64,000 bases of DNA, from positions 186,001 to 250,000 of the forward strand of contig JAFWNM010000013.1 in assembly GCA_017510335.1 (NCBI GenBank). The letters run 5' to 3'. Every line of letters starts with the position of its first letter. The stretch's first letter is position 1. Shown one piece after another: positions 1 to 64,000 of this stretch. Position numbers and translations under genes: made by a program. The DNA is from Paracoccaceae bacterium. GTDB taxonomy: Bacteria > Pseudomonadota > Alphaproteobacteria > Rhodobacterales > Rhodobacteraceae. The notes below the pieces were generated by a model. That model did no database searches. It was not told the origin of the DNA and saw nothing but the letters and a program-made list of their open reading frames with translations.

Positions 1-507
1 GAATTCCGCCTGACCGAACTGGAAGGCGGCGATACATCCGCCCTGCCGCCAACACCCCCGCTTGGCGGTGACGCGGGCGCGCCCGCTGGCGCGGTCAGTG
101 ATGGCGGACAGGCACCACAGCTTGCCGCTGGCGAACAGACGGCCTTCGATGCTGCGCGCGCATTGCTGGATGCGGGCGACACAGACGGCGCAAAATCCGC
201 GCTGTCGGTCTTTTTGGAAACCTATCCCGGCAGCCCGCTTGGCGCGCAGGCCAGCGCCATGCTGGCACAGGCCCAACGCGACAGTGGCGCGGATTCCGAC
301 GCGGCTCGCACTTGGTTGAACCTGTATCTGGCCAACCCCGAAGGGCCGGACGCGCCCCATGCGCTGCTAGAACTGGGCAACAGCCTTGCGCATTTGGGCC
401 AACAAGCCGAAGCCTGCGTCATGTTCGAGGAACTGTTCACACGCTTCCCTGACAGCGCGCAATCCCAGATGGCGCGCGACGCCTATCACCTTCAAGAATG
501 CCCCTGA
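1..507 (+). CDS. cpoB: Cell division coordinator CpoB (YbgF), C-terminal part
   Basis: The frame is open from the first base, so the N-terminus lies outside the window. A Pro/Gly/Ala-rich linker (about residues 15-50 of the visible part) leads into helical TPR repeats, with paired small and aromatic residues such as FLETYPGSPLGAQA and FEELFTRFPDSAQ. CpoB is a periplasmic protein that links the Tol-Pal system to peptidoglycan synthesis during constriction. The assignment rests on the TPR pattern plus position: tol-pal-cpoB is followed by tilS and ftsH in many alphaproteobacteria, and the same order is seen here. The stop codon overlaps the tilS start by 10 nt, so translation is probably coupled. 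Confidence 0.85.
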   Translation, partial: EFRLTELEGGDTSALPPTPPLGGDAGAPAGAVSDGGQAPQLAAGEQTAFDAARALLDAGDTDGAKSALSVFLETYPGSPLGAQASAMLAQAQRDSGADSDAARTWLNLYLANPEGPDAPHALLELGNSLAHLGQQAEACVMFEELFTRFPDSAQSQMARDAYHLQECP

Positions 508-1772
508 CAGCGCCCATGTCCCCTGACAGCGCGCTACAGGCGGCATTCGCGGCGCAGATGAACAGGTTTTGCGCCGCAGCCACCATCCGGCAGCTTGGTG
601 TTGCCGTGTCCGGGGGGGGCGATTCCATGGCCCTGCTTCGGCTGGCCCATTCATGGGCCTGCCAGCGGGACATGACACTGCACATCGCAACGGTTGATCA
701 CGGGTTGCGCGCCCAATCCGCACAAGAAGCCGCGATGGTGGCCCGATGCGCGGCCAGACTGGGCCTGTCGCACCAGACACTTCACTGGCGCGGGTGGGAC
801 GGGCACGGCAACCTGCAAGACATGGCCCGTCAGGCCAGAAAACACCTGCTGTCTGGCTGGGCGCAGCAGCAGGGGCTGGATGCCGTTGCACTGGGCCACA
901 CCCGCGATGATCAGGCAGAAACCTTGCTGATGCGCCTTGCGCGCGGGTCAGGTGTCGAAGGGCTGGCAGCTATGCCTGCGCGTGATATCGCGCATGGCAG
1001 CACATGGCTGCGCCCGCTTCTGGACATGGGGCGCGCGCGACTGCGCGACTATTTGCGCGCCTTATCCGAAGATTGGGTGGACGACCCGTCAAACCTGGAT
1101 ACCAGTTTTGACAGGGTCAAGGCACGGCAGGCGTTGGACCTGCTGGCCCCCTTGGGGCTGGATATGGAACGCCTTGCCCGGACGGCCCAACGCATGCGCG
1201 CCGCGACCCAAAGCCTTGATTTCCTGACCGACACGCTGGCCGCACAAATTCTGCGGGTGGACCATGGCGATTTCATCTTTGATGCGGGCGCATTGGACGC
1301 CCTGCCGCAGGACACCCGCACAAGGCTGGTTGCGCGCGCCCTGCAGGCCATTTCGGGCAATCCCTACCGGCCCCGTCTGGACGCGCTGACAACCGCCTTG
1401 CGCAACCCGTCCCGCACAACGCTGCATGGCTGCATGCTTACGCGCACCAAGGGGCAGCTGCGCATTACGCGCGAATACAACGCTGTTGCCCGAACGCGCG
1501 CGCCACTGGGCAGCGCATGGGACGGGCGCTGGCATCTGCACCCCCCCGCCGCGTTGCCCAAAACCGCGCCACTGCTGCATATTGCCGCGCTTGGCCCCAA
1601 AGGCGCGGATCAATGCCGCCCGCGCGACAGATGGCGTTTGCCCTATGCGTCACTGCTGGCCAGCCCCGCAATCTGGCAAGATACCACGCTGGTTGCCGCC
1701 CCCCTGGCCATGCCTGATTGCGGCTGGCAGGCGAAAACCCGTGATCTTTGGCCGCGCACGCAACTTTCTTGA
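498..1772 (+). CDS. tilS: tRNA(Ile)-lysidine synthetase TilS
   Basis: TilS ligates lysine to C34 of tRNA-Ile(CAU) using ATP, switching it to AUA decoding; it is cytoplasmic and essential. The PP-loop ATP site SGGGDS is at about residues 38-43, and the family motif HTRDDQAET is near residue 134. The length of 424 aa suits an alphaproteobacterial TilS with a shortened C-terminal region. The start at 498 overlaps cpoB; an in-frame ATG at 516 is an alternative. ftsH follows after about 150 nt, a common gene order. No disruption is visible. Confidence 0.95.
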   Translation: MPLTAPMSPDSALQAAFAAQMNRFCAAATIRQLGVAVSGGGDSMALLRLAHSWACQRDMTLHIATVDHGLRAQSAQEAAMVARCAARLGLSHQTLHWRGWDGHGNLQDMARQARKHLLSGWAQQQGLDAVALGHTRDDQAETLLMRLARGSGVEGLAAMPARDIAHGSTWLRPLLDMGRARLRDYLRALSEDWVDDPSNLDTSFDRVKARQALDLLAPLGLDMERLARTAQRMRAATQSLDFLTDTLAAQILRVDHGDFIFDAGALDALPQDTRTRLVARALQAISGNPYRPRLDALTTALRNPSRTTLHGCMLTRTKGQLRITREYNAVARTRAPLGSAWDGRWHLHPPAALPKTAPLLHIAALGPKGADQCRPRDRWRLPYASLLASPAIWQDTTLVAAPLAMPDCGWQAKTRDLWPRTQLS

Positions 1773-1925
1773 GGCGCGCAGATTGATTGCAGAACCTTGA
1801 TCGCTATGTAACAAGGGTAAGAAGCGCGCGGTTTTCGCGTGACAACACCATGTATGGTGCGCAAACATCGCGCTCTCGGGCTGCAACGTGACCCGCGCAC
1901 CTGACCGAAACCAAAGGAGACGCCC

Positions 1926-3845
1926 GTGGGTAATGCACGGAATTTCGCTTTCTGGATCGTGCTGTTCTTGCTGATGATCATGCTTTTCAACATGTTCAGC
2001 AACAACCAAGGCACATCTTCAGCGCGTAGTGTTAATTATTCTGATTTCGTGCAACGCGTCGATTCGGGCGCTGTCAGCCGGGTTACCATTGATGGCGAAC
2101 GCATTGTGTTCGTGGGCAGTGACGGGCAGCAATATTCGACTGTGCGCCCTGATGACACAACCCTGACGCAACGCTTGCTGGAAGCCGGCATCCCGGTCGA
2201 GGCCCGCCCCCAACAGCAATCAGGCTTCTTGTCCACGCTTATGCTGTGGCTGCCCTTCCTGCTGCTGATCGGTGTGTGGATCTATTTCATGAACCGCATG
2301 CAAGGTGGCGGCAAAGGCGGTGCCATGGGGTTTGGCAAGTCCAAGGCCAAACTGCTGACCGAAAAAAGCGGGCGCGTCACATTTGATGACGTTGCAGGCA
2401 TTGACGAAGCCAAGGACGAGCTGGAAGAAATTGTCGAATTCCTGCGCCAGCCCCAGAAATTCAGCCGTCTTGGCGGTAAAATCCCCAAAGGCGCGCTTCT
2501 GGTCGGCCCTCCCGGCACGGGTAAGACGTTGCTGGCGCGTGCCATCGCGGGCGAAGCAGGCGTGCCGTTCTTCACCATATCGGGGTCTGACTTCGTGGAA
2601 ATGTTCGTGGGTGTCGGCGCCAGCCGTGTGCGCGACATGTTCGAACAAGCCAAGAAAAACGCGCCCTGCATCGTGTTCATCGACGAAATTGACGCTGTGG
2701 GCCGGTCGCGGGGTGTGGGCTATGGTGGCGGCAATGACGAACGCGAACAGACGCTGAACCAGTTGCTGGTCGAAATGGACGGGTTCGAAGCCAATGAAGG
2801 CATCATCATCGTCGCGGCCACCAACCGCCCCGACGTGCTGGACCCTGCCCTGCTGCGCCCCGGTCGCTTTGACCGCCAGGTGCAGGTGCCCAACCCCGAC
2901 ATCAAGGGGCGCGAACGTATCTTGGGCGTGCATGCGCGCAAGGTGCCACTGGGACCGAATGTCGACCTGCGCATCATCGCGCGCGGCACACCGGGCTTTT
3001 CGGGCGCTGATCTGGCGAACCTTGTCAATGAGGCCGCATTGATGGCCGCACGGTCAAACCGCCGTTTCGTCACAATGGAGGATTTTGAATCCGCCAAGGA
3101 CAAGGTCATGATGGGGGCCGAACGCCGGTCCATGGTCATGTCGGAAGATGAAAAGAAGCTGACCGCCTATCATGAGGCCGGCCATGCTGTCGTCGGCCTG
3201 CATGTCCCCGAACATGACCCTATCCACAAGGCAACCATCATCCCGCGCGGTCGCGCGCTGGGTCTGGTGCTGTCGCTGCCCGAACGCGACCAGTTGTCGG
3301 TCAGCTACCGCAAATACAAATCCAAGATCGCCATGGCGATGGGCGGGCGTGTTGCCGAAGAACTGACATTCGGCGAAGATGCCGTAACATCCGGCGCAGC
3401 AAGCGACATTCAGCAAGTCACCAAGATCGCGCGCGCCATGGTCACACAGTTCGGGTTTGACCCAGAACTGGGCTATGTCGATTACGCCAATGAACAGCAA
3501 AGCTATCTTGGGAATTATGGTGGCGGGTCGAACCATTCCAGCATGACCCAGAAGATGATCGACGACAAAGTGCGTCAACTGGTTCAGGAAGGCTATGATA
3601 CCGCCAAGCGCATTCTGACAGATCATGCTGATGAGCTGGAAAACCTTGCGCAAGGCCTGCTGGAATATGAAACGCTGACAGGGCCGGAAATTGCCCGTGT
3701 CATGCGCGGCGAACCGCTGAACCGCGGGGATGATGACGCCGACAGCCCCGGCAGCGGCACCCCGTCGGTAGCGGCAATCCCCAAAACCCGCGGCCGCAAG
3801 CGCGGCGACGAAGATGGCGGGATGGAACCGGAACCCTCGGCATAA
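1926..3845 (+). CDS. ftsH: ATP-dependent zinc metalloprotease FtsH
   Basis: Inner-membrane AAA+ protease (639 aa) that degrades misassembled membrane proteins and short-lived regulators. A GTG start is used, with an AAAGGAGA ribosome site just upstream. Order: TM helix at residues 7-25, periplasmic domain, second TM at about 100-122, Walker A GPPGTGKT near 195, Walker [13 protein letters not shown] with [17 protein letters not shown], and zinc motif HEAGH near 416. The acidic, Ser/Pro-rich tail is typical. A strong hairpin follows the stop codon. All key residues are present. Confidence 0.98.
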
Positions 3846-3861
3846 GTGCGAATAACGTCAA

Positions 3862-3892
3862 GCGAAGCCCCGGTCATGCGCCGGGGCTTCGC
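3862..3892 (+). terminator. Hairpin after ftsH
   Basis: A perfect 12-bp inverted repeat, GCGAAGCCCCGG and CCGGGGCTTCGC, with a 7-nt loop starts 17 nt after the ftsH stop. There is no clean T run after it, so it may work as a weak or factor-assisted terminator or as an mRNA 3' stabiliser. Confidence 0.7.
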
Positions 3893-3942
3893 CATTCTAC
3901 GCCCCTGCCTTGCGATGAGCATATATAGCGATGACTGCGTAT

Positions 3943-4010
3943 GGCCTGAAGGGGACATTCGAGCTTGGATCAAGCCCGCACCAGCGGCGGGCCGGGGTCT
4001 GCCGGTCCCA
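3943..4010 (+). repeat. Family A dispersed repeat, partial copy (+)
   Basis: Begins with GGCCTGAAGGGGACATTC and continues into a GC-rich tract containing CGGCGGGCCGG. The same end sequence recurs at 4174 (minus), 40966 (minus) and 55481 (plus). Together with the next copy it fills most of the 384-bp gap between ftsH and the GntR gene; no gene is supported in that gap. Confidence 0.6.
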
Positions 4011-4082
4011 CATTTTAGGGGCGCAGTTTATGCAGGCGGCATACTCCTGAATTCAAAGGCTTGGCGTGGAACTGGCGAAATC

Positions 4083-4174
4083 GGCAGGCCGCGGGACGGC
4101 CCGCCGATGGTGCGGCGGCCTGCGGCCTTTGCTCCGCACCGGGGCATTCCTTCAACGTCCGCTTCAGGCCAAAT
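4083..4174 (-). repeat. Family A dispersed repeat, copy on minus strand
   Basis: Read on the minus strand it starts GGCCTGAAGCGGACGTTG, then ATGCCCCGGTGCG, then AGGCCGCAGGCCGCCGCA, then CGGCGGGCCGTCCCGCGG. The same four blocks in the same order and spacing occur at 55479-55577, so the two are clear homologues about 51 kb apart. It faces the partial copy at 3943-4010. Confidence 0.75.
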
Positions 4175-4229
4175 GCGCCTGCAACAGAATGCTCACCAAA
4201 ATACGATACCACACCCGACGGGCTGAATA

Positions 4230-4895
4230 TCACGCCTGCAAATGCCGCAGCCCTTGGGTTACATCAGTGCGCAGCGCCAGCCGCAGTGCGGCATCATCGC
4301 CCGCGCGCAGCGCTTCCAGGATCATGCGATGATGTGGTGGCGCAGTGGTGCGCTGCAAGCGCGTATAAAGCGCCCGCATTGTGGGGCCAAGCTGCAACCA
4401 TACGGTTTCCAGCAACCCCAGCATGGCAGGGCTTTGGGCGCGCAGATACAGCGTGCGGTGAAATTCCAGATTGGTGCGAATATACTCCACCGGGTCCCTG
4501 CGATTGACAGCGCGCGCATTGGCGTCATTGATCACTTCCATCCGGTCAATCAACGCCAGATGCGCCCGCCGCAACGCACGACTGCCAAGCTCGGGTTCCA
4601 GAAGCGCCCGGATCGACGCCAGTTCTTCGATGCGTTCATTGCTTAGCTCCGGTGTGGTCACACGCCCCGATGCCGACAGCGTCAACGCCCCTTCCGCCGA
4701 CAGGCGGCGCACGGATTCGCGTGCAGGCGTCATGCTGACCCCGAAGGATTTGCCAATCCCGCGCAAGGTCAGCGCATGCCCGGGTGGCAGTTCCCCATGC
4801 ATGATCTGCTGGCGCAAACCACGATACACCCTGTCATGTGCAGACAAAGGCGCAGTTTCGGACGGAACGGACGGGCGCAACACGGATTTCTGCAT
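4230..4895 (-). CDS. GntR-family transcriptional regulator (FCD domain)
   Basis: Cytoplasmic repressor-type protein of 221 aa. The N-terminal winged helix-turn-helix includes LRGIGKSFGVSMTPARESV, typical of GntR proteins; the C-terminal helical part with LASIRALLEPELGSRAL and the EFHRTLY segment fits an FCD ligand-binding domain, which usually senses small organic acids. The start MQKSVLRPS at 4895 is chosen over longer options because a palindromic operator lies just upstream. It is divergent from the CoxG-like gene and 0.75 kb from L-lactate dehydrogenase, which it may control; the effector is not known. Confidence 0.9.
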   Translation of the reverse strand: MQKSVLRPSVPSETAPLSAHDRVYRGLRQQIMHGELPPGHALTLRGIGKSFGVSMTPARESVRRLSAEGALTLSASGRVTTPELSNERIEELASIRALLEPELGSRALRRAHLALIDRMEVINDANARAVNRRDPVEYIRTNLEFHRTLYLRAQSPAMLGLLETVWLQLGPTMRALYTRLQRTTAPPHHRMILEALRAGDDAALRLALRTDVTQGLRHLQA

Positions 4896-4902
4896 AGCTG
4901 AA

Positions 4903-4914
4903 TTGTGATCACAA
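4903..4914. promoter_or_regulatory. Palindrome TTGTGATCACAA upstream of the GntR gene
   Basis: A perfect 12-bp palindrome lies 7 bp upstream of the GntR start codon, in the 155-bp divergent gap before the CoxG-like gene. Position and symmetry suit autoregulation by a GntR dimer. The core TGTGATCACA recurs upstream of sdhC (47129 and 47150). Confidence 0.6.
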
Positions 4915-5050
4915 ATCCCATGCCACGTCAATGCACCCCGATGCAGCACGCCCGCGATAAGACCAAGGTCGATACGACCAAAGCCTGATTCCCAGTTTTG
5001 CGCACATGACGTAACTTGCAACAAAGATTTGAAACACAGGGACAGACCAC

Positions 5051-5572
5051 ATGCACATGACCGACACCCGCCAGATCGCCGCGCCCACGCATCAGGTCTG
5101 GGACGCCCTGTTCGACGCAGATGTGCTGAAGGCCTGTGTGCCGGGCTGTCAGGAATTGTCAGGCACCCCCGAAGACGGCTTCGAAGCTGTCGTCGTGCAG
5201 AAAGTGGGGCCGGTCAAGGCAACCTTCAAAGGGGTGGTCACGATGGAAGATATGGTCCCTGGCGAAAGTTGCACCCTTGTGGGCGAAGGCAAGGGCGGCG
5301 CGGCCGGTTTTGCCAAAGGCCAAGCCCGCGTGCGGCTGGAACCAACACCAACAGGCGCGACGTTGCTGCATTATGACGTCGATGCCAGCGTCGGCGGCAA
5401 GCTTGCCCAACTTGGAAGCCGCATTGTCGACGGGTTCGCCCGCCGGATGGCCGCAGATTTTTTCACCCGCTTTCAGGAACAGATCGAAGGCGCCGCCCCT
5501 GCCGACACGCAAATCCCCGCTGATGATGCATCACAACCACGAAAGGGCTGGGTGAAACGCATTCTGGGCTAG
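5051..5572 (+). CDS. CoxG-like SRPBCC domain protein (carbon monoxide dehydrogenase subunit G family)
   Basis: 173-aa protein with the SRPBCC/CoxG pattern: an N-terminal strand then APTHQVWDALFDADVLKAC, the CVPGCQEL turn, and a C-terminal amphipathic helix RMAADFFTRFQEQI. A basic tail RKGWVKRILG may touch the membrane. Family members are thought to anchor or mature CO dehydrogenase-type molybdenum hydroxylases, but no coxMSL genes are in the window. It is divergent from the GntR gene and followed by lldD. An in-frame ATG two codons downstream is a possible alternative start. Confidence 0.85.
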   Translation: MHMTDTRQIAAPTHQVWDALFDADVLKACVPGCQELSGTPEDGFEAVVVQKVGPVKATFKGVVTMEDMVPGESCTLVGEGKGGAAGFAKGQARVRLEPTPTGATLLHYDVDASVGGKLAQLGSRIVDGFARRMAADFFTRFQEQIEGAAPADTQIPADDASQPRKGWVKRILG

Positions 5573-5650
5573 ATGCACCGCCATTTCGTGCAGCTTGCGC
5601 GCCCCCCGACACTCAGGTAATTAATTCTTACCAATTCCAAGGGGGCCGAC

Positions 5651-6820
5651 ATGCCGGTGATTACCAATATCGAGGATCTGCGCCGCATCTATGAAAAGCG
5701 CACCCCGCGCATGTTCTACGATTATGCGGAATCCGGCAGTTGGACGGAACAGACATTTCGGGAGAATGTCAGCGATTTTCGCCATATTCGCCTGAAGCAG
5801 CGCGTGGCGGTCGATATGTCGGGCCGCAGCACAGCATCGCAGATGATCGGTCAGGACGTGTCAATGCCCGTCGCGCTGGCACCTGTGGGCCTTACGGGCA
5901 TGCAATCGGCGGATGGGGAAATCAAGGCAGCACGCGCAGCAGAAGCTTTTGGCGTGCCCTTCACCCTGTCCACCATGTCAATCTGTTCCATCGAGGATGT
6001 GGCCGAACATACCACGAAACCCTTCTGGTTTCAGGTCTATACCCTGAAAGATGATGACTTCATGCGCCGGTTGATTGAACGCGCGCGCGCGGCGCGCTGT
6101 TCGGCCATTGTGGTAACCGTGGATTTGCAGGTTTTGGGCCAACGCCACAAAGACCTGAAAAACGGCCTGTCAGCCCCCCCCAAACTGACGCCCAAATCCA
6201 TTGCCAATATGATGACCAAAATTCCCTGGGGGCTGGAAATGCTGGGCACCAAGCGCCGCTTCTTTGGCAATATCGTGGGCCACGCCAAGGGCGTTACCGA
6301 TCCGTCGTCATTGTCCACCTGGACAGCAGAGGCGTTTGACATCTCGCTGGACTGGGCGCGCATCGCGCAATTGAAGGACTGGTGGGGCGGCAAATTGATC
6401 GTCAAGGGCATCATGGACCCCGAAGACGCCCGCCGCGCAGTCGAAATTGGCGCAGATGCCATCATCGTGTCCAACCATGGCGGGCGTCAACTGGATGGCG
6501 CTGTCAGTTCCATCCGCATGTTGCCCGCGATCATGGACGCGGTGGGCGACAAGGTGGAAGTGCATCTTGATAGCGGCATACGCTCCGGTCAGGATGTGCT
6601 CAAGGCGCTGGCGCTGGGGGCGCGGGGCACCTTTATCGGGCGGGCCTTCACCTATGGGCTGGGTGCGATGGGACAGGCCGGTGTGACCAAAGCGCTGGAA
6701 ATCATCCATAAGGAACTGGACATCACCATGGCGCTATGTGGTGAAACCAATGTGCGTAATCTGGGTCCGCAAAACCTGTATGTGCCCAAAGGTTTTGGGG
6801 ACCCCACTGTGCTGTTATAA
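5651..6820 (+). CDS. lldD: FMN-dependent L-lactate dehydrogenase / alpha-hydroxy acid oxidase
   Basis: 389-aa TIM-barrel flavoprotein that oxidises L-lactate to pyruvate, passing electrons to the respiratory chain; LldD-type enzymes are membrane associated. Visible features are the N-terminal FDYAES-like segment (FYDYAESGS), the PVALAPVGLTGM FMN-loop region, the catalytic His in SNHGGRQLDGA near residue 276, and the phosphate-binding HLDSGIRSG and GARGTFIGRAF segments. The size matches the family (about 380-400 aa). Substrate specificity among 2-hydroxy acids cannot be read with certainty. A ribosome site AAGGGGG precedes the ATG. Confidence 0.92.
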   Translation: MPVITNIEDLRRIYEKRTPRMFYDYAESGSWTEQTFRENVSDFRHIRLKQRVAVDMSGRSTASQMIGQDVSMPVALAPVGLTGMQSADGEIKAARAAEAFGVPFTLSTMSICSIEDVAEHTTKPFWFQVYTLKDDDFMRRLIERARAARCSAIVVTVDLQVLGQRHKDLKNGLSAPPKLTPKSIANMMTKIPWGLEMLGTKRRFFGNIVGHAKGVTDPSSLSTWTAEAFDISLDWARIAQLKDWWGGKLIVKGIMDPEDARRAVEIGADAIIVSNHGGRQLDGAVSSIRMLPAIMDAVGDKVEVHLDSGIRSGQDVLKALALGARGTFIGRAFTYGLGAMGQAGVTKALEIIHKELDITMALCGETNVRNLGPQNLYVPKGFGDPTVLL

Positions 6821-6992
6821 GGCGGTTTGAAGGGGAATTACGGGCAGGCCAGAATCCCCTTACAGGGCTGCATCGCCGCGCTTGCGCCCTTTTTTCGCTT
6901 TTCAACGCGCCCGATCTGCCCTATAGCCGCCTGACTTATTGCCCGCACCCTTGGAGGCGGGCATTTCAACTTGTAACATATGGAGAATTCCA

Positions 6993-7607
6993 ATGGCTGG
7001 TGAGATCCCGGATCTTTTGGCCGAGGTACGGACGGGGACAGGCAAGGGGGCCGCTCGTCAAGCTCGTCGTGAGCATAAAGTACCCGGTATTGTTTACGGT
7101 GGCGGTTCCGACCCGCTGCCTGTGAATTTCAACTACCATTACCTGATCAAGCAGCTGAAAGCAGGCCGTTTCCTGTCGACGCTGTTCAACCTGAAAGTTG
7201 AAGGTCAGGAAGATGTGCGCGTTATTTGCCGTGGCATTCAGCGCCATGTCGTCAATGGCCTGCCCGAGCATGTGGACCTGATGCGCCTGCGTCGCACAAG
7301 CCGCATCAACCTGTTCATTCCGGTTGAATTCATCAACCACGAAAAATGCGTTGGCCTGAAACGCGGTGGCATGCTGACCGTTGTGCGCCCGGAAGTGGAA
7401 CTGAATGTGCTGGCAGGGGATATCCCCGAAAAGCTGGTTTTCGACCTTGATGGTCTGAAAATCGGTGACACCATCACCATCTCGGCCATCACATTGCCAG
7501 ATGGCACGAAACCCACAATCGACCGCGATTTCGTGATTGCAAACATCGCCGCACCGCGCGCGCTGGTTGCTTCCGACAATGAAGAAGACGAAGCTGCCGA
7601 AGAATAA
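6993..7607 (+). CDS. rplY: 50S ribosomal protein L25/general stress protein Ctc
   Basis: 204-aa long (CTC-type) L25: the N-terminal 5S rRNA-binding domain ([25 protein letters not shown]) is followed by the C-terminal beta domain with [15 protein letters not shown] and an acidic tail [11 protein letters not shown]. The start at 6993 is preceded by TGGAGA and gives MAGEIPDL, the usual alphaproteobacterial N-terminus; a longer reading frame upstream is not supported. It is followed by a strong terminator and then pth, the usual rplY-pth neighbour pair. Confidence 0.97.
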
Positions 7608-7635
7608 GGCAGGATCGACTTCAAGCTATCAAATT

Positions 7636-7667
7636 CGAGGCACCTTCGCGGGTGCCTCGTTTTTTTA
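7636..7667 (+). terminator. Rho-independent terminator after rplY
   Basis: A 9-bp perfect stem CGAGGCACC / GGTGCCTCG with a 6-nt loop is followed directly by eight T residues. Confidence 0.95.
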
Positions 7668-7924
7668 TTGTGGCCTGCACACCCTACCCCACACATGCCC
7701 CGCCGCGGCGCACGAAGCGTTCCATCACGATAAACTGACTGCGCCAAGGCGCAACAGACAGCGCGTTCTTGTTGAAAAACCATACATCTTGCACTTTCTG
7801 AATTAAGATATTGGCAGGGATATCTCTGCTAATTCAGGGGATACGGAACAAACAATCGCGCGGTGGGCGCTTTTCACAAACGCGATGAGCTATTATGCTG
7901 CACTGCATATAGGGGAACTGTCGC
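7668..7924. other. Gap between rplY terminator and pth
   Basis: No convincing gene is seen. The stretch is less GC-rich than its surroundings near 7780-7850 and should hold the pth promoter. A small dyad AGATAT...ATATCT at 7807-7826 is the only visible structure. Confidence 0.5.
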
Positions 7925-8629
7925 ATGAAACTATTTGTTGGTCTGGGCAATCCTGGGGCAAAATACGCTGCAAACCGGCATAACATCGGCTTCATGGCGC
8001 TTGATCGTATTGCCAGCCAGCATGGCTTTGGTGCATGGCGCACGAAGTTTCAGGGCGAACTGGCCGAAGGGCGTCTGGGACAGGAAAATGTAATGCTGCT
8101 CAAACCCGGCACGTTCATGAACCTGTCGGGGCAATCTGTCGGCGAAGTCATGCGGTTTTACAAACTGGACCTGCCCGATCTGGTCGTCTTCCACGATGAA
8201 CTGGACCTTGCGCCCGGCAAGCTGCGCCTGAAACAGGGGGGCGGGCATGCAGGGCATAACGGGCTACGTTCCATCCATGCGCATGCAGGGTCGGAATATG
8301 CGCGCGTGCGGCTGGGCATCGGGCATCCAGGCCATAAGGACCGCGTGTCAGCCTATGTTTTGTCCGATTTTGCGAAATCCGATCAGGACTGGCTGGACGC
8401 GCTTCTTGCGGGCATCGCAGATGGCGCAGTGGCGTTGGCGGCAGGGGACAACGCGCGCTTCAGCAATCTGGTTGCGCAACGCACATCCCCGCCGCGCAGT
8501 GGTCCTGCCATCAGCCCCAAACCGATTGCGCCAAAACCTGCCGCACCGCGCAATTTCGCGCCCAAAGATACATCCGCATCCACAGACGGGCGCACGCCCC
8601 TGCAAAGGTTGATGGACCGCTTCAAATGA
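7925..8629 (+). CDS. pth: Peptidyl-tRNA hydrolase
   Basis: Releases tRNA from prematurely dissociated peptidyl-tRNA in the cytoplasm. The N-terminus [18 protein letters not shown] holds the conserved Asn and catalytic His (H19); FHDELDL carries the conserved Asp; [12 protein letters not shown] and RLGIGHPG complete the family signature. The protein is 234 aa, about 40 longer than E. coli Pth, because of a C-terminal Pro/Ala/Lys-rich extension ([13 protein letters not shown]) ending in LQRLMDRFK. Such extensions are common in this family. The stop overlaps the next start by 4 nt. Confidence 0.97.
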
Positions 8630-9669
8630 CATTCAGGGATCATGCGCGCCGTCAGGCCGCCGCTTGCGCCGCGCTCGGCTCTCCTTTGACGGCGCGTGTG
8701 CTGGGTCTTGTTGCCGACCGGCTGACACCGGGGCGCGCTGTCGCGGACAGGGTCCTGAACTGGCCCGAACACCGGCTGAAACCCGATGCCGTGGCCCTGC
8801 GCCTTGCTGGCGCGTTGCATTATCTGGTGCTGGGCGGACAGGCCCCGATTCTGGCCCGGCTTTACACGGCCCCCGACACTGTGCCCGACATCCAGCTGTG
8901 GCGCGCGATCGAGGCCCTTTTGCGCCTGAATGAGAAGGCCATCCTTGCCACATTGGACCACGCCCCCCAGACCAACGAGTTGCGCCGGTCCAGCGTCATC
9001 ATCGCCACCGCGCAATGGCTGACGGCAGCTTTCGACCGACCACTGGTCCTGTCGGAACTGGGCAGCAGTGCAGGATTGAACCTTATCTGGGACCATTACG
9101 CCCTGCACATCAACGGCCAGCACCACGGGCCGACTGATGCAGCACTGACGCTGACGCCCGACTGGCATGGCGCCCCCCCGCCCATGGTCCGGCCCGTCAT
9201 TCGCGCGCGCGCAGGCGTCGATCTGAACCCGCTTGACCCTGTGACAGACCGTCTGCGGTTGCTCAGCTATATCTGGGCGGATCAGCGCGACCGGCTGGAC
9301 CGGACCAGCCACGCCCTGGACCTTGCCGCAAATGTGCGCCCGCAAATTACACGCGGATGCGCGATTGACTGGCTGGAACAGCGCTTGTCGCGCCCCCTGC
9401 CCCAATCGCTTCATCTGGTGTATCATACCATCATGTGGCAATACATGGGTGCGGACCTGCAGGAACGTGGCCAAGCGCTTCTGGCGCGCGCGGGCGCAAA
9501 ACTGCGCAAGGATGAACCGCTTGCACATCTGTCTATGGAAGATGATGGGGTCGGGCCGGGCGCGAAGCTTACGCTTGAACTTTGGCCCTCGGGCGAGTGT
9601 ATTGATCTGGGGCGCGCGGATTTTCATGGTGCATGGGTGGACTGGCGCGCGCCAGCGTTGCACAGCTGA
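8626..9669 (+). CDS. DUF2332 family protein
   Basis: 347-aa cytoplasmic protein starting within the pth stop codon (ATGA overlap), so probably co-translated with pth. The layout matches DUF2332 (COG4427): an N-terminal helical stretch, then [15 protein letters not shown], which looks like a methyltransferase-type glycine loop, then [16 protein letters not shown] and a C-terminal [10 protein letters not shown] segment. The glycine-loop resemblance suggests an SAM-like fold, but the activity of this family is not known to me. Confidence 0.8.
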
Positions 9670-9732
9670 ACCGCCATGCCCCTTTCAGGGCAACAATCGC
9701 CACCGCGAACATGCATCACTCAGGAGAAGGTC

Positions 9733-10116
9733 ATGACACTTCGGATGGAACCATCGTTGAACGTGCTGGGCGGCACACTGGAACAGTGTTCACGCGACCC
9801 CATGACAGGGTTTTTCAGGAACGGGTCATGCGATACCTGCGCGCAGGATCAGGGGCGCCATACAGTCTGCGCCAGAATGACAGCGGAATTTCTGGCCTAT
9901 TCGAAATATCTGGGCAATGATCTGTCCACCCCGCGCCCTGAATATGATTTTCCGGGGCTGAAACCCGGCGATGACTGGTGCCTGTGTGCTGCGCGCTTTC
10001 TTCAGGCGCATGAAGAAAAAGTCGCCCCGTTGGTGCGGCTTAAATCAACACATCAACACACCTTGCAGATTGTGCCGCTTGTCGTGCTTCAGAAATATGC
10101 AACCGATATGGATTAA
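9733..10116 (+). CDS. DUF2237 family protein
   Basis: 127-aa protein with the DUF2237 signature: NVLGGTLEQCSRDPMTGFFR, then C-xx-C pairs, HTVCARMTAEFL, and FPGLKPGDDWCLCAARF. Five or more Cys, several paired, suggest metal or redox binding, but no function is established. AGGAGAAGG sits just before the ATG. Its TAA stop forms the first bases of a dispersed 37-nt repeat. Confidence 0.85.
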   Translation: MTLRMEPSLNVLGGTLEQCSRDPMTGFFRNGSCDTCAQDQGRHTVCARMTAEFLAYSKYLGNDLSTPRPEYDFPGLKPGDDWCLCAARFLQAHEEKVAPLVRLKSTHQHTLQIVPLVVLQKYATDMD

Positions 10117-10150
10117 AGCAGGTCGCTTAAAACTGGGAACCGGGTTTGAG
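10114..10150 (+). repeat. Family B repeat, 37-nt copy starting at a stop codon
   Basis: Starts with the TAA of the preceding gene, then AGCAGGTCGC, and contains the core CTGGGAACCGGGTTTGAG. About 28 of 37 positions match an inverted copy at 11222-11258. The CTTAAA...CCGGGTTTGAG part also occurs in the copy at 60480-60579. Confidence 0.65.
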
Positions 10151-10221
10151 ATTGTCTAACACACGAAATCGATAACTCAGACCATCTTGCGCAAGGCCGG
10201 AAGCCGGTTTTGTGCCAAGCG

Positions 10222-10731
10222 TCAGTTCTGGCCGGGCGGCTGGTGGGGCACAGCGTCGACAATAAGATCGTCGATGAACAGACTTAGCAACTGCCCCCGT
10301 CCATTGACCTGCGCCTTACGGTAGATGGCGTTGGTCTGGGCCTTCACGGTCCCTTCAGATGTGCTGCGAAAGGTTGCAATCTCGTGAATGCTGAACCCCT
10401 TGAGCACAAAGAATGCCACGTCGCGTTCCGCAGGCGTCAGGCCCCATTCGGCAAACCGCTGTTCCATCAGGTCGATGAACGCGCCTGAGGCGCGTTGCAA
10501 CCGCGCTTCGGCGCGCCCCAGCTTGATCTGGGATTGCGCCAGCAACGCCCCGGACATAACCAACCCGATAACCAGCGCGACTGCGGCGCCAATTTCCATC
10601 ATCTCGCGCAATTTCCAGTCAATGGGTTGGCGTTCAATCCCCAAAAGCGAAATCGCTATATCACTTATGAAAAACAGCGCGCCCACGGCCTGAATGCACA
10701 CCATGATCAGGATTACAAACTTCGGTGTCAC
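10222..10731 (-). CDS. Membrane-anchored LuxR-type HTH regulator
   Basis: 169-aa protein with two N-terminal hydrophobic helices (about residues 5-25 and 45-65, the second ALVIGLVMSGALLAQS), a short coiled region (QIKLGRAEARLQRASGA) and a C-terminal LuxR/GerE-type helix-turn-helix containing LTPAERDVAFFVLKGFS and GTVKAQTNAIYRKAQV. The HTH is full length, but no receiver or autoinducer domain is present, so sensing would be in the membrane part. The start is GTG at 10731 with AGGGAGAGG upstream; a GTG one codon earlier is equivalent. It lies 55 nt downstream of the small exported-protein gene, probably in one transcript. The target is unknown. Confidence 0.82.
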   Translation of the reverse strand: MTPKFVILIMVCIQAVGALFFISDIAISLLGIERQPIDWKLREMMEIGAAVALVIGLVMSGALLAQSQIKLGRAEARLQRASGAFIDLMEQRFAEWGLTPAERDVAFFVLKGFSIHEIATFRSTSEGTVKAQTNAIYRKAQVNGRGQLLSLFIDDLIVDAVPHQPPGQN

Positions 10732-10786
10732 CACGCCTCTCCCTTTAGGGGGGGGACATATGCAACCAGCAAACTGGGGATGACTG

Positions 10787-11155
10787 TCATTCGAACTGAT
10801 CCCTGATCCCGGACAGGTCGTCGTCATCCAGCATGGTGCCCCCGCGTGGCATCGCATCACTGGTGCGATGAGGAATGTCATTTGGTGAAAATTCAACAGC
10901 ATAGTCGCGCAAAATCTGGCCTGATGACAGGTCAATCACCACTTCGCGCCAGACCGGCCCTGAAGATGCGACAACGCGCACACGGCCCAGCAGCGTTCGC
11001 GTCACCGACTCGACGGAATAGCCCTGCCCAAGCAGGGCATCACGCACCATGTCCGGGGTAATGCGCACGCGCGCGTCATCTTGCGCCTGTGCCGGGGCAA
11101 CCGCCAGGATAAAACACAGCGTGAAAATACCGAAATGAAGCGGCAGTGCAGGCAT
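10787..11155 (-). CDS. Small exported PepSY-like protein
   Basis: 122-aa protein with a signal peptide (MPALPLHFGIFTLCFILAVA, cleavage likely after QAQ), then one PepSY-like unit: ITPDMVRDALLGQGYSVESV and VVIDLSSGQILRDYAVE, ending in an acidic tail. The start at 11155 is chosen because it gives a clean signal peptide. Upstream of the LuxR gene on the same strand, it may be the periplasmic partner of that membrane regulator, an inference from position only. Confidence 0.75.
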   Translation of the reverse strand: MPALPLHFGIFTLCFILAVAPAQAQDDARVRITPDMVRDALLGQGYSVESVTRTLLGRVRVVASSGPVWREVVIDLSSGQILRDYAVEFSPNDIPHRTSDAMPRGGTMLDDDDLSGIRDQFE

Positions 11156-11221
11156 TTGCGCGCAATCTCCGTCGCCCAACAGGAATATCCGACCGCCAGG
11201 GCATGTCGCAGGTTCTGAAAG

Positions 11222-11258
11222 CTCAAAACCGGTTCCCGCTTTTGAACAACATACTTCA
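11222..11258 (-). repeat. Family B repeat, inverted 37-nt copy
   Basis: Read on the minus strand it has the same length and about 76% identity to 10114-10150, including the core GGGAACCGGTTTTGAG. The two copies point toward each other and bracket the LuxR and exported-protein genes. Confidence 0.65.
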
Positions 11259-11260
11259 GT

Positions 11261-11301
11261 AAAAACGCCCGCACCCAACGGCAAACGCCGCCGGGTGCGG
11301 G
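11261..11301 (-). terminator. Rho-independent terminator on the minus strand
   Basis: Arms CCCGCACCC (11268-11276) and GGGTGCGGG (11293-11301) with a GC-rich loop are followed, on the minus strand, by five T residues (A run at 11261-11265). It would stop transcription coming from trpB about 320 bp upstream. Confidence 0.7.
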
Positions 11302-11618
11302 GATACACTTAATACTTGTTACACAAGCAAAAGCCAGCTGCTTAAAAACACACTGCCGGTTGTACCGACACTGCGCACCGTCATATGGACTTAAATCAGC
11401 CCGCCACTTTCACAACACATACAACGGCCACTCTTTACAACTGATTACCCTTCGGGCTGAAACAAACAACTTCTGGCCTTGCGGGCTGGAACATAGCGCA
11501 CTCAGACAACAAGCTACCGGAGCGATTCCACAAAATTTCCCCCGGTCCTGAACCGCTACCCCGCCGCAAAAGGTTAATCTATTGTTAAAGAGTTTATATC
11601 TGGCCCATAAACCATAGT
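11302..11618. other. AT-richer gap downstream of trpB
   Basis: No gene is supported. Composition is clearly less GC-rich than the neighbours, especially 11560-11620. A dyad ATAAAC-CATA-GTTTAT at 11607-11622 overlaps the trpB stop. A short open frame at 11360-11551 has no family resemblance and no ribosome site. Confidence 0.5.
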
Positions 11619-12845
11619 TTATGCGCCCATATCAAAGCCCAGATGCTTGGCCACTGTGAAGATATCCTTGTCACCGCGCCCGCACATATTCATGACCAAC
11701 AAATGGTCCGCCGGCAGGTCCGGCGCAATCTTCAGAACATGGGCCAGGGCGTGGCTGGGTTCCAGCGCGGGAATGATCCCTTCAAGGGCGCAGCAGGTCT
11801 GGAAGGCGGACAGCGCTTCGGCATCGGTGATCGAGACATATTGCGCGCGGCCCATATCCTTCAGCCAGGCATGTTCCGGCCCGATTCCGGGATAATCCAA
11901 CCCCGCCGAAATGGAATGCCCTTCCAGAATCTGGCCATGGTCATCTTGCAACAAATAGGTGCGGTTGCCATGCAGCACACCGGGGCGCCCGCCCGTCAGG
12001 CTGGCGCAATGTTCCATCCGGTCATCCACACCGCGCCCGCCAGCCTCGACCCCGATGATGTTGACTGATTTATCATCCAGAAACGGATAGAACAGCCCCA
12101 TCGCATTCGACCCGCCGCCAATGGCGGCAATGATGGTGTCAGGCAAGCGCCCTTCGCGTTCCATCAGCTGTTCGCGGGTTTCCTTGCCGATGATCGACTG
12201 GAAATCGCGCACCATCGCAGGATAGGGATGCGGGCCTGCCACTGTGCCAATGCAATAGAACGTGTCATGCACATTGGTGACCCAGTCGCGCAGCGCGTCA
12301 TTCATGGCATCTTTCAAGGTGCCACGACCGGATTTCACCGGAACCACCTCGGCGCCCAGCAGGCGCATACGAAACACATTGGGGGCCTGCCGTTCCACAT
12401 CATGCGCGCCCATATAGACCACACATTGCAGCCCGAACCGCGCGCAAACTGTGGCGGTGGCCACGCCATGCTGGCCGGCACCCGTTTCCGCAATGATGCG
12501 GGATTTGCCCATGCGCATGGCCAGCAGGATCTGGCCCAGAACATTGTTGATCTTATGCGCGCCGGTGTGGTTCAACTCATCGCGCTTCAGATAGATCTTC
12601 GCGCCGCCGCAATGCTCGGTCAGGCGTTCGGCATAATACAAGGGCGACGGGCGGCCCACATAATGCTTCCAAAGGTCATCCATCTGCGCCCAGAAGCTGT
12701 CATCGGTCTTGGCGCGTTCATATTCCGCTTCCAGTTCCAGAATCAGGGGCATCAGGGTTTCCGAAACGAAACGGCCACCATAAATGCCGAACCGTCCCTG
12801 TTCGTCAGGGCCAGTCATGAAAGAGTTGATCAGATCATCAGGCAT
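11619..12845 (-). CDS. trpB: Tryptophan synthase beta chain
   Basis: Fold-type II PLP enzyme (408 aa) that joins indole and L-serine to give tryptophan, normally as an alpha2beta2 complex with TrpA. The PLP lysine is in [11 protein letters not shown] (K98), the phosphate loop is GGGSNAMG near residue 236, and GAHDVERQ and GRGDKD close the active site. The length is normal. trpA and trpF are not in the window, and the neighbours are unrelated, so the trp genes are dispersed here. The start at 12845 gives MPDDLINSF. Confidence 0.98.
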
Positions 12846-12915
12846 GCGCGTTTCCTCAAGCGGTTGTCGGGATGAGTCCTAGCGCTGCGCGCCTGTGCAG
12901 ACAAGCATATCCCGC

Positions 12916-13500
12916 CTATCTTTCCAGAATCAGCCGCTCGCCTTCGATGGAAATGCGCGCATAGCGGCGCAAATACCCCATTCCCAGCAGCGACACATCC
13001 AACTGGCCTTCATTCACGAAAGCGGGCACCTGCGTGTCGCGGATTTCCAGATCGCCATGCGCAAGGATCACTTCATCCAGACTGACCCGCGCCAGCCCGA
13101 CGGTTCCATTGGCCGTGCGCGCCTGCCCCAGATACGCCAGCGTATCAGGGGCCAGCCCCACCTTCTGGGCATCGGCACGCGACAAGACCAGATCTGACGC
13201 GCCGGTATCGATGATAAAGCGGACAGGTTCGGAATTGACCTGCAAATCCAGATGGAAATGCCCGTCGCGCGCCGCACGCAACACAATCGCCCCGTCCCCG
13301 GTGACAGAGACACGGTTGGTCTGGCTGATATCCTGCCACAGTCCATAGCCCGCGGCCACGCCCACAAAAATAAGCCCCCACAACAGCGCGTGGCGCAATG
13401 TCTGGCCAATATTTTGCTGACGCGCGATCAGGAAATACCCGATCAGAACGGTGCCCCAGACCCCAAGATACACCATCCGTGCAATCTGATCACTGTCCAT
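12916..13500 (-). CDS. Retropepsin-like aspartic protease, membrane anchored (TIGR02281 family)
   Basis: 194-aa protein with two N-terminal hydrophobic helices (about residues 9-26 and 38-55), then a retroviral-type aspartic protease fold: catalytic FIIDTGASDLVL (Asp98), the flap-like region ANGTVGLARV and the C-terminal hydrophobic LLGMGYLRRY that closes the monomer. Such clan AA proteases are frequent in alphaproteobacteria, dimerise through the fold, and act on the periplasmic side. The substrate is unknown. Confidence 0.9.
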   Translation of the reverse strand: MDSDQIARMVYLGVWGTVLIGYFLIARQQNIGQTLRHALLWGLIFVGVAAGYGLWQDISQTNRVSVTGDGAIVLRAARDGHFHLDLQVNSEPVRFIIDTGASDLVLSRADAQKVGLAPDTLAYLGQARTANGTVGLARVSLDEVILAHGDLEIRDTQVPAFVNEGQLDVSLLGMGYLRRYARISIEGERLILER

Positions 13501-13562
13501 GCGGCCCCTCGTTACGCGTGCCCCTTATATCTGGGGGGCGTGCGGTTGAAAACCAGCTGTTG

Positions 13563-14726
13563 TCACGGGCGCGTGACATCAAAATCATAAATCCACGAAA
13601 ACTGGCGCAATGCAGCATCGGGGCGCAATCTGGACATCAGACGCAACCCTGCATGTGCAACAGGCGCCAGCGGCGGGCGCAGGTGGTAATTGCGCGCATT
13701 GCGATTCGCGGCCGCTATTACCCTGGCCACGCGCGCGCGCCGCGCTGTCTGGTATTCCTGCAGCGCGCGGGCAATCGGGGCCTGTTGCAGGCATTGGGCC
13801 AATTGCCACGCATCTTCCAGCGCCATATTCGCGCCCTGCGCCATGAAGGGCAACGTGGGATGTGCCGCATCACCCAGTATCGCCGCATGGCCCCTGTGCC
13901 AGTGGCGCGCGACAGGATGGCGAAACAACCCCCACAGAAAAACCTGCCGCACCTGCGCCAGCCATTCCGGGACCGGCCCGCCAAACCCCGCGAAGGCCGC
14001 GCGCAGGTTTTCGGGGGTGTCGGGATGGTTCCACCCTTCGGACACCCATGTGCGGCGTTCCTGCACCGCAACAATATTGCGCAAGCCCCCCCCCCGCAGC
14101 GGATAGCTGACCAGATGGCACCCCGGCCCCATGAACACTTGCGCTTCGGCCGGTGCACCGGGGGTGGCGGGAATCAACGCGCGCCATGCCACCTGTCCTG
14201 TGAAAAACGGGGTTTCGGGCGGGCCTTCGTGCAGCGCGGGGCGCAACACCGAATGCAACCCATCTGCCCCCAGAACCAGATCCGCGCTAAGACGCTCGCC
14301 GCCATGCAATGTCACGCTGGGGCGCGGTCCATCAGGGCTGACCTGCGCCACCTGTGCCACAAAACGGGTTTCGACCCCGCCAAGGGCGCTTTCCAACAGC
14401 GAAATCAGGTCCGCACGGTGGACAAGGTGGAACCCTGCCCCGCTATGGGGCAATTCCAGCCGCAGGACCTGTTGGCCGCTGCCCCCCGCGCGCAAGACAA
14501 CTGCGCGCGCGCGCAGGGCCGCTTGCGACAGCGCCCCCTCCAGCCCCAACGCCCCCAGCACGCGCGCACCGTTGGGGCTTATCTGCAGCCCTGCGCCCAC
14601 TTCGCGAAACGCGCCCGCCTGTTCCAACAGCAGAACCTGCGCGCCGCATTGGCGCAACCTTGCTGCAGCCGCCAGCCCCGCGACACCCCCGCCGATAACG
14701 ATTACGTCCAACCCTGCAAGCGTCAC
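13563..14726 (-). CDS. FAD-dependent aromatic monooxygenase (salicylate hydroxylase/UbiH-like)
   Basis: 387-aa class A flavoprotein monooxygenase. The Rossmann FAD motif GGGVAG (residues 12-17) starts the protein; RADLISLLESAL and the DG motif region (LVLGADGLHSVLR) follow; the second FAD motif GDAAHPTLPFMAQGANMALED is intact. These enzymes hydroxylate aromatic rings with NAD(P)H and O2. The sequence resembles salicylate or 3-hydroxybenzoate hydroxylases more than UbiH, but the substrate cannot be called and the neighbours do not help. No frame break is seen. Confidence 0.88.
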   Translation of the reverse strand: MTLAGLDVIVIGGGVAGLAAAARLRQCGAQVLLLEQAGAFREVGAGLQISPNGARVLGALGLEGALSQAALRARAVVLRAGGSGQQVLRLELPHSGAGFHLVHRADLISLLESALGGVETRFVAQVAQVSPDGPRPSVTLHGGERLSADLVLGADGLHSVLRPALHEGPPETPFFTGQVAWRALIPATPGAPAEAQVFMGPGCHLVSYPLRGGGLRNIVAVQERRTWVSEGWNHPDTPENLRAAFAGFGGPVPEWLAQVRQVFLWGLFRHPVARHWHRGHAAILGDAAHPTLPFMAQGANMALEDAWQLAQCLQQAPIARALQEYQTARRARVARVIAAANRNARNYHLRPPLAPVAHAGLRLMSRLRPDAALRQFSWIYDFDVTRP

Positions 14727-14774
14727 ATCACCCCCCTATCCGACTGCCCCGACCGGCCCGCATACCCCCTGACA

Positions 14775-14805
14775 TAAAAAAACCGGGTTCATAAGGGAAC
14801 CCGGT
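14775..14805 (-). terminator. Rho-independent terminator of dksA
   Basis: Stem ACCGGGTTC / GAACCCGGT with a short loop, followed on the minus strand by a run of T (A run 14775-14782). It lies 28 nt beyond the dksA stop. Confidence 0.92.
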
Positions 14806-14832
14806 GTCGCAGTCTGGCGCTGTGCCACGCGA

Positions 14833-15255
14833 TCAATCGTCGCGGTGCACACGTTCCTTGCGTTCATGCGCCTCTTGCGCCTGCAAGGTCATTGTGGCGA
14901 TGGGGCGCGCGTCCAGACGTTTCAGCGAAATCCGCTCGCCAGTGACTTCGCAATAGCCGAAATCCCCGCTTTCAATGCGGCGCAGCGCGGCATCGATTTT
15001 TGAAATCAGTTTACGTTGCCGGTCGCGGGTGCGCAGTTCAAGCGCGCGATCGGTTTCTTCTGACGCGCGGTCCGCAATGTCGGGAATATTGCGGCTGCTA
15101 TTGGCCAGATCGGCCAGCGTTTCTTGTGATCCCTTAAGGATGTCTTCTTTCCAGACCATCAGCTTTCTGCGGAAATATTCCAGCTGACGGTCATTCATGA
15201 AAGGCTCGTCTTCGGCCGGACGGTAATCATCCGGCAGGAATGTTTCTGGCTTCAT
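14833..15255 (-). CDS. dksA: RNA polymerase-binding transcription factor DksA
   Basis: Binds the RNA polymerase secondary channel and, with ppGpp, adjusts stable RNA and amino-acid gene transcription. 140 aa from the start at 15255 (MKPETFLPDDYRP); a longer 157-aa version from 15306 is possible. The coiled coil runs from MNDRQLEYFRRKL to about residue 100 and carries the tip Asp-x-x-Asp type IPDIADRASEETD. The C-terminal globular part has one Cys only (GYCEVTGER, then ARPIATMTLQAQ), so the classical four-Cys zinc site is missing. Zinc-free variants are known in alphaproteobacteria. Confidence 0.95.
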   Translation of the reverse strand: MKPETFLPDDYRPAEDEPFMNDRQLEYFRRKLMVWKEDILKGSQETLADLANSSRNIPDIADRASEETDRALELRTRDRQRKLISKIDAALRRIESGDFGYCEVTGERISLKRLDARPIATMTLQAQEAHERKERVHRDD

Positions 15256-15466
15256 GCCCCGTTCCCCTGTCTGTGCAGAATGATAGGTCTTGAGGTCTTC
15301 ATCCATCTTGCACCCATATTCAGCGCTGTGACGGGCAAATACCGGAAGGGCCGGGGAATGTCACGCGCTTTCGCACCCTTTGTGAAACCTGCCTTGCCGC
15401 GCATCGCAGGGCAAGCTAGGTTTGCACAAAGCGGATGCGCCACAACGCAGGGACAACAACAAAAAC

Positions 15467-16309
15467 ATGCATTTCACCTCCACTGAATCGTATATCGCCA
15501 GCGAAGATCTGCGTGTTGCTGTGAATGCGGCCATCACGTTGGAACGCCCGCTGCTGGTCAAGGGCGAACCGGGCACGGGCAAGACCGAACTGGCCCGCCA
15601 GATTGCCGCGTCGCTGGACTTGCCGATGATCGAATGGGGCGTCAAATCGACAACCCGCGCCCAGCAGGGCCTGTATGAATATGACGCCGTGTCGCGCCTG
15701 CGTGACAGCCAGCTGGGCGATGCGCGTGTGAATGATGTGCGCAATTACATCCGCAAGGGCAAGCTGTGGCAAGCGTTTGAAGCCGAGGGGCGCGTGGTCT
15801 TGCTGATTGACGAAATCGACAAGGCCGATATCGAATTCCCCAACGACCTGTTGCAGGAACTCGACCGGATGGAGTTCTTTGTCTATGAGACAGGCGAGAT
15901 GGTGCGCGCCCGGCACCGCCCGATTGTCATCATCACATCGAATAATGAAAAAGACCTGCCAGACGCCTTTTTGCGCCGCTGCTTTTTCCACTACATCCGC
16001 TTTCCGGATATCGACACGCTGAAGGCGATTGTCGCAGTGCATTTTCCCGACATCAAGCCCGCCCTTCTGACAACCGCATTGACCCAGTTTCTTGAAGTGC
16101 GCGACACGCCGGGGTTGAAAAAGAAGCCTTCCACCTCGGAAGTGCTGGACTGGCTGAAACTGCTGCTGGCCGAAGACCTGACACCCGAGGACCTGAAGCG
16201 CGACGGGCCAAACGCCCTGCCCCGACTTCATGGCGCGCTATTGAAAAACGAACAGGACGTGCATTTGTTTGAACGGCTTGCCTTCATGGCACGCAGGCAG
16301 GGGCGCTGA
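15467..16309 (+). CDS. MoxR-family AAA+ ATPase (CoxD-like)
   Basis: 280-aa AAA+ ATPase: Walker A GEPGTGKTEL near residue 34, Walker B VVLLIDEIDKAD near 112, sensor 1 ITSNNEKDLPDAFLRRCFF, then a C-terminal lid. MoxR/CoxD proteins act with vWA partners as metallo-enzyme maturation or insertion chaperones. The vWA partner is the last gene of this five-gene operon (18299). The start at 15467 (MHFTSTESYI) is chosen because it begins the conserved domain; no strong ribosome site is visible. The next gene starts 1 nt after its stop codon. Confidence 0.93.
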   Translation: MHFTSTESYIASEDLRVAVNAAITLERPLLVKGEPGTGKTELARQIAASLDLPMIEWGVKSTTRAQQGLYEYDAVSRLRDSQLGDARVNDVRNYIRKGKLWQAFEAEGRVVLLIDEIDKADIEFPNDLLQELDRMEFFVYETGEMVRARHRPIVIITSNNEKDLPDAFLRRCFFHYIRFPDIDTLKAIVAVHFPDIKPALLTTALTQFLEVRDTPGLKKKPSTSEVLDWLKLLLAEDLTPEDLKRDGPNALPRLHGALLKNEQDVHLFERLAFMARRQGR

Positions 16310-16310
16310 T

Positions 16311-16751
16311 ATGGACATACGGCCAGTATCTGCACAGGACAAACCGAAATGGGCGCAGCTTTGGTATGCCTATCTGGATTTCTACGACACCTCCCTGCCG
16401 CTGAATGTGTATGACGCCACCTTCGCGGCGGTGTTGTCGGACGATCCGCACAGCCCGTGCGGGTATCTGGCCTGGCATAAAGGGCAGGCCGTCGGGCTGG
16501 TGCATTACCTGTTTCACGCCCATTGTTGGCAGCCTGAAGGGGTGTGTTACCTGCAAGACCTGTTTACCACCCCGGAATCGCGCGGCATTGGCGCAGGGCG
16601 CGCACTTATTCAGGCGGTCTACGGCGCAGCCGATGCGCGCGGCGTGGAAAACGTGTATTGGATGACACAGGATTTCAACGCGACGGCGCGCAAACTCTAC
16701 GACAAGGTCGGTGAAGTGACCCCGTTCATCAAATACAAACGCCCCGTATGA
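16311..16751 (+). CDS. GNAT family N-acetyltransferase
   Basis: 146-aa single-domain GNAT acyltransferase. The acetyl-CoA pyrophosphate loop is TTPESRGIGAGRALI (RGIGAGR at about residues 97-103), followed by the helix LIQAVYGAADARGV and the YWMTQDFNATARKLYDKVGE C-terminal segment typical of the fold. The start at 16311 directly follows the MoxR stop codon, and the end overlaps the lipoprotein gene by 4 nt, so it is inside the MoxR-vWA operon. The substrate is unknown; RimI-like or small-molecule acetylation are both possible. Confidence 0.9.
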   Translation: MDIRPVSAQDKPKWAQLWYAYLDFYDTSLPLNVYDATFAAVLSDDPHSPCGYLAWHKGQAVGLVHYLFHAHCWQPEGVCYLQDLFTTPESRGIGAGRALIQAVYGAADARGVENVYWMTQDFNATARKLYDKVGEVTPFIKYKRPV

Positions 16752-18109
16752 TACGTTTCGCACTGGTCTGTGCAGGGCTGTTGATGGCGGGCTGCGCCAT
16801 GGGTCCGCCCGCCCCTTCGGAACCGTCAATCGACCTGTCCTTGCAGACCCGCGCACTCAGTTCCGCGGCGCTGTTTGGCGCGTCGCGTGCTTTCGCGCCC
16901 CAGCGCAGCAATGCACAGATCGCGCAAGACATTCTGGAACTGGGCTTCAGGCTGGAATCAGGGCGCGAAATTGCGCGGTTCTCCCGCTTCGAGGGGGCGG
17001 TCACGCTGTCGCTGCACGGCCAGGTGCCACCCTTGGGCATCGTTGAAACCGACCGGCTGATCACCCGCCTGCAACGCGAGGCGGGGCTGGATATCCGCCG
17101 CGTTGAAGGGCAAGGCAAAATCGCTGTTGAATTCGTCCCGCGCGCCGATCTGCGCCGTGCGGTGCCCAATGCCGCCTGTTTTGTCTTACCCAACATCACC
17201 AGTTGGGACGAGTTCCGCGCCAATCCGCGCGCGCCCGCACTGGACTGGACACGCGTTGTGCGCCGTGACCGCGCGCTGGTTATTGTGCCCGCCGACAGCA
17301 CCGTTCAGGATATGCGCGATTGCCTGCACGAAGAAATCGCCCAGTCCCTTGGGCCGCTGAACGACCTGTTCCGCATTGGCGAAACTGTCTGGAATGACGA
17401 CAATTTCCAAACTGTCCTGACAGGGTTTGACATGCTGGTTCTGCGCGTCTGGAATGACCCTGCATTACAGCCCGGTATGACGCGCGAACAGGTGGCCGAC
17501 CGCCTGCCCGCGCTGCTGGCGCGGCATAACCCGTCCGGCGCGGCCAGCACGCCACCGGCCCTGGACCCTGTTCCCACCCCCATGGCGTGGACACGGGCCA
17601 TTGAGGCCGCGTTGGGCGCCACATCACGCCGCGCCAGTTTCCGCGAGGCGCAACGCGCGCTCGCCATCGCGCTGGAACAGCGCTGGCAGGATGAGCGCCT
17701 TGCCTTCAGTCTGTTTCTGTCCGCGCGGTTTGCCCCGCCGGAAGATGGCGCGCAGGCGCTGGAAGCCATGATACTGGCCGCGCGCATTTATGGTGTGCGG
17801 CCCGGCACGGATGTGCATCGCGCGCATGTTCATTTGCATCTTAGCGCGCAGGCGCTGGCCAGCGGACAACATGATCTGGTCTTGCGGCTGACAGACACAG
17901 CCATGACCGCGGCGCGCCAGACAGAAAACGGGGCCTTGCTGGCCTCGCTTATGCTGTTGCGCGCGCAATCACTGGAACGACTGGGCCAGCGCACGACGGC
18001 CGACACGCTGCGCCGTGACTCTGTGCCGTTTGCCCTGTATGGCTTCGGCTCTCAGCAAGCTGCCGACAACCGGCGCGCAGAAATCGAAGCCCTTGCGCGC
18101 AGGAACTGA
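16748..18109 (+). CDS. DUF2927 domain lipoprotein
   Basis: 453-aa predicted lipoprotein: signal peptide with lipobox LMAGC at residues 12-16, then a DUF2927 region (about 55-250) with FSRFEGAVTLSLHG, TRLQREAGLDIRRV, a CLHEEIAQSLGPLND metzincin-like segment (HEE) and NDLFRIGETVWND. The C-terminal 180 residues are Ala/Arg-rich helices that look TPR-like. DUF2927 proteins are thought to be zinc-dependent peptidases, consistent with the HExxQ-type segment, but this is not proven. The start overlaps the GNAT gene (ATGA). Confidence 0.8.
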   Translation: MIRFALVCAGLLMAGCAMGPPAPSEPSIDLSLQTRALSSAALFGASRAFAPQRSNAQIAQDILELGFRLESGREIARFSRFEGAVTLSLHGQVPPLGIVETDRLITRLQREAGLDIRRVEGQGKIAVEFVPRADLRRAVPNAACFVLPNITSWDEFRANPRAPALDWTRVVRRDRALVIVPADSTVQDMRDCLHEEIAQSLGPLNDLFRIGETVWNDDNFQTVLTGFDMLVLRVWNDPALQPGMTREQVADRLPALLARHNPSGAASTPPALDPVPTPMAWTRAIEAALGATSRRASFREAQRALAIALEQRWQDERLAFSLFLSARFAPPEDGAQALEAMILAARIYGVRPGTDVHRAHVHLHLSAQALASGQHDLVLRLTDTAMTAARQTENGALLASLMLLRAQSLERLGQRTTADTLRRDSVPFALYGFGSQQAADNRRAEIEALARRN

Positions 18110-18129
18110 AAACAGAAGGAAGAACTGCA

Positions 18130-18294
18130 ATGATCGTGATTTTCGGACTGGTGGCCGGGGCGCTTCTGGGCCTGCGCAGCGCGCATAAGCGGGGCGGCAA
18201 CCGGCTGGACAAGGCCCAGTATGCGGCCGTAGGCGGCATTGTCGGCGCATTGGTGGGGTTGTTTGCCACAATCGGGCTGGAAAAGCTGCTATAG
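18130..18294 (+). CDS. 54-aa two-helix membrane protein
   Basis: ATG preceded by GAAGGAAGAA, encoding 54 aa with two hydrophobic segments: IVIFGLVAGALLGL and AVGGIVGALVGLFATIG, separated by a basic loop RSAHKRGGNRLDKAQ. Gly-rich helices suggest close helix packing. It ends 4 nt before the vWA gene and begins 20 nt after the lipoprotein gene, so it is firmly inside the operon. It resembles small apolipoprotein-like or DUF-type inner-membrane proteins; no function is known. Confidence 0.8.
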   Translation: MIVIFGLVAGALLGLRSAHKRGGNRLDKAQYAAVGGIVGALVGLFATIGLEKLL

Positions 18295-18298
18295 CCCC

Positions 18299-19483
18299 AT
18301 GTTCCTGTCCTTTTTCCAGACCCTGCGTGACCATGGCGTGCCGGTTTCCCTGCGCGAATTTCTGGCGTTTCTGGAAGGGGTGCAAGCGGGGCTTGTCACC
18401 TATGATGTGGAGGGGTTCTACTATCTGGCGCGCGCGGCCATGGTAAAGGACGAACGCCATCTGGACAGGTTCGACCGCGCGTTTGCATCCAGCTTCAAGG
18501 GGCTTGAAGACATACCCCTTGATCAGGTGCTTGATGCAGTGGACCTGCCGCAAGACTGGCTGCGGAAATTGGCCGAAAAACACCTGAGCGCCGACGAACG
18601 TGCGCAAATCGACGCGCTTGGCGGTTTCGACAAGCTGATGGAAACCCTCAAGCAGCGCCTGAAGGACCAGAAAGACCGCCATCAGGGCGGCAATAAATGG
18701 ATTGGCACGGCGGGAACATCGCCCTTCGGGGCCTATGGGTATAACCCCGAAGGCGTGCGCATCGGGCAGGACGCCTCGCGCCACAGGCGGGCCGTCAAAG
18801 TCTGGGACAAGCGCGAATTCCGCAACCTGGACGACACTGTGGAACTGGGCACGCGCAACATCAAGGTGGCGCTGAAGCGCTTGCGCAAATGGGCGCGCGA
18901 CGGGGCTGCGGACGAACTGGATCTGGATGGCACAATCCGCGCCACTGCCGAACAGGGCTGGCTGGACGTCAAGACACGGCCAGAACGCCGGAACGCAGTG
19001 AAAATACTGCTGTTGCTGGATATTGGCGGGTCCATGGATGACCATATCCGCGCCGTGGAAGAATTGTTCAGCGCCGCGCGCACGGAATTCAAACATCTGG
19101 AACATTTTTATTTCCACAATTGCCTGTATGAATTTGTATGGCGCGACAATTCGCGCCGCTGGACCGACCGTATTGCAACATGGGATTTGCTGCGCAGCTA
19201 TGGCACGGACTGGAAGTGTATTTTTGTGGGCGATGCGGCCATGTCGCCCTATGAAATCCTGTATCAGGGCGGCGCGAACGAACATTGGAACGAAGAACCG
19301 GGCCAGGTCTGGCTGAACCGCGCCCGCGCACAGTGGCCCGATACGCTTTGGATCAACCCGACACCGCAACATCACTGGCACCACACCCAATCCATTGGGA
19401 TGATTGACAAAATATTCGAGGGGCGCATGGTGCCCATGACGCTGGACGGTATCACGCGCGGGATCAGGGAATTGGGGCGCTAG
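18299..19483 (+). CDS. vWA domain protein, CoxE-like
   Basis: 394-aa cytoplasmic protein with an N-terminal helical domain (FLSFFQTLRDHGVPVSLREF) and a C-terminal von Willebrand A domain with MIDAS motif LLLDIGGSMDD (D-x-G-x-S) near residue 241. CoxE-type proteins pair with MoxR/CoxD ATPases; the ATPase is the first gene of this operon. The start MFLSFF at 18299 is chosen because it begins the conserved domain; longer frames overlap the 54-aa gene. CoxE homologues exist far from CO dehydrogenase, so the client enzyme is open. Confidence 0.9.
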   Translation: MFLSFFQTLRDHGVPVSLREFLAFLEGVQAGLVTYDVEGFYYLARAAMVKDERHLDRFDRAFASSFKGLEDIPLDQVLDAVDLPQDWLRKLAEKHLSADERAQIDALGGFDKLMETLKQRLKDQKDRHQGGNKWIGTAGTSPFGAYGYNPEGVRIGQDASRHRRAVKVWDKREFRNLDDTVELGTRNIKVALKRLRKWARDGAADELDLDGTIRATAEQGWLDVKTRPERRNAVKILLLLDIGGSMDDHIRAVEELFSAARTEFKHLEHFYFHNCLYEFVWRDNSRRWTDRIATWDLLRSYGTDWKCIFVGDAAMSPYEILYQGGANEHWNEEPGQVWLNRARAQWPDTLWINPTPQHHWHHTQSIGMIDKIFEGRMVPMTLDGITRGIRELGR

Positions 19484-19516
19484 GCCAGACGGCACCACGC
19501 CCGAAGGCTGGATGGC

Positions 19517-19555
19517 TTTTTCTGGCCTGAAACAGTCACCCAAGGCGCGCGCGAG
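19517..19555 (+). repeat. Family A dispersed repeat, end fragment
   Basis: TTTTCTGGCCTGAAACAGTC then ACCCAAGGCGCG, matching the outer part of the copies at 40871-40966 and 52613-52680. It lies in the 209-bp gap after the vWA gene, which otherwise holds only the promoter region of the next gene. Confidence 0.5.
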
Positions 19556-19692
19556 CCCCCCCCAAGCTGCACTCTAAACATAATCCAAGCAATTTGCCGC
19601 CGACCGATTTGCATGCCTGCGCGATGGTCCCTAGCTACAGGACAGGCGCGCGGCAGCGATGTCGCGCACTGTCCATGAAACAGGAGATTGCA

Positions 19693-20079
19693 ATGAGCTT
19701 GAAGAAAATCCTCGCCTCGACCGCGCTGGCAGCAACCATGGCGGGTGCACCTGTGCTGGCACCTGTGGCCATGGCACAAGACCAGATCGATGGTGCAGCC
19801 ATCGCAGCCGAAAGCGACATGGTCGATGCGTTTATCGAAGCGGCGCTGGCCGTGAACGAAGTCCGCGAAGGGTATATGGCCCAGATCGAGGCCGAAGCAG
19901 ACCAGAACGCCCAGATGGAAATTCTGGAAGCCGCCGACGCAGCCATGCTGCAAGCGGTTGAAGAAACGCCCGGCATTACCCTGGACGAATACATTGCCAT
20001 CGCGAACGCCGCAGCAGAAGATCCTGAACTTGCCGCGCGCATCGACGCCCGCTTTACCGAAGCGCATATGGGCGGCTGA
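19693..20079 (+). CDS. DUF4168 family exported protein
   Basis: 128-aa secreted protein with signal peptide MSLKKILASTALAATMAGAP and Ala-x-Ala cleavage near AMAQ. The mature part is acidic and helical (ESDMVDAFIEAALAVNEVRE, then ETPGITLDEYIAIANAAAED), the DUF4168 pattern. The GGAGATTGCA ribosome site favours the start at 19693. Function is unknown; these proteins are abundant exported helical proteins. A terminator follows. Confidence 0.85.
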   Translation: MSLKKILASTALAATMAGAPVLAPVAMAQDQIDGAAIAAESDMVDAFIEAALAVNEVREGYMAQIEAEADQNAQMEILEAADAAMLQAVEETPGITLDEYIAIANAAAEDPELAARIDARFTEAHMGG

Positions 20080-20109
20080 CGCGCTGCCAGACCGCAACCA
20101 CAACAAAAT

Positions 20110-20150
20110 GGGCGGGGTGCATGACCTGCACCCCGCCCGTCTTGGTTTTT
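20110..20150 (+). terminator. Terminator after DUF4168 gene
   Basis: A perfect 12-bp stem GGGCGGGGTGCA / TGCACCCCGCCC with a 5-nt loop, followed by GTCTTGGTTTTT. Confidence 0.9.
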
Positions 20151-20194
20151 ACCAGCCCCAACAAGATGGGGCTGGAACGCTTCTGGAACCTGCA

Positions 20195-20809
20195 TTAGCG
20201 TTCGATTGTCACACGCTCCATCCGGTCGGGCGTGCCCACAACGGCGCCATTGCCGCCAGTGCCGCGCTTGATGGCGTCCAGAACCTCGAACCCGTCAATC
20301 ATCTGGCCCACAACTGTATATTGCCCGTTCAGATGGGGCGCTGCGGCAAACATGATGAAAAACTGGCTGTTGGCACTGTCAGGGCTTTGTGACCGCGCCA
20401 TCCCGATGACACCGCGTTCAAAGGGCTGATTGGTGAATTCCGCGCGCAGATTGGGCAAATCCGACCCGCCAGTGCCCCAGCGGCGCGCATTGGCATCATC
20501 CTTGCCATGTTCCACATCGCCAGTCTGGGCCATGAAGCCGTCAATCACGCGGTGAAATACCACACCGTCATAATCGCCGCGTTCGGCCAATGTGACAAGG
20601 CGTTCAACATGGTTGGGGGCCAGATCGTCGCGCAGCGCGATACGAATTGCGCCCGTCGCCTCGCCGGCCACATCAATGACCATCACAGGGCCGGAATGGT
20701 CCTCTGGCACGGATGTGTCGGCATTGGCGCGCGTCACGCTGTGCCAGGATGCGCCCAGAATGCCCAGACCAACCGCGAACAGACCTGCAAACAGCAGTTT
20801 ATCACGCAT
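20195..20809 (-). CDS. Peptidyl-prolyl cis-trans isomerase, cyclophilin type, exported
   Basis: 204-aa cyclophilin with an N-terminal hydrophobic signal or anchor (KLLFAGLFAVGLGILGASWH), so the domain is probably periplasmic. Catalytic and binding segments are present: FHRVIDGFMAQTGD, SQSPDSANSQFFIMF and LNGQYTVVGQMIDGFEVLD. It catalyses proline isomerisation during folding. It overlaps the upstream cytoplasmic cyclophilin by 8 nt and shares about half of its residues, so it looks like a duplicate that gained an export signal. Confidence 0.93.
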   Translation of the reverse strand: MRDKLLFAGLFAVGLGILGASWHSVTRANADTSVPEDHSGPVMVIDVAGEATGAIRIALRDDLAPNHVERLVTLAERGDYDGVVFHRVIDGFMAQTGDVEHGKDDANARRWGTGGSDLPNLRAEFTNQPFERGVIGMARSQSPDSANSQFFIMFAAAPHLNGQYTVVGQMIDGFEVLDAIKRGTGGNGAVVGTPDRMERVTIER

Positions 20810-21308
20810 CAGCAGCCACCTTGACGCTGATCATCTTGTCAGGGGACGCAGGCGGTTCGCCGCGGGTAATGGCGTCGACATGCTCCATCCCGGAAATGAC
20901 GCGGCCATAAACAGTATATTGGCGGTTCAGGAAATGGTTATCCCCGAAATTGATGAAAAACTGGCTGTTGGCGCTGTCGGGGTTTTGCGACCGTGCCGCG
21001 CCCAAGGTGCCACGATCATGCGGCACACCGGAAAATTCTGCCTTCAGGTTGGGCAGGTCCGACCCGCCGGTTCCCGCGCGGCGCAGGTCGAAATCACGCT
21101 CGGTATTGCCGTTGGCCACATCGCCGGTCTGGGCCATGAACCCTTCGATCACGCGGTGAAACACGACATTGTCATAAGCCCCCGCGCGCGCCAGTTCCTT
21201 CATGCGCGCGCAATGCCCCGGTGCCACATCGGGCAGCAGTTCGATTGTCACGGTGCCGGTTTTCAACTCCATCAGGATGGTGTTTTCGGGGTCTTTGATC
21301 TCGGCCAT
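20802..21308 (-). CDS. ppiB: Peptidyl-prolyl cis-trans isomerase B, cytoplasmic
   Basis: 168-aa cyclophilin without a signal peptide: FHRVIEGFMAQTGD, GTLGAARSQNPDSANSQFF and LNRQYTVYGRVISGM are the canonical catalytic segments. The compact domain covers nearly the whole protein, as in E. coli PpiB. The start at 21308 has GGAGCGCC upstream on the minus strand. It is first in a two-gene operon with the exported paralogue and divergent from pgk. Confidence 0.95.
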   Translation of the reverse strand: MAEIKDPENTILMELKTGTVTIELLPDVAPGHCARMKELARAGAYDNVVFHRVIEGFMAQTGDVANGNTERDFDLRRAGTGGSDLPNLKAEFSGVPHDRGTLGAARSQNPDSANSQFFINFGDNHFLNRQYTVYGRVISGMEHVDAITRGEPPASPDKMISVKVAADA

Positions 21309-21478
21309 CTTTGGCGCTCCTTCTGATCTGGTCTGGGCGGCAACCTAATGCGTCTTGTCCCCAAGGAAAAGCCCCGCCTTGCGCATGTGTTGTGCGGCAT
21401 TCGGCCGACTTGGCATTGACCCCGCCCCCCCTTTCACGCCAGATAGCACCAAAGTGATCTAGAAGGGAACATGCGACC

Positions 21479-22705
21479 ATGGCTTTCAAAACGCTTGACG
21501 AGTTCGATTTTGCAGGCAAGACAGCATTGGTGCGGATGGACATCAATGTTCCCGTAACCGACGGGCGCGTGACAGACGCAACCCGCATTGACCGAATCGT
21601 GCCCACCATCACCCATATCACAAATGCCGGTGGCAAAGCGGTGGTCTTGGCGCATTTTGGCCGCCCGAAAGGCAAGCCCGATTCCGAAATGTCGCTGGCG
21701 CTGGTGCGCCCCGCACTGGAAGCCGCCCTTGGCGTGCCTGTGGCTTTTGCGGAAAACTGCATCGGCATTCCCGCCAAGAAGGCCGTGTCCGAATTGCAGG
21801 CGGGGGGGGTTTTGCTGTTGGAAAACACCCGTTTCCACGCAGGCGAGGAAGCAAATGACCGGATGCTGGCCGCCGGAATGGCCGCATTGGGCGATATTTA
21901 TGTCAACGACGCGTTTTCCGCTGCACACAGGGCGCATGCGTCCACCGAAGGATTGGCGCATTTGCTGCCCTCCTGCGCCGGTCGCCTGATGGAGGCAGAG
22001 CTGAAAGCGCTGGATGCGGCCCTTGGCACGCCCGAACGCCCAGTTGCCGCGATTGTGGGCGGCGCCAAAGTGTCCACCAAGCTGGATCTGTTGTCGAACC
22101 TGATCACACGCGTGGACCATCTGGTTATCGGCGGGGGCATGGCCAATACGTTTCTGGTGGCGCAGGGTCTGGCCATCGGCACATCGCTTGCCGAACGCGA
22201 CATGGCCGATACTGCGCGCGACATCCTTGCCCGTGCGGCGGACGCGGGCTGCACCATCCACCTGCCCCAGGACATTGTGATCGCGCGCGAATTTGCGGCC
22301 GGGGCGGCGCATGAAACCTTGCCCGCGGACCAATGCCCCGAGGATGCGATGATCCTTGATGCAGGTCCGCAAACGGTGGCGGCCATCGGGGCATTGTTTG
22401 CAAAGTGCAAAACGTTGGTCTGGAACGGGCCATTGGGGGCGTTTGAAATCGCGCCTTTCGATGCGGCAACCAACGCTTGCGCACAGCACGCCGCGCGCCT
22501 GACGCGCGATGACGCGCTGATTTCCGTGGCTGGCGGCGGCGACACTGTATCGGCGTTGAACAAGGCGGGCGTGGCCGATGATTTCACCTATATCTCGACT
22601 GCGGGCGGTGCGTTTCTGGAATGGATGGAAGGCAAGACCCTTCCCGGCGTGGCAGCCCTGGACAGTGAACAGGGGTCAAATAAGGACAAGGAATGGAATA
22701 TCTGA
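21479..22705 (+). CDS. pgk: Phosphoglycerate kinase
   Basis: Glycolytic/gluconeogenic enzyme converting 1,3-bisphosphoglycerate and ADP to 3-phosphoglycerate and ATP. 408 aa against the usual 390-400. N-terminal VRMDINVP substrate site, [17 protein letters not shown]-type segment, [21 protein letters not shown] and the nucleotide motif [12 protein letters not shown] are all present. The C-terminus has a charged extension [14 protein letters not shown] which overlaps the next small gene by 13 nt. No gap or fap gene is adjacent. Confidence 0.98.
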
Positions 22706-22908
22706 TCTGGGCAGGGGCGCTGATCTCAATCGGGGGAATTGTCGGGCTGATCTGGTGCATTGTGTATGTGCTGAAGCTGCGCAAATCCGGGCTGGATGAT
22801 GCGGCGATGCGCGCGCGCATGCAACGGGCGGTGATGGTGAATTTTGCAGCCCTTGCAGTATCGACATTGGGCCTGATGATGGTGGTTCTGGGGGTCTTTC
22901 TGGCCTGA
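22693..22908 (+). CDS. 71-aa two-helix membrane protein
   Basis: Small inner-membrane protein with two hydrophobic helices ([20 protein letters not shown] and [20 protein letters not shown]) joined by a basic loop [28 protein letters not shown] lies just upstream within the end of pgk, and the 13-nt overlap suggests translational coupling. Similar short proteins follow pgk in related genomes by my recollection; no function is known. Confidence 0.75.
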
Positions 22909-23006
22909 GGGACAAGGAAAGGGGATTCACAAAACCCGCTTTGTGTGGCATGGTCCAAAAAACACAAGGCCATAAGGCCCCCGTCCCCAGAACAGGCAGC
23001 GCATCA

Positions 23007-23303
23007 ATGAAAAGCCCCCGCCCCGCAATAGGCGCATTTTTCTACTTTGGCACCGCCAGTGTGTTGGCGATATATTTTACCTTCGCTGCCGTGCAGGGGG
23101 CATTCGGTCTGTTCAACCGCGTTCAGGTCGAAGCAGAGATTGCCGAGTTGCGCCTGCGCCGTGATGCGCTGGCAGTCGAGTTGTCAGATTTGGAAAACCG
23201 CACGCACCGCCTGTCCGATGCCTATCTGGATCTGGACCTGCTGGACGAACGCGCCCGCGATGTGCTTGGGCTGGTGCGCCCCGATGAGATTGTCATTCGC
23301 TGA
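23007..23303 (+). CDS. FtsB/DivIC-like septum formation initiator
   Basis: 98-aa bitopic protein: one TM helix (AFFYFGTASVLAIYFTFAAV) then a coiled coil rich in Glu, Leu and Arg (EAEIAELRLRRDALAVELSDLE) and a C-terminal ERARDVLGLVRPDEIV motif, the standard FtsB/DivIC pattern. It acts in the divisome, bridging FtsQ and FtsL in the periplasm. The start at 23007 is the one that puts the TM near the N-terminus. In many relatives the pdh operon follows; here it does not. Confidence 0.88.
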   Translation: MKSPRPAIGAFFYFGTASVLAIYFTFAAVQGAFGLFNRVQVEAEIAELRLRRDALAVELSDLENRTHRLSDAYLDLDLLDERARDVLGLVRPDEIVIR

Positions 23304-23342
23304 TTGCGCAGATGGTGCGGCAAAATGCCTTATGGCTGGTGC

Positions 23343-23420
23343 TGGCGTGAAGGTGGCGTTGGGGGTGCTGCGCAGCGCCCGACTGCGGGGTGTGCAGGCC
23401 GCAACGTCCGCAACAGGCCA
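23343..23420. repeat. Degenerate family A-like repeat
   Basis: GGCGTGAAGGTGGCGTT followed by GC-rich palindromic sequence and, at the far end, GCAACGTCCGC, which is the reverse of the family A end. It is more decayed than the other copies. It fills the 162-bp gap between the ftsB-like gene and the DUF1330 gene. Confidence 0.4.
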
Positions 23421-23465
23421 ACAGAACCGACACTGCAGCTCTATCGGGTCATAGCCGTCGCAAGG

Positions 23466-23759
23466 TCAGCCATCATACCCTTCCACGATAATCAGATCGG
23501 CCATGGAACACGGCGCGCGCAGCGCCTTGGCGGCCTGGTATTCCGTGCTGTGATAGCACGCGCGCGCCGTGGCCATGTCTGCAAATTCCACCACAACAGT
23601 GCGCGCCCGGCTTGACCCTTCGATCTGGGATTGTGCCCCGCCGCGAATGATGAATTTCGCGCCGTATTTTTCAAAGGCTGCGGCATTTGCGCGGATATAC
23701 GCTGCATAGGCCTCGGCATCTTTGACATCCACATGGGCAACCCAATAGGCTTTGGGCAT
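23466..23759 (-). CDS. DUF1330 family protein
   Basis: 97-aa ferredoxin-like (dimeric alpha-beta barrel) protein, starting MPKAYWVAHVDVKD. AYWVAHVDV, YAAYIRANAAAFEKYGAKF, VVVEFADMATARACYHSTEY and ADLIIVEGYDG are the characteristic segments; the family is short and complete here. Function is unclear. The start at 23759 is supported by AAGGACGG upstream on the minus strand. Confidence 0.9.
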   Translation of the reverse strand: MPKAYWVAHVDVKDAEAYAAYIRANAAAFEKYGAKFIIRGGAQSQIEGSSRARTVVVEFADMATARACYHSTEYQAAKALRAPCSMADLIIVEGYDG

Positions 23760-23960
23760 TGAAAACCGTCCTTTGTTCAAACCGTCGGATTGCAAGTCAA
23801 GGTAGGTGTCAGTTTTTGCGACAAGTCAAGGTGTCGTTACATTTGGCTTGTTATACATGGATCAGGATGCGGGGGGTGCGACATGGTCGCACATCGGTTG
23901 AAAACCCGGGCGTGGCAGAACATGTCCCGGTCATACCCGCACAAGGAGGAGGACTACCAC

Positions 23961-24203
23961 ATGATGGACCCAGTGTCGTTCTGGCTGCAGGCCAATCTTT
24001 TCTGGATCAGAATGTATCAATCCCAGCAGGACACATATTTGCGTGTTCTGTGCAGCATGGCCAAAGTGCTGCCGCAGGAAACAGCTGCCGATATCGCAGC
24101 CGAAGCGGACGCGATGAAGAAAACGCTGAAGCCTGCAACGCGCGCCGCTGTGCGGCCCCCCAAAACACGCCCGACCCCGCCCAAAGCGGTGGTAAACGCC
24201 TGA
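23961..24203 (+). CDS. 80-aa hypothetical protein
   Basis: A very strong AAGGAGGAGG ribosome site 8 nt before the ATG supports translation. The N-terminal half is aromatic and amphipathic (PVSFWLQANLFWIRMYQSQQ), then SMAKVLPQETAADIAAEADAMKK, and the C-terminal tail is Lys/Pro-rich (PPKTRPTPPKAVV). This resembles short phasin-like or granule-surface proteins, but the match is too thin to name. It converges with cueR across a family B repeat. Confidence 0.65.
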   Translation: MMDPVSFWLQANLFWIRMYQSQQDTYLRVLCSMAKVLPQETAADIAAEADAMKKTLKPATRAAVRPPKTRPTPPKAVVNA

Positions 24204-24220
24204 TCAGCGCGGACATTTGC

Positions 24221-24320
24221 GCATGTTGCGCAAAACTGGGAGTTGGATTTAAGCTTCCTGGACATGCAAACTCAATAAGTTGGAGCATGTCGCGTGAAAA
24301 CGACTGAACGCGACATGCTT
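24221..24320 (+). repeat. Family B repeat, full-length copy with hairpin
   Basis: A 100-bp element starting GCATGTTGCGCAAAACTGGG and ending in an 11-bp perfect hairpin (AGCATGTCGCG at 24284-24294, CGCGACATGCT at 24309-24319, 14-nt loop). It aligns along its length with the minus strand of 60480-60579. Its hairpin end abuts the cueR stop codon, so it can act as a bidirectional end between convergent genes. Confidence 0.8.
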
Positions 24321-24715
24321 TAGCCCTTGGGGGTTTGTGACAGATCGGCCAGTATCGGGCAGTTCGGGCTTTGGTCGCCAGAACAGGCGTCAATCAGATG
24401 CGCAAGTGTGGCGCGCATCTGCTCCAGTTCAGCAAGCTGCACATCCACGCGCTGCAAATGTTCGCGCGCAAGTCGTTTGACATCGGCGCTGGACCGGGTC
24501 TTGTCATGATACAGGCCCAGAAGCTGGCGGCATTCCTCCACGGTGAACCCCAGTGCGCGCGCGCGGCGCAAAAATGCTAGCCTGTGAAGGTCTTCTTCGC
24601 TGAAATCACGATAGCCATTGTCCATGCGTGCCGGGGCAATAAGGCCGATATCTTCATAGAAGCGTATCGTTTTTGGGGGCAATCCTGCCCTGCGCCCTGC
24701 TTCTGAAATATTCAT
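24320..24715 (-). CDS. cueR: Cu(I)-responsive MerR-family regulator (CueR/HmrR)
   Basis: 131-aa MerR-family activator. The HTH MNISEAGRRAGLPPKTIRFYEDIGLI opens the protein, followed by the dimerisation helix and a C-terminal metal loop with Cys111 and Cys119 (ACSGDQSPNCP), the two-Cys pattern of copper sensors. It bends promoters with a 19-bp spacer to activate copper export. It lies 11 nt downstream of copA in the same direction, and a fitting promoter is seen at 27226-27256. Confidence 0.92.
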   Translation of the reverse strand: MNISEAGRRAGLPPKTIRFYEDIGLIAPARMDNGYRDFSEEDLHRLAFLRRARALGFTVEECRQLLGLYHDKTRSSADVKRLAREHLQRVDVQLAELEQMRATLAHLIDACSGDQSPNCPILADLSQTPKG

Positions 24716-24726
24716 CAGGCCCCCTT

Positions 24727-27192
24727 TTATTGCCTATGCACCACAGCGGGCATGAACCGCAGCCGCAGCGCATTCGATAGCACGAATACCGAACTTAACG
24801 CCATGGCCCCTGCCGCCAGCATGGGCGACAGCAACACCCCCATGGCCGGATACAACACCCCTGCCGCCACAGGAATAAGTGCAGTGTTATAGGCGAAGGC
24901 CCAAAACAGGTTCTGGCGGATGTTGCGCATGGTGCGGCGCGACACGTCCAGCGCCTGAACCACGCCGCGCGGATCACCCGATGCCAGCACCACATCTGCT
25001 GTTTCCACGGCCACATCGGTTCCTGTGCCGATAGCAATGCCCACATCTGCCTCGGCCAGCGCGGGGGCGTCATTGATGCCATCGCCCACGAAGGCCACGC
25101 TTCCCCAATCGGCGCGCAGCTTTTCCAACGCCTCGACCTTGCCTTTTGGCAGCACCTCGGCCACGATATGACCAATGCCCAGATCCCGCGCAATCGCTTC
25201 GGCGGTGGGGCGGGCATCACCGGAAATCATGGCCACGCGCAGCCCGCGCGCCTGCAATGCCGCAACCATCTGGCGCGCGCCAGCCTTGGGCTGGTCGGCC
25301 ACGGCAATCATGGCCAGAAGCTGGCCGTCACGCGCCAGATACAGCGGTGTGTGGCCCTGCCCTGCCAATGCGCGCGCCTTGTCGCGCATTTCGCCCGGGT
25401 CAATGCCTTCCTGCACCATAAGACGATCGGCCCCCAAAAACACCGCCTGCCCGTCGACAACTGCGCGCACCCCCAGACCTGTCAGCGATTTGAACCCGCT
25501 GATGGCAGGCAGTGTCAGGCCCTTGTCGCGTGCGGCCGCAACAATCGCGCGCCCGATCGGGTGTTCGGACTGCCCTTCCAGGGCGGCGGCCAGCGCCAGG
25601 GCCTGATCGGCGTCGCCAATGGCGTGCAACGCCGTCATGACAGGGCGCCCTTCGGTCAGGGTGCCGGTCTTGTCAAACGCCACGCCCCGAATGCCGTCCA
25701 TCAGTTGCAGCGCGCTGCCCTTGCGAAACAAAACCCCCAGTTCTGCCGCGCGCCCGGTTCCCACCATCACCGATGTGGGCGTGGCCAGCCCCATGGCACA
25801 GGGGCACGCGATAATCAGCACCGACACCCCGGCAACAAGCGCAAATGTCAGGTCCGGCCCGAAAACCAGCCACACCAGCACCGTCAGCACCGCAAGTGCA
25901 ATGACAACCGGCACGAAATACATCGTCACCTTGTCGACCAAGGCTTGCACCGGCAGTTTGGCACCCTGCGCCCCTTCCACCATGCGGATGATCTGCGCCA
26001 GCACCGTATCGGCACCCGTGCGCGTTATTGTCATGCGAAACGCGCCCGCCCCGTTGACAGTGCCGCCCACAAGCATATCGCCCTGTGCCTTGGACACTGG
26101 CAAGGGTTCGCCGGTAATCATGGCTTCATCGATCAGCGCGTCACCTTCGGTCAGGTCCCCGTCGCCGGGAATGCGTTCACCGGGGCGCACCAGAACCACA
26201 TCGCCGGGGACCAGATCCGCAGTCGCAATGTCTGTTTCCACCCCATCGCGCACAACGCGCGCTGTTTTGGGCTGCATGCCCACCAGCCGCGCGATGGCCG
26301 CGCCTGTGCGCCCCTTGGCGCGCGCTTCCAGCCAGCGGCCCAGCAGGATCAGCGTGACAATCACCGCCGCCGCTTCGAAATAGACCGCGCGCGTGCCTTC
26401 CGGCAACAGGGCGGGCGCGAATGTCGCGATGACCGAAAACCCCCATGCGGCCGCAGTGCCCACAGCAACAAGGCTGTTCATATCCGGCGCAGCACGCAAT
26501 AGCGCAGGCACCCCCCGCCGGAAGAACACCCGCCCCGGACCGGCCAGAACCGCCGTGGTCAGCAAAAACTGCACCACCCACACCACCTGCATACCAAAAG
26601 TGTGATGCACCCAGTGATGAAACGGCGGATAGGCATGCCCCCCCATTTCCAGCACAAAAACCGGCAGCGTCAGCACAGCGGCAATCAGGAACTTCACCCG
26701 CATGTCGCGGGCGTCGCGTTGCTGGCGCGCGCGCGGGTCATCCCCCCCCCCGGCGGCAGTATCGGACAAAACGCGCGCACTGTAGCCAGCCTTGTCCAGC
26801 AACCGCACAAGCGCGTTGGGATCGCCCTGCCCGGCCAGCACATCCACCGCCGCGCGCCCGGTATTCAGGTTGACACTGGCGCGCAGCACAGCGGGATCAG
26901 CCGCAAGTGCCGCTTCGACGCGCGCAACACAGGAACCACAGGTCATATTGTCCAGTTCCAGATCAATCTGGGCCACACGCATCGGGTATCCGGCCTTGCG
27001 CAGGGTGTTTTGCATATCATCCAGCGCAACATCCGCGCGCATCTGGACCGACGCTTGCGCCAGTGCCAGATTGACGCTGGCATCGTGAACCCCGTCAATG
27101 GTGTTCAGTGCCGTTTCCGCCCGCCGCACGCAGCCAGCGCAAGACAATCCATCAAGATGGAAGGAACGGGTCATCGTGGCAGTCTCGGTCAT
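24727..27192 (-). CDS. copA: Copper-exporting P1B-type ATPase CopA
   Basis: Inner-membrane ATPase that exports Cu(I) from the cytoplasm (821 aa from 27192). Two N-terminal heavy-metal domains carry GLSCAGC (C18, C21) and MTCGSC (C85, C88). Eight TM segments follow, with the TM6 copper site [13 protein letters not shown], phosphorylation motif [11 protein letters not shown] motif [10 protein letters not shown], and the hinge [11 protein letters not shown]. The start MTETATM has TTGGAGCG upstream; a longer frame from 27216 is less likely. Paired with cueR and a MerR-type promoter. Confidence 0.97.
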
Positions 27193-27225
27193 CTGGCGCT
27201 CCAACGGGCAAGGCATCTGAACCAG

Positions 27226-27256
27226 CAGATGGGCCTTCCAGTAGATGGAGGGTCAA
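27226..27256 (-). promoter_or_regulatory. CueR-type promoter of copA-cueR
   Basis: On the minus strand a TTGACC -35 box (27251-27256) is separated by exactly 19 nt from CATCTG at 27226-27231. The spacer holds the dyad CCTCCA-TCTAC-TGGAAGG, as expected for a MerR-family operator such as CueR. It sits about 35 bp upstream of the copA start. Confidence 0.75.
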
Positions 27257-27300
27257 CCCCCCTGTGCCAGAAACCTGCAAAAAACCTGCCACACCGCGGA

Positions 27301-27918
27301 TCAAGGCTGCTTTTGCCCCTGCGTTTGCGCAATTTTGGCCGCAATACTGGCCTTGGCGGCATCCACGGCCTGCGCGATGCTCATTTCCGTGGTGTCCAGA
27401 ATCACCGCATCACTGGCCGGGCGCAACGGGGCATCGGCGCGGCCCATGTCGCGCGTATCGCGTTCGCGCACCTGCCTTAGCACATCGTCATAGCTTGCCG
27501 CCCCTTCGCCCGCTTCCAGCCAGCGGCGGCGCGCGCGCGTTTCGGCGTCAGCGGTGACAAACAGCTTCACTTCGGCACCCGGGCATATGATTGTGCCGAT
27601 GTCGCGCCCATCCAGAACGGCACCGCCATCGCGGCGCGCGAAATCGCGCTGAAACGCCACAAGGGCCGCGCGAACCTCTGGTATGACAGCAACGCGGCTT
27701 GCAGCTTCGCCAGCCTGCAGGCTGCGCAGGTCATCGCGCGCCAGATCATCGGGTGTCAGCCCTTGCGCGGCCAGAACGGGGTTTCCGCCCTTCGCGCCCA
27801 CTGCGCGATACAGCAGGCCGGTATCCAGATGGGCGAATCCGAATTCGCGTGCCACTGCGCGGCTGATTGTGCCTTTGCCTGCCGCAGCAGGGCCGTCAAT
27901 GGCGACCGTGAACTTCAT
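27301..27918 (-). CDS. cmk: Cytidylate kinase
   Basis: Phosphorylates CMP and dCMP with ATP (205 aa). P-loop GPAAAGKGT at residues 9-17, then [27 protein letters not shown] and RRRWLEAGE lid segment; all standard. The start MKFTVAIDG at 27918 is preferred over the ATG one codon earlier because spacing from GGAGG is better; longer frames are not supported. The usual rpsA neighbour is absent; copA lies downstream instead. Confidence 0.96.
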
Positions 27919-28086
27919 CATCCCCTCCGTCAATTGCAGACCTGTCTTGCCTGTATTGTCACGCAACTGCAACGGTGAAGCGAATTTTTCGCCGCGCAGC
28001 ACAGCACCCATGGAAAGCAGGGCAAACGCGACTATGTGATGCGTAACGGCACACGCGCCGATTCAGTGAACGGAAGTCCCCAGAAC

Positions 28087-28860
28087 ATGACCCTATCCCG
28101 CAAATTCATAGCCCCCCTGACAGTCGCCGCGCTTGGCCTTGGCGCGCTGCCCGCTTTTGCGCAGGATCGTGCGCTGGCATTTTCGGTGACGGGGGGTGTT
28201 GCAACCGGGCCGGAATATTTCGGTGCAGGGCGCAACAGTGTTTCGCCGGGCGGGTCGTTTGGCTTTACCGGGCTAAGCTTCGGGCGTGTGCAACTTGGTA
28301 ACCCTGACGGTCCCGCACAATTTGCCACCGGAACCGGCGCGCGCGGGTCGCTTCGCTTCATTCCCAAACGCAAGGGCGAAAAGGAACTGGCAGGGCTGAA
28401 CGATGTGAAAGCGTCGCTGGAACTTGGTGCAGGGCTTCATTACACAGCTGAATTCTGGCAGGTCTTTGCCGATATACGCTATGGCGTGATCGGGCATAAC
28501 GCCATCGCTGGCGAGTTGGGCGCGAATGCCATCTATCGTGGGGCGGATGGTCTGGTCGTGCATGCGGGTCCGCGTGCGGGCTTTGGGAATGCGCGTTTCG
28601 CGCGCAGCTATTTCGGGGTAACCCCCGCAGAAGCCGCAGCATCGGGGCTGGCGGCCTATACGCCTTCTGGCGGAATACACTCGGTTGGTCTGGAAGTGGG
28701 TGTTTACCAGCCGCTGAATGATGATTGGGGCATTACAGGCACATTGCGCTATGACCGCTTGCGCGGGGACGCCGCCGCGTCACCCATCGTGCGCCAAGGC
28801 AGCCGCGACCAGATGGGCGCGTCTATCGGGGTGACGCGGCATTTCAACTTCCGGTTCTGA
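28087..28860 (+). CDS. MipA/OmpV family outer-membrane protein
   Basis: 257-aa beta-barrel candidate: signal peptide (LSRKFIAPLTVAALGLGALP, cleavage after AFAQ), then alternating amphipathic strands with GPEYFGAGRNSVSPGG, VFADIRYGVIGHN and the C-terminal strand GVTRHFNFRF ending in aromatic Phe, required for barrel insertion. MipA/OmpV proteins are porin-like; in E. coli MipA links murein synthetic and hydrolytic enzymes, while OmpV is a porin. Which role applies is not clear. The start MTLSRKF at 28087 follows AACGGAAG. Confidence 0.88.
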   Translation: MTLSRKFIAPLTVAALGLGALPAFAQDRALAFSVTGGVATGPEYFGAGRNSVSPGGSFGFTGLSFGRVQLGNPDGPAQFATGTGARGSLRFIPKRKGEKELAGLNDVKASLELGAGLHYTAEFWQVFADIRYGVIGHNAIAGELGANAIYRGADGLVVHAGPRAGFGNARFARSYFGVTPAEAAASGLAAYTPSGGIHSVGLEVGVYQPLNDDWGITGTLRYDRLRGDAAASPIVRQGSRDQMGASIGVTRHFNFRF

Positions 28861-28948
28861 AACGCATGCGGGATGCGCGCCGCTGACAGTGGCAATTGCC
28901 CCGACCGGGCGCTAGGTTCGGGACAAAAGCAACCGAATCGGAGTGCGT

Positions 28949-30433
28949 ATGTCCAGCCCAACCCCACAACCTGTCACTGGCCCCCTGTCGCCAGAGTTCG
29001 TACCCTTTGATATTGACGCCATCGCTGGACATTGCGGCCATGTGGTTGTGTTTGCAGAAGCCGATTCCGGCCTGCCGCGCGCCGCGCGCCGTATCGACAA
29101 GCTGACGCGCGGCGCCGTGTCGCGCGCTGTGGCCAGTGCAGATTTCGCGGCACTGGACCAGGGAGGCGCGCTGGTACTGGCGTGGCCCACAGGTTTGCAG
29201 GCCGAGCGCGTGCAGATTGTCCGACTGGGCAGCCGCCCCGACAAGGCCAGTCTGCGCAAGGCCGGTCTGAGCATTGGCAAAGCGCTAAGCAAAACGCCCG
29301 CGCTGATCTGTGCAGATGCCACTGCCCTGCCCGACATGCTGCAAGCGGCAGCGCTGCGCGCATATCACTATCAGGCGCAGAAATCCGACCCCAAACCAGA
29401 TTTCGGCCCTGTGACGGTCATGCTGCGCGACATCGACAAGGCCCCCGATTGCGCGGATGCGCTGGCGTTGGCGCGCGCGGTGCACCTGACGCGCGATCTG
29501 GTCAATGCGCCCGCCAATGTGCTGACCACAACCAGCTTTGCCGCCCAGATCAGCGACATGCAGGCCCTTGGGCTGAAGGTCGAAATTCTGGAAGAAGACG
29601 AATTGCACCGCCTTGGGCTGCGCGCCATGCTGGCAGTGGGTCAAGGATCTGACAGCCCGTCAAAACTGGCTATCCTGCACTGGCAAGGGGCGCAAGGCGC
29701 CCCGCTGGCCATTGTCGGCAAGGGCGTGATGTTCGACACAGGCGGCATTTCCATAAAACCCGCTGCGGGCATGGAAGAAATGACCATGGACATGGGCGGC
29801 GCGGCCGTCACGGTGGGGCTGATGCAGGCGCTGGCCGAACGCAAGGCGCGCGCCAATGTGGTGGGTCTGGTCGGATTGGTGGAAAACATGCCCGATGGCC
29901 GCGCCCAACGCCCCGGTGATGTGGTGCGCTCCATGAAAGGCGACATGATCGAGGTGATCAATACAGATGCCGAAGGGCGCATGGTGCTGGCCGATGTGCT
30001 TTGGTATGCCCAAGACCGCTTCGCGCCGCGCGCCGTGATCGACCTTGCGACATTGACCGGGGCCATCATCATTGCGCTGGGGCATGACAAGGCGGGCGTG
30101 TTTTCCAATAATGATGCGCTGGCGAATGCGTTTTTGAAAGCTGCCGACAGCATGGGCGAAGGGGCATGGCGCATGCCGCTGGGGGCAAATTACGACAAGC
30201 TTATTGCATCGCGGATCGGGGACGTGAAAAATTCGGGCGGGCGGCCTGCGGGGTCCATCACTGCCGCGCAGTTCCTGCAACGCTTCGTCAAACCTGACAC
30301 GCCTTGGGTGCATCTGGACATCGCTGGTGTGGCGCTGACCAAAACAGACAGTGCGCATGCCCCCAAGGGGGCCTCTGGGTGGGGGGTGCTGGCGCTGGAT
30401 GCGCTGATCCGCGCGGAATTCGAGGATGGCTGA
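28949..30433 (+). CDS. pepA: Leucyl aminopeptidase (M17)
   Basis: 494-aa cytosolic dinuclear zinc/manganese aminopeptidase that removes N-terminal residues. The N-terminal macro-like domain (about 1-170) is divergent as usual. The M17 catalytic region is intact: VGKGVMFDTGGISIKP metal and base segment, MDMGGAAVTVGLM, the signature NTDAEGRMVLADVL at residue 338 on, and KNSGGRPAGSI. GGAG lies 5 nt before the ATG at 28949. holC follows after 2 nt, the widespread pepA-holC pair. Confidence 0.96.
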   Translation: MSSPTPQPVTGPLSPEFVPFDIDAIAGHCGHVVVFAEADSGLPRAARRIDKLTRGAVSRAVASADFAALDQGGALVLAWPTGLQAERVQIVRLGSRPDKASLRKAGLSIGKALSKTPALICADATALPDMLQAAALRAYHYQAQKSDPKPDFGPVTVMLRDIDKAPDCADALALARAVHLTRDLVNAPANVLTTTSFAAQISDMQALGLKVEILEEDELHRLGLRAMLAVGQGSDSPSKLAILHWQGAQGAPLAIVGKGVMFDTGGISIKPAAGMEEMTMDMGGAAVTVGLMQALAERKARANVVGLVGLVENMPDGRAQRPGDVVRSMKGDMIEVINTDAEGRMVLADVLWYAQDRFAPRAVIDLATLTGAIIIALGHDKAGVFSNNDALANAFLKAADSMGEGAWRMPLGANYDKLIASRIGDVKNSGGRPAGSITAAQFLQRFVKPDTPWVHLDIAGVALTKTDSAHAPKGASGWGVLALDALIRAEFEDG

Positions 30434-30435
30434 CC

Positions 30436-30900
30436 ATGGGCAAGGTCATCTTCTACCACCTGACGCGTAATCCGCTGGAAGTGACCGCGCATATGCTGCT
30501 GGATCGCGCCTATCAGACCGGGTGGCGCGTGACTGTGCGCGGGCGCGACCCGGCCGTTCTGGCGCGGCTGGATGACACGTTGTGGCTGGGCAACAAGGGC
30601 AGCTTTCTGCCCCATGGGCTGGCAGGCGGGGACCATGACGCCGACCAGCCCATCTTGTTGACGCAGCACCAGACCTGCCCCAACCGGCCGGATTGCCTGA
30701 TGGTCATCGATATGGCCGATATCACCCCTGAAGACGCGGACGGGCTGGAACGGATGTGGGTGTTGTTTGACGGCAATGAAACAGCAGCCCTGACCCATGC
30801 GCGCAGCCAATGGAAAGCGGTAACCGCCGCCGGGATGCACGCCGAATACTGGTCCGAAGACAGCGGCCGCTGGCAAATGAAGGCGCAATCAGGCAAATGA
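30436..30900 (+). CDS. holC: DNA polymerase III subunit chi
   Basis: 154-aa clamp-loader accessory protein that links the tau complex to SSB. The N-terminal KVIFYHLTRNPLEV, WLGNKGSFLPHG and DADQPILLT segments match alphaproteobacterial HolC, and VLFDGNETAALTHAR is the conserved C-terminal part. The start at 30436 follows the pepA stop by 2 nt. Confidence 0.92.
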   Translation: MGKVIFYHLTRNPLEVTAHMLLDRAYQTGWRVTVRGRDPAVLARLDDTLWLGNKGSFLPHGLAGGDHDADQPILLTQHQTCPNRPDCLMVIDMADITPEDADGLERMWVLFDGNETAALTHARSQWKAVTAAGMHAEYWSEDSGRWQMKAQSGK

Positions 30901-30927
30901 CGGGCCAGGGCGCCAGCGTGTCATTTT

Positions 30928-30949
30928 GAGTATTTTTTGCAAGATGAAG
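30928..30949 (+). repeat. 22-nt intergenic motif, copy 1
   Basis: Starts GAGTATTTTTTGCAAGATGA and is identical over 22 nt to 46017-46038. It lies 76 nt upstream of hisA on the sense strand. Related to 58229-58250. Confidence 0.7.
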
Positions 30950-31024
30950 TCAAATCCGGTTTCAGTATCCGTCTGTGCGGGCTAGAAGGCGGAAAAATGA
31001 CATAACCTTGAAAGGCGCGAGGGC

Positions 31025-31747
31025 ATGATCCTTTATCCGGCAATCGATCTTAAAGACGGGCAATGCGTGCGGCTGTATAAGGGCGCGATGGATCAGGCCA
31101 CGGTGTTCAATGATGATCCCGCCGCGCAGGCGCGCGCCTTTGTGGCGCAGGGGGCGGAGTGGCTGCATCTGGTGGATTTGAACGGCGCCTTTGCCGGTGC
31201 GCCGGTGAACGCGCCCGCGGTCGAGGCGATTTTGGCCGCTGTGGATGTTCCTTGCCAGCTGGGCGGTGGGATTCGGGATATGGCCACGATTGAACACTGG
31301 CTGCAAAAAGGGCTGCGCCGTGTGATTCTGGGCACCGTCGCTGTTGAAAATCCAGATCTGGTGCGGCAGGCGGCCGCGGCCTTTCCGGGGCAAGTGGCGG
31401 TGGGTATTGACGCGCGTGACGGACGCGTGGCCACCAAGGGCTGGGCCACGGAAACCGATGTCAATGTGACAGAGCTTGCCCGCCAGTTCGAGGATGCAGG
31501 CGTTGCCGCCATCATCTATACTGATATCAACCGCGACGGGGCCATGCAGGGGCCGAATGTGGCGGCGACTGCAGCGCTGGCCCAGGCCACAACGATACCT
31601 GTTATCGCGTCAGGCGGGGTGTCGCGGCTGGAAGACCTGATTGCGCTGCGCGCGTGTGGCGCGCCACTGGACGGGGCCATTTCGGGGCGCGCGCTTTATG
31701 ACGGCAAGCTGGATCTGGCGCAGGCCTTGGCGGCGCTGAAGGGGTAG
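31025..31747 (+). CDS. hisA: Phosphoribosylformimino-5-aminoimidazole carboxamide ribotide isomerase HisA
   Basis: 240-aa TIM barrel catalysing the fourth histidine-biosynthesis step (Amadori rearrangement). Catalytic Asp8 is in [18 protein letters not shown], the second Asp in [16 protein letters not shown], and phosphate loops are QLGGGIRD and [19 protein letters not shown] precedes the ATG. hisF and hisH are not adjacent, so the usual his cluster is split. Confidence 0.96.
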
Positions 31748-31780
31748 CTGGCGCGCATCCCTTTCAGATAAGCGCCCGTT

Positions 31781-32464
31781 TCAGGGGGCGGGTGGCAGCA
31801 GGCATTCGGCTTCGCGTTTTGCTGGCAGGCCAAGCGCCGCGCCCGGCCCCGCCAGAAACGCGCGCACGCGGTCCGGGTCGCGCCGCGACAGGTCGCGCAG
31901 CCACCCTGCAATTGCGTTCTGGATGAAACGGTCGCGGTCGGGCGCAAGCTGCGCGGCCCAGTCCAGCACCTGTTCGCGCACGGCCATTTCAGCGGGTTTG
32001 GGGTGAGGCAAACGCGCCCATGGCAGCGTCATGACCAGGGCCGCGCGGCGTGTCCACATATTCGGGGCTGTGATCCAGTGCGCCAGCTGTTCCAGCCGTG
32101 CGGGGTTTGCCTGCAACCGCTTGCCGCCCGCGATTGCGACATGGTCGGCCAGGGCCCGACTGTCGCAATCCTGCGCCCAACCCGCAATCAAACCCCATGC
32201 CGCGCTGTCATCGGGGCGCATGCGTGCCTGTGTCAGCAGTTTCGCGGCCAGAATGCGCGCTTCATGAACATCGCTGGCCCATAGCGCCTGTGCCATGTCG
32301 CACCGCGCGGGCACATCATGGTCGCGGCGCAATTCGCGCGCCAGCATATCCAGCACCTGCGCGGGAATTCCCAGAAATGCGCGGGGCGTCGGTGACTGCG
32401 CGGCCATCTGTGTTGCTGTGGCAGGGTCCGACAGGGCGTGCAACTGCGCCAGCAGCGGCATCAT
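31781..32464 (-). CDS. AlkD-like DNA alkylation repair HEAT-repeat protein
   Basis: 227-aa helical-repeat protein. The AlkD family features are WITAPNMWTRRAALVMTLPWA (the WxRR helix), DRDRFIQNAIAGWLRDLSRRDP and DPDRVRAFL. AlkD removes bulky or cationic alkyl bases from DNA. The family is usually 220-240 aa, as here. It starts within the glmS stop codon (ATGA overlap), so it would be translated from the glmS mRNA; the catalytic Asp and Trp positions cannot be checked without alignment. Confidence 0.85.
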   Translation of the reverse strand: MMPLLAQLHALSDPATATQMAAQSPTPRAFLGIPAQVLDMLARELRRDHDVPARCDMAQALWASDVHEARILAAKLLTQARMRPDDSAAWGLIAGWAQDCDSRALADHVAIAGGKRLQANPARLEQLAHWITAPNMWTRRAALVMTLPWARLPHPKPAEMAVREQVLDWAAQLAPDRDRFIQNAIAGWLRDLSRRDPDRVRAFLAGPGAALGLPAKREAECLLPPAP

Positions 32465-34272
32465 TCGACCGTCACCGATTTGGCCAGGTTGCGCGGCTGG
32501 TCCACATCCGTGCCCAGATGCAGCGCCGTATGATAGGCGATAAGCTGGGCGGGCACGGCGTAAACGATCGGCGCGATAAGTTCGGGCACTGTGGGCATTT
32601 GAACGCTGCGCGGCACCTGCCCGGCGGCAGCCAGCCCGTGAGCGTCTGAAATCAGCAAGACCTGCCCCTGACGGGCCATCACTTCTTGCATGTTCGAGAT
32701 GGTTTTTTCAAACACCCCATCATGGCGCGCGAAAATGATGACGGGCAAATCTTCATCAATCAGCGCGATGGGGCCATGCTTCAGCTCTCCTGCTGCATAA
32801 GCTTCGGCATGTATATAGCTGATTTCCTTTAGTTTCAGCGCCCCTTCGAGGGCAATCGGATACATGACCCCACGCCCGAGGAACAGCACATCGCGCGCCT
32901 TGGACAGGGTTTCCGTGATGCGGCGAATGTCATCTTCGCGGTCCAGCGCCTTGGCCACAAATCCCGGCGCACTGCGCAGCTGCGCAACCAGGTCTGCATG
33001 TTGCGCGGCGTCGATATGCCCGCGCGCCACCCCTGCATGCAGTGCCAACAAGGCCAGAACCTGCAATTGGGCGGTAAATGCCTTGGTCGAGGCCACGCCG
33101 ATTTCCGGCCCCGCGTGAATGGGCAGCGCAATGTCACTTTCGCGCGCGATGGAGGATGTGGGCACATTCACCACCGACACCACCTGTGCAACACGCCCCT
33201 GCACATGGCGCAATGCGGCCAATGTGTCTGCGGTTTCGCCCGACTAGCTGACAAACAGCGCCAGATTATCCGGCCCCAGAACAGGGTCGCGGTAGCGGAA
33301 TTCAGATGCGATATCCAGTTCCACTGACAGGCCGGCATATTTTTCAAACCAGTATTTCGCCACCTGACAGGCATAGAACGCCGTACCGCAAGCCACCATG
33401 ATCAGCCGGTCGGCGCGCGCGAATTCCAGCCCGTCGGGCAGTTCAACGCCTTGGGGTGTTGAATATTGTTCCAGTGCTGCTTGCAATATGGCGGGTTGTT
33501 CGGCCATTTCCTTGGCCATGAAATGGCGGTGGCCGGATTTGTCCACGCGCGCGGCATCCACATTGATGCGCTGGATACGCCGGTTGGTCTGGCGGTCCTG
33601 CGCGTCGAATATTTGCGCGCCCGCCCGTGTGAGGACGGCGCAATCCCCGTCTTCCAGATAGGTGATGCGGTCCGTCATGGGGGCCAGCGCGATAGCGTCA
33701 GACCCAAGGAACATCTCGCCTTCTCCGTGGCCGATGGCCAAGGGCGAGCCGCGACGCGCGCCGATCATCAGGTCATCTTCGCCCGCAAACAGGAACGCCA
33801 GTGCAAATGCCCCTTCCAGCCGCTTCAGCGTAGCGCGCGCGGCCTGAACCGGCGTCATGCCCTGTTCCAGATGGCGGCTTGTCAGGTGGACAATGGTTTC
33901 CGTGTCGGTTTCGCTGCTGAATTGCGCGCCCGATGCAGCCAGTTCGTCGCGCAGCGCGCGAAAATTCTCGATAATGCCGTTATGGACAACCGCCACACGC
34001 CCCGCCTGATGGGGGTGGGCATTTTCCACTGTGGGGGTGCCATGCGTGGCCCAGCGGGTATGGCCAATGCCCGACCGCCCCGGCAATGCGTCATGCACCA
34101 TGACATCCGACAGGTTGATCAGCTTGCCCACCGCGCGGCGGCGGTCCAGATGGCCGCGATTGACAGTTGCAATGCCCGCACTGTCATAGCCGCGATATTC
34201 CAGCCGTTTCAAGGCATCCAGAATCAGGGGCGACACTTCATGATTGCCCAACACACCAACAATACCGCACAT
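32461..34272 (-). pseudogene. glmS: Glutamine-fructose-6-phosphate aminotransferase GlmS with an in-frame amber codon
   Basis: Makes glucosamine-6-phosphate for cell-wall precursors. The frame runs 603 codons, with the usual Cys2 nucleophile (MCGIVGVLGN), glutaminase domain to about residue 240 and two SIS sugar-isomerase domains after it. Codon 343 (33244-33246, minus strand) is TAG instead of the expected CAG, within the highly conserved SQSGETADT sugar-phosphate site. Everything after it stays in frame and conserved to the stop at 32461. A single C-to-T change explains it. If real, it would inactivate an essential enzyme unless suppressed or duplicated; a sequencing error or a recent mutation are the simple alternatives. 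glmU lies just upstream. Confidence 0.9.
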
Positions 34273-34277
34273 GCCGC

Positions 34278-35627
34278 TTATCCTTTTGCTTTGGCCGCTT
34301 TGGCCGCGCGCAACTTGTCCATCAGCCGTTTTCCCAGACCGGGCCTGGTGTCCTGCCGCGCACGTCCCAGCGCCAGCGCGCCGTCAGGCACATCGTTGGT
34401 GATGACCGACCCCGACCCCGTCATCGCATGCGCCCCCACAGCCACAGGGGCCACGAGCATGGTGTTCGACCCGATAAACGCGCCTTCGCCAATACTCGTG
34501 TGATGCTTGAACACGCCGTCGTAATTGCATGTTATTGTGCCCGCACCCAGATTGGCGCGCGCGCCCACATGCGCATCCCCGAGATAGCTCAGGTGGTTGA
34601 CCTTCGCGCCTTCGTCCAATGTGGCGTTCTTGATTTCGACGAAATTGCCCACGCGCACATCCTCGGCCAGTTCTGCGCCCGAACGCAGCCTTGCATAGGG
34701 GCCGACCACCGCGCCGCGGCTGACATGCGCGCCTTCCAGATGGCTGAAGGCGCGGATTGTCGCGCCCCCCTCGACGCTGACACCGGGGCCGAACACGACA
34801 TAGGGTTCGATGATGCTGTCGCAGCCAATCACAGTATCCTGGGCAAAAATCACAGTGTCAGGCGCCTGCATGGCCACGCCGTTTTCCAGCGCTGCCGCGC
34901 GGGCGCGCGCCTGAAAGGCAGATTCGGCTGCGGCCAGTTCCGCGCGGGTGTTGATTCCCAGTGTTTCACTTTCGGGGCACAGCACAACCCCGGCCGACAG
35001 GCCGTTTTCGCGCGCAAGGGCCACGATGTCTGTCAGGTAATATTCGCCCGCGGCATTGTCATTTCCAACCTTGTCCACCAGCGCGAAAAGCTGCGCACCA
35101 TCTGCACATATAACACCACTATTACATAGGTTTATGAGCCGTTCTTCATCTGATGCGTCCTTGAATTCCACGATCCGTTCCAAACTGTCACCCCGGGTGA
35201 TCAGCCGCCCGTAACGTGCGGGGTCTGCTGCCTCGAACCCAAGCACGACGACATCATGCGCGCCGCGCGCGGCGCGCAAGGCCTGCAGCGTTTCCTCGCT
35301 TAGGAAGGGCGTGTCGCCATAAAGCACAACCACATCCCCCGCCACATCTGCCAAGGCCGCGCGCGCCTGCGCCACCGCATGCGCGGTTCCAAGCTGCTCT
35401 TGCTGTTGGACGACCTGCGCGCGCTCATCCTCGGCCAGAACCACATCGGCCACTTGCGCACCGCCATGGCCCACAACGACCACAACGCGCGCAGGCTCCA
35501 GCGCGCGGGCGGCGCGCATGGCATGAACCACCAACGGCACTTGCGCCAAAGGATGCAGGACTTTTGGCAAGTCCGATTGCATGCGGCTGCCCTGCCCGGC
35601 GGCAAGAATGATCAATGAAACCGACAT
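34278..35627 (-). CDS. glmU: Bifunctional N-acetylglucosamine-1-phosphate uridyltransferase GlmU
   Basis: 449-aa enzyme making UDP-GlcNAc in two steps. The N-terminal uridyltransferase has LAAGQGSRMQSDLPKVLHP and YGDTPFLSEETL; the C-terminal left-handed beta-helix acetyltransferase has repeats such as VTFEGGATIRAFSHLEGA-like hexapeptides and NYDGVFKHHTSIGEGAFIGS. The start MSVSLII at 35627 is the N-terminus of the domain. It forms an operon with glmS (5-nt gap) and probably the AlkD-like gene. Confidence 0.97.
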   Translation of the reverse strand: MSVSLIILAAGQGSRMQSDLPKVLHPLAQVPLVVHAMRAARALEPARVVVVVGHGGAQVADVVLAEDERAQVVQQQEQLGTAHAVAQARAALADVAGDVVVLYGDTPFLSEETLQALRAARGAHDVVVLGFEAADPARYGRLITRGDSLERIVEFKDASDEERLINLCNSGVICADGAQLFALVDKVGNDNAAGEYYLTDIVALARENGLSAGVVLCPESETLGINTRAELAAAESAFQARARAAALENGVAMQAPDTVIFAQDTVIGCDSIIEPYVVFGPGVSVEGGATIRAFSHLEGAHVSRGAVVGPYARLRSGAELAEDVRVGNFVEIKNATLDEGAKVNHLSYLGDAHVGARANLGAGTITCNYDGVFKHHTSIGEGAFIGSNTMLVAPVAVGAHAMTGSGSVITNDVPDGALALGRARQDTRPGLGKRLMDKLRAAKAAKAKG

Positions 35628-35835
35628 GCTGCCCACTCTTTCTGTCTTTTTTTCTGAATGTGGTTTTGCCCCAGTTACCCAACAAGGCGCAAGGCACGCA
35701 AGCTTCACTTCTGGTTTCAGTCTGAAACAGGCACAAAACAGCAAGCAGGATTCTCAATTTGACAGAAATCAACGTCATGCGCGAAGCTGCGTGTCACATT
35801 GCCACCAGCGCAACAGGACGAGGAAGGAAACGACG

Positions 35836-36249
35836 ATGTATGGCAGAATAATTGTCGCAGTGGATCTGGAACATCTTGATCAGGCGAAAGCGCTGATCGG
35901 GCGGGCGCAAACCCTGCTGGATGCGGGGGGCGAAATGCGGCTTGTTCATGTGCTGGAAGAAGTGCCCGGTTTCATTGCCGCGCAATTGCCGCGCGACACC
36001 CAGGACCGCCGCCGCGCCGAAGCGATGGTGGAACTCAAGGCGCTGACTGACCCTGCAGCGGGGGTGCGTGTGGTCGAGGATGTGCGCCTTGGCGCGGCAT
36101 CGGGGCAAATCATGCAAGCCGCCGAAGACTGCAATGCAGACCTGATCATGATCGCCAGCCACAAACCCGGCCTAAGCGATTATTTCATCGGCTCCACCGC
36201 GGCGCGTGTGGTGCGCCACGCCACCTGTTCCGTGCTTATTCAACGCTAA
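35836..36249 (+). CDS. Universal stress protein, tandem copy 1
   Basis: 137-aa UspA-fold protein. The N-terminal strand YGRIIVAVDLEHLD and C-terminal IASHKPGLSDYFIGSTAARVV are the ends of the Rossmann-like fold. The usual ATP loop G-x2-G-x9-G-S is altered: the first two Gly positions read ASHK, while the G-S-T part is kept, so ATP binding is uncertain. Preceded by AGGAAGGAAACG. It is the first of three paralogues in a row and divergent from glmU. Confidence 0.93.
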   Translation: MYGRIIVAVDLEHLDQAKALIGRAQTLLDAGGEMRLVHVLEEVPGFIAAQLPRDTQDRRRAEAMVELKALTDPAAGVRVVEDVRLGAASGQIMQAAEDCNADLIMIASHKPGLSDYFIGSTAARVVRHATCSVLIQR

Positions 36250-36273
36250 AATCAACACAAGGAAACCTGACAC

Positions 36274-36690
36274 ATGTACACTTCCATCGTCATCGCTGCG
36301 GCGCTGTTCAACGAAGGGGCAACCACCCGCGCGGCACTGGAAAAGGCACGCAAACTTTTGTCAGCCGGGGGCAAGGTCACGCTTGTTCACGTCATTGACG
36401 AGATTCCCGGCTATGTCGCGGCCGCCATCCCGCAATCGCAAATTTCGGCCCGCCGCAAGGATGTGGAGGACCAGCTTGCCGCCATCGCTGCGGAATTTTC
36501 CGATATCGCGGTCGAAGCGGTCATCCGACAGGGCCAGCCGTCAGCGTCAATTCTGGGCTGCGCGCAGGAAGCTGCCGCCGACCTGATCATGATTGCCAGC
36601 CATAAACCGGGGCTAAGCGATTATTTCATCGGCTCCACTGCCGCGCGCATTGTGCGCCATGCGCAAGTGTCGGTTCTGGTCACGCGCTGA
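36274..36690 (+). CDS. Universal stress protein, tandem copy 2
   Basis: 138-aa UspA-fold paralogue starting MYTSIVIAAALFNEGATT, 24 nt after copy 1, so co-transcribed with it. It shares the altered loop ASHKPGLSDYFIGSTAARIV. The copy is closer to copy 3 at the N-terminus (ALFNEGATTRAALEKA against ALFNQGATSRSLIEKA) than to copy 1. A terminator follows. Confidence 0.93.
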   Translation: MYTSIVIAAALFNEGATTRAALEKARKLLSAGGKVTLVHVIDEIPGYVAAAIPQSQISARRKDVEDQLAAIAAEFSDIAVEAVIRQGQPSASILGCAQEAAADLIMIASHKPGLSDYFIGSTAARIVRHAQVSVLVTR

Positions 36691-36710
36691 TCTGCCCCTT
36701 GCCCCCTTTT

Positions 36711-36748
36711 CCCCCGCGCAGTCCTTAACGGGTGCGCGGGGGTTTGCT
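36711..36748 (+). terminator. Terminator between universal stress genes 2 and 3
   Basis: A 10-bp perfect stem CCCCCGCGCA / TGCGCGGGGG with a 12-nt loop, followed by TTTGCTTT. It separates the third universal stress gene from the first two, so that gene probably has its own promoter. Confidence 0.8.
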
Positions 36749-36802
36749 TTGCATGGCGCGCTGTGTCATCCTTGCCCAAACCACCGATCCGGGAGGAAGC
36801 GC

Positions 36803-37219
36803 ATGTACAATTCCATCGTCGTTGCAGTTGCATTGTTCAATCAAGGGGCCACAAGCCGCAGTCTGATTGAAAAGGCAAACGCGCTTGTCGATGCGGGCGG
36901 GTCCATAACTTTGGTCCATGTCATGGATGAAATTCCTGCCTATCTGACCGCTGCAGTGTCCAAAGACCAGCTTCTGAACCACCGCAAGGCCATCCGCGCA
37001 CAGCTTGAATCGCTGGCCACACGCGCCAAAGCCAAGAATGTGGATATTGACCTGCGCGGCGGGCGCCCGTCTGAGAACATTCTGAAATGCGCGAAGGAAT
37101 GCAACGCAGACCTGATCATGATTGCCAGCCACAAACCGGGCATGAGCGATTATTTCATCGGCTCCACTGCCGCGCGGGTTGTGCGGCATTCATCCGTTTC
37201 GGTGCTGATCGAACGCTGA
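36803..37219 (+). CDS. Universal stress protein, tandem copy 3
   Basis: 138-aa UspA-fold protein starting MYNSIVVAVALFNQGATS with GGGAGGAAG 4-5 nt upstream. It has the same altered ATP loop, ASHKPGMSDYFIGSTAARVV. It is separated from copies 1 and 2 by a terminator. The last 80 nt are nearly identical to those of the two upstream copies, pointing to gene conversion. Confidence 0.93.
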   Translation: MYNSIVVAVALFNQGATSRSLIEKANALVDAGGSITLVHVMDEIPAYLTAAVSKDQLLNHRKAIRAQLESLATRAKAKNVDIDLRGGRPSENILKCAKECNADLIMIASHKPGMSDYFIGSTAARVVRHSSVSVLIER

Positions 37220-37305
37220 CGTTTTTTTTGCGCAACATGCCGCGATCCGGCCTTTCCTATCGCGCACAAGCCGTTATCTGAAGGGCACCAGACAGGAGGC
37301 GGCAC

Positions 37306-39345
37306 ATGTCAGATGCGTTGGTCATTTTCACGCCCTCGGGCAAGCGGGGGCGTTTTGCTTTGGGCACGCCCGTGCTGACAGCGGCGCGGCAATTGGGGGT
37401 CGATCTGGACTCGGTCTGTGGCGGGCGGGGCATATGTTCCAAATGCCAGATCTCGCCGGGATATGGCGAATTTTCCAAACACGGTGTGACTGTTGCCCAA
37501 AATGCGCTGTCGGACTGGAACGCAGTCGAACAACGCTACCACGACAAACGCGGGCTGAAGGACGGGCGGCGGCTGGGCTGTCAGGCGCAGATCATGGGCG
37601 ATGTGGTTATTGATGTGCCCGCCGAAAGCCAGGTGCACCGGCAGGTTGTGCGCAAGGCCGCCAGCGCGCGCCCCATCACGATGGACCCTGCAACACGGCT
37701 GTATCTGGTAGATGTCGCAGAACCCGACATGCACGAACCCACAGGCGATTTTGAACGCCTGGCGCAAGCGTTGCGCGCACAGTGGCAGATTGACGACATG
37801 ACCGCATCGCTGGACGTGTTGCGCAAACTGCAACCCGCCCTGCGGCAGGGCGCGTGGCAGGTGACAGTCGCCCTGCACAAGGACCACCGCGCAGGCCCGC
37901 ACAGGGTGCTGGACATCTGGCCGGGACTGTATGAAGGCGGGCTATACGGGTTGGCGGTTGACCTTGGGTCCACCACAATTGCAGCCCATTTGTGCGATCT
38001 GCGCACAGGCGAGGTTGTGACGTCTTCAGGGATCATGAACCCGCAAATCCGCTTTGGTGAAGATCTGATGTCGCGCGTCAGTTACGCCATGATGAACCCC
38101 GGTGGCGATGTGGAAATGACACGCACAGTGCGCGAAGGCATGAACACCTTGTTTGACGCCATCGCGCAGGACGCAGGCATAACGGCACGCGAAATCATGG
38201 AAGCTGTGGTTGTGTGCAACCCTGTGATGCATCATCTGTTTCTGGGCATTGATCCGGTGGAACTGGGGCAGGCCCCCTTTGCACTGGCCACGTCTGATTC
38301 GCTGTCGCTGGACGCGCGCGAGGTGGGCCTGCAGGCCATGAACCCTGCCGCGCGCACCTATCTGCTGCCCTGCATCGCGGGGCATGTGGGCGCGGATGCC
38401 GCCGCAGTTGCCCTATCTGAAAGCCCCGAAATGTCGGATGATCTGGTCTTGGTGGTTGATGTGGGCACGAATGCCGAAATTCTGCTGGGCGACAAACGGC
38501 GCGTTCTGGCCTGTTCATCCCCGACTGGCCCCGCATTTGAAGGGGCGCAAATATCCTCTGGCCAGCGCGCCGCCCCCGGCGCGATCGAGGCCATTCGCAT
38601 TGACCCCGCCACCCGCGATCCGCGCTTTCGCATTATCGGTTGCGACTTGTGGTCGGATGACCCCGGTTTTGCCGCGGCCACGGCCGCAACCGGCATTACC
38701 GGGATTTGCGGGTCCGGCATTATTGAGGCAGTGGCCGAAATGCGCATGGCGGGGCTGGTGGACAAGTCTGGCCTGATCGGGTCTGCAGAACAGACCGGGA
38801 CATGGCGCTGCCAGCCGGAGGGGCGCACGCATGCCTATCTTATCCATGATGCCAGCGCCACAGGTGGGCCGCGCATCACTGTGACCCAGGGCGATATTCG
38901 CGCCATCCAGCTGGCGAAATCCGCGCTTTATGCGGGGGCGCGGCTGTTGATGGATGAAATTGGCACCGACCATGTGGACCGCGTGGTTCTGGCCGGCGCA
39001 TTTGGCGCGCATATCAGCCCCAAACACGCCATGGTTCTGGGCATGATCCCCGATGCGCTTTTGGCCAATGTCACCAGCGCGGGCAATGCCGCAGGCCACG
39101 GCGCGCGCATTGCGCTGTGCAGTGCTGCCGCGCGCGCGGCAATTGAAGGGACAGTGCGGCGCATCCATAAGGTGGAAACCGCCATAGAGCCGCGCTTTCA
39201 GGAACATTTCGTCAATGCCAGCGCCCTGCCCCATGCAGTGGACACCTTCCCCGAACTGGCGCGTATCGTGACCTTGCCTGATGTCAGCTTCAACACCGGC
39301 GGTGGCGAAGGGGATGGCGGGCGGCGCAGGCGCAAACGCGCCTGA
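37306..39345 (+). CDS. ASKHA-domain ferredoxin-fused protein, RACo/RamA-like corrinoid reductive activator
   Basis: 679-aa protein. An N-terminal [2Fe-2S] ferredoxin domain has C38-x5-C44-x2-C47 and C92. A central linker and an ASKHA ATPase fold follow (VDLGSTTIAAHLCDL, LVVDVGTNAEILLGD, GICGSGIIEAVAE, VVLAGAFGAHIS), the DUF4445 layout. Such proteins reductively reactivate Co(II) corrinoids for methyltransferases, with ATP; RamA and RACo are the studied examples, and homologues serve split methionine synthases in some alphaproteobacteria. No corrinoid protein or methyltransferase gene is adjacent in this window. A Lys/Arg tail RRRRKRA ends it. Confidence 0.9.
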   Translation: MSDALVIFTPSGKRGRFALGTPVLTAARQLGVDLDSVCGGRGICSKCQISPGYGEFSKHGVTVAQNALSDWNAVEQRYHDKRGLKDGRRLGCQAQIMGDVVIDVPAESQVHRQVVRKAASARPITMDPATRLYLVDVAEPDMHEPTGDFERLAQALRAQWQIDDMTASLDVLRKLQPALRQGAWQVTVALHKDHRAGPHRVLDIWPGLYEGGLYGLAVDLGSTTIAAHLCDLRTGEVVTSSGIMNPQIRFGEDLMSRVSYAMMNPGGDVEMTRTVREGMNTLFDAIAQDAGITAREIMEAVVVCNPVMHHLFLGIDPVELGQAPFALATSDSLSLDAREVGLQAMNPAARTYLLPCIAGHVGADAAAVALSESPEMSDDLVLVVDVGTNAEILLGDKRRVLACSSPTGPAFEGAQISSGQRAAPGAIEAIRIDPATRDPRFRIIGCDLWSDDPGFAAATAATGITGICGSGIIEAVAEMRMAGLVDKSGLIGSAEQTGTWRCQPEGRTHAYLIHDASATGGPRITVTQGDIRAIQLAKSALYAGARLLMDEIGTDHVDRVVLAGAFGAHISPKHAMVLGMIPDALLANVTSAGNAAGHGARIALCSAAARAAIEGTVRRIHKVETAIEPRFQEHFVNASALPHAVDTFPELARIVTLPDVSFNTGGGEGDGGRRRRKRA

Positions 39346-39369
39346 ATGCAGACGCACCGAACCAAAACA

Positions 39370-39400
39370 AAAAGCCCGGATGCCATGCATCCGGGCTTTT
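39370..39400. terminator. Bidirectional terminator between convergent genes
   Basis: AAAAGCCCGGATG and CATCCGGGCTTTT with a 5-nt loop, with A runs on one side and T runs on the other, so it serves both the corrinoid activator gene (plus strand) and the acidic protein gene (minus strand). Confidence 0.92.
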
Positions 39401-39420
39401 CTTGCAAGAATGGAACCGCA

Positions 39421-40071
39421 TCAGTTGCCGGTCAATTCGCGCAGACGATCTGCAACTTGCTGCAGCAATTCGGGGTTTTCGCCAGCAGCCTGCAACAGGC
39501 TTTCGATGGCCGCACGGTCCGCCAGCCCCAGACCGGCAGAATCAATACGCGCGCGAATGGCCTCGATCGACAGGTCAAGTCCCAGATCCTGCGTCTCAAC
39601 AGCTTCTTCAATTGCGTCAACCGTGGTTTCAGCAGCGTCTTGCGACATGTCTTGTGCGGCATCATCGACGGCGGCATCAACAGTTGTGGCATCAGTGCCC
39701 GCATCTGTGCCAGTGTCGCCAATGATGTCTTCCACAGTTTCCTCAACGCTGGGTGATTCTGCAGCGACGTCCCCTTCAACGGCTTGATTGACTGTTTCAG
39801 CCGCTTCGTCGGCAACCTCGTCCATCAGGTCCTGAACACTTGGTTCTTCCTCGACGACAGGGGCTTCGGGTTCGACAGCAGGTTCTTCCTCCACGACAGG
39901 CGCTTCGGGTTCGACGGGTGCAGGGTCTTCAACCTCCTCGATCGGGTCTTCGACAACCAGCTCTGGTTCTGGTGCAGGAACAGGCTGTGCGGTTTCACGC
40001 GACTGAACCCCCAACCAGATGGCCACCGCAACTGCGGCGGCGGCGATAATGATCAACACTGTCTTGTTCAT
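39421..40071 (-). CDS. Acidic membrane-anchored protein with Glu/Pro repeats
   Basis: 216-aa protein with one N-terminal TM helix (KTVLIIIAAAAVAVAIWLGV) and a very acidic periplasmic part. Residues about 40-80 repeat EPEAPVVEEEP twice, then VEETVEDIIGDTGTDAG-type low-complexity sequence, then a short Leu-rich helix bundle (ESLLQAAGENPELLQQVADR). It is not related to a family I recognise. Low complexity and high charge make database matches unreliable. Convergent with the corrinoid activator gene. Confidence 0.75.
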   Translation of the reverse strand: MNKTVLIIIAAAAVAVAIWLGVQSRETAQPVPAPEPELVVEDPIEEVEDPAPVEPEAPVVEEEPAVEPEAPVVEEEPSVQDLMDEVADEAAETVNQAVEGDVAAESPSVEETVEDIIGDTGTDAGTDATTVDAAVDDAAQDMSQDAAETTVDAIEEAVETQDLGLDLSIEAIRARIDSAGLGLADRAAIESLLQAAGENPELLQQVADRLRELTGN

Positions 40072-40248
40072 GAAAGGCGTCCTTTACCATGATATCAAAC
40101 TGGCGTCGGCTTATCACAGAGATTGCTGCACTTGCAAAGCGCAGAAATGCGGGTTTCGGAAAACAAGCATGTTACTGCGCAAAATCAGTGAATCTTCGCG
40201 CTTGAATCACATCTCTTGCGGCTTTATCCTGCGTCATCAATGAAATGT

Positions 40249-40267
40249 GAGAAGGAATCTTACCATA
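40249..40267 (+). promoter_or_regulatory. Ribosome-binding site and ATA start of infC
   Basis: AGAAGGA lies 9 nt before an in-frame ATA (40265-40267). A GTG at 40247 is in frame but has no ribosome site before it. IF3 genes typically use rare AUU/AUA/AUC starts, which IF3 itself discriminates against. Confidence 0.7.
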
Positions 40268-40804
40268 GCCCGCAGACCGCATAATGCCCCGCCGCAACGC
40301 GACACTGGCCCACGTGTGAATGACCGTATCCGCGCGCCGGAAATCCGCCTTATCGGGGCCGAAGGTGAAAATCTTGGGGTTGTCAAACCCTCTCAGGCGA
40401 TGATGCTGGCCGAAGAGGCTGGCTTGGACCTTGTCGAAATCTCGCCCAATGCGACCCCGCCGGTCTGCAAGATCATGGATTTCGGCAAATACAAGTATGA
40501 AGTCCAGAAACGCGAAGCCGAAGCGCGCAAGAAACAACACATCATTGAAATCAAGGAAGTCAAATTCCGCCCCAATACCGACACGCATGATTATGATGTC
40601 AAGATGCGCAATGTCATCCGTTTTCTGGAAGGTGGCGACAAGGTGAAGGTGACCTTGCGTTTCCGCGGGCGCGAGATGGCGCACCAGAATATCGGGTCGG
40701 AACTGCTGCACCGTGTCGCGGGCGATATAGAAGAGATTGGCAAGGTCGAAAGCATGCCCAAAATGGAAGGGCGGCAGATGATCATGATGATCTCGCCACG
40801 CTGA
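40265..40804 (+). CDS. infC: Translation initiation factor IF-3
   Basis: 179 aa from the ATA start, near the 180 aa of E. coli IF3. The N-terminal domain starts [20 protein letters not shown], then [16 protein letters not shown]; the linker helix is [17 protein letters not shown]; the C-terminal domain has [17 protein letters not shown] and [12 protein letters not shown]. It dissociates 70S ribosomes and proofreads initiator tRNA in the cytoplasm. The non-canonical start allows autogenous control. Followed by a terminator; rpmI and rplT are not adjacent. Confidence 0.97.
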
Positions 40805-40829
40805 CAGGTTTAGACGACGCGACACAATG

Positions 40830-40857
40830 GCCCGCTGCATTTTGTGGCGGGCTTTTT
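40830..40857 (+). terminator. Terminator after infC
   Basis: Stem GCCCGC / GCGGGC with an 11-nt loop, followed by TTTTT. Confidence 0.88.
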
Positions 40858-40870
40858 ACTGCGGGTGGGT

Positions 40871-40966
40871 CCGGGCTGAAGCAGTCCCCCAAGGCGCGGA
40901 ATCAAGGCGCGCATGCGCGCCGCCGCGCAGCGCCCGACCGCCCCCCGAACGTCCCCTTCAGGCCAA
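40871..40966 (-). repeat. Family A repeat, near full-length copy
   Basis: A 96-bp element. On the minus strand it starts GGCCTGAAGGGGACGTTC and ends GGGACTGCTTCAGCCC, so its ends are imperfect inverted repeats of each other. Internal dyad GGCGCGCATGCGCGCC. The block AAGGCGCGGAATCAAGG recurs exactly at 52613-52680. It lies in the gap between infC and the carboxymuconolactone decarboxylase-like gene. Confidence 0.7.
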
Positions 40967-41015
40967 AAACTGAACGACGCCTGCGCGTATTCAACAACAC
41001 TCACATTGCAGCCGC

Positions 41016-41573
41016 TCAGACCGCAAGTTCCGGGGCCTGTTGTGCCAGCGTCCGGGCAATTGCGGGTTCCAGATCGGGCGGGGCGGTATTCAGCATGAAC
41101 CCAAGTGTCAGATACATGCCCACAGTCGCCATCAGGTCCAGCGCGCCCTGTTTGCCCACAAGCGCCACCACATCGCCCAACTGCGCGGGATCAAGGCGCT
41201 TGGTGTCCACCAGCGCGTCCACCGCGCCTGCAAGCAGCGCATCTTCCGCCGGCATTCCGGCCAGCGATCCGCGCAAGGCTGCAATGCGCGCCTTGTCCAG
41301 CCCTGCAGCCAGCCCCCGGACAACATGCTGGTTCCATTCATACGCACACCCTACCCGATGCGCGAGCCGCAGAATCACGACCTCGGCGCGTATGGGGCCA
41401 AGCGCGGTGTTCTGCACGATATGGGTGCGCAGCCCCGTCCATGCCCGCAACAATGCGGGGTGATGGGCCATGATCCGATAGACATTCAACTGCCCAGCGA
41501 ACCCGCCTTGCATGTCCTGCAGCGCATGCGGCCACGCATCATCAGGCAAGGGTGCGAAATCGGGCATGCTCAT
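41016..41573 (-). CDS. Carboxymuconolactone decarboxylase family protein
   Basis: 185-aa AhpD-like helical protein. VVILRLAHRVGCAYEWNQHV holds the family's conserved core; the usual CxxC is reduced to a single Cys followed by AYEW and His, so a thiol-peroxidase role is unlikely. It starts 4 nt before the upstream aminotransferase stop (ATGA overlap) and should be co-translated with it. It may be an oligomeric enzyme or a metabolite-binding protein of the same pathway. Confidence 0.88.
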   Translation of the reverse strand: MSMPDFAPLPDDAWPHALQDMQGGFAGQLNVYRIMAHHPALLRAWTGLRTHIVQNTALGPIRAEVVILRLAHRVGCAYEWNQHVVRGLAAGLDKARIAALRGSLAGMPAEDALLAGAVDALVDTKRLDPAQLGDVVALVGKQGALDLMATVGMYLTLGFMLNTAPPDLEPAIARTLAQQAPELAV

Positions 41574-42895
41574 GCCGCCAGCGCCGCCTTCACCGCATCG
41601 GACAAACGCTGCGTCACCTCGCCCAGATCAGCGTCGGTCACAATGAACGGTGGCGCAATCAGCACATGATCACCCTGCACCCCGTCAATCGTGCCCCCCA
41701 TGGGATAGACCATAAGCCCGCGGTCCATGGCTTCGCGCTTGATATGGGCGTGGATCTTGCGCGCGGGGTCAAATGGCGCTTTGGTGTCGCGCTCTGCCAC
41801 AAGCTCGATCGCCTGAAACAGCCCGCGCCCGCGAATATCGCCAATATGCGGGTGCTGCCCGAAGGCCGAATGCAGGTTTTCGCGCAGCACCGCCCCCATA
41901 TCGCGCACATTGGCCAGCAGATTGTCGCGCGCGATCACCTGTTGGACCGCCAGACCGGCGGCGGCGGCCATGGGGTGGCCCATATAGGTATGGCCATGCT
42001 GGAAAAAGCCCGATCCGTTTGCGAAAGCGTCATAGATTTTCTGGCTTAACAACGTGGCCCCGATGGGCTGATACCCCCCGCCAAGCCCCTTGGCGATGGT
42101 CAGCAGGTCCGGCGCAATGCCGTCATGGTCGCAGGCATACAGGCTGCCCGTACGCCCCATGCCGCACATCACTTCATCCAGGATCAACAACACCCCGTAA
42201 CGGTCGCAAATTGCACGGATATGTTTGAAATAATCGCCCACGGCAGGCACTGCGCCAGCGGTCGCGCCCACCACGGGTTCCGCAATGAACGCCGCAACTG
42301 TGTCAGGGCCAAGGTCCAGAATTTTCGCTTCCAGTTCACCTGCGGCGCGCAGGGCATACTCGGCATCCGTTTCGCCCACACGCTGTTCGCGGTAAGCAAA
42401 ACACGGCGCGATGTGGTGCGCCTCCATCAGCAGCGGCTTGAACTGCGCGCGGCGCCATTCATTGCCGCCAGCGGCCAGCGCGCCCAGCGTGTTGCCATGA
42501 TAGCTTTGACGCCGCGCAATGATGTGGCGGCGCTGCGGCTGGCCGGTTTCAGTGAAATACTGGCGCGCCATTTTCAGCGCGGCCTCCACAGCCTCGGACC
42601 CGCCGGACACCAGATAGGCATGGCTTAACCCTTCGGGGGCGCCGGCAATCAGCGTATCGGCCAGATCTTCAGCCACATCAGTGATGAAAAACCCGGTATG
42701 CGCATAGGCCAGCCGGTCCAGTTGCGCATGCAACGCGGCCAGCACATCAGGATGTGCATGCCCCAGACAGGACACCGCCGCCCCGCCAGATGCATCAATA
42801 TACTGTTTGCCCGCCGCATCGGTGAAATGGATACCCGCAGCGGAAACAGCCCTGCGCGGGGGGGTATGGATGGAACGGTGCAACAAACGTGTCAT
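41570..42895 (-). CDS. Class III aminotransferase (PLP)
   Basis: 441-aa PLP-dependent aminotransferase of the omega-amino acid type. VSGGSEAVEAALKMARQYF is the phosphate-binding segment, LILDEVMCGMGRTG the Asp that holds the PLP pyridine nitrogen, and LLTIAKGLGGGYQPIGA holds the PLP lysine. The substrate, such as an omega-amino acid, polyamine or amine, cannot be read from sequence. It follows an RpiR regulator gene by 12 nt and overlaps the carboxymuconolactone decarboxylase-like gene. Confidence 0.93.
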   Translation of the reverse strand: MTRLLHRSIHTPPRRAVSAAGIHFTDAAGKQYIDASGGAAVSCLGHAHPDVLAALHAQLDRLAYAHTGFFITDVAEDLADTLIAGAPEGLSHAYLVSGGSEAVEAALKMARQYFTETGQPQRRHIIARRQSYHGNTLGALAAGGNEWRRAQFKPLLMEAHHIAPCFAYREQRVGETDAEYALRAAGELEAKILDLGPDTVAAFIAEPVVGATAGAVPAVGDYFKHIRAICDRYGVLLILDEVMCGMGRTGSLYACDHDGIAPDLLTIAKGLGGGYQPIGATLLSQKIYDAFANGSGFFQHGHTYMGHPMAAAAGLAVQQVIARDNLLANVRDMGAVLRENLHSAFGQHPHIGDIRGRGLFQAIELVAERDTKAPFDPARKIHAHIKREAMDRGLMVYPMGGTIDGVQGDHVLIAPPFIVTDADLGEVTQRLSDAVKAALAA

Positions 42896-42907
42896 GGGGT
42901 AACCTTG

Positions 42908-43780
42908 TCATGTCGGATCATGGAAAAACGTGTTCAGCGTCGCAAGATGGCGGTCCAGCCCGTCCAGATGCGCAAGCGTTGCAGGATCATCCGCGCGTGC
43001 GACCAGCGCGGCCAGAATATCTGCCAGAACAAATGCGGGTGTCATTGCATGCAGAAACGATGCACTGGTCGTCGGCACAATCAGCGCAATATCCCCCGCG
43101 CCCACCAGCAGCGAAAACGGGCTGTCGGTCACCGCAATGATGCGCAGCCCGCGCGCGCGCGCCTGTTCTGTCGCGTCCACCACAGCGCGGGTATAGGGTT
43201 TTACGCAACAAACGAACAAAGCGTCATTGCCGCCCGCGCGCAACAATGGATCAAACCCTGTGCCGCCCGTCATGTCCAGCAATCGCGCGCGGTCACTGAC
43301 CAGCGACAGCGCATAATAGAAATGCCACGCCACACCATGGCTGGACCGTTGCCCAAGGCAGAATATGCGCGTGGATTTCGATAATTGATGCGCCGCCCCT
43401 TCCAGTGCTGCCAACAAGTCCCCATTCGCAAGGCCGGAAATCTGCGCTGCCGTGTGGGCAATCATCGCATCGGCAGTTCCCGCCGCCGTGCTGGCATCCA
43501 GTTTCAGGCGTCTTTGGGCCTGCCCGCTTAGCCCTTCGCCCATATCGCGCAAGATATCCGCATGTTGCGCGCGTAATTCGTCAAACCCTTCATACCCCAG
43601 CGCCTGCGCCAGCCGCGTCATGGACGCAGGCTGCACGCCCGCGCGCCGCGCCTGTTCGCGCATCGACAACAGCGCCACATCACGGGGGTTATCAACCACC
43701 CATTGCGCGGCGCGGCGCAACTGGCCGGGCAAACCGGGCAAACGGCTGGCAATACGGGACTGGATTCGCTGCATAGGCAT
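42908..43780 (-). CDS. RpiR-family transcriptional regulator (HTH and SIS domains)
   Basis: 290-aa regulator. The N-terminal HTH_6 has MREQARRAGVQPASMTRLAQ and GYEGFDELRAQH; the SIS domain (about 115-255) has RIFCLGQRSSHGVAWHFYY and IAVTDSPFSLLVGAGD. SIS domains sense phosphosugars in many family members, but here the neighbour is an aminotransferase. The start MPMQRIQS at 43780 fits the domain; the ribosome site is weak. It is probably in one operon with the aminotransferase. Confidence 0.88.
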   Translation of the reverse strand: MPMQRIQSRIASRLPGLPGQLRRAAQWVVDNPRDVALLSMREQARRAGVQPASMTRLAQALGYEGFDELRAQHADILRDMGEGLSGQAQRRLKLDASTAAGTADAMIAHTAAQISGLANGDLLAALEGAAHQLSKSTRIFCLGQRSSHGVAWHFYYALSLVSDRARLLDMTGGTGFDPLLRAGGNDALFVCCVKPYTRAVVDATEQARARGLRIIAVTDSPFSLLVGAGDIALIVPTTSASFLHAMTPAFVLADILAALVARADDPATLAHLDGLDRHLATLNTFFHDPT

Positions 43781-43863
43781 AACACCTGTAGAATATGGCA
43801 TATGGCGCGATTTTGCAACATTCATTTCCTTTTTGGAAACAAGTGTATCATGCGCCGGACTGG

Positions 43864-44163
43864 TCAAAGCGGCACCCCGCGCGCGGGAAACAAGTCATTG
43901 GGCGCGTCAAACGCCGTGCCCAGAACCAGAACGCACATACGGCCATCCGGCAAGGTAAGGGTCAGTGTCCACTCGGCGCTGTCGGGTGCTGCAAACAGTT
44001 CCATGACCGCGCGCCCTGCCAGCCCGATAGCGCGGCGCGATTGCGCCTTGTCGGCCAGTTGGGCCAGAACATCCGCGCGGGGGCCACAGGCCATTGTCTG
44101 CGCCTGTAACGGCGCGCCTGCCAAAAGAAGGATTGCTGCAAATATTCCTGATTTCAAACGCAT
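43864..44163 (-). CDS. Small exported hypothetical protein
   Basis: 99-aa protein with signal peptide MRLKSGIFAAILLLAGAP and cleavage near QAQ. The mature part has two Cys (MACGPRADVL and GRMCVLVLG) likely to be bridged, with WTLTLTLPDG between. It is short and without recognised domains; similar 'MACGPR...' proteins occur in the family by pattern only. The start at 44163 gives a clean signal peptide. Confidence 0.7.
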   Translation of the reverse strand: MRLKSGIFAAILLLAGAPLQAQTMACGPRADVLAQLADKAQSRRAIGLAGRAVMELFAAPDSAEWTLTLTLPDGRMCVLVLGTAFDAPNDLFPARGVPL

Positions 44164-44272
44164 GACACAGACCTTTCGCATAAGGGATCGAGCAATGCGC
44201 AGTATGTCATTCCCTGGATAAAACCCTGTGAACAGGGCGTTCGCCCCTGTGAAGCCCGCACCGCCATAACGC

Positions 44273-44291
44273 TTTGCCGCATTGCGGCAAA
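44273..44291. promoter_or_regulatory. Palindrome TTTGCCGC-ATT-GCGGCAAA upstream of mcl2
   Basis: A perfect 8-bp inverted repeat with a 3-nt centre, 66 bp before the mcl2 start codon. The half-site TTGCCGCAAA recurs at 46002-46011, 36 bp before mch. It is a candidate operator; its regulator is unknown. Short-chain fatty acid regulators of this group bind TTTGC/GCAAA-type dyads. Confidence 0.5.
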
Positions 44292-44356
44292 ACAGGGCTT
44301 GCCAAATGTGTCCGGAACTGATGTGTTGCGCGCAATTTTGTTGCGAGGAGAGACTC

Positions 44357-45223
44357 ATGGACACGCGCCCCTTCCGTTCGGTTCTGTATATCCCCGGGTC
44401 AAAGGAACGCGCGCTGGAAAAGGCCACGGGCCTTGCCACAGACGCGATTATCTTCGATCTGGAAGATGCAGTGGCAATTGACGAAAAAGCCAATGCGCGC
44501 ACCCTGCTGGCCGAAAAACTATGCGTTCTGGACTATGGCGTGCGGGCGAAACTGGTGCGGATCAATGCACTTTCGACGCAATGGGGCGCGGATGATCTGG
44601 AAGTGATTGCCACAGCAAAGCCCGAAGCGATCCTGCTGCCGAAAGTGGACAACGCCGCCCATATTGAAGCGCTGGCCCGGCTGCTGGACGCGCGGCCAGA
44701 CACCGCCGACACCCGCATCTGGGCCATGATCGAATCGCCGCTTGGGGTGCTGAACGCGCTGAATATCGCGCAGGCCCCGCGCATGGCAGGGTTTGTGATG
44801 GGAACCAATGATCTGGCCAAGGATATGGGCTGCCGGTTCCGCGCGGATCGCCTGCCGTTGCTGTCAGCGCTGCAACTGCCCCTGATGGCGGCCAAGGCGG
44901 CGGGCATTGTGGCCGTGGACGGGGTTTACAATGCCTTCAAGGATGATGACGGGCTGCGCGCCGAATGCCAGCAGGGCCGCGACATGGGCTTTGATGGCAA
45001 GACGCTGATCCACCCCGCGCAACTGGACATCGCCAATCAGGTCTTTGCCCCCTCTGACGCAGAAATTGACCTTGCGCGCCACCAGATTGCCGCATTCGAC
45101 GCGGCCACAGCAAAAGGCGAAGGTGTGGCGGTCGTGGATGGTAAGATCGTCGAAAACCTGCATATTGTGAGCGCACAGCAAATCCTTGCGAAGGCAAAAG
45201 CCATCGCATCCGTGACGGAGTAG
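44357..45223 (+). CDS. mcl2: HpcH/HpaI-type CoA lyase, probable (3S)-malyl-CoA thioesterase
   Basis: 288-aa TIM-barrel enzyme of the citrate lyase beta/malyl-CoA lyase family. RPFRSVLYIPGSKERALEKA is the N-terminal signature; FDLEDAVAIDEK, ILLPKVDNAAHIEAL, WAMIESPLGVLNAL with the metal-binding Glu, and GKTLIHPAQLDIAN follow. Mcl1 (about 318 aa) has a different N-terminus; the shorter form with this start resembles the malyl-CoA thioesterase of Rhodobacter, which lies beside mch, as here. It hydrolyses malyl-CoA to malate at the end of the ethylmalonyl-CoA pathway. GAGGAGAG precedes the ATG. Confidence 0.85.
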   Translation: MDTRPFRSVLYIPGSKERALEKATGLATDAIIFDLEDAVAIDEKANARTLLAEKLCVLDYGVRAKLVRINALSTQWGADDLEVIATAKPEAILLPKVDNAAHIEALARLLDARPDTADTRIWAMIESPLGVLNALNIAQAPRMAGFVMGTNDLAKDMGCRFRADRLPLLSALQLPLMAAKAAGIVAVDGVYNAFKDDDGLRAECQQGRDMGFDGKTLIHPAQLDIANQVFAPSDAEIDLARHQIAAFDAATAKGEGVAVVDGKIVENLHIVSAQQILAKAKAIASVTE

Positions 45224-45228
45224 CCACA

Positions 45229-45783
45229 ATGGGAACCATCCTTCTTATCCTTGGCGTCGCCCTTTGGGCAGGCGCGCATCTGTTCAAACGACTGGCACCT
45301 GAAAAACGTGCCCGATTGGGCGACAAGGGTGCGGGGGCAGTCGCGGTGGCCTTGCTGGCGTCCATCGTGGTGATGACACTGGGCTACCGCATGGCGGACC
45401 CGGTCTGGCTGTGGGTGTCGCCGCCATGGATGACGCATCTGAACAACCTGCTGGTGTTTCTGGGCTTCTATCTGTTCGCCGTATCGGGCCTGAAAACCAA
45501 CCTGCACCGGCGCATCCGTCACCCACAATTGTCGGGGTTCAAGGCCTGGGCGCTGGCGCATCTGCTGGTTGTGGGCACGCTTCAGGGGGTCATCCTGTTC
45601 GGGGGGCTGCTGGCCTGGGCGGTGGTGGCGGTCATCTTGATCAACCGCGCAAACCGCGACTGGACACGCCCGCCAGAGGCCGCAATGTGGAAAGAAGGCG
45701 TGGCCCTTGTGGGCGCGCTGTTTGCAATGCTGGTGGTGGGCCAGATACATGGCTGGCTTGGCCCCTGGCCCTTCGGAGGATAG
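45229..45783 (+). CDS. NnrU family membrane protein
   Basis: 184-aa protein with four or five TM helices; LLILGVALWAGAHLFKR, VSPPWMTHLNNLLVFLGFYL and HPQLSGFKAWALAHLLVV match the NnrU pattern, first described near nitrite/nitric oxide reductase genes. No denitrification gene is in the window. It starts 5 nt after mcl2 and is likely co-transcribed with it. The His residues in the helices suggest heme or quinone binding as in the related isoprenoid-modifying family; that part is inference. Confidence 0.88.
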   Translation: MGTILLILGVALWAGAHLFKRLAPEKRARLGDKGAGAVAVALLASIVVMTLGYRMADPVWLWVSPPWMTHLNNLLVFLGFYLFAVSGLKTNLHRRIRHPQLSGFKAWALAHLLVVGTLQGVILFGGLLAWAVVAVILINRANRDWTRPPEAAMWKEGVALVGALFAMLVVGQIHGWLGPWPFGG

Positions 45784-45786
45784 ATC

Positions 45787-45990
45787 ATGCGCGCCTATAG
45801 ATTGCTGACTGCAGAAGACACATCTGCCTTTTGCCACAAGGTCACAGAGGCCCTGTCAAAGGGCTGGGAGCTACACGGCTCGCCCGCTTATGCCCATGAC
45901 CCGGCCACGGGGACCATGCGCTGCGCACAGGCCGTCATCAAGGATGTGGACGGCGCGTATGACCCGGATGTGCGGTTGGGCACCCTGTGA
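45787..45990 (+). CDS. DUF1737 small protein
   Basis: 67-aa protein: YRLLTAEDTSAFCHKVTEALSKGWELHGSP is the standard DUF1737 core (a small sheet-and-helix unit that is found alone or as a domain). GGAGGATAG precedes the ATG. It begins 3 nt after the NnrU-like gene. Function unknown. Confidence 0.9.
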   Translation: MRAYRLLTAEDTSAFCHKVTEALSKGWELHGSPAYAHDPATGTMRCAQAVIKDVDGAYDPDVRLGTL

Positions 45991-46016
45991 TGTGACGGGC
46001 ATTGCCGCAAAAAGAT

Positions 46017-46038
46017 GAGTATTTTTTGCAAGATGAAG
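46017..46038 (+). repeat. 22-nt intergenic motif, copy 2
   Basis: Identical to 30928-30949. It ends 8 nt before the mch start codon and so overlaps the ribosome-binding region; its distance to the gene differs from the other copies. Confidence 0.7.
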
Positions 46039-46046
46039 AGGGCAGG

Positions 46047-47075
46047 ATGAGCAAGACCACGGCGGGGCGCTTTTTCGAGGATTACCGGATCGGGCAGGTG
46101 ATTGACCATGCCGTGCCGCGCACTGTAGGGGCCGGGGAGCGCGCGCTGTATCATGCGCTGTATCCGGCGCGCGGCGCGCTGTATTCCTCCGATGAATTCG
46201 CGCGCGCCTGTGGTCTGCCCGCCAGCCCTGTGGATGACCTGATTGCGTTCCACATTGTTTTTGGGAAGTCGGTGCCCGATATCAGCCTGAATGCTGTTGC
46301 CAATCTGGGCTATGCGGGCGGGCGGTTCCTGCGCCCGGTCTATACGGGTGATACCCTGCAAAGCCGTTCGGAAGTGATCGGGCTGAAGCAGAATTCCAAT
46401 GGCGCATCCGGTGTGGTCTATGTGCGCACGCAAGGGCGTAACCAGCGTGGTGAGGTGGTGCTGGAATATGTGCGCTGGGTCATGGTACGCAAGCGCGACC
46501 TGGATGCGCCCGCCCCTGCCACTGTGGTGCCGGATTTGCCGAAGGTGGTTGACCCGCAAGATCTGGTTGTACCTGAAGGGCTGGATTTCACCCGCTATGA
46601 TTTCGCCGCCGCAGGCGAGGCCCATCGCTGGGGAGATTATGCGGTGGGCGAGCGGATTGACCATGTCGATGGTGTGACCATTGAGGAGGCCGAGCATATG
46701 CTGGCCACGCGCCTGTGGCAAAACACCGCGAAGGTGCATTTTGACGCCACCTTCCGCGCGGATGGCAAGCGGCTGATCTATGGCGGGCATGTCATATCGC
46801 TGGCGCGCGCGCTGTCCTTTAACGGGCTGGCCAATGCGCAGATGATCGCGGCCATCAATGCGGGCGCGCACGCAAACCCCTGTTTTGCAGGCGACACAGT
46901 GCGCGCCTGGTCCGAGGTTCTGGACCGCACGGAGACCCCTGCCCCCGGTGTTGGTGCGCTGCGGTTGCGGCTTGTGGCCACCAAGGGCGCAGCGGAGGTG
47001 TTGCGCGCGCAGGACGGGAAATACCACCCTGATGTGTTGCTGGACCTGGACTATTGGGCACTGGTGCCGCGGTAG
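46047..47075 (+). CDS. mch: Mesaconyl-CoA hydratase (MaoC-type)
   Basis: 342-aa double hot-dog enzyme with two MaoC-like halves. The N-terminal RFFEDYRIGQVIDHAVPRTV, then DDLIAFHIVFGKSVPDISL with the catalytic Asp/His region, GGRFLRPVYTGDTLQSRSEV, and a C-terminal repeat of the fold. It hydrates mesaconyl-C1-CoA to beta-methylmalyl-CoA in acetyl-CoA assimilation. The gene is beside mcl2 and upstream of sdhCDAB, as in Rhodobacter sphaeroides by my recollection. GGGCAGG precedes the ATG at 46047. Confidence 0.9.
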   Translation: MSKTTAGRFFEDYRIGQVIDHAVPRTVGAGERALYHALYPARGALYSSDEFARACGLPASPVDDLIAFHIVFGKSVPDISLNAVANLGYAGGRFLRPVYTGDTLQSRSEVIGLKQNSNGASGVVYVRTQGRNQRGEVVLEYVRWVMVRKRDLDAPAPATVVPDLPKVVDPQDLVVPEGLDFTRYDFAAAGEAHRWGDYAVGERIDHVDGVTIEEAEHMLATRLWQNTAKVHFDATFRADGKRLIYGGHVISLARALSFNGLANAQMIAAINAGAHANPCFAGDTVRAWSEVLDRTETPAPGVGALRLRLVATKGAAEVLRAQDGKYHPDVLLDLDYWALVPR

Positions 47076-47106
47076 CGCATGAGCCGAGTCGGCATGGCCG
47101 CAAATA

Positions 47107-47159
47107 GGTGATCACAACGCGCCAGAAATGTGATCACAAGAAGGCGGCGTGTGATCACA
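47107..47159. promoter_or_regulatory. Three phased TGATCACA operators upstream of sdhC
   Basis: TGATCACA occurs at 47109-47116, TGTGATCACA at 47129-47138 and again at 47150-47159. Centre spacing is 22 and 21 bp, so all three lie on the same face of the helix. The core equals the palindrome upstream of the GntR gene (4903-4914). They sit about 165-215 bp upstream of sdhC. Confidence 0.65.
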
Positions 47160-47322
47160 TTTCTCATTTTGCCTGTAATTTTATGTCAAACCTAACGGTT
47201 TTTGCGGGTCGGGCGCGCCTCGGTGCGTGACATTCGCGTAAAAACCGCTATTGAAAGGGCCAGAGCTGAGGCACTTGAGCCAGGCTGCATATGCAGCCCT
47301 GCCAGACAGAAGGGAGCCAACT

Positions 47323-47706
47323 ATGGCCGACGTGAACAGGGGCAACCGCCCGCTTTCCCCGCATTTGCAAATTTACCGCCTGCCGCTGGCTGCCATCTCG
47401 TCTATCCTGAACCGGATTACGGGGGTGGGCATGACGCTGGCGGCGCTGCTGATCATCTGGTGGTTTGCGGCCGGGGCATTCGGTGCGGCGTATTTCGACT
47501 TTGTGGACGGATTGCTGACATCCATTCTGGGGCATCTGGTGCTGATCGGGTCGCTGGCGGCGCTGTGGTATCATATGCTCAATTCCATCCGGCACCTGAT
47601 CTGGGACACGGGCCGCATGATGGGCGTCGAAATTGTCGAGAAAACCTCTTACGCGGTTTTTGCAGGCACCGTCATTTTCACCTTGCTGACCATCATTATC
47701 ATATAA
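47323..47706 (+). CDS. sdhC: Succinate dehydrogenase cytochrome b556 subunit
   Basis: 127-aa membrane anchor with three TM helices. RPLSPHLQIYRLPLAAISSI carries the SdhC signature and Ser/Arg near the quinone site; WYHMLNSIRHLIWDTG holds the conserved His for heme b. The ribosome site AAGGGAGC precedes ATG 47323, giving MADVNRGNRP. First gene of sdhCDAB; regulated probably through the phased TGATCA sites. Confidence 0.95.
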   Translation: MADVNRGNRPLSPHLQIYRLPLAAISSILNRITGVGMTLAALLIIWWFAAGAFGAAYFDFVDGLLTSILGHLVLIGSLAALWYHMLNSIRHLIWDTGRMMGVEIVEKTSYAVFAGTVIFTLLTIIII

Positions 47707-47719
47707 AGGGGCGCGCAAC

Positions 47720-48100
47720 ATGGGGTTCAAGACAGATTATTCCCGCGTACACGGGTCCGGCGCGGCAGGCGAAGGCGCGCATCACTGGTGGTCGCAGCGC
47801 GTGACATCCATTGCGCTTGTGCCGCTGACATTGTTGTTCATCGTGCCATTCGGGCGGGCCTTGGGGTCGGGGCATGAGGCGTTCGTCGCCACCTATTCCA
47901 ACCTGTGGCACGCTTTGGTTGCGGTGTTGTTCATCATCGCAGTGTTCGCGCATTTGCAGCAGGGCTTGCAAACAGTGCTGGAAGACTATGTGTCCAGCAA
48001 GGCCGTGCGCACTGTGGCGTTGCTGGCCAATACATTGCTGTGCTGGGCGTTCGGTATTGCCGGTGTCCTGTCGGTTGCATCCGTCCTGTTCAGCGCCTGA
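47720..48100 (+). CDS. sdhD: Succinate dehydrogenase hydrophobic anchor subunit
   Basis: 126-aa three-helix membrane subunit. The N-terminal SGAAGEGAHHWWSQRVTSIAL is the usual SdhD signature; FAHLQQGLQTVLEDYV carries the heme-ligand His and the Asp-Tyr of the quinone pocket. It anchors the SdhAB catalytic part to the inner membrane. 13 nt after sdhC, 9 nt before sdhA. Confidence 0.95.
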   Translation: MGFKTDYSRVHGSGAAGEGAHHWWSQRVTSIALVPLTLLFIVPFGRALGSGHEAFVATYSNLWHALVAVLFIIAVFAHLQQGLQTVLEDYVSSKAVRTVALLANTLLCWAFGIAGVLSVASVLFSA

Positions 48101-48109
48101 GGGAAAGAT

Positions 48110-49915
48110 ATGTCTGCTTACAAGATCGAAGAACATACCTATGATGTGGTTGTCGTGGGCGCGGGCGGCGCAGGATTGCGCGCCACCCTTGGCATGGCCG
48201 AACAGGGGTTGAAAACCGCCTGTGTCACCAAGGTTTTCCCGACGCGCAGCCACACAGTGGCCGCGCAGGGCGGCATTGCGGCCAGCCTGTCCAATATGGG
48301 GCCGGATCATTGGCAATGGCACATGTATGACACTGTCAAAGGGTCGGACTGGCTGGGCGACACGGATGCGATGGAATATCTGGCGCGCGAAGCCCCCAAG
48401 GCTGTGTATGAGCTGGAACATTACGGCGTGCCGTTTTCACGCACCGAGGATGGCAAGATTTACCAGCGCCCCTTTGGTGGCCACACAACCGAATTTGGCG
48501 AAGGCCCGCCCGTGCAGCGCACCTGCGCCGCCGCAGACCGGACCGGCCATGCCATGCTGCACACGCTTTATGGCCAGTCGGTCAAGCAAAAGGCCGAATT
48601 CTTCATCGAATATTTCGCCACAGACCTGATCATGTCCGAAGATGGGGTGTGTCAGGGTGTGCTGGCATGGAAGCTTGATGATGGCACGCTGCACCTGTTC
48701 AGCGCCAAGATGGTGGTTCCGGCCACCGGCGGCTATGGCCGCGCCTATTTCAGCGCGACATCGGCCCATACCTGCACTGGCGACGGCAACGGCATGGTGG
48801 CACGCGCGGGCCTGCCGCTGCAGGATATGGAATTCGTGCAATTCCACCCCACTGGCATTTATGGCGCGGGCTGCCTGATTACCGAAGGGGCGCGCGGCGA
48901 AGGCGGGTATCTGACCAATTCCGAGGGGGAGCGGTTCATGGAACGCTACGCCCCCCATTACAAGGATCTGGCCCCGCGCGATTATGTCAGCCGCTGCATG
49001 ACAATGGAAATCCGCGAAGGGCGCGGTGTGGGGCCGAACAAGGACCATATTCACCTGCACCTGAACCACCTGCCGCCCGAAACCCTGAAACTGCGCTTGC
49101 CCGGTATCTCCGAATCCGCGCGGGTCTTTGCGGGGGTTGACGTGAACAAGGAACCCATCCCTGTGCTGCCGACAGTGCATTACAATATGGGCGGCATCCC
49201 CACCAATTATCGGGGCGAGGTGCTGAATGCCAATGCCGACAACCCCGACCGCATCGCGCCGGGTCTGATGGCGGTGGGCGAAGCGGCCTGCGCCAGTGTG
49301 CACGGGGCAAACCGGCTTGGGTCGAACTCGCTGATTGACCTTGTGGTGTTCGGGCGCGCTGCGGCCATTCGCGCCGGTCAGGTTGTGGACCCCAAAGCGC
49401 CCAACCCCAAGCTGAACAAGGCCAGCGTGGACAAGGCGCTGGACCGGTTTGACAGGTTCCGCAACTTGGACGGTGCCGTGCCGACAGCCGATTTGCGGCT
49501 GGAAATGCAAAAGGCCATGCAATCGGATGCGGCCGTATTCCGCACCGACAAGACGCTGGCCGAAGGCTGCCGCAAGATGCAGGACGTGGCGGGCAAGATG
49601 GCTGATCTGAAGGTCACCGACCGCAGCCTGATCTGGAACACCGACCTGATGGAAACGCTGGAACTGGACAACCTGATGCCCTGTGCGTTGACCACCATTG
49701 TGGGCGCCGAGGCGCGCAAGGAATCGCGCGGCGCACATGCGCATGAAGATTATCCAGAGCGCGATGATGCGACATGGCGCAAGCATACGCTGGCATGGGT
49801 TGATGGCGCGAATGTGCGGCTGGATTACCGTCCGGTCCATACTGAACCGCTGACACCGGAATCCGATGGTGGCATTTCGCTGAAGAAAATTGCCCCTGCC
49901 GAACGCAAGTTCTGA
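48110..49915 (+). CDS. sdhA: Succinate dehydrogenase flavoprotein subunit
   Basis: 601-aa FAD-containing catalytic subunit oxidising succinate to fumarate. Dinucleotide motif [19 protein letters not shown]-linking His48 in [12 protein letters not shown]; active-site [52 protein letters not shown]; and [11 protein letters not shown] near the C-terminus. Complete, with no frame break. Confidence 0.98.
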
Positions 49916-49923
49916 CAGGCCGT

Positions 49924-49946
49924 CCTGCGCCCGCACCGGGCGCAGG
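49924..49946 (+). terminator. Hairpin in the sdhA-sdhB gap
   Basis: A perfect 10-bp stem CCTGCGCCCG / CGGGCGCAGG with a 3-nt loop, 8 nt after the sdhA stop and 65 nt before sdhB. There is no T run, so it more likely tunes mRNA stability or readthrough than ends transcription. Confidence 0.6.
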
Positions 49947-50011
49947 GCAGTGATTGATACGATGTCTAGCCACAGACGGGGATACCCCGTTCCTGAGTAT
50001 AGGAGGCGAAA

Positions 50012-50791
50012 ATGGTCCAACTGACCCTGCCCAAAAACAGCCAGATGCGCACAGGCAAGACCTGGCCCAAGCCCGAAGGCGCAAAGAACCTGCGCAAGTT
50101 CCAGATCTATCGCTGGAGTCCCGATGACGGGGAAAACCCCCGCGTGGACACTTATTTTGTTGATATGGACAGCTGCGGTCCCATGGTTCTTGACGCGCTG
50201 ATCAAGATCAAAAGCGAAATCGACCCCACCCTGACTTTCCGGCGCTCCTGCCGAGAGGGGATTTGCGGGTCTTGTGCGATGAATATCGATGGCGGCAACC
50301 GGCTTGCCTGTATCTTCGGCATGGACGAGGTGAAGGGCGATATCAAAATATACCCCCTGCCCCATATGCCGGTGGTCAAGGATCTGGTGCCCGACCTGAC
50401 GCATTTTTATGCGCAGCATGCCTCTATCAAGCCATGGCTGGAAACAAAGTCGAACACGCCCGCCAAGGAATGGAAACAATCGATTGAAGACCGTGAAAAA
50501 CTTGACGGGCTTTATGAATGCGTGATGTGCGCGTGCTGTTCCACCTCTTGCCCCAGCTATTGGTGGAATGGCGACCGCTATTTGGGGCCAGCAGCGCTTC
50601 TGCATGCCTATCGCTGGCTGATCGATTCCCGCGACGAGGCCACGGGCGAGCGTCTGGATGACCTGCATGACCCGTTCAAGCTGTATCGGTGCCACACCAT
50701 CATGAACTGTGCCAAGACCTGCCCGAAGGGCCTGAACCCCGCCAAGGCAATTGCCGAAGTCAAGAAGATGATGATTTCACGCACACATTGA
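50012..50791 (+). CDS. sdhB: Succinate dehydrogenase iron-sulfur subunit
   Basis: 259-aa electron-transfer subunit. The [2Fe-2S] cluster Cys lie in [20 protein letters not shown] plus the following Cys; the [4Fe-4S] Cys in [16 protein letters not shown]; the [3Fe-4S] Cys in [17 protein letters not shown]. Its start follows AGGAGGCG. It passes electrons from SdhA to quinone at SdhCD. Confidence 0.98.
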
Positions 50792-50820
50792 CCGCACGCG
50801 GTTGCAAGGTGACAGATAAC

Positions 50821-50850
50821 GGCCGTGCGCAGGACTGCGCGCGGCCTTTT
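50821..50850 (+). terminator. Terminator after sdhB
   Basis: An 11-bp stem GGCCGTGCGCA / TGCGCGCGGCC (one G-U pair) with a 4-nt loop, followed by TTTTCCTTTG. Confidence 0.82.
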
Positions 50851-50898
50851 CCTTTGCGCTACCCCGCAACAGGCTTGGCGCGCCGCACCTGCCGTAAA

Positions 50899-50953
50899 AG
50901 CGTGTCGCCTGTGTTTACGCGCAAAACCGGTTCCCACCGTTGCGCAACACGCT
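50899..50953 (-). repeat. Family B repeat copy next to the Sel1 gene stop codon
   Basis: Read on the minus strand, the TAA stop of the Sel1 gene is followed by GCGTGTTGCGC, then the core GGGAACCGGTTTTGCGC, and the element ends GGCGACACGCT, which pairs imperfectly with its start. It sits between the convergent sdhB and Sel1 genes. Confidence 0.6.
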
Positions 50954-51843
50954 TAGTCGCAGTCTTCAGCGCGCTGATCGAAACAGTCTGGTGCCAGCGC
51001 TTCGGCCTGCGCCTGCGCATCGGCGGACATTACATCGCGCAGCGCGGAAACAAGGACTTCGGCCGGGTCATGGCCAGCGGCCTGCGCGTTCAGCGCCCAG
51101 GCCAGCGCCAGCCGGTAGCTGCGGCGTCCACCCTGCCCGCGTGCCTGCATCAGGGCCAGATTATGCATCGCGGGGCCGAATCCCGCCCGCGCAGCGCGCA
51201 AATACCAGCCCCGCGCGGCGGGGGCATCTTGTGCAACACCGTTTCCCGCAGCAAGCGCGCGCGCCAGTGCGAATTGCGCCGCCACATGTCCTTGTAGCGC
51301 GGCATGTTCAAACCATTGCGCAGCGCGTTCGGGATGCTGGCCTTCGTCAAGAAGGGTGGCCAATGCAAACTGCGCTTGCAAATGGCCCTGCTGCGCGGCC
51401 CGTTCATACCAATATGCCGCTGCGTTCAGGTCACGCTCCCCCGCCAGCCCCTGATCAAGGATACGCCCCGACATGAATTGCGCCGTCACATCGCCCGCCT
51501 GCGCGGCCAGATCATACCAATACGCCGCTTGCGCCCAGTCGTGGCGGTCAACCATCATATCTGCCAGCACAGTTTGCGCAGGCACATAACCGGCCCCGGC
51601 AGCGCTGCCCAACCACAGTTCGGCATCATCGGCAGTCATGCCCGCCTGACCGGCCAAGGCCAGAACGCCCAGATTATACTGCGCCAGCACATCGCCACGC
51701 GCGGCCAGCGGGTGCAGAATCCGAACCGCGCTGTCCCGGTCGCCCTGATCCAGATACGCCAAGGCATCATTCACCCGCAATTGCGCTTGCGCGTGAAGGG
51801 GGACGGCCAAAAGTGCCAGCGACACACAAAGGGTTCGTATCAC
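50953..51843 (-). CDS. Sel1-like repeat protein, exported
   Basis: 296-aa periplasmic protein: signal peptide MIRTLCVSLALLAVPLHA (cut near QAQ), then about six Sel1-type 36-residue repeats, such as AAYWYDLAAQAGDVTAQFMS, AAYWYERAAQQGHLQAQFAL and AAQWFEHAALQGHVAAQFAL. The tail has two Cys (PDCFDQRAEDCD). Sel1 repeats mediate protein contacts; no partner is evident. Convergent with sdhB. Confidence 0.9.
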   Translation of the reverse strand: MIRTLCVSLALLAVPLHAQAQLRVNDALAYLDQGDRDSAVRILHPLAARGDVLAQYNLGVLALAGQAGMTADDAELWLGSAAGAGYVPAQTVLADMMVDRHDWAQAAYWYDLAAQAGDVTAQFMSGRILDQGLAGERDLNAAAYWYERAAQQGHLQAQFALATLLDEGQHPERAAQWFEHAALQGHVAAQFALARALAAGNGVAQDAPAARGWYLRAARAGFGPAMHNLALMQARGQGGRRSYRLALAWALNAQAAGHDPAEVLVSALRDVMSADAQAQAEALAPDCFDQRAEDCD

Positions 51844-51982
51844 GTTGCGACACTCCGCGATTTTTCAGATTTTGCTTTGTATACTTTGGGGTTGGCGCAG
51901 TGTCACGCCTTTGTGACGCGGCTGCGACAGGTTGCGCCGGTGCTGCGGGGACTTTATGCGTAGCGCATGAAAAGGAGGCCCC

Positions 51983-52606
51983 ATGACGCCCGACCAGATT
52001 GAACCGCTTTTCACCCGTTCCGATGGCAGTTTTCTGTGCGCGCGGTGGGGGCGGCCCATTGTGCCGGTTATTTTCGGTGTCGATGATACAACGCTGGCCA
52101 CCATCAAGGGCGCAATTGAAGCTGTTGTCGCGCTTGCAGGTCACCAGATGGCCGAAACCGATCCTGAATTGGGCGCGAATCTGATGGTGTTCATTTTCAG
52201 GGACTGGGCCGAACTTCTGGAAGTGCCGAATCTGGACCGGCTGGTGGACGGGCTGGAACCGCTGGTCGCGCGTTTGCAGGCGGCAGGGGCAAACCAGTAT
52301 CGCGTGTTCCGGTTTGACGAACGCAACGCCATTCGCGCGGCTTTTGTCTTTGTGCAGATGGATGCGGCACTCTCTCATGTGCCCGCGGATGTGCTGGCGC
52401 TGTCACAGGCCGTGCAGGTCATACTGTTATGGTCTGACCGCGCGTTCACAGACCAATCCGCGCTGGCGGTGCATCAGGACCAGATGATCCTGCGGCCCGA
52501 AATTGCAGATGTCATCCGCGCAGCCTATGATCCTGTTTTGCCCGCAGTCGCAGATAACCCCGCCCATGCGCTCCGCCTGTCTGCGCGTATTCCCCCACGT
52601 CAGTAG
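51983..52606 (+). CDS. Hypothetical protein, 207 aa
   Basis: Starts at ATG 51983 with AAAAGGAGGCCCC just upstream, a good ribosome site. No signal peptide or TM segment. WGRPIVPVIFGVDDTTLATIK, LMVFIFRDWAELLEVPNLDRL, FVFVQMDAALSHVPADVLALSQAVQVILLW form an alpha-beta pattern without recognisable catalytic residues. I do not recognise the family; the gene looks intact and codon use matches its neighbours. Possible alphaproteobacterial lineage-specific protein. Confidence 0.75.
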   Translation: MTPDQIEPLFTRSDGSFLCARWGRPIVPVIFGVDDTTLATIKGAIEAVVALAGHQMAETDPELGANLMVFIFRDWAELLEVPNLDRLVDGLEPLVARLQAAGANQYRVFRFDERNAIRAAFVFVQMDAALSHVPADVLALSQAVQVILLWSDRAFTDQSALAVHQDQMILRPEIADVIRAAYDPVLPAVADNPAHALRLSARIPPRQ

Positions 52607-52612
52607 GTGCTT

Positions 52613-52680
52613 TTGGTATGAAGCAGCACCCAAGGCGCGGAATCAAGGCCGCCGGTGGCCCACGCCCCCTTCACGCCCAT
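52613..52680 (-). repeat. Family A repeat copy
   Basis: On the plus strand it reads GAAGCAGCACCCAAGGCGCG and GGAATCAAGGCCGCCGG, then CCCCCTTCACGCCCAT. It shares an exact AAGGCGCGGAATCAAGG block with 40871-40966, and its far end is the reversed GGGCGTGAAGGGGGCG end. It fills the 175-bp gap before xth. Confidence 0.65.
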
Positions 52681-52781
52681 AATTCCCCTGCTTCCCGTGA
52701 TCGGGCGCTTTCGGTCTTGCCCAAGGGCGGTGCGAACTGGCACAAGCGGGCCATCCCTGCGCCCTGCGAAAGGTCCGGTCC

Positions 52782-53591
52782 ATGAAAATTGCCAGTTTCA
52801 ACATCAATGGAATCAAGGCCCGTGCGGGCGCGCTGACCCGCTGGCTGGACGAGGCCGCGCCCGACCTGCTGGTGATGCAGGAAATCAAATCCACCGATGA
52901 AACCTTCCCCCGCGAACTGATCGAGGAGCGCGGCTATAACCTGCACACCCATGGGCAAAAAGGGTTCAACGGCGTGGCGATTGCCAGCAAACTGCCACTG
53001 GAAGATGTGGTATGCGGCCTGCCGGGTGATGATACCGACCTTCAGGCGCGCTGGATAGAAGCCACAGTCACTGGCCCTGAACAGGCGTTGCGCGTGTGCG
53101 GTCTGTATCTGCCCAATGGCAACCCCGTCGAACTGGATGGGCAGGGCCAGCCGGTTGCGGGCGGAAAATATGCCTATAAGCTGGCATGGATGGACCGCAT
53201 GCAGGACCGCTTGCGCGACCTTCTGGCCATGGAAATGCCGCTGGCGGTGATGGGGGATTACAACATCATCCCGCAAGCCGAAGACGTCGCGCGCCCCGAA
53301 GCGTGGACTGATGACGCGCTGTTTCGCCTGCCGTCACGCATGGCATTCCGGCGCATGATGCATATGGGCTTCACTGATGCCCTGCGCGCGGTCAATCAGG
53401 CCCCCGCCCAGTATACGTTCTGGGACTATCAGGCCGGGGCGTGGCAGCGCAATGACGGCATAAGGATTGACCATATCCTGCTGAACGCGCATGCTGCCGA
53501 CCTGCTGCGCGCGTGCCATATTGACAGCGAGGCGCGCGCCGGTGACAAACCGTCCGACCATGTGCCCATCTGGGCGGAGCTGGCAATCTGA
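52782..53591 (+). CDS. xth: Exodeoxyribonuclease III
   Basis: 269-aa endonuclease/exonuclease/phosphatase-fold AP endonuclease for base-excision repair. FNINGIKARAGAL, LVMQEIKSTD with the metal Glu, GLYLPNGNPV, GDYNIIPQAEDV with catalytic Asp/Asn, RNDGIRIDHILLN and DKPSDHVPIWAEL with the catalytic His are all in place. Length is normal. The start at 52782 gives MKIASFNI. It is a solitary gene. Confidence 0.97.
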   Translation: MKIASFNINGIKARAGALTRWLDEAAPDLLVMQEIKSTDETFPRELIEERGYNLHTHGQKGFNGVAIASKLPLEDVVCGLPGDDTDLQARWIEATVTGPEQALRVCGLYLPNGNPVELDGQGQPVAGGKYAYKLAWMDRMQDRLRDLLAMEMPLAVMGDYNIIPQAEDVARPEAWTDDALFRLPSRMAFRRMMHMGFTDALRAVNQAPAQYTFWDYQAGAWQRNDGIRIDHILLNAHAADLLRACHIDSEARAGDKPSDHVPIWAELAI

Positions 53592-53631
53592 CGCGTTCGG
53601 GCGTTTCACCCAACCGCCAGAAACCGGCTGT

Positions 53632-54963
53632 TCAGAAGTTTCGCGTCGCCCCGATAGAGGCGCGAATATTGCTGAACGACCGCGTCGGGATGTTGCTGTC
53701 CTGACGTTCTGCCCCGAAATGCAGAACCGGCGCAAACCCCTGCACTGTCAGGTCACGGTGCATAAGGGACGCTGTGACACTGACATTGGTATCACGCGCG
53801 GGCGCGAACTGTGGCAATAGCGGGTTGGACGCGGCGTATTGCGTCTGCGAAGCTGCAAGGTTCAAGCCGGTGGTTACACCGCCCGCATGGGCATATTGCC
53901 CCCCGAAACTGATGCCGATATCGCGTCTGGTGTTGAAATCGGCGCGGGCGTTATGCTTGGCAAGGGACACGCCCCCGTCCAGCCGGATTTGCGGGGTCAG
54001 AACGTGAATGGTATTGACCGACAGCGCTGTGCGCCACCCATCCATAGCCTTGTTCACCACCTGCGGATAATGCAGCCTGTCGGCATTGGCGCGGATGGAC
54101 AAATGCGTGCGAGGCCCGAAACGGCGCTGAAAGCTGGCATAGATGCCCGCGCCTTCCATGATGCGCCCGCCCTGGCCGAACGCGGCCTGCACGCTGATGC
54201 CTGCCCCAATCTGGCGCCCGTGATCACCCAGCGCCACCACACCCCATTCGCTGCGCAAGCGCCAGGTGTTCAAGCGGCTTTCTTCAAACACCTGCCCATG
54301 CGCCATGACATGGACACGCCCGCGCAGGTCATGCCCCAGACGCGGCAGCCACGTTCCCCCAAGCCCCAGGTCCACACCGACCCCGCTTTGCGCCTGTGCC
54401 AGCGGCAAGGGAATTGCCCCGCCTATCATGACATGGCTTTCCCCCGATGCGCGCGTCGGGTTGGTTTGCGGGACAATGGCAATACTGGCATGTCCTTGCC
54501 ATGTCTTGCGCCGGTCCATCGCGGTCAGATATTCCTGAATCGCAGCGATTTCGCCCAGTGCCAACTGTCCTGCAAGCGCGCTTTCGAAATGGAACCGCGC
54601 GCGGTCATCCTGTTCGGTCAGATATAGCGCGCGCGCCAGTTCCAGCCGGAACCGCGTTACGTCCGGGGCCAGTGTAACGCTGCGTTCCAAATAAGGCAGG
54701 GCTGCGCGCAGGGCATTTTCGCGCATATGCGACAAACCGATGATCCAGGCCTGCTCGACACTGTCCTGCGGGGTTTGCGGCGTGGCGGATTGGGCCGCAT
54801 CGCGCGCGGCGGCATAGTCCTGCGCGACCATCAGCCGCCCGGCCTGTTCCAATGTCTGCGCCTGCAGCCCCCCGCCCGCACACCAAAGCGCGGCAACAAG
54901 GGCCAACGCCCTGCTTCCCCATGCCATCCGACTGCCCGATCCTGCAACGGCGCTGAACGCCAT
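53632..54963 (-). CDS. Slam-like TPR/outer-membrane barrel protein (DUF560)
   Basis: 443-aa exported protein. After a signal region (about residues 14-36, ALALVAALWCAGGGLQAQ), an N-terminal TPR part includes YLERSVTLAPDVTRFRLELA and ALYLTEQDDRARFHFESALA; the rest is beta-strand-rich with the last strand ending IRASIGATRNF, aromatic at the end. This is the layout of surface lipoprotein assembly modulators. Such proteins move specific surface lipoproteins across the outer membrane; no lipoprotein cargo gene is next to it. A later start (MAWGSRAL) is possible. Confidence 0.8.
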   Translation of the reverse strand: MAFSAVAGSGSRMAWGSRALALVAALWCAGGGLQAQTLEQAGRLMVAQDYAAARDAAQSATPQTPQDSVEQAWIIGLSHMRENALRAALPYLERSVTLAPDVTRFRLELARALYLTEQDDRARFHFESALAGQLALGEIAAIQEYLTAMDRRKTWQGHASIAIVPQTNPTRASGESHVMIGGAIPLPLAQAQSGVGVDLGLGGTWLPRLGHDLRGRVHVMAHGQVFEESRLNTWRLRSEWGVVALGDHGRQIGAGISVQAAFGQGGRIMEGAGIYASFQRRFGPRTHLSIRANADRLHYPQVVNKAMDGWRTALSVNTIHVLTPQIRLDGGVSLAKHNARADFNTRRDIGISFGGQYAHAGGVTTGLNLAASQTQYAASNPLLPQFAPARDTNVSVTASLMHRDLTVQGFAPVLHFGAERQDSNIPTRSFSNIRASIGATRNF

Positions 54964-55095
54964 TTTTTATTATTGCGCTGAATTTTATACATTTTTTTAT
55001 TGAAGTCAATTGTTAGCGAATCATCCTGCGCACTTAACTGTTCGTCAATCAAATGGCGGCAATAACCGCATATGCCCCTAGTTGACAGGCCGCCC

Positions 55096-55422
55096 ATGCG
55101 TTACCGCACCCAAAGACAGCGCCAAAGCACACCCGTCGGAATAATTCGCAACGGCACGCGCATTTTGTCCCATCTGGTCGATGTGTCTGACGGGGGGGTG
55201 CGGTTGCAATGCAGTCTGGAAACCCGCCCCGGCGAAGTGCTGCAATTGCATGCCAAAGGGGCCATCGTCATGGCCGAAGTGCGCTGGATAAAGGGCAACC
55301 ATATCGGTTTGCAATTCACCAAAGACGGATCTGCCGCAGACCGTTCCCGGTTTTTGCTGCGCCTGATACCGGGAAAGCAGCAGATCAGCGGTGCAAGAGT
55401 CCACGGGTTTACCGAATTGTAG
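55096..55422 (+). CDS. PilZ domain protein
   Basis: 108-aa single PilZ domain. RYRTQRQRQSTPVGII contains the Arg-rich c-di-GMP switch (RxxxR-type), followed by VDVSDGGVRLQC (the D/NxSxxG motif) and HIGLQFTK. It would bind cyclic di-GMP. The start at 55096 is near ACAGG; 55072 is an alternative without a ribosome site. The upstream 130 bp is AT-rich and separates it from the divergent Slam-like gene. Confidence 0.85.
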   Translation: MRYRTQRQRQSTPVGIIRNGTRILSHLVDVSDGGVRLQCSLETRPGEVLQLHAKGAIVMAEVRWIKGNHIGLQFTKDGSAADRSRFLLRLIPGKQQISGARVHGFTEL

Positions 55423-55478
55423 CAGCAGGTTGCAGCTGCACCTGCGGGGTGTGGGGATCAGGCGTTCACGGGGCGTTT

Positions 55479-55577
55479 TGGCGTGAAGGGGACGTTGGCG
55501 GGGAAATGCCCCGGTGCGAAACCAAGGCCGCAGGCCGCCGCACACGCGGCGGGCCGTCCCGCGGCCCGCCGCGTGTG
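55479..55577 (+). repeat. Family A repeat, copy with 15-bp hairpin
   Basis: TGGCGTGAAGGGGACGTTGG, then ATGCCCCGGTGCG, then AGGCCGCAGGCCGCCGCA, then a perfect 15-bp stem CACACGCGGCGGGCC (55541-55555) and GGCCCGCCGCGTGTG (55563-55577) with a 7-nt loop. It matches 4083-4174 block by block. It occupies most of the gap between the PilZ gene and the LysR gene. Confidence 0.8.
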
Positions 55578-55637
55578 CTGGCTTCAACCAAGCGCCAATA
55601 CCAAAAAAACCAATCGCGGCGGTATCTGCCGCAGTCT

Positions 55638-56552
55638 TCAACCCTTTCCGGCAGTGTCCACTTGCCCTTGCAGGCGCGTGACTTCCTGCCGCAAACCGCG
55701 CACCAACGCCTCTGCAAACCGGTTCAGGCGGGCAACACGCCGGTCATCAAGATGGCGGATCAGGAAAAAGCTGCGCGTCAGGCTGAACATGTCAGGCAGA
55801 ACGCGCTGAATATCGGCCCCTGCGGGAATGGCGAAATCATGCACCACGCCAATGCCAGCCCCACTGCGCACCCAATTGAATTGCACGGCGACCGAATTGG
55901 ATGTCAGCGCGACCTGTTCAAGCCCCAGTTGCGCCAGATAGTCCAGTTCGCGGTCAAAGATCATGTCAGGAATATAACCTATAACCCGATGCGCACGCAG
56001 GTCGCGCAAATCCCGGATGGGGGGGTGGTCTGCCAGATACCGGCGAGAGGCCGCAAGATGCAGCTGATATTGCGTGATCTTCTGCACCGACAACCGCCCC
56101 GCTTCGGGCGCAGATACGCCAATGGCCATATCCGCTTCGCGCCGCGACAGGTTGAACACGCGTGGCAGCGCGATGATCTGCACCTCCAACGCGGGGTTTT
56201 CGGCGCAGATCGCGGCCACCACCTGCGGCAACAGGTAATTCGCGCACCCGTCCGGTGCCCCGATGCGGATCTGGCCTGACAGGCCGGTTCCGCCTGTGGC
56301 CTGTGCGGCGTCACTGGCGGCAATCAGGGCGGTTTCGGCCTCGATGGCGTGGGGCAGCAGGCGCGCACCGTCCTCGGTCAGTGCATAGCCTTGGTGCGAG
56401 CGCGTGAACAACCGCCGCCCCAGCCCGTCTTCCAGCCGGGTAATGCGCCGCCCCACTGTGGCCGGGTCCAAACGCAGCACCTGCCCTGCCCGCCCAAGGC
56501 TTTCGCCCCGCGCAAGCGCCAGAAACACGCGCATATCATCCCAATCCATCAT
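55638..56552 (-). CDS. LysR-family transcriptional regulator
   Basis: 304-aa regulator: N-terminal HTH (MRVFLALARGESLGRAGQVL and DPATVGRRITRLEDGLG), then a type 2 periplasmic-binding-like co-inducer domain (IRIGAPDGCANYLLPQVVAA). It lies divergent from mmsA with a 115-bp gap, so it is the likely regulator of the valine operon. The start at 56552 (MMDWDDMRV) begins the domain; a much longer frame upstream is an artefact that overlaps mmsA. Confidence 0.9.
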   Translation of the reverse strand: MMDWDDMRVFLALARGESLGRAGQVLRLDPATVGRRITRLEDGLGRRLFTRSHQGYALTEDGARLLPHAIEAETALIAASDAAQATGGTGLSGQIRIGAPDGCANYLLPQVVAAICAENPALEVQIIALPRVFNLSRREADMAIGVSAPEAGRLSVQKITQYQLHLAASRRYLADHPPIRDLRDLRAHRVIGYIPDMIFDRELDYLAQLGLEQVALTSNSVAVQFNWVRSGAGIGVVHDFAIPAGADIQRVLPDMFSLTRSFFLIRHLDDRRVARLNRFAEALVRGLRQEVTRLQGQVDTAGKG

Positions 56553-56667
56553 TGCCGCAGTCAAGGCCAACCATTGCAAAAACGCAAGACCATTTTGGAG
56601 TATTCCCTGTTCACAGCGCGAAAATGCAAAGCTATGCTCTGGCCAAACCCCAGAACAGGAGGACAGC

Positions 56668-58167
56668 ATGAAAGAGCTTTCACATTGGATTGACGGGCAG
56701 CGCGTTTCAGGCACATCCGGGCGTTTTGCCGATGTGTTCAACCCCGCCACCGGCGACGTGCAGGCGCGCGTGCCGCTGGCGTCCAAGGCCGAACTGGATG
56801 ACGCGGTTGCGCGCGCAGCACGCGCGCAGGTCAAATGGGGGGCCACCAACCCCCAACGCCGCGCGCGCGTCATGATGGCGGCGGTCCAGCTGATCAACCG
56901 CGACATGGACAAACTGGCCGAGGCCCTGTCATCGGAACATGGCAAGACCTTCCCCGACGCCAAGGGCGACATCCAGCGCGGGCTGGAAGTCATTGAATAT
57001 TGCATCGGCGCGCCGCAATTGCTGAAGGGCGAATTCACCGACAGCGCAGGCCCGGGCATTGACATGTATTCCATGCGCCAGCCGCTGGGTGTGGTTGCGG
57101 GCATCACGCCCTTCAACTTTCCGGCCATGATTCCGCTGTGGAAAATGGGGCCTGCCCTGGCCTGCGGGAACGCGATGATCCTGAAACCGTCCGAACGTGA
57201 CCCGTCTGTGCCGCTGATGCTGGCCGAGATTTTCAAGGAAGCGGGCCTGCCTGACGGGGTGCTGCAAGTCGTCAATGGCGACAAGGAATCGGTTGATGCG
57301 ATTTTGGACAATGACACCATTCAGGCCGTGGGGTTTGTGGGCTCCACACCCATTGCGCATTACATCTATTCGCGCGGCTGCGCCAATGGCAAGCGCGTGC
57401 AGTGTTTTGGGGGTGCCAAAAACCACATGATCATCATGCCGGACGCCGATATGGACCTGGCCGCCGATGCGCTGGTTGGCGCAGGATATGGCGCGGCGGG
57501 CGAGCGGTGCATGGCCATTTCCGTGGCCGTTCCAGTGGGCGAAGGCACTGCCGAGGCGCTGCGCGAACGTCTGGTTCCCAAGATCGAGGCGCTGAAAGTC
57601 GGCCCCTGGACAGCAGGCGATGATGTGGATTACGGCCCTGTCGTGACCGCCGCCGCGAAGGAAAACATCCTGCGGCTGGTGGAAACCGGCGTGGAACAAG
57701 GGGCAGAACTGGTCATTGACGGGCGCGGGTTCAACCTGCAGGGGTATGAAAACGGGTTCTTCGTAGGCCCCCATCTGTTTGACCATGTGACGCCGGACAT
57801 GGACATCTACCGCAAGGAAATTTTCGGCCCTGTCCTGTCGATGGTGCGCGCGGCCAGCTATGAAGAAGCCATCGGGCTGGCGATGGACCATGAATATGGC
57901 AATGGCACTGCAATCTTCACCCGCGACGGGGACGCAGCGCGCGATTTTGCGCATCGCATCAATATCGGGATGGTGGGGATCAATGTGCCCATCCCCGTGC
58001 CACTGGCCTATCACACATTCGGCGGGTGGAAGAAATCGGGCTTTGGCGATCTGAACCAGCACGGGCCGGATGCGTTCAAATTCTACACCCGCACCAAAAC
58101 CGTGACATCGCGCTGGCCCAGCGGGATCAAGGAAGGCGCTGCGTTCAACTTCAAGGCGATGGACTGA
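56668..58167 (+). CDS. mmsA: CoA-acylating methylmalonate-semialdehyde dehydrogenase
   Basis: 499-aa aldehyde dehydrogenase of the MmsA group, converting methylmalonate semialdehyde with CoA and NAD to propionyl-CoA and CO2. ISPFNFPAMIPLWKM-like segment (GITPFNFPAMIPLWKMGPAL), nucleophile Cys281 in GAAGERCMAISVAV, and GNGTAIFTRDGDAARDF are present. AGGAGGACAGC precedes ATG 56668. First gene of the valine operon. Confidence 0.95.
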   Translation: MKELSHWIDGQRVSGTSGRFADVFNPATGDVQARVPLASKAELDDAVARAARAQVKWGATNPQRRARVMMAAVQLINRDMDKLAEALSSEHGKTFPDAKGDIQRGLEVIEYCIGAPQLLKGEFTDSAGPGIDMYSMRQPLGVVAGITPFNFPAMIPLWKMGPALACGNAMILKPSERDPSVPLMLAEIFKEAGLPDGVLQVVNGDKESVDAILDNDTIQAVGFVGSTPIAHYIYSRGCANGKRVQCFGGAKNHMIIMPDADMDLAADALVGAGYGAAGERCMAISVAVPVGEGTAEALRERLVPKIEALKVGPWTAGDDVDYGPVVTAAAKENILRLVETGVEQGAELVIDGRGFNLQGYENGFFVGPHLFDHVTPDMDIYRKEIFGPVLSMVRAASYEEAIGLAMDHEYGNGTAIFTRDGDAARDFAHRINIGMVGINVPIPVPLAYHTFGGWKKSGFGDLNQHGPDAFKFYTRTKTVTSRWPSGIKEGAAFNFKAMD

Positions 58168-58175
58168 CGACCATC

Positions 58176-58196
58176 AGGGGGGCTTCGCGCCCCCCT
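58176..58196 (+). terminator. Hairpin after mmsA
   Basis: An 8-bp stem AGGGGGGC / GCCCCCCT with a 5-nt loop, 8 nt after the mmsA stop, followed by CTTGG without a T run. Partial termination or processing would lower expression of the downstream genes relative to mmsA. Confidence 0.6.
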
Positions 58197-58228
58197 CTTG
58201 GCGCTGGCGCGCCAATTCACCCCCTGCG

Positions 58229-58250
58229 GAGTATTTGGCGGCAAGATGAA
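58229..58250 (+). repeat. 22-nt intergenic motif, degenerate copy 3
   Basis: GAGTATTTGGCGGCAAGATG, matching 18 or so of 22 positions of the identical copies at 30928 and 46017. It lies 54 nt upstream of the acyl-CoA dehydrogenase start, sense strand. Confidence 0.55.
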
Positions 58251-58304
58251 ATATTGCTGCAAGATTCCGGCACTATCGGGGGTTAGGCTTGGTGGGAGAA
58301 TGTG

Positions 58305-59447
58305 ATGGATTTCAGGTTGACCGAGGAATCAGACGCAATTTTTGACATGGCGCGCGCGTTCGGGCTGGAGCATATCGCGCCATTTGCGCGCGCGTGGGAA
58401 GCGCAGGGCACCATCCCCAAAGAGCTGTGGGCACGCTTTGCCGACCTGGGGTTTGGCGGGCTGTATGTGCGCGAAGACAGCGGCGGGGCGGGTTTGTCGC
58501 GGCTGGATGCCACGCTGATATTTGAAGCGCTGTCCATGTCCTGCCCCTCGGTTGCGGCGTTTTTATCCATTCACAATATGTGCGCGGCCATGATCGACAA
58601 ATTCGGGTCCGAGCAGATGCGCGCTGATTTATTGCCGCGCGTGGTCGGGCTGGAGTGCTTCATGTCCTATTGCCTGACTGAACCGGGGTCGGGGTCGGAT
58701 GCGGCGGCGCTGAAAACGCGCGCGCTGCGCGACAACGACGGCTATGTTCTGAACGGGACCAAGGCGTTTATTTCGGGCGCGGGCTATTCGGACGGCTATA
58801 TTGTTATGGCGCGCACAGGCGCGGACGGGCCGCGCGGGATTTCGGCGCTGGTGGTGATGGACGGGGCGCGCGGGCTAAGCTTTGGCGCGCTGGAAGACAA
58901 GATGGGCTGGCGGTCCCAGCCCACCCGTCAGGTGCAGTTCGATGAGTGCCATGTGGATGCTGGCGCCCTGCTGGGCGAGGAAGGGCACGGGTTTCGGTAT
59001 GCCATGGCGGGGCTGGACGGAGGGCGGCTGAATATTGCGGCCTGTTCGTTGGGCGGCGCACAGGCCGCGCTGGATGCGACACTGTCCTATATGGGCGAGC
59101 GGCACGCTTTCGGGCAATCGCTGGACCAGTTTCAGGCGCTGCAATTCCGGCTGGCCGATATGGAGATTGAACTACAGGCCGCGCGCGTATTCCTGCGTCA
59201 GGCAGCGTGGAAGCTGGACCAGGGCGCGCCAGATGCGACAAAGTTTTGTGCCATGGCCAAGAAATTCGTTACTGAAACAGGCAGCCGCGTGGCGGATCAA
59301 TGCCTGCAATTGCATGGCGGATACGGATATCTGGCCGATTACGGGATTGAAAAGCTGGTGCGGGATTTGCGGGTGCACCAGATCCTTGAAGGCACGAATG
59401 AAATCATGCGCCTGATTGTGGCGCGCCAGATGCTGGCGGCGCGCTGA
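58305..59447 (+). CDS. Acyl-CoA dehydrogenase, probable isobutyryl-CoA dehydrogenase
   Basis: 380-aa FAD enzyme. LTEPGSGSDAAALKTRALRD (FAD/CoA segment), RTGADGPRGISALVV, LEDKMGWRSQPTRQVQF, and the C-terminal QILEGTNEIMRLIVARQML with the FAD-contact region. Position between mmsA and 3-hydroxyisobutyryl-CoA hydrolase argues for isobutyryl-CoA as substrate (valine to methacrylyl-CoA). GGTGGGAGAA precedes ATG 58305; a GTG one codon earlier is possible. Confidence 0.88.
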   Translation: MDFRLTEESDAIFDMARAFGLEHIAPFARAWEAQGTIPKELWARFADLGFGGLYVREDSGGAGLSRLDATLIFEALSMSCPSVAAFLSIHNMCAAMIDKFGSEQMRADLLPRVVGLECFMSYCLTEPGSGSDAAALKTRALRDNDGYVLNGTKAFISGAGYSDGYIVMARTGADGPRGISALVVMDGARGLSFGALEDKMGWRSQPTRQVQFDECHVDAGALLGEEGHGFRYAMAGLDGGRLNIAACSLGGAQAALDATLSYMGERHAFGQSLDQFQALQFRLADMEIELQAARVFLRQAAWKLDQGAPDATKFCAMAKKFVTETGSRVADQCLQLHGGYGYLADYGIEKLVRDLRVHQILEGTNEIMRLIVARQMLAAR

Positions 59448-60481
59448 TGGCGGATGTTTTCATCCGCACGCAAGGGCGCGCGGGCCGCGTGACCCTGACA
59501 CGCGCAAAAGCGTTGAATGCCTTGAGCTATGAGATGTGTCTGGCCATTGATGCGGCACTGCGGGACTGGGCCGATGATGACAGCGTTGCGCTGATCGTCA
59601 TTGATGCCGAAGGCGACAAGGCCTTTTGCGCAGGCGGCGATATTGCGCAGATGTATGAAACCGGCCGCAGGGGCGATTACAGCTATGGGCGGAGATTCTG
59701 GGCCGATGAATACCGCATGAATGCGCGGCTGGCGGAATACCGCAAGCCCATCGTCAGCTTTCTGCAGGGCTTCGTCATGGGCGGTGGCGTGGGGCTGGGG
59801 TGTCATGTCAGCCACCGTGTGGTGTGTGAAACCAGCCAGATTGCCATGCCGGAATGCAGCATCGGGCTTGTGCCGGATGTGGGGGGGACGCATCTTCTGG
59901 CGCGGGCACCGGGGCATCTGGGGGCCTATCTGGGCCTGACGGGGGCGCGCATGGGCGCAGGCGATGCGATGCGCGCAGGGTTTGCCGATATCTTCGTGCT
60001 TGCTGCCGACTGGGGCGCCCTCAAGGCCGCGCTGAGTGATACGGGCACAGTTGATGTGTTGCCGTCCCCAACGCCGCCCCCCCACGCGCCGCTTCTGGCG
60101 CATGAGCAGTTGATTGACGCCGCGTTCGGGCAGGATTCAGTTGCAGATATTTTGGTCTGGCTGGACCGCGATGGAACGGAATTCGCGCAGCGCACGGCCA
60201 AAGCGCTTCGGCGCAATGCCCCCTTGGCTTTGGCATGCACTTTGGCGATGCTGCGCGGCCTGGGCAGGGGCGCGACCATCCGCGACGCGTTGATGCAGGA
60301 ATTGCGGTTTACTTGGCGGTCCATGGAGCAAGCGGATTTCCTGGAGGGTATTCGTGCCGCCATCATCGACAAGGACCGCAGCCCGCGCTGGCGTCATGGC
60401 CGCCCCGAGGACGTGAGGGAGGACGACATAGCGGCGATGCTGGCGTCATTGGGACCGGATGAGTTGACATTTGATACTTGA
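59447..60481 (+). CDS. 3-Hydroxyisobutyryl-CoA hydrolase (enoyl-CoA hydratase/isomerase family)
   Basis: 344-aa crotonase-fold enzyme. KAFCAGGDIAQMYETG forms the oxyanion hole, and FLQGFVMGGGVGLGCHVSHR with MPECSIGLVPDVGGTHLLAR is the active-site region with the Glu and Asp typical of HIBCH. It hydrolyses 3-hydroxyisobutyryl-CoA to 3-hydroxyisobutyrate. Its ATG overlaps the previous stop by 1 nt (TGATG), so translation is coupled. A family B repeat begins inside its TGA stop codon. Confidence 0.9.
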   Translation: MADVFIRTQGRAGRVTLTRAKALNALSYEMCLAIDAALRDWADDDSVALIVIDAEGDKAFCAGGDIAQMYETGRRGDYSYGRRFWADEYRMNARLAEYRKPIVSFLQGFVMGGGVGLGCHVSHRVVCETSQIAMPECSIGLVPDVGGTHLLARAPGHLGAYLGLTGARMGAGDAMRAGFADIFVLAADWGALKAALSDTGTVDVLPSPTPPPHAPLLAHEQLIDAAFGQDSVADILVWLDRDGTEFAQRTAKALRRNAPLALACTLAMLRGLGRGATIRDALMQELRFTWRSMEQADFLEGIRAAIIDKDRSPRWRHGRPEDVREDDIAAMLASLGPDELTFDT

Positions 60482-60579
60482 GCATATCGCGTTCATTCGT
60501 ATTCACGCGATATGCTCGGACGTAGTGATGTCGCATGTTCGAGGCGCTTAAAGCCGGTTGCCGGGTTTGAGCAACATGC
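60480..60579 (-). repeat. Family B repeat, full-length copy with hairpin
   Basis: On the plus strand, a 12-bp perfect hairpin GAGCATATCGCG (60480-60491) and CGCGATATGCTC (60506-60517) with a 14-nt loop overlaps the stop codon; GCTTAAAGCCGG and TTGCCGGGTTTGAGCAACATGC follow. The minus strand aligns along its length with 24221-24320, with the same 14-nt loop length. Confidence 0.8.
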
Positions 60580-60598
60580 ACTAACTGGAGGGATTGAC

Positions 60599-61471
60599 AT
60601 GAAAATCGGGTTTATCGGGCTGGGGAACATGGGCGGGCCAATGGCCGCCAATCTGGCCAGTGCTGGCCATCAGGTCACTGGATTCGACCTGGCGGCCCCC
60701 TGCCCGCAAGGGGTGGCCTGCGCCAGCAATGCTGCAGACGCGGCAACAGGCGCAGATGTGGTCATTACAATGCTGCCCAATGGCGCGATCCTGCGCGATG
60801 TCGCGGCGTCAGTCCTTCCCGCCATGCGCGAAGGCGCGGTGCTGTGCGACTGTTCCACTGTGGATGTCGACAGCGCACGCGCGGTCGCGCAACAGGCTGT
60901 TGGCGCAGGGCTGGGCGCGCTGGATGCACCCGTGTCGGGCGGGGTTGGCGGGGCCAGCGCGGGCACGCTGACCTTCATGGTGGGCGGGTCTGAAGATGCG
61001 TTTGCAACGGTCCTGCCGTTGTTTGACATCATGGGACAAAAGGCCGTGCATTGCGGCGCATCAGGGGCCGGTCAGGCCGCAAAAATCTGCAACAACATGA
61101 TCCTTGGTGCCACAATGGCCGTCACCTGCGAGGCATTCGCGCTGGCCGACAAGCTGGGGTTGGACCGCGCGCGCATGTTCGATGTGGTGTCGACGTCATC
61201 GGGCTATAGCTGGTCCATGAATGCCTATTGCCCGGCCCCCGGTGTCGGCCCCCAAAGCCCGGCCGACAATGGCTACAAGCCGGGATTTGCGGCAGAACTG
61301 ATGCTGAAGGATTTGCGCCTGTCCCAACAGGCCGCCGACAGCGTGGACGCCCCCACCCCCATCGGCGCATGCGCAACACAGCTATATGAAAATTTCGTCG
61401 AGAACGAGGGCGGCAAAGGGCGCGACTTTTCAGCCCTGTTGCCCCATTTTAGCACACGCGGACGCATATGA
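60599..61471 (+). CDS. mmsB: 3-Hydroxyisobutyrate dehydrogenase
   Basis: 290-aa NAD-dependent beta-hydroxyacid dehydrogenase making methylmalonate semialdehyde for MmsA. Rossmann motif GFIGLGNMGGPMAANL, the DAPVSGGVGGASAGTLTFM signature, catalytic Lys in GASGAGQAAKICNNM and the GYKPGFAAELMLKDLRL tail are all present. TGGAGGGATTG precedes ATG 60599. It follows the hydrolase gene across a 120-bp repeat and closes the valine pathway within the operon. Confidence 0.95.
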   Translation: MKIGFIGLGNMGGPMAANLASAGHQVTGFDLAAPCPQGVACASNAADAATGADVVITMLPNGAILRDVAASVLPAMREGAVLCDCSTVDVDSARAVAQQAVGAGLGALDAPVSGGVGGASAGTLTFMVGGSEDAFATVLPLFDIMGQKAVHCGASGAGQAAKICNNMILGATMAVTCEAFALADKLGLDRARMFDVVSTSSGYSWSMNAYCPAPGVGPQSPADNGYKPGFAAELMLKDLRLSQQAADSVDAPTPIGACATQLYENFVENEGGKGRDFSALLPHFSTRGRI

Positions 61472-62109
61472 TGGCATGGGCGGCCCAAACACTGCCCGGG
61501 CTGGCACCGCCCCAGATTGCCCGACTGGACGCCCTGCCGTGCCAGAATGTGCCCGCGCATAGCCTCCTCTTTCATGCAGGCGACAGGGCGCAAGGTTTCG
61601 CCATGGTACTGGCAGGCCGCATAGAGGTGCATCTGACCAGCGTTTCAGGGCGTGAAATACTGCTCTATGCCATTGAACCGGGCCAAAGCTGCATCCAGAC
61701 AACCTTGGGCCTGTTGGGGGATGCGCCCTATAGCGGCACGGCCACAACGATGACCGACTGCCGCTTGGTCATGATCCCCGCCGCGCTGTTTCATGACCTG
61801 ATGGCATCATCCCTGGTGTTTCGGAACTTCGTGTTCCGCGCCTTTGCCGCGCGCATGGCAGAAGTGACAGAACTGTTGGAACAGGTGGCCTTTAGCCGTA
61901 TCGAAGCCAGACTTGCGCGCGCGTTGCTGGACATGGACGACCACGGCGATATTGGCGCGACCCATGCACAACTTGCCGCCAGAATCGGCACAGCGCGCGA
62001 AGTCATCTCGCGCCAGTTGGAACGCTGGACCGCTGCAGGCATTTTGCAGACAGGCCGGGGCCATGTCACCATCCGCGACCGCAGCGCATTGCAGGCCCTG
62101 GCCCAATAA
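61468..62109 (+). CDS. Crp/Fnr-family transcriptional regulator
   Basis: 213-aa regulator with a cNMP-binding-like beta barrel (HSLLFHAGDRAQGFAMVLAG and GREILLYAIEPGQSC) and a C-terminal winged HTH. The recognition helix TAREVISRQLERW has the Glu-x-x-Ser-Arg order of FNR-type proteins. There is no N-terminal Cys cluster for [4Fe-4S], so oxygen sensing by an FNR cluster is unlikely. The start overlaps mmsB by 4 nt (ATGA), linking it to the valine operon; an inverted repeat follows its stop. Confidence 0.9.
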   Translation: MMAWAAQTLPGLAPPQIARLDALPCQNVPAHSLLFHAGDRAQGFAMVLAGRIEVHLTSVSGREILLYAIEPGQSCIQTTLGLLGDAPYSGTATTMTDCRLVMIPAALFHDLMASSLVFRNFVFRAFAARMAEVTELLEQVAFSRIEARLARALLDMDDHGDIGATHAQLAARIGTAREVISRQLERWTAAGILQTGRGHVTIRDRSALQALAQ

Positions 62110-62122
62110 GCGCGCGCGGTAT

Positions 62123-62147
62123 GTGATCATGTCACAGACATGATCAC
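62123..62147. promoter_or_regulatory. Inverted repeat GTGATCATGT / ACATGATCAC
   Basis: A perfect 10-bp inverted repeat with a 5-nt centre, 13 nt after the Crp/Fnr gene and 50 nt before the DUF2892 gene. Both arms contain TGATCA, so it may be the binding site of the adjacent Crp/Fnr protein. It could also act as a weak hairpin terminator. Confidence 0.55.
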
Positions 62148-62197
62148 GCCCCCCTGCTACCGTCGCACCATCAAAACACCAAACAGGAGAGCATGTG

Positions 62198-62401
62198 ATG
62201 TTGGCACGAAATGTAGGCGGTATTGACCGTATCTTGCGTATTGTCGTGGGGCTGGCCCTGCTTGCGGGGTTTTTCTTGAATTCAGACGCAAGCCTGCGCT
62301 GGCTTTATCTGATTGGACTCGTTCCTTTGGCGACCGGCGTTATGCAAACCTGCCCGCTTTATTCGCTGATCGGGCTGAATACTTGTCCGGTCAAGAAATA
62401 G
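62198..62401 (+). CDS. DUF2892 inner-membrane protein
   Basis: 67-aa protein with two hydrophobic segments. RNVGGIDRILRIVVGLALLA is the characteristic start of DUF2892/YgaP-like proteins, then LRWLYLIGLVPLATGVMQTC and a C-terminal CPLYSLIGLNTCPVK with two Cys. AGGAGAGC precedes ATG 62198. Such proteins are often controlled by Crp/Fnr or ArsR regulators and linked to sulfur stress; here the Crp/Fnr gene is just upstream. Confidence 0.88.
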   Translation: MLARNVGGIDRILRIVVGLALLAGFFLNSDASLRWLYLIGLVPLATGVMQTCPLYSLIGLNTCPVKK

Positions 62402-62512
62402 CCCGCAGCAACGCAAATTTGGTGGCAAAACGCAATGCCACCATTTCTTGCATTTTTTCATCAGAAGGGTCTTGCAGCGCCGCGCCGCCTTGGCTAAACA
62501 GCGCCACACAGT

Positions 62513-62587
62513 TGGGGTGTAGCCAAGTGGTAAGGCATCGGTTTTTGGTACCGTGTATCGTAGGTTCGAATCCTACCACCCCAGCCA
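62513..62587 (+). tRNA. tRNA-Gln (anticodon TTG)
   Basis: Acceptor arms TGGGGTG (62513-62519) and CACCCCA (62577-62583) pair perfectly, CCA is encoded at 62585-62587, the D arm AGCCAAGTGGTAAGGC and T arm GTAGGTTCGAATCCTAC are standard, and the anticodon loop is TTTTGGT with anticodon TTG. The first pair of the anticodon stem is a mismatch. A truncated integrase lies 190 bp downstream, so the gene is a candidate attachment site. Confidence 0.95.
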
Positions 62588-62775
62588 GTCTTTCCTAAGT
62601 TATTGATATACAATGCGGAATGCGGCCTGATTCCCAGTGACCCCCTGTTTTCGGGGTAACTGCGACACAGGACTGCATCACATCGGTGCATCACAGGGGC
62701 AATCATCGCCTCTTGAGCCGCCCCGATCCGCGACAGGCTTTTCGCGCCCTCCGACCTGAACCACAGGGGCGAGAG

Positions 62776-63132
62776 ATGGCACGGCTCAACCACACCATGC
62801 GCAGAGGGGCGGTTTACGTCTGGCGGCGCAGGCTTCCGGCAGGTCACCCGTCTTACAAGGGGAAATACGTGCAGATTTCCTTGCGAACGAAGGAGTTATC
62901 CACAGCGGAGGTGCTCGGGCCTCTTGTAAACACGGCTTTCAACGACATTATCAAACCCATGTTGACCGAAGCCATCACCCCTGAAGACGTCAAGACCTAC
63001 CTTGATTCTGTCGTCCAGAGCCACCTTGCGCAGATTGATGCCGCGCGCTGGGCAGTCGCCCCACCGTCACAGCCGCAACGCGCAGGCGACACAGCCATCG
63101 CCAGGGCCGACCCCGACCACCGGTCAGTTTAG
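62776..63132 (+). pseudogene. Truncated phage-type integrase (N-terminal part)
   Basis: 118-aa open frame: LNHTMRRGAVYVWRRRLPAG, QISLRTKELSTAEVLGPLV and EDVKTYLDSVVQSHLAQIDAARW match the N-terminal DNA-binding part (DUF6538-type) of tyrosine recombinases near tRNA genes in this group. After about residue 95 the sequence loses resemblance and ends; the core-binding and catalytic domains with Arg-His-Arg-Tyr are missing. A second frame near 63100-63180 may be a decayed continuation. It is a remnant of an integrated element next to tRNA-Gln. Confidence 0.65.
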
Positions 63133-63712
63133 CGCCACGATCCTGAATGTTGTCGATAGGCTTGATAAGGAAGAAAAGTCAGCCCTTATCAACACCAAGA
63201 GAAGCCCGAAGGCTCACGCAAGGCTATCCAGGCAGAAAAGCGAATATCCGGCCCATTGCATCACATGCCTGAACCGCCTGCTTTGTCGGTGCGGTGTCAC
63301 ATCTTTTCGCGCGATGATAGGCGCCGCCCGGGGCATGGTCAGGCCCAAACCGTTGGTCTTGACGTGATGGCGTCCAATGGGTTCGATCCGCGAGGCATAT
63401 TTCAGCCACGCTACCTCGCGGATCAACAGCGTCTGGCGACGTTGGGGGACCGTCCACACCACCAGATTTCAGTGGCCATGAACACTTCGCCCTGAAAACG
63501 CGCAGCAGCAACGGTTTTTGCCGCGCTGCGGCAGGGCCTTTCCCTTTTCGAGTTGCGCAAGATGCATCTTTTCGCATAAGACCCGCATATATCGCATGGA
63601 CCCGGTGCAAGCCCGGGTGGCTCTTCCGGCCGCTGATCCGCCGGATAACCTGAATAAACACCATGAAAACCGGCGCTGTTCCACAGGGTAATGCCGGTCA
63701 GGAACCCATGAC
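63133..63712. other. Degenerate region without a supported gene
   Basis: No frame longer than about 150 codons and none with a recognised domain on either strand. Short frames at 63224-63664 (minus) and 63256-63495 (plus) show no transposase motif that I can identify. It may be a decayed insertion between the integrase remnant and the SulP gene. Confidence 0.4.
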
Positions 63713-64000
63713 ATGATTTCACTTAATGCTTACCGCGCGCAGTGGTTCGGCAATGTACGCGGCGATCTGATCGCTGGGCTTGTTGTGGCCCTTGCGCTTA
63801 TTCCCGAAGCGATTGCCTTTTCCATTATCGCAGGCGTGGACCCCAAAGTGGGGCTTTATGCCAGCTTCTCGATTGCCGTGTTGATTGCCTTCACCGGCGG
63901 CAGGCCGGGCATGATTTCGGCGGCCACAGCGGCTACGGCAGTGCTGATGGTGACGCTGGTGCGCGATTACGGGCTGGAATACCTGCTTGCGGCCACCGTG
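63713..64000 (+). CDS. SulP family anion transporter, N-terminal part
   Basis: The first 96 residues of a SulP transporter, cut by the window end. Start [14 protein letters not shown] at 63713 with CAGGAAC upstream; [20 protein letters not shown] and [20 protein letters not shown] are the conserved first TM helices, then [20 protein letters not shown]. It would import sulfate or related anions; the STAS domain lies beyond the window. Confidence 0.9.

Follow-up and report, generated by a model that had tools for sequence, protein, structure and literature searches.

Does the amber codon that interrupts glmS in this genome mark a lost gene, a codon read as sense, or a wrong base? The window, the whole stretch of 64,000 nucleotides that was analysed (C7:186001-250000), belongs to a genome (G000) of 3.61 Mb in 43 contigs that is rated 99.99% complete. 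On its minus strand, positions 33246-33244, which correspond to C7:219244-219246, read TAG, in frame, at codon 343 of glmS, and the gene is otherwise open over its 603 codons.

Anatomy of the interrupted gene

Direct reading of the sequence agrees with the earlier note on the position of the amber codon and on its flanks, AGC (S342) on the 5' side and TCG GGC GAA ACC GCA GAC ACA (SGETADT) on the 3' side. It agrees equally on the 260 open codons that follow, which end in a TGA at 32463-32461. In the ORF list, the 5' frame (34272-33244) runs for 342 aa to the TAG. The features of the locus are given in Table 1.

Table 1. Features around the glmS amber codon, and the amino-sugar cluster on another contig of the same genome.
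Feature	Position	Strand	Basis or remark
glmS 5' part: glutaminase (class II amidotransferase) domain and start of first SIS domain	33244..34272	-	
In-frame TAG, glmS codon 343	33244..33246	-	sequence
glmS 3' part: remainder of first SIS domain and second SIS domain	32461..33243	-	260 codons + TGA
Upstream neighbour, open, start codon uncertain	34278..35744	-	ORF list
Downstream neighbour, DNA alkylation repair enzyme family, open	31781..32464	-	Pfam PF08713, 2.5e-50
Cluster of sugar ABC transporter, NagK-like, NagB-II-like, NagA, MurQ-like and GntR/UTRA regulator genes	contig C8		all open

The two pieces together resemble bacterial GlmS (glutamine--fructose-6-phosphate aminotransferase, isomerizing; TIGR01135, NF001484), with whole-model homology on both sides of the stop and with the N-terminal MCGI and the C-terminal AKSVTVE of the family. 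Pfam assigns GATase_6 and SIS to the 5' part and SIS, in two stretches, to the 3' part, so that the glutaminase domain and both SIS domains are present, spread over the two pieces. Against NF001484 (601 positions), the 5' piece covers 1-341 with 425 bits and the 3' piece 343-601 with 361 bits; a single model position is thus lost, and the gene scores 805 bits when read across the stop, a homology not due to chance. In alignment with E. coli GlmS (1jxa), codon 343 corresponds to residue 348 and the 3' piece starts at residue 349, hence the stop replaces residue 348. A review lists Gln348, in its docking part, among the active-site contacts (PMC9272926). The Gln of the Ser-Gln-Ser loop is therefore absent from the gene as assembled, its codon being TAG.

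The upstream neighbour, a putative glmU, has an open counterpart in the relative G021 that is 85% identical. Elsewhere in the window, three adjacent ORFs are arranged in tandem on the plus strand at 35581-37219; they look like universal-stress-type proteins, and the first of them is 45-47% identical to neighbouring copies in G021. The Rfam family of sul1 RNA (RF03058) has a 77-bit match at 63595-63650 (plus strand).

Codon 343 and selection among relatives

Codon 343 specifies Gln in all of the 109 other glmS loci compared (64 CAG, 45 CAA), which comprise the best 80 of a longer list of genome-contig matches together with 29 from relatives. The full codon comparison covered 145 loci, 35 of them without alignment over codon 343, and the window's own was the single TAG. 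In the nearest relatives (G012, G018 and G021, 93% aa identity), the 24-nt context differs from that of the window solely at the TAG base. One base separates the TAG from the Gln codon of all compared relatives.

The same singularity appears at the level of the order. A set of 149 genomes that passed a 90% completeness filter, our own among them, was searched for glmS at 1e-150; 148 gave matches, in 149 places, and an internal stop occurred in one of these places, our own. The remaining genome (G177) had no match at this threshold; the 3' part of its glmS starts 43 bases into a contig, consistent with a contig end having cut the gene. Among nearer relatives, a glmS match over the cut-off was found in 40 of 41 genomes (own included), the exception being a genome of the same genus, G002 (87% complete), with no match over the cut-off and a best value of 1e-24. 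In another member of the genus, G008 (88% complete), the match covers positions 1-358 only. Some relatives carry two glmS copies (G009, G039, G184), as does G018, where a second full-length gene lies at G018:C13:86501-88315 and is 69% identical to the window's in its 3' part.

Past the stop, the gene evolves as an intact one does. For codons 344-603, dN/dS was 0.046-0.057 against the three relatives and 0.047-0.058 among those relatives; for codons 1-342, the corresponding values were 0.079-0.091 and 0.047-0.081. The codons after the TAG are thus under the same strength of selection as those of the intact relatives, suggesting either a recent change or one that is not real. Neither relaxed selection, as judged by dN/dS after the stop, nor further lesions in the remaining frame were found in glmS, and the values past the stop rule out an old pseudogene.

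The earlier suggestion that a second glmS might stand in for this one did not hold: no other full-length copy was found in the genome, where the five further matches are all partial. Two of these could be typed with NCBIfam, as NagB-II-like and MurQ-like. The next-best match lies at C8:75528, in a SIS-only gene with NagB-II as its top NCBIfam family (314 bits against a cut-off of 430), and a second glmS was rejected accordingly.

Single-base lesions in the assembly

We consider that the glmS TAG is probably due to one wrong base in the draft assembly and that the living organism would have an intact, functional glmS, a reading that we put at roughly 60%. The TAG would have come from a miscall, or from a minority allele that entered the consensus, the wrong base itself being the step that we infer. 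Such an error fits with the conservation of Gln in every locus compared and with normal selection past the stop, with the fact that the interrupted gene is the only full-length glmS found in a genome of such high rated completeness, and with the reported need of E. coli for glmS on LB (PMC3610933). Assembly errors are reported to yield spurious internal stops (PMC11017572), and in V. fischeri essential genes were described as broken by miscalls (PMC2330054).

Further support comes from two more one-base lesions in 1.09 Mb of the same assembly. We compared 1,094,089 bases of the genome with 1.2 Mb of G021. From G021 to G000, 547 coding-like ORFs had a match (185,301 codons), and from G000 to G021, 560 ORFs; ORFs with non-coding-like differences (412 and 445) were dropped beforehand, and a real but odd gene is possible among them. 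Three of the 547 conserved ORFs are interrupted in G000: glmS by its TAG, and clpA and a TRAP transporter fused permease each by a one-base deletion. The clpA deletion falls in a short G run on C22 near 107,185 (L216, ~7,176-7,191), and both halves match the ClpA model and are 96% identical to the open G021 copy. clpA is a single open frame in 17 of the 18 same-genus relatives searched; the exception, G014, has an in-frame TAG in its own copy (G014:C23:77957-80173). The permease is split on C6 near 136,390 (L229, ~16,390), and its 3' part matches its model while its 5' part has no NCBIfam match.

These three were accepted from ten flagged places, and seven were set aside, six of them with stops at query codons 28-90. 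At C22:13974, C42, C6:94842, C6:167829 and C6:234565 a long open frame follows directly after the stop, and at C6:77509/77443 an open conserved protein starts past both stops, which points to over-long ORFs in G021. A TAG flagged at C7:185230 was rejected as the shadow of an opposite-strand, lipoprotein-like ORF present in both genomes. In the reverse comparison, 11 of 560 ORFs were flagged in G021 and all were inspected; ten were judged over-long or shadow ORFs and one is interrupted, a small membrane-type protein gene (G021:C1 near 2,501,400) that is frameshifted near its 3' end and open in G000.

This comparison tilts the balance towards single-base errors but falls short of proof. A count of 3/547 is not clearly above the 1/560 of G021, making the excess suggestive only, and the clpA and permease lesions could be real pseudogenes. 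The sequencing error that had been offered as one option in the earlier note is thus somewhat strengthened by the clpA and permease lesions, tempered by the one that G021 has too.

A possible real amber codon: salvage or readthrough

We hold it possible, though clearly the lesser chance, that the amber is real and fixed, with GlmS made at a low level by readthrough through a near-cognate or undetected tRNA, or with the organism a new obligate scavenger of amino sugars through its GlcNAc-type cluster. The second of these, a very recent nonsense mutation with GlmS lost and life sustained by imported GlcNAc, is the better of the two, and we regard it as rather unlikely. GlcNAc would be converted to GlcNAc-6-P by NagK and to GlcN-6-P by NagA, as in fed glmS mutants; those of E. 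coli are reported to lyse on LB and to grow when GlcNAc is added (PMC3610933). The open cluster on C8 offers such a route on paper. Its transporter is predicted from its place in the cluster to import a GlcNAc-type substrate, and NagA scores 228 bits, over the TIGR00221 cut-off, so that imported GlcNAc could yield GlcN-6-P and a true loss would be survivable on amino sugars, which also counts against an assembly error. Akkermansia muciniphila is described as naturally lacking GlmS and dependent on GlcNAc, with a NagB reported to be unable to form GlcN-6-P at physiological conditions (PMC5902328), and short-lived in-frame stops, TAG for CAG included, are reported in bacteria (PMC7918605). Given the cluster on C8, the gene may have just been lost in a strain fed amino sugars, as the earlier note suggested.

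Several observations weigh on the other side. Such a life would require a steady supply of amino sugars, and glmS has no decay beyond the single codon. The NagK-like kinase reaches 130 bits where the NCBIfam equivalog cut-off is 370, and the NagB-II-like gene likewise stays under its own. Relatives with an intact glmS carry the same type of SIS gene, so the NagB-II-like gene is no strain-specific compensation.

Readthrough of a genuine TAG, whether a suppressor tRNA or near-cognate tRNA-Gln (UUG) decodes it, with enough full-length GlmS produced, appears improbable. Purifying selection does persist past the stop, near-cognate tRNA-Gln would presumably insert the family's own residue, and a survey argues that in-frame stops are frequently read through (PMC7918605). 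Nevertheless, amber behaves as an ordinary stop here: RF1 (prfA) is present, open and over its cut-off, and TAG terminates 92 of the 560 compared ORFs in G000 as against 82 of 547 in G021, so that amber works as a terminator and is not depleted in that role, and genome-wide reassignment was rejected on these grounds. No interior TAG besides that of glmS was accepted among the 547 compared ORFs. An Rfam search gave 36 tRNA matches, 35 over threshold and the 36th at 17.5 bits, and none of the 35 typed tRNAs has the anticodon CTA, in a list that is incomplete: no Phe or Ile tRNA gene was seen in it, and ARAGORN, run on short stretches surrounding the Rfam matches and on 1.09 Mb (~30%) of the genome, turned up in the latter a tRNA-Tyr missed by the whole-genome search, which leaves room for an undetected suppressor. 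ARAGORN also reported a second, short tRNA-His-like gene at G000:C7:303151-303223 (minus strand) that is absent from the Rfam matches. The earlier idea of amber suppression thus found no positive support in the tRNA genes, RF1 or the use of TAG.

A split GlmS, its two pieces made separately and working together, is scarcely credible: both frames are open and conserved, but the break falls within the first SIS domain rather than between domains, on which anatomy we reject it, and the 148 other glmS places are all uninterrupted.

Implications and known parallels

Altogether, the most likely order is an assembly error, then a real recent mutation, then readthrough, the base rates behind these odds being a matter of judgement and not of measurement; no new mechanism is needed for the glmS TAG. 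If the base is an error, one miscall gives the appearance that an essential gene is gone from a genome rated nearly complete, and the one-base lesions in clpA and the permease argue for checking the assembly against its reads. If it is real, the locus would capture the loss of de novo amino-sugar synthesis at a very early stage, or would show amber readthrough occurring naturally in an essential enzyme; in a scavenger, it would be the first mutation of a cell-wall auxotrophy. A literature search on amber or nonsense codons and glmS gave no mention of glmS among the matches listed, which does not imply its absence from print.

Each reading has a known counterpart. Spurious pseudogenes, as described for assemblies (PMC11017572) and in the resequencing of V. 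fischeri ES114 (PMC2330054), take the form of one-base lesions that stand alone in genes that are conserved or essential, as here; in the present genome the lesions are seen at the level of the assembly. Short-lived stops under purifying selection (PMC7918605) share with this one the TAG in place of CAG, the intact flanks and the low dN/dS, although that study focuses on stops shared by at least two species and the glmS TAG occurs in one genome only. Akkermansia muciniphila (PMC5902328) resembles the present case in that amino-sugar salvage could replace GlmS; it is reported to lack glmS altogether, whereas this genome keeps an otherwise intact gene. Finally, compared with bacterial GlmS at large, the window's gene differs in having TAG where the other loci have a Gln codon.
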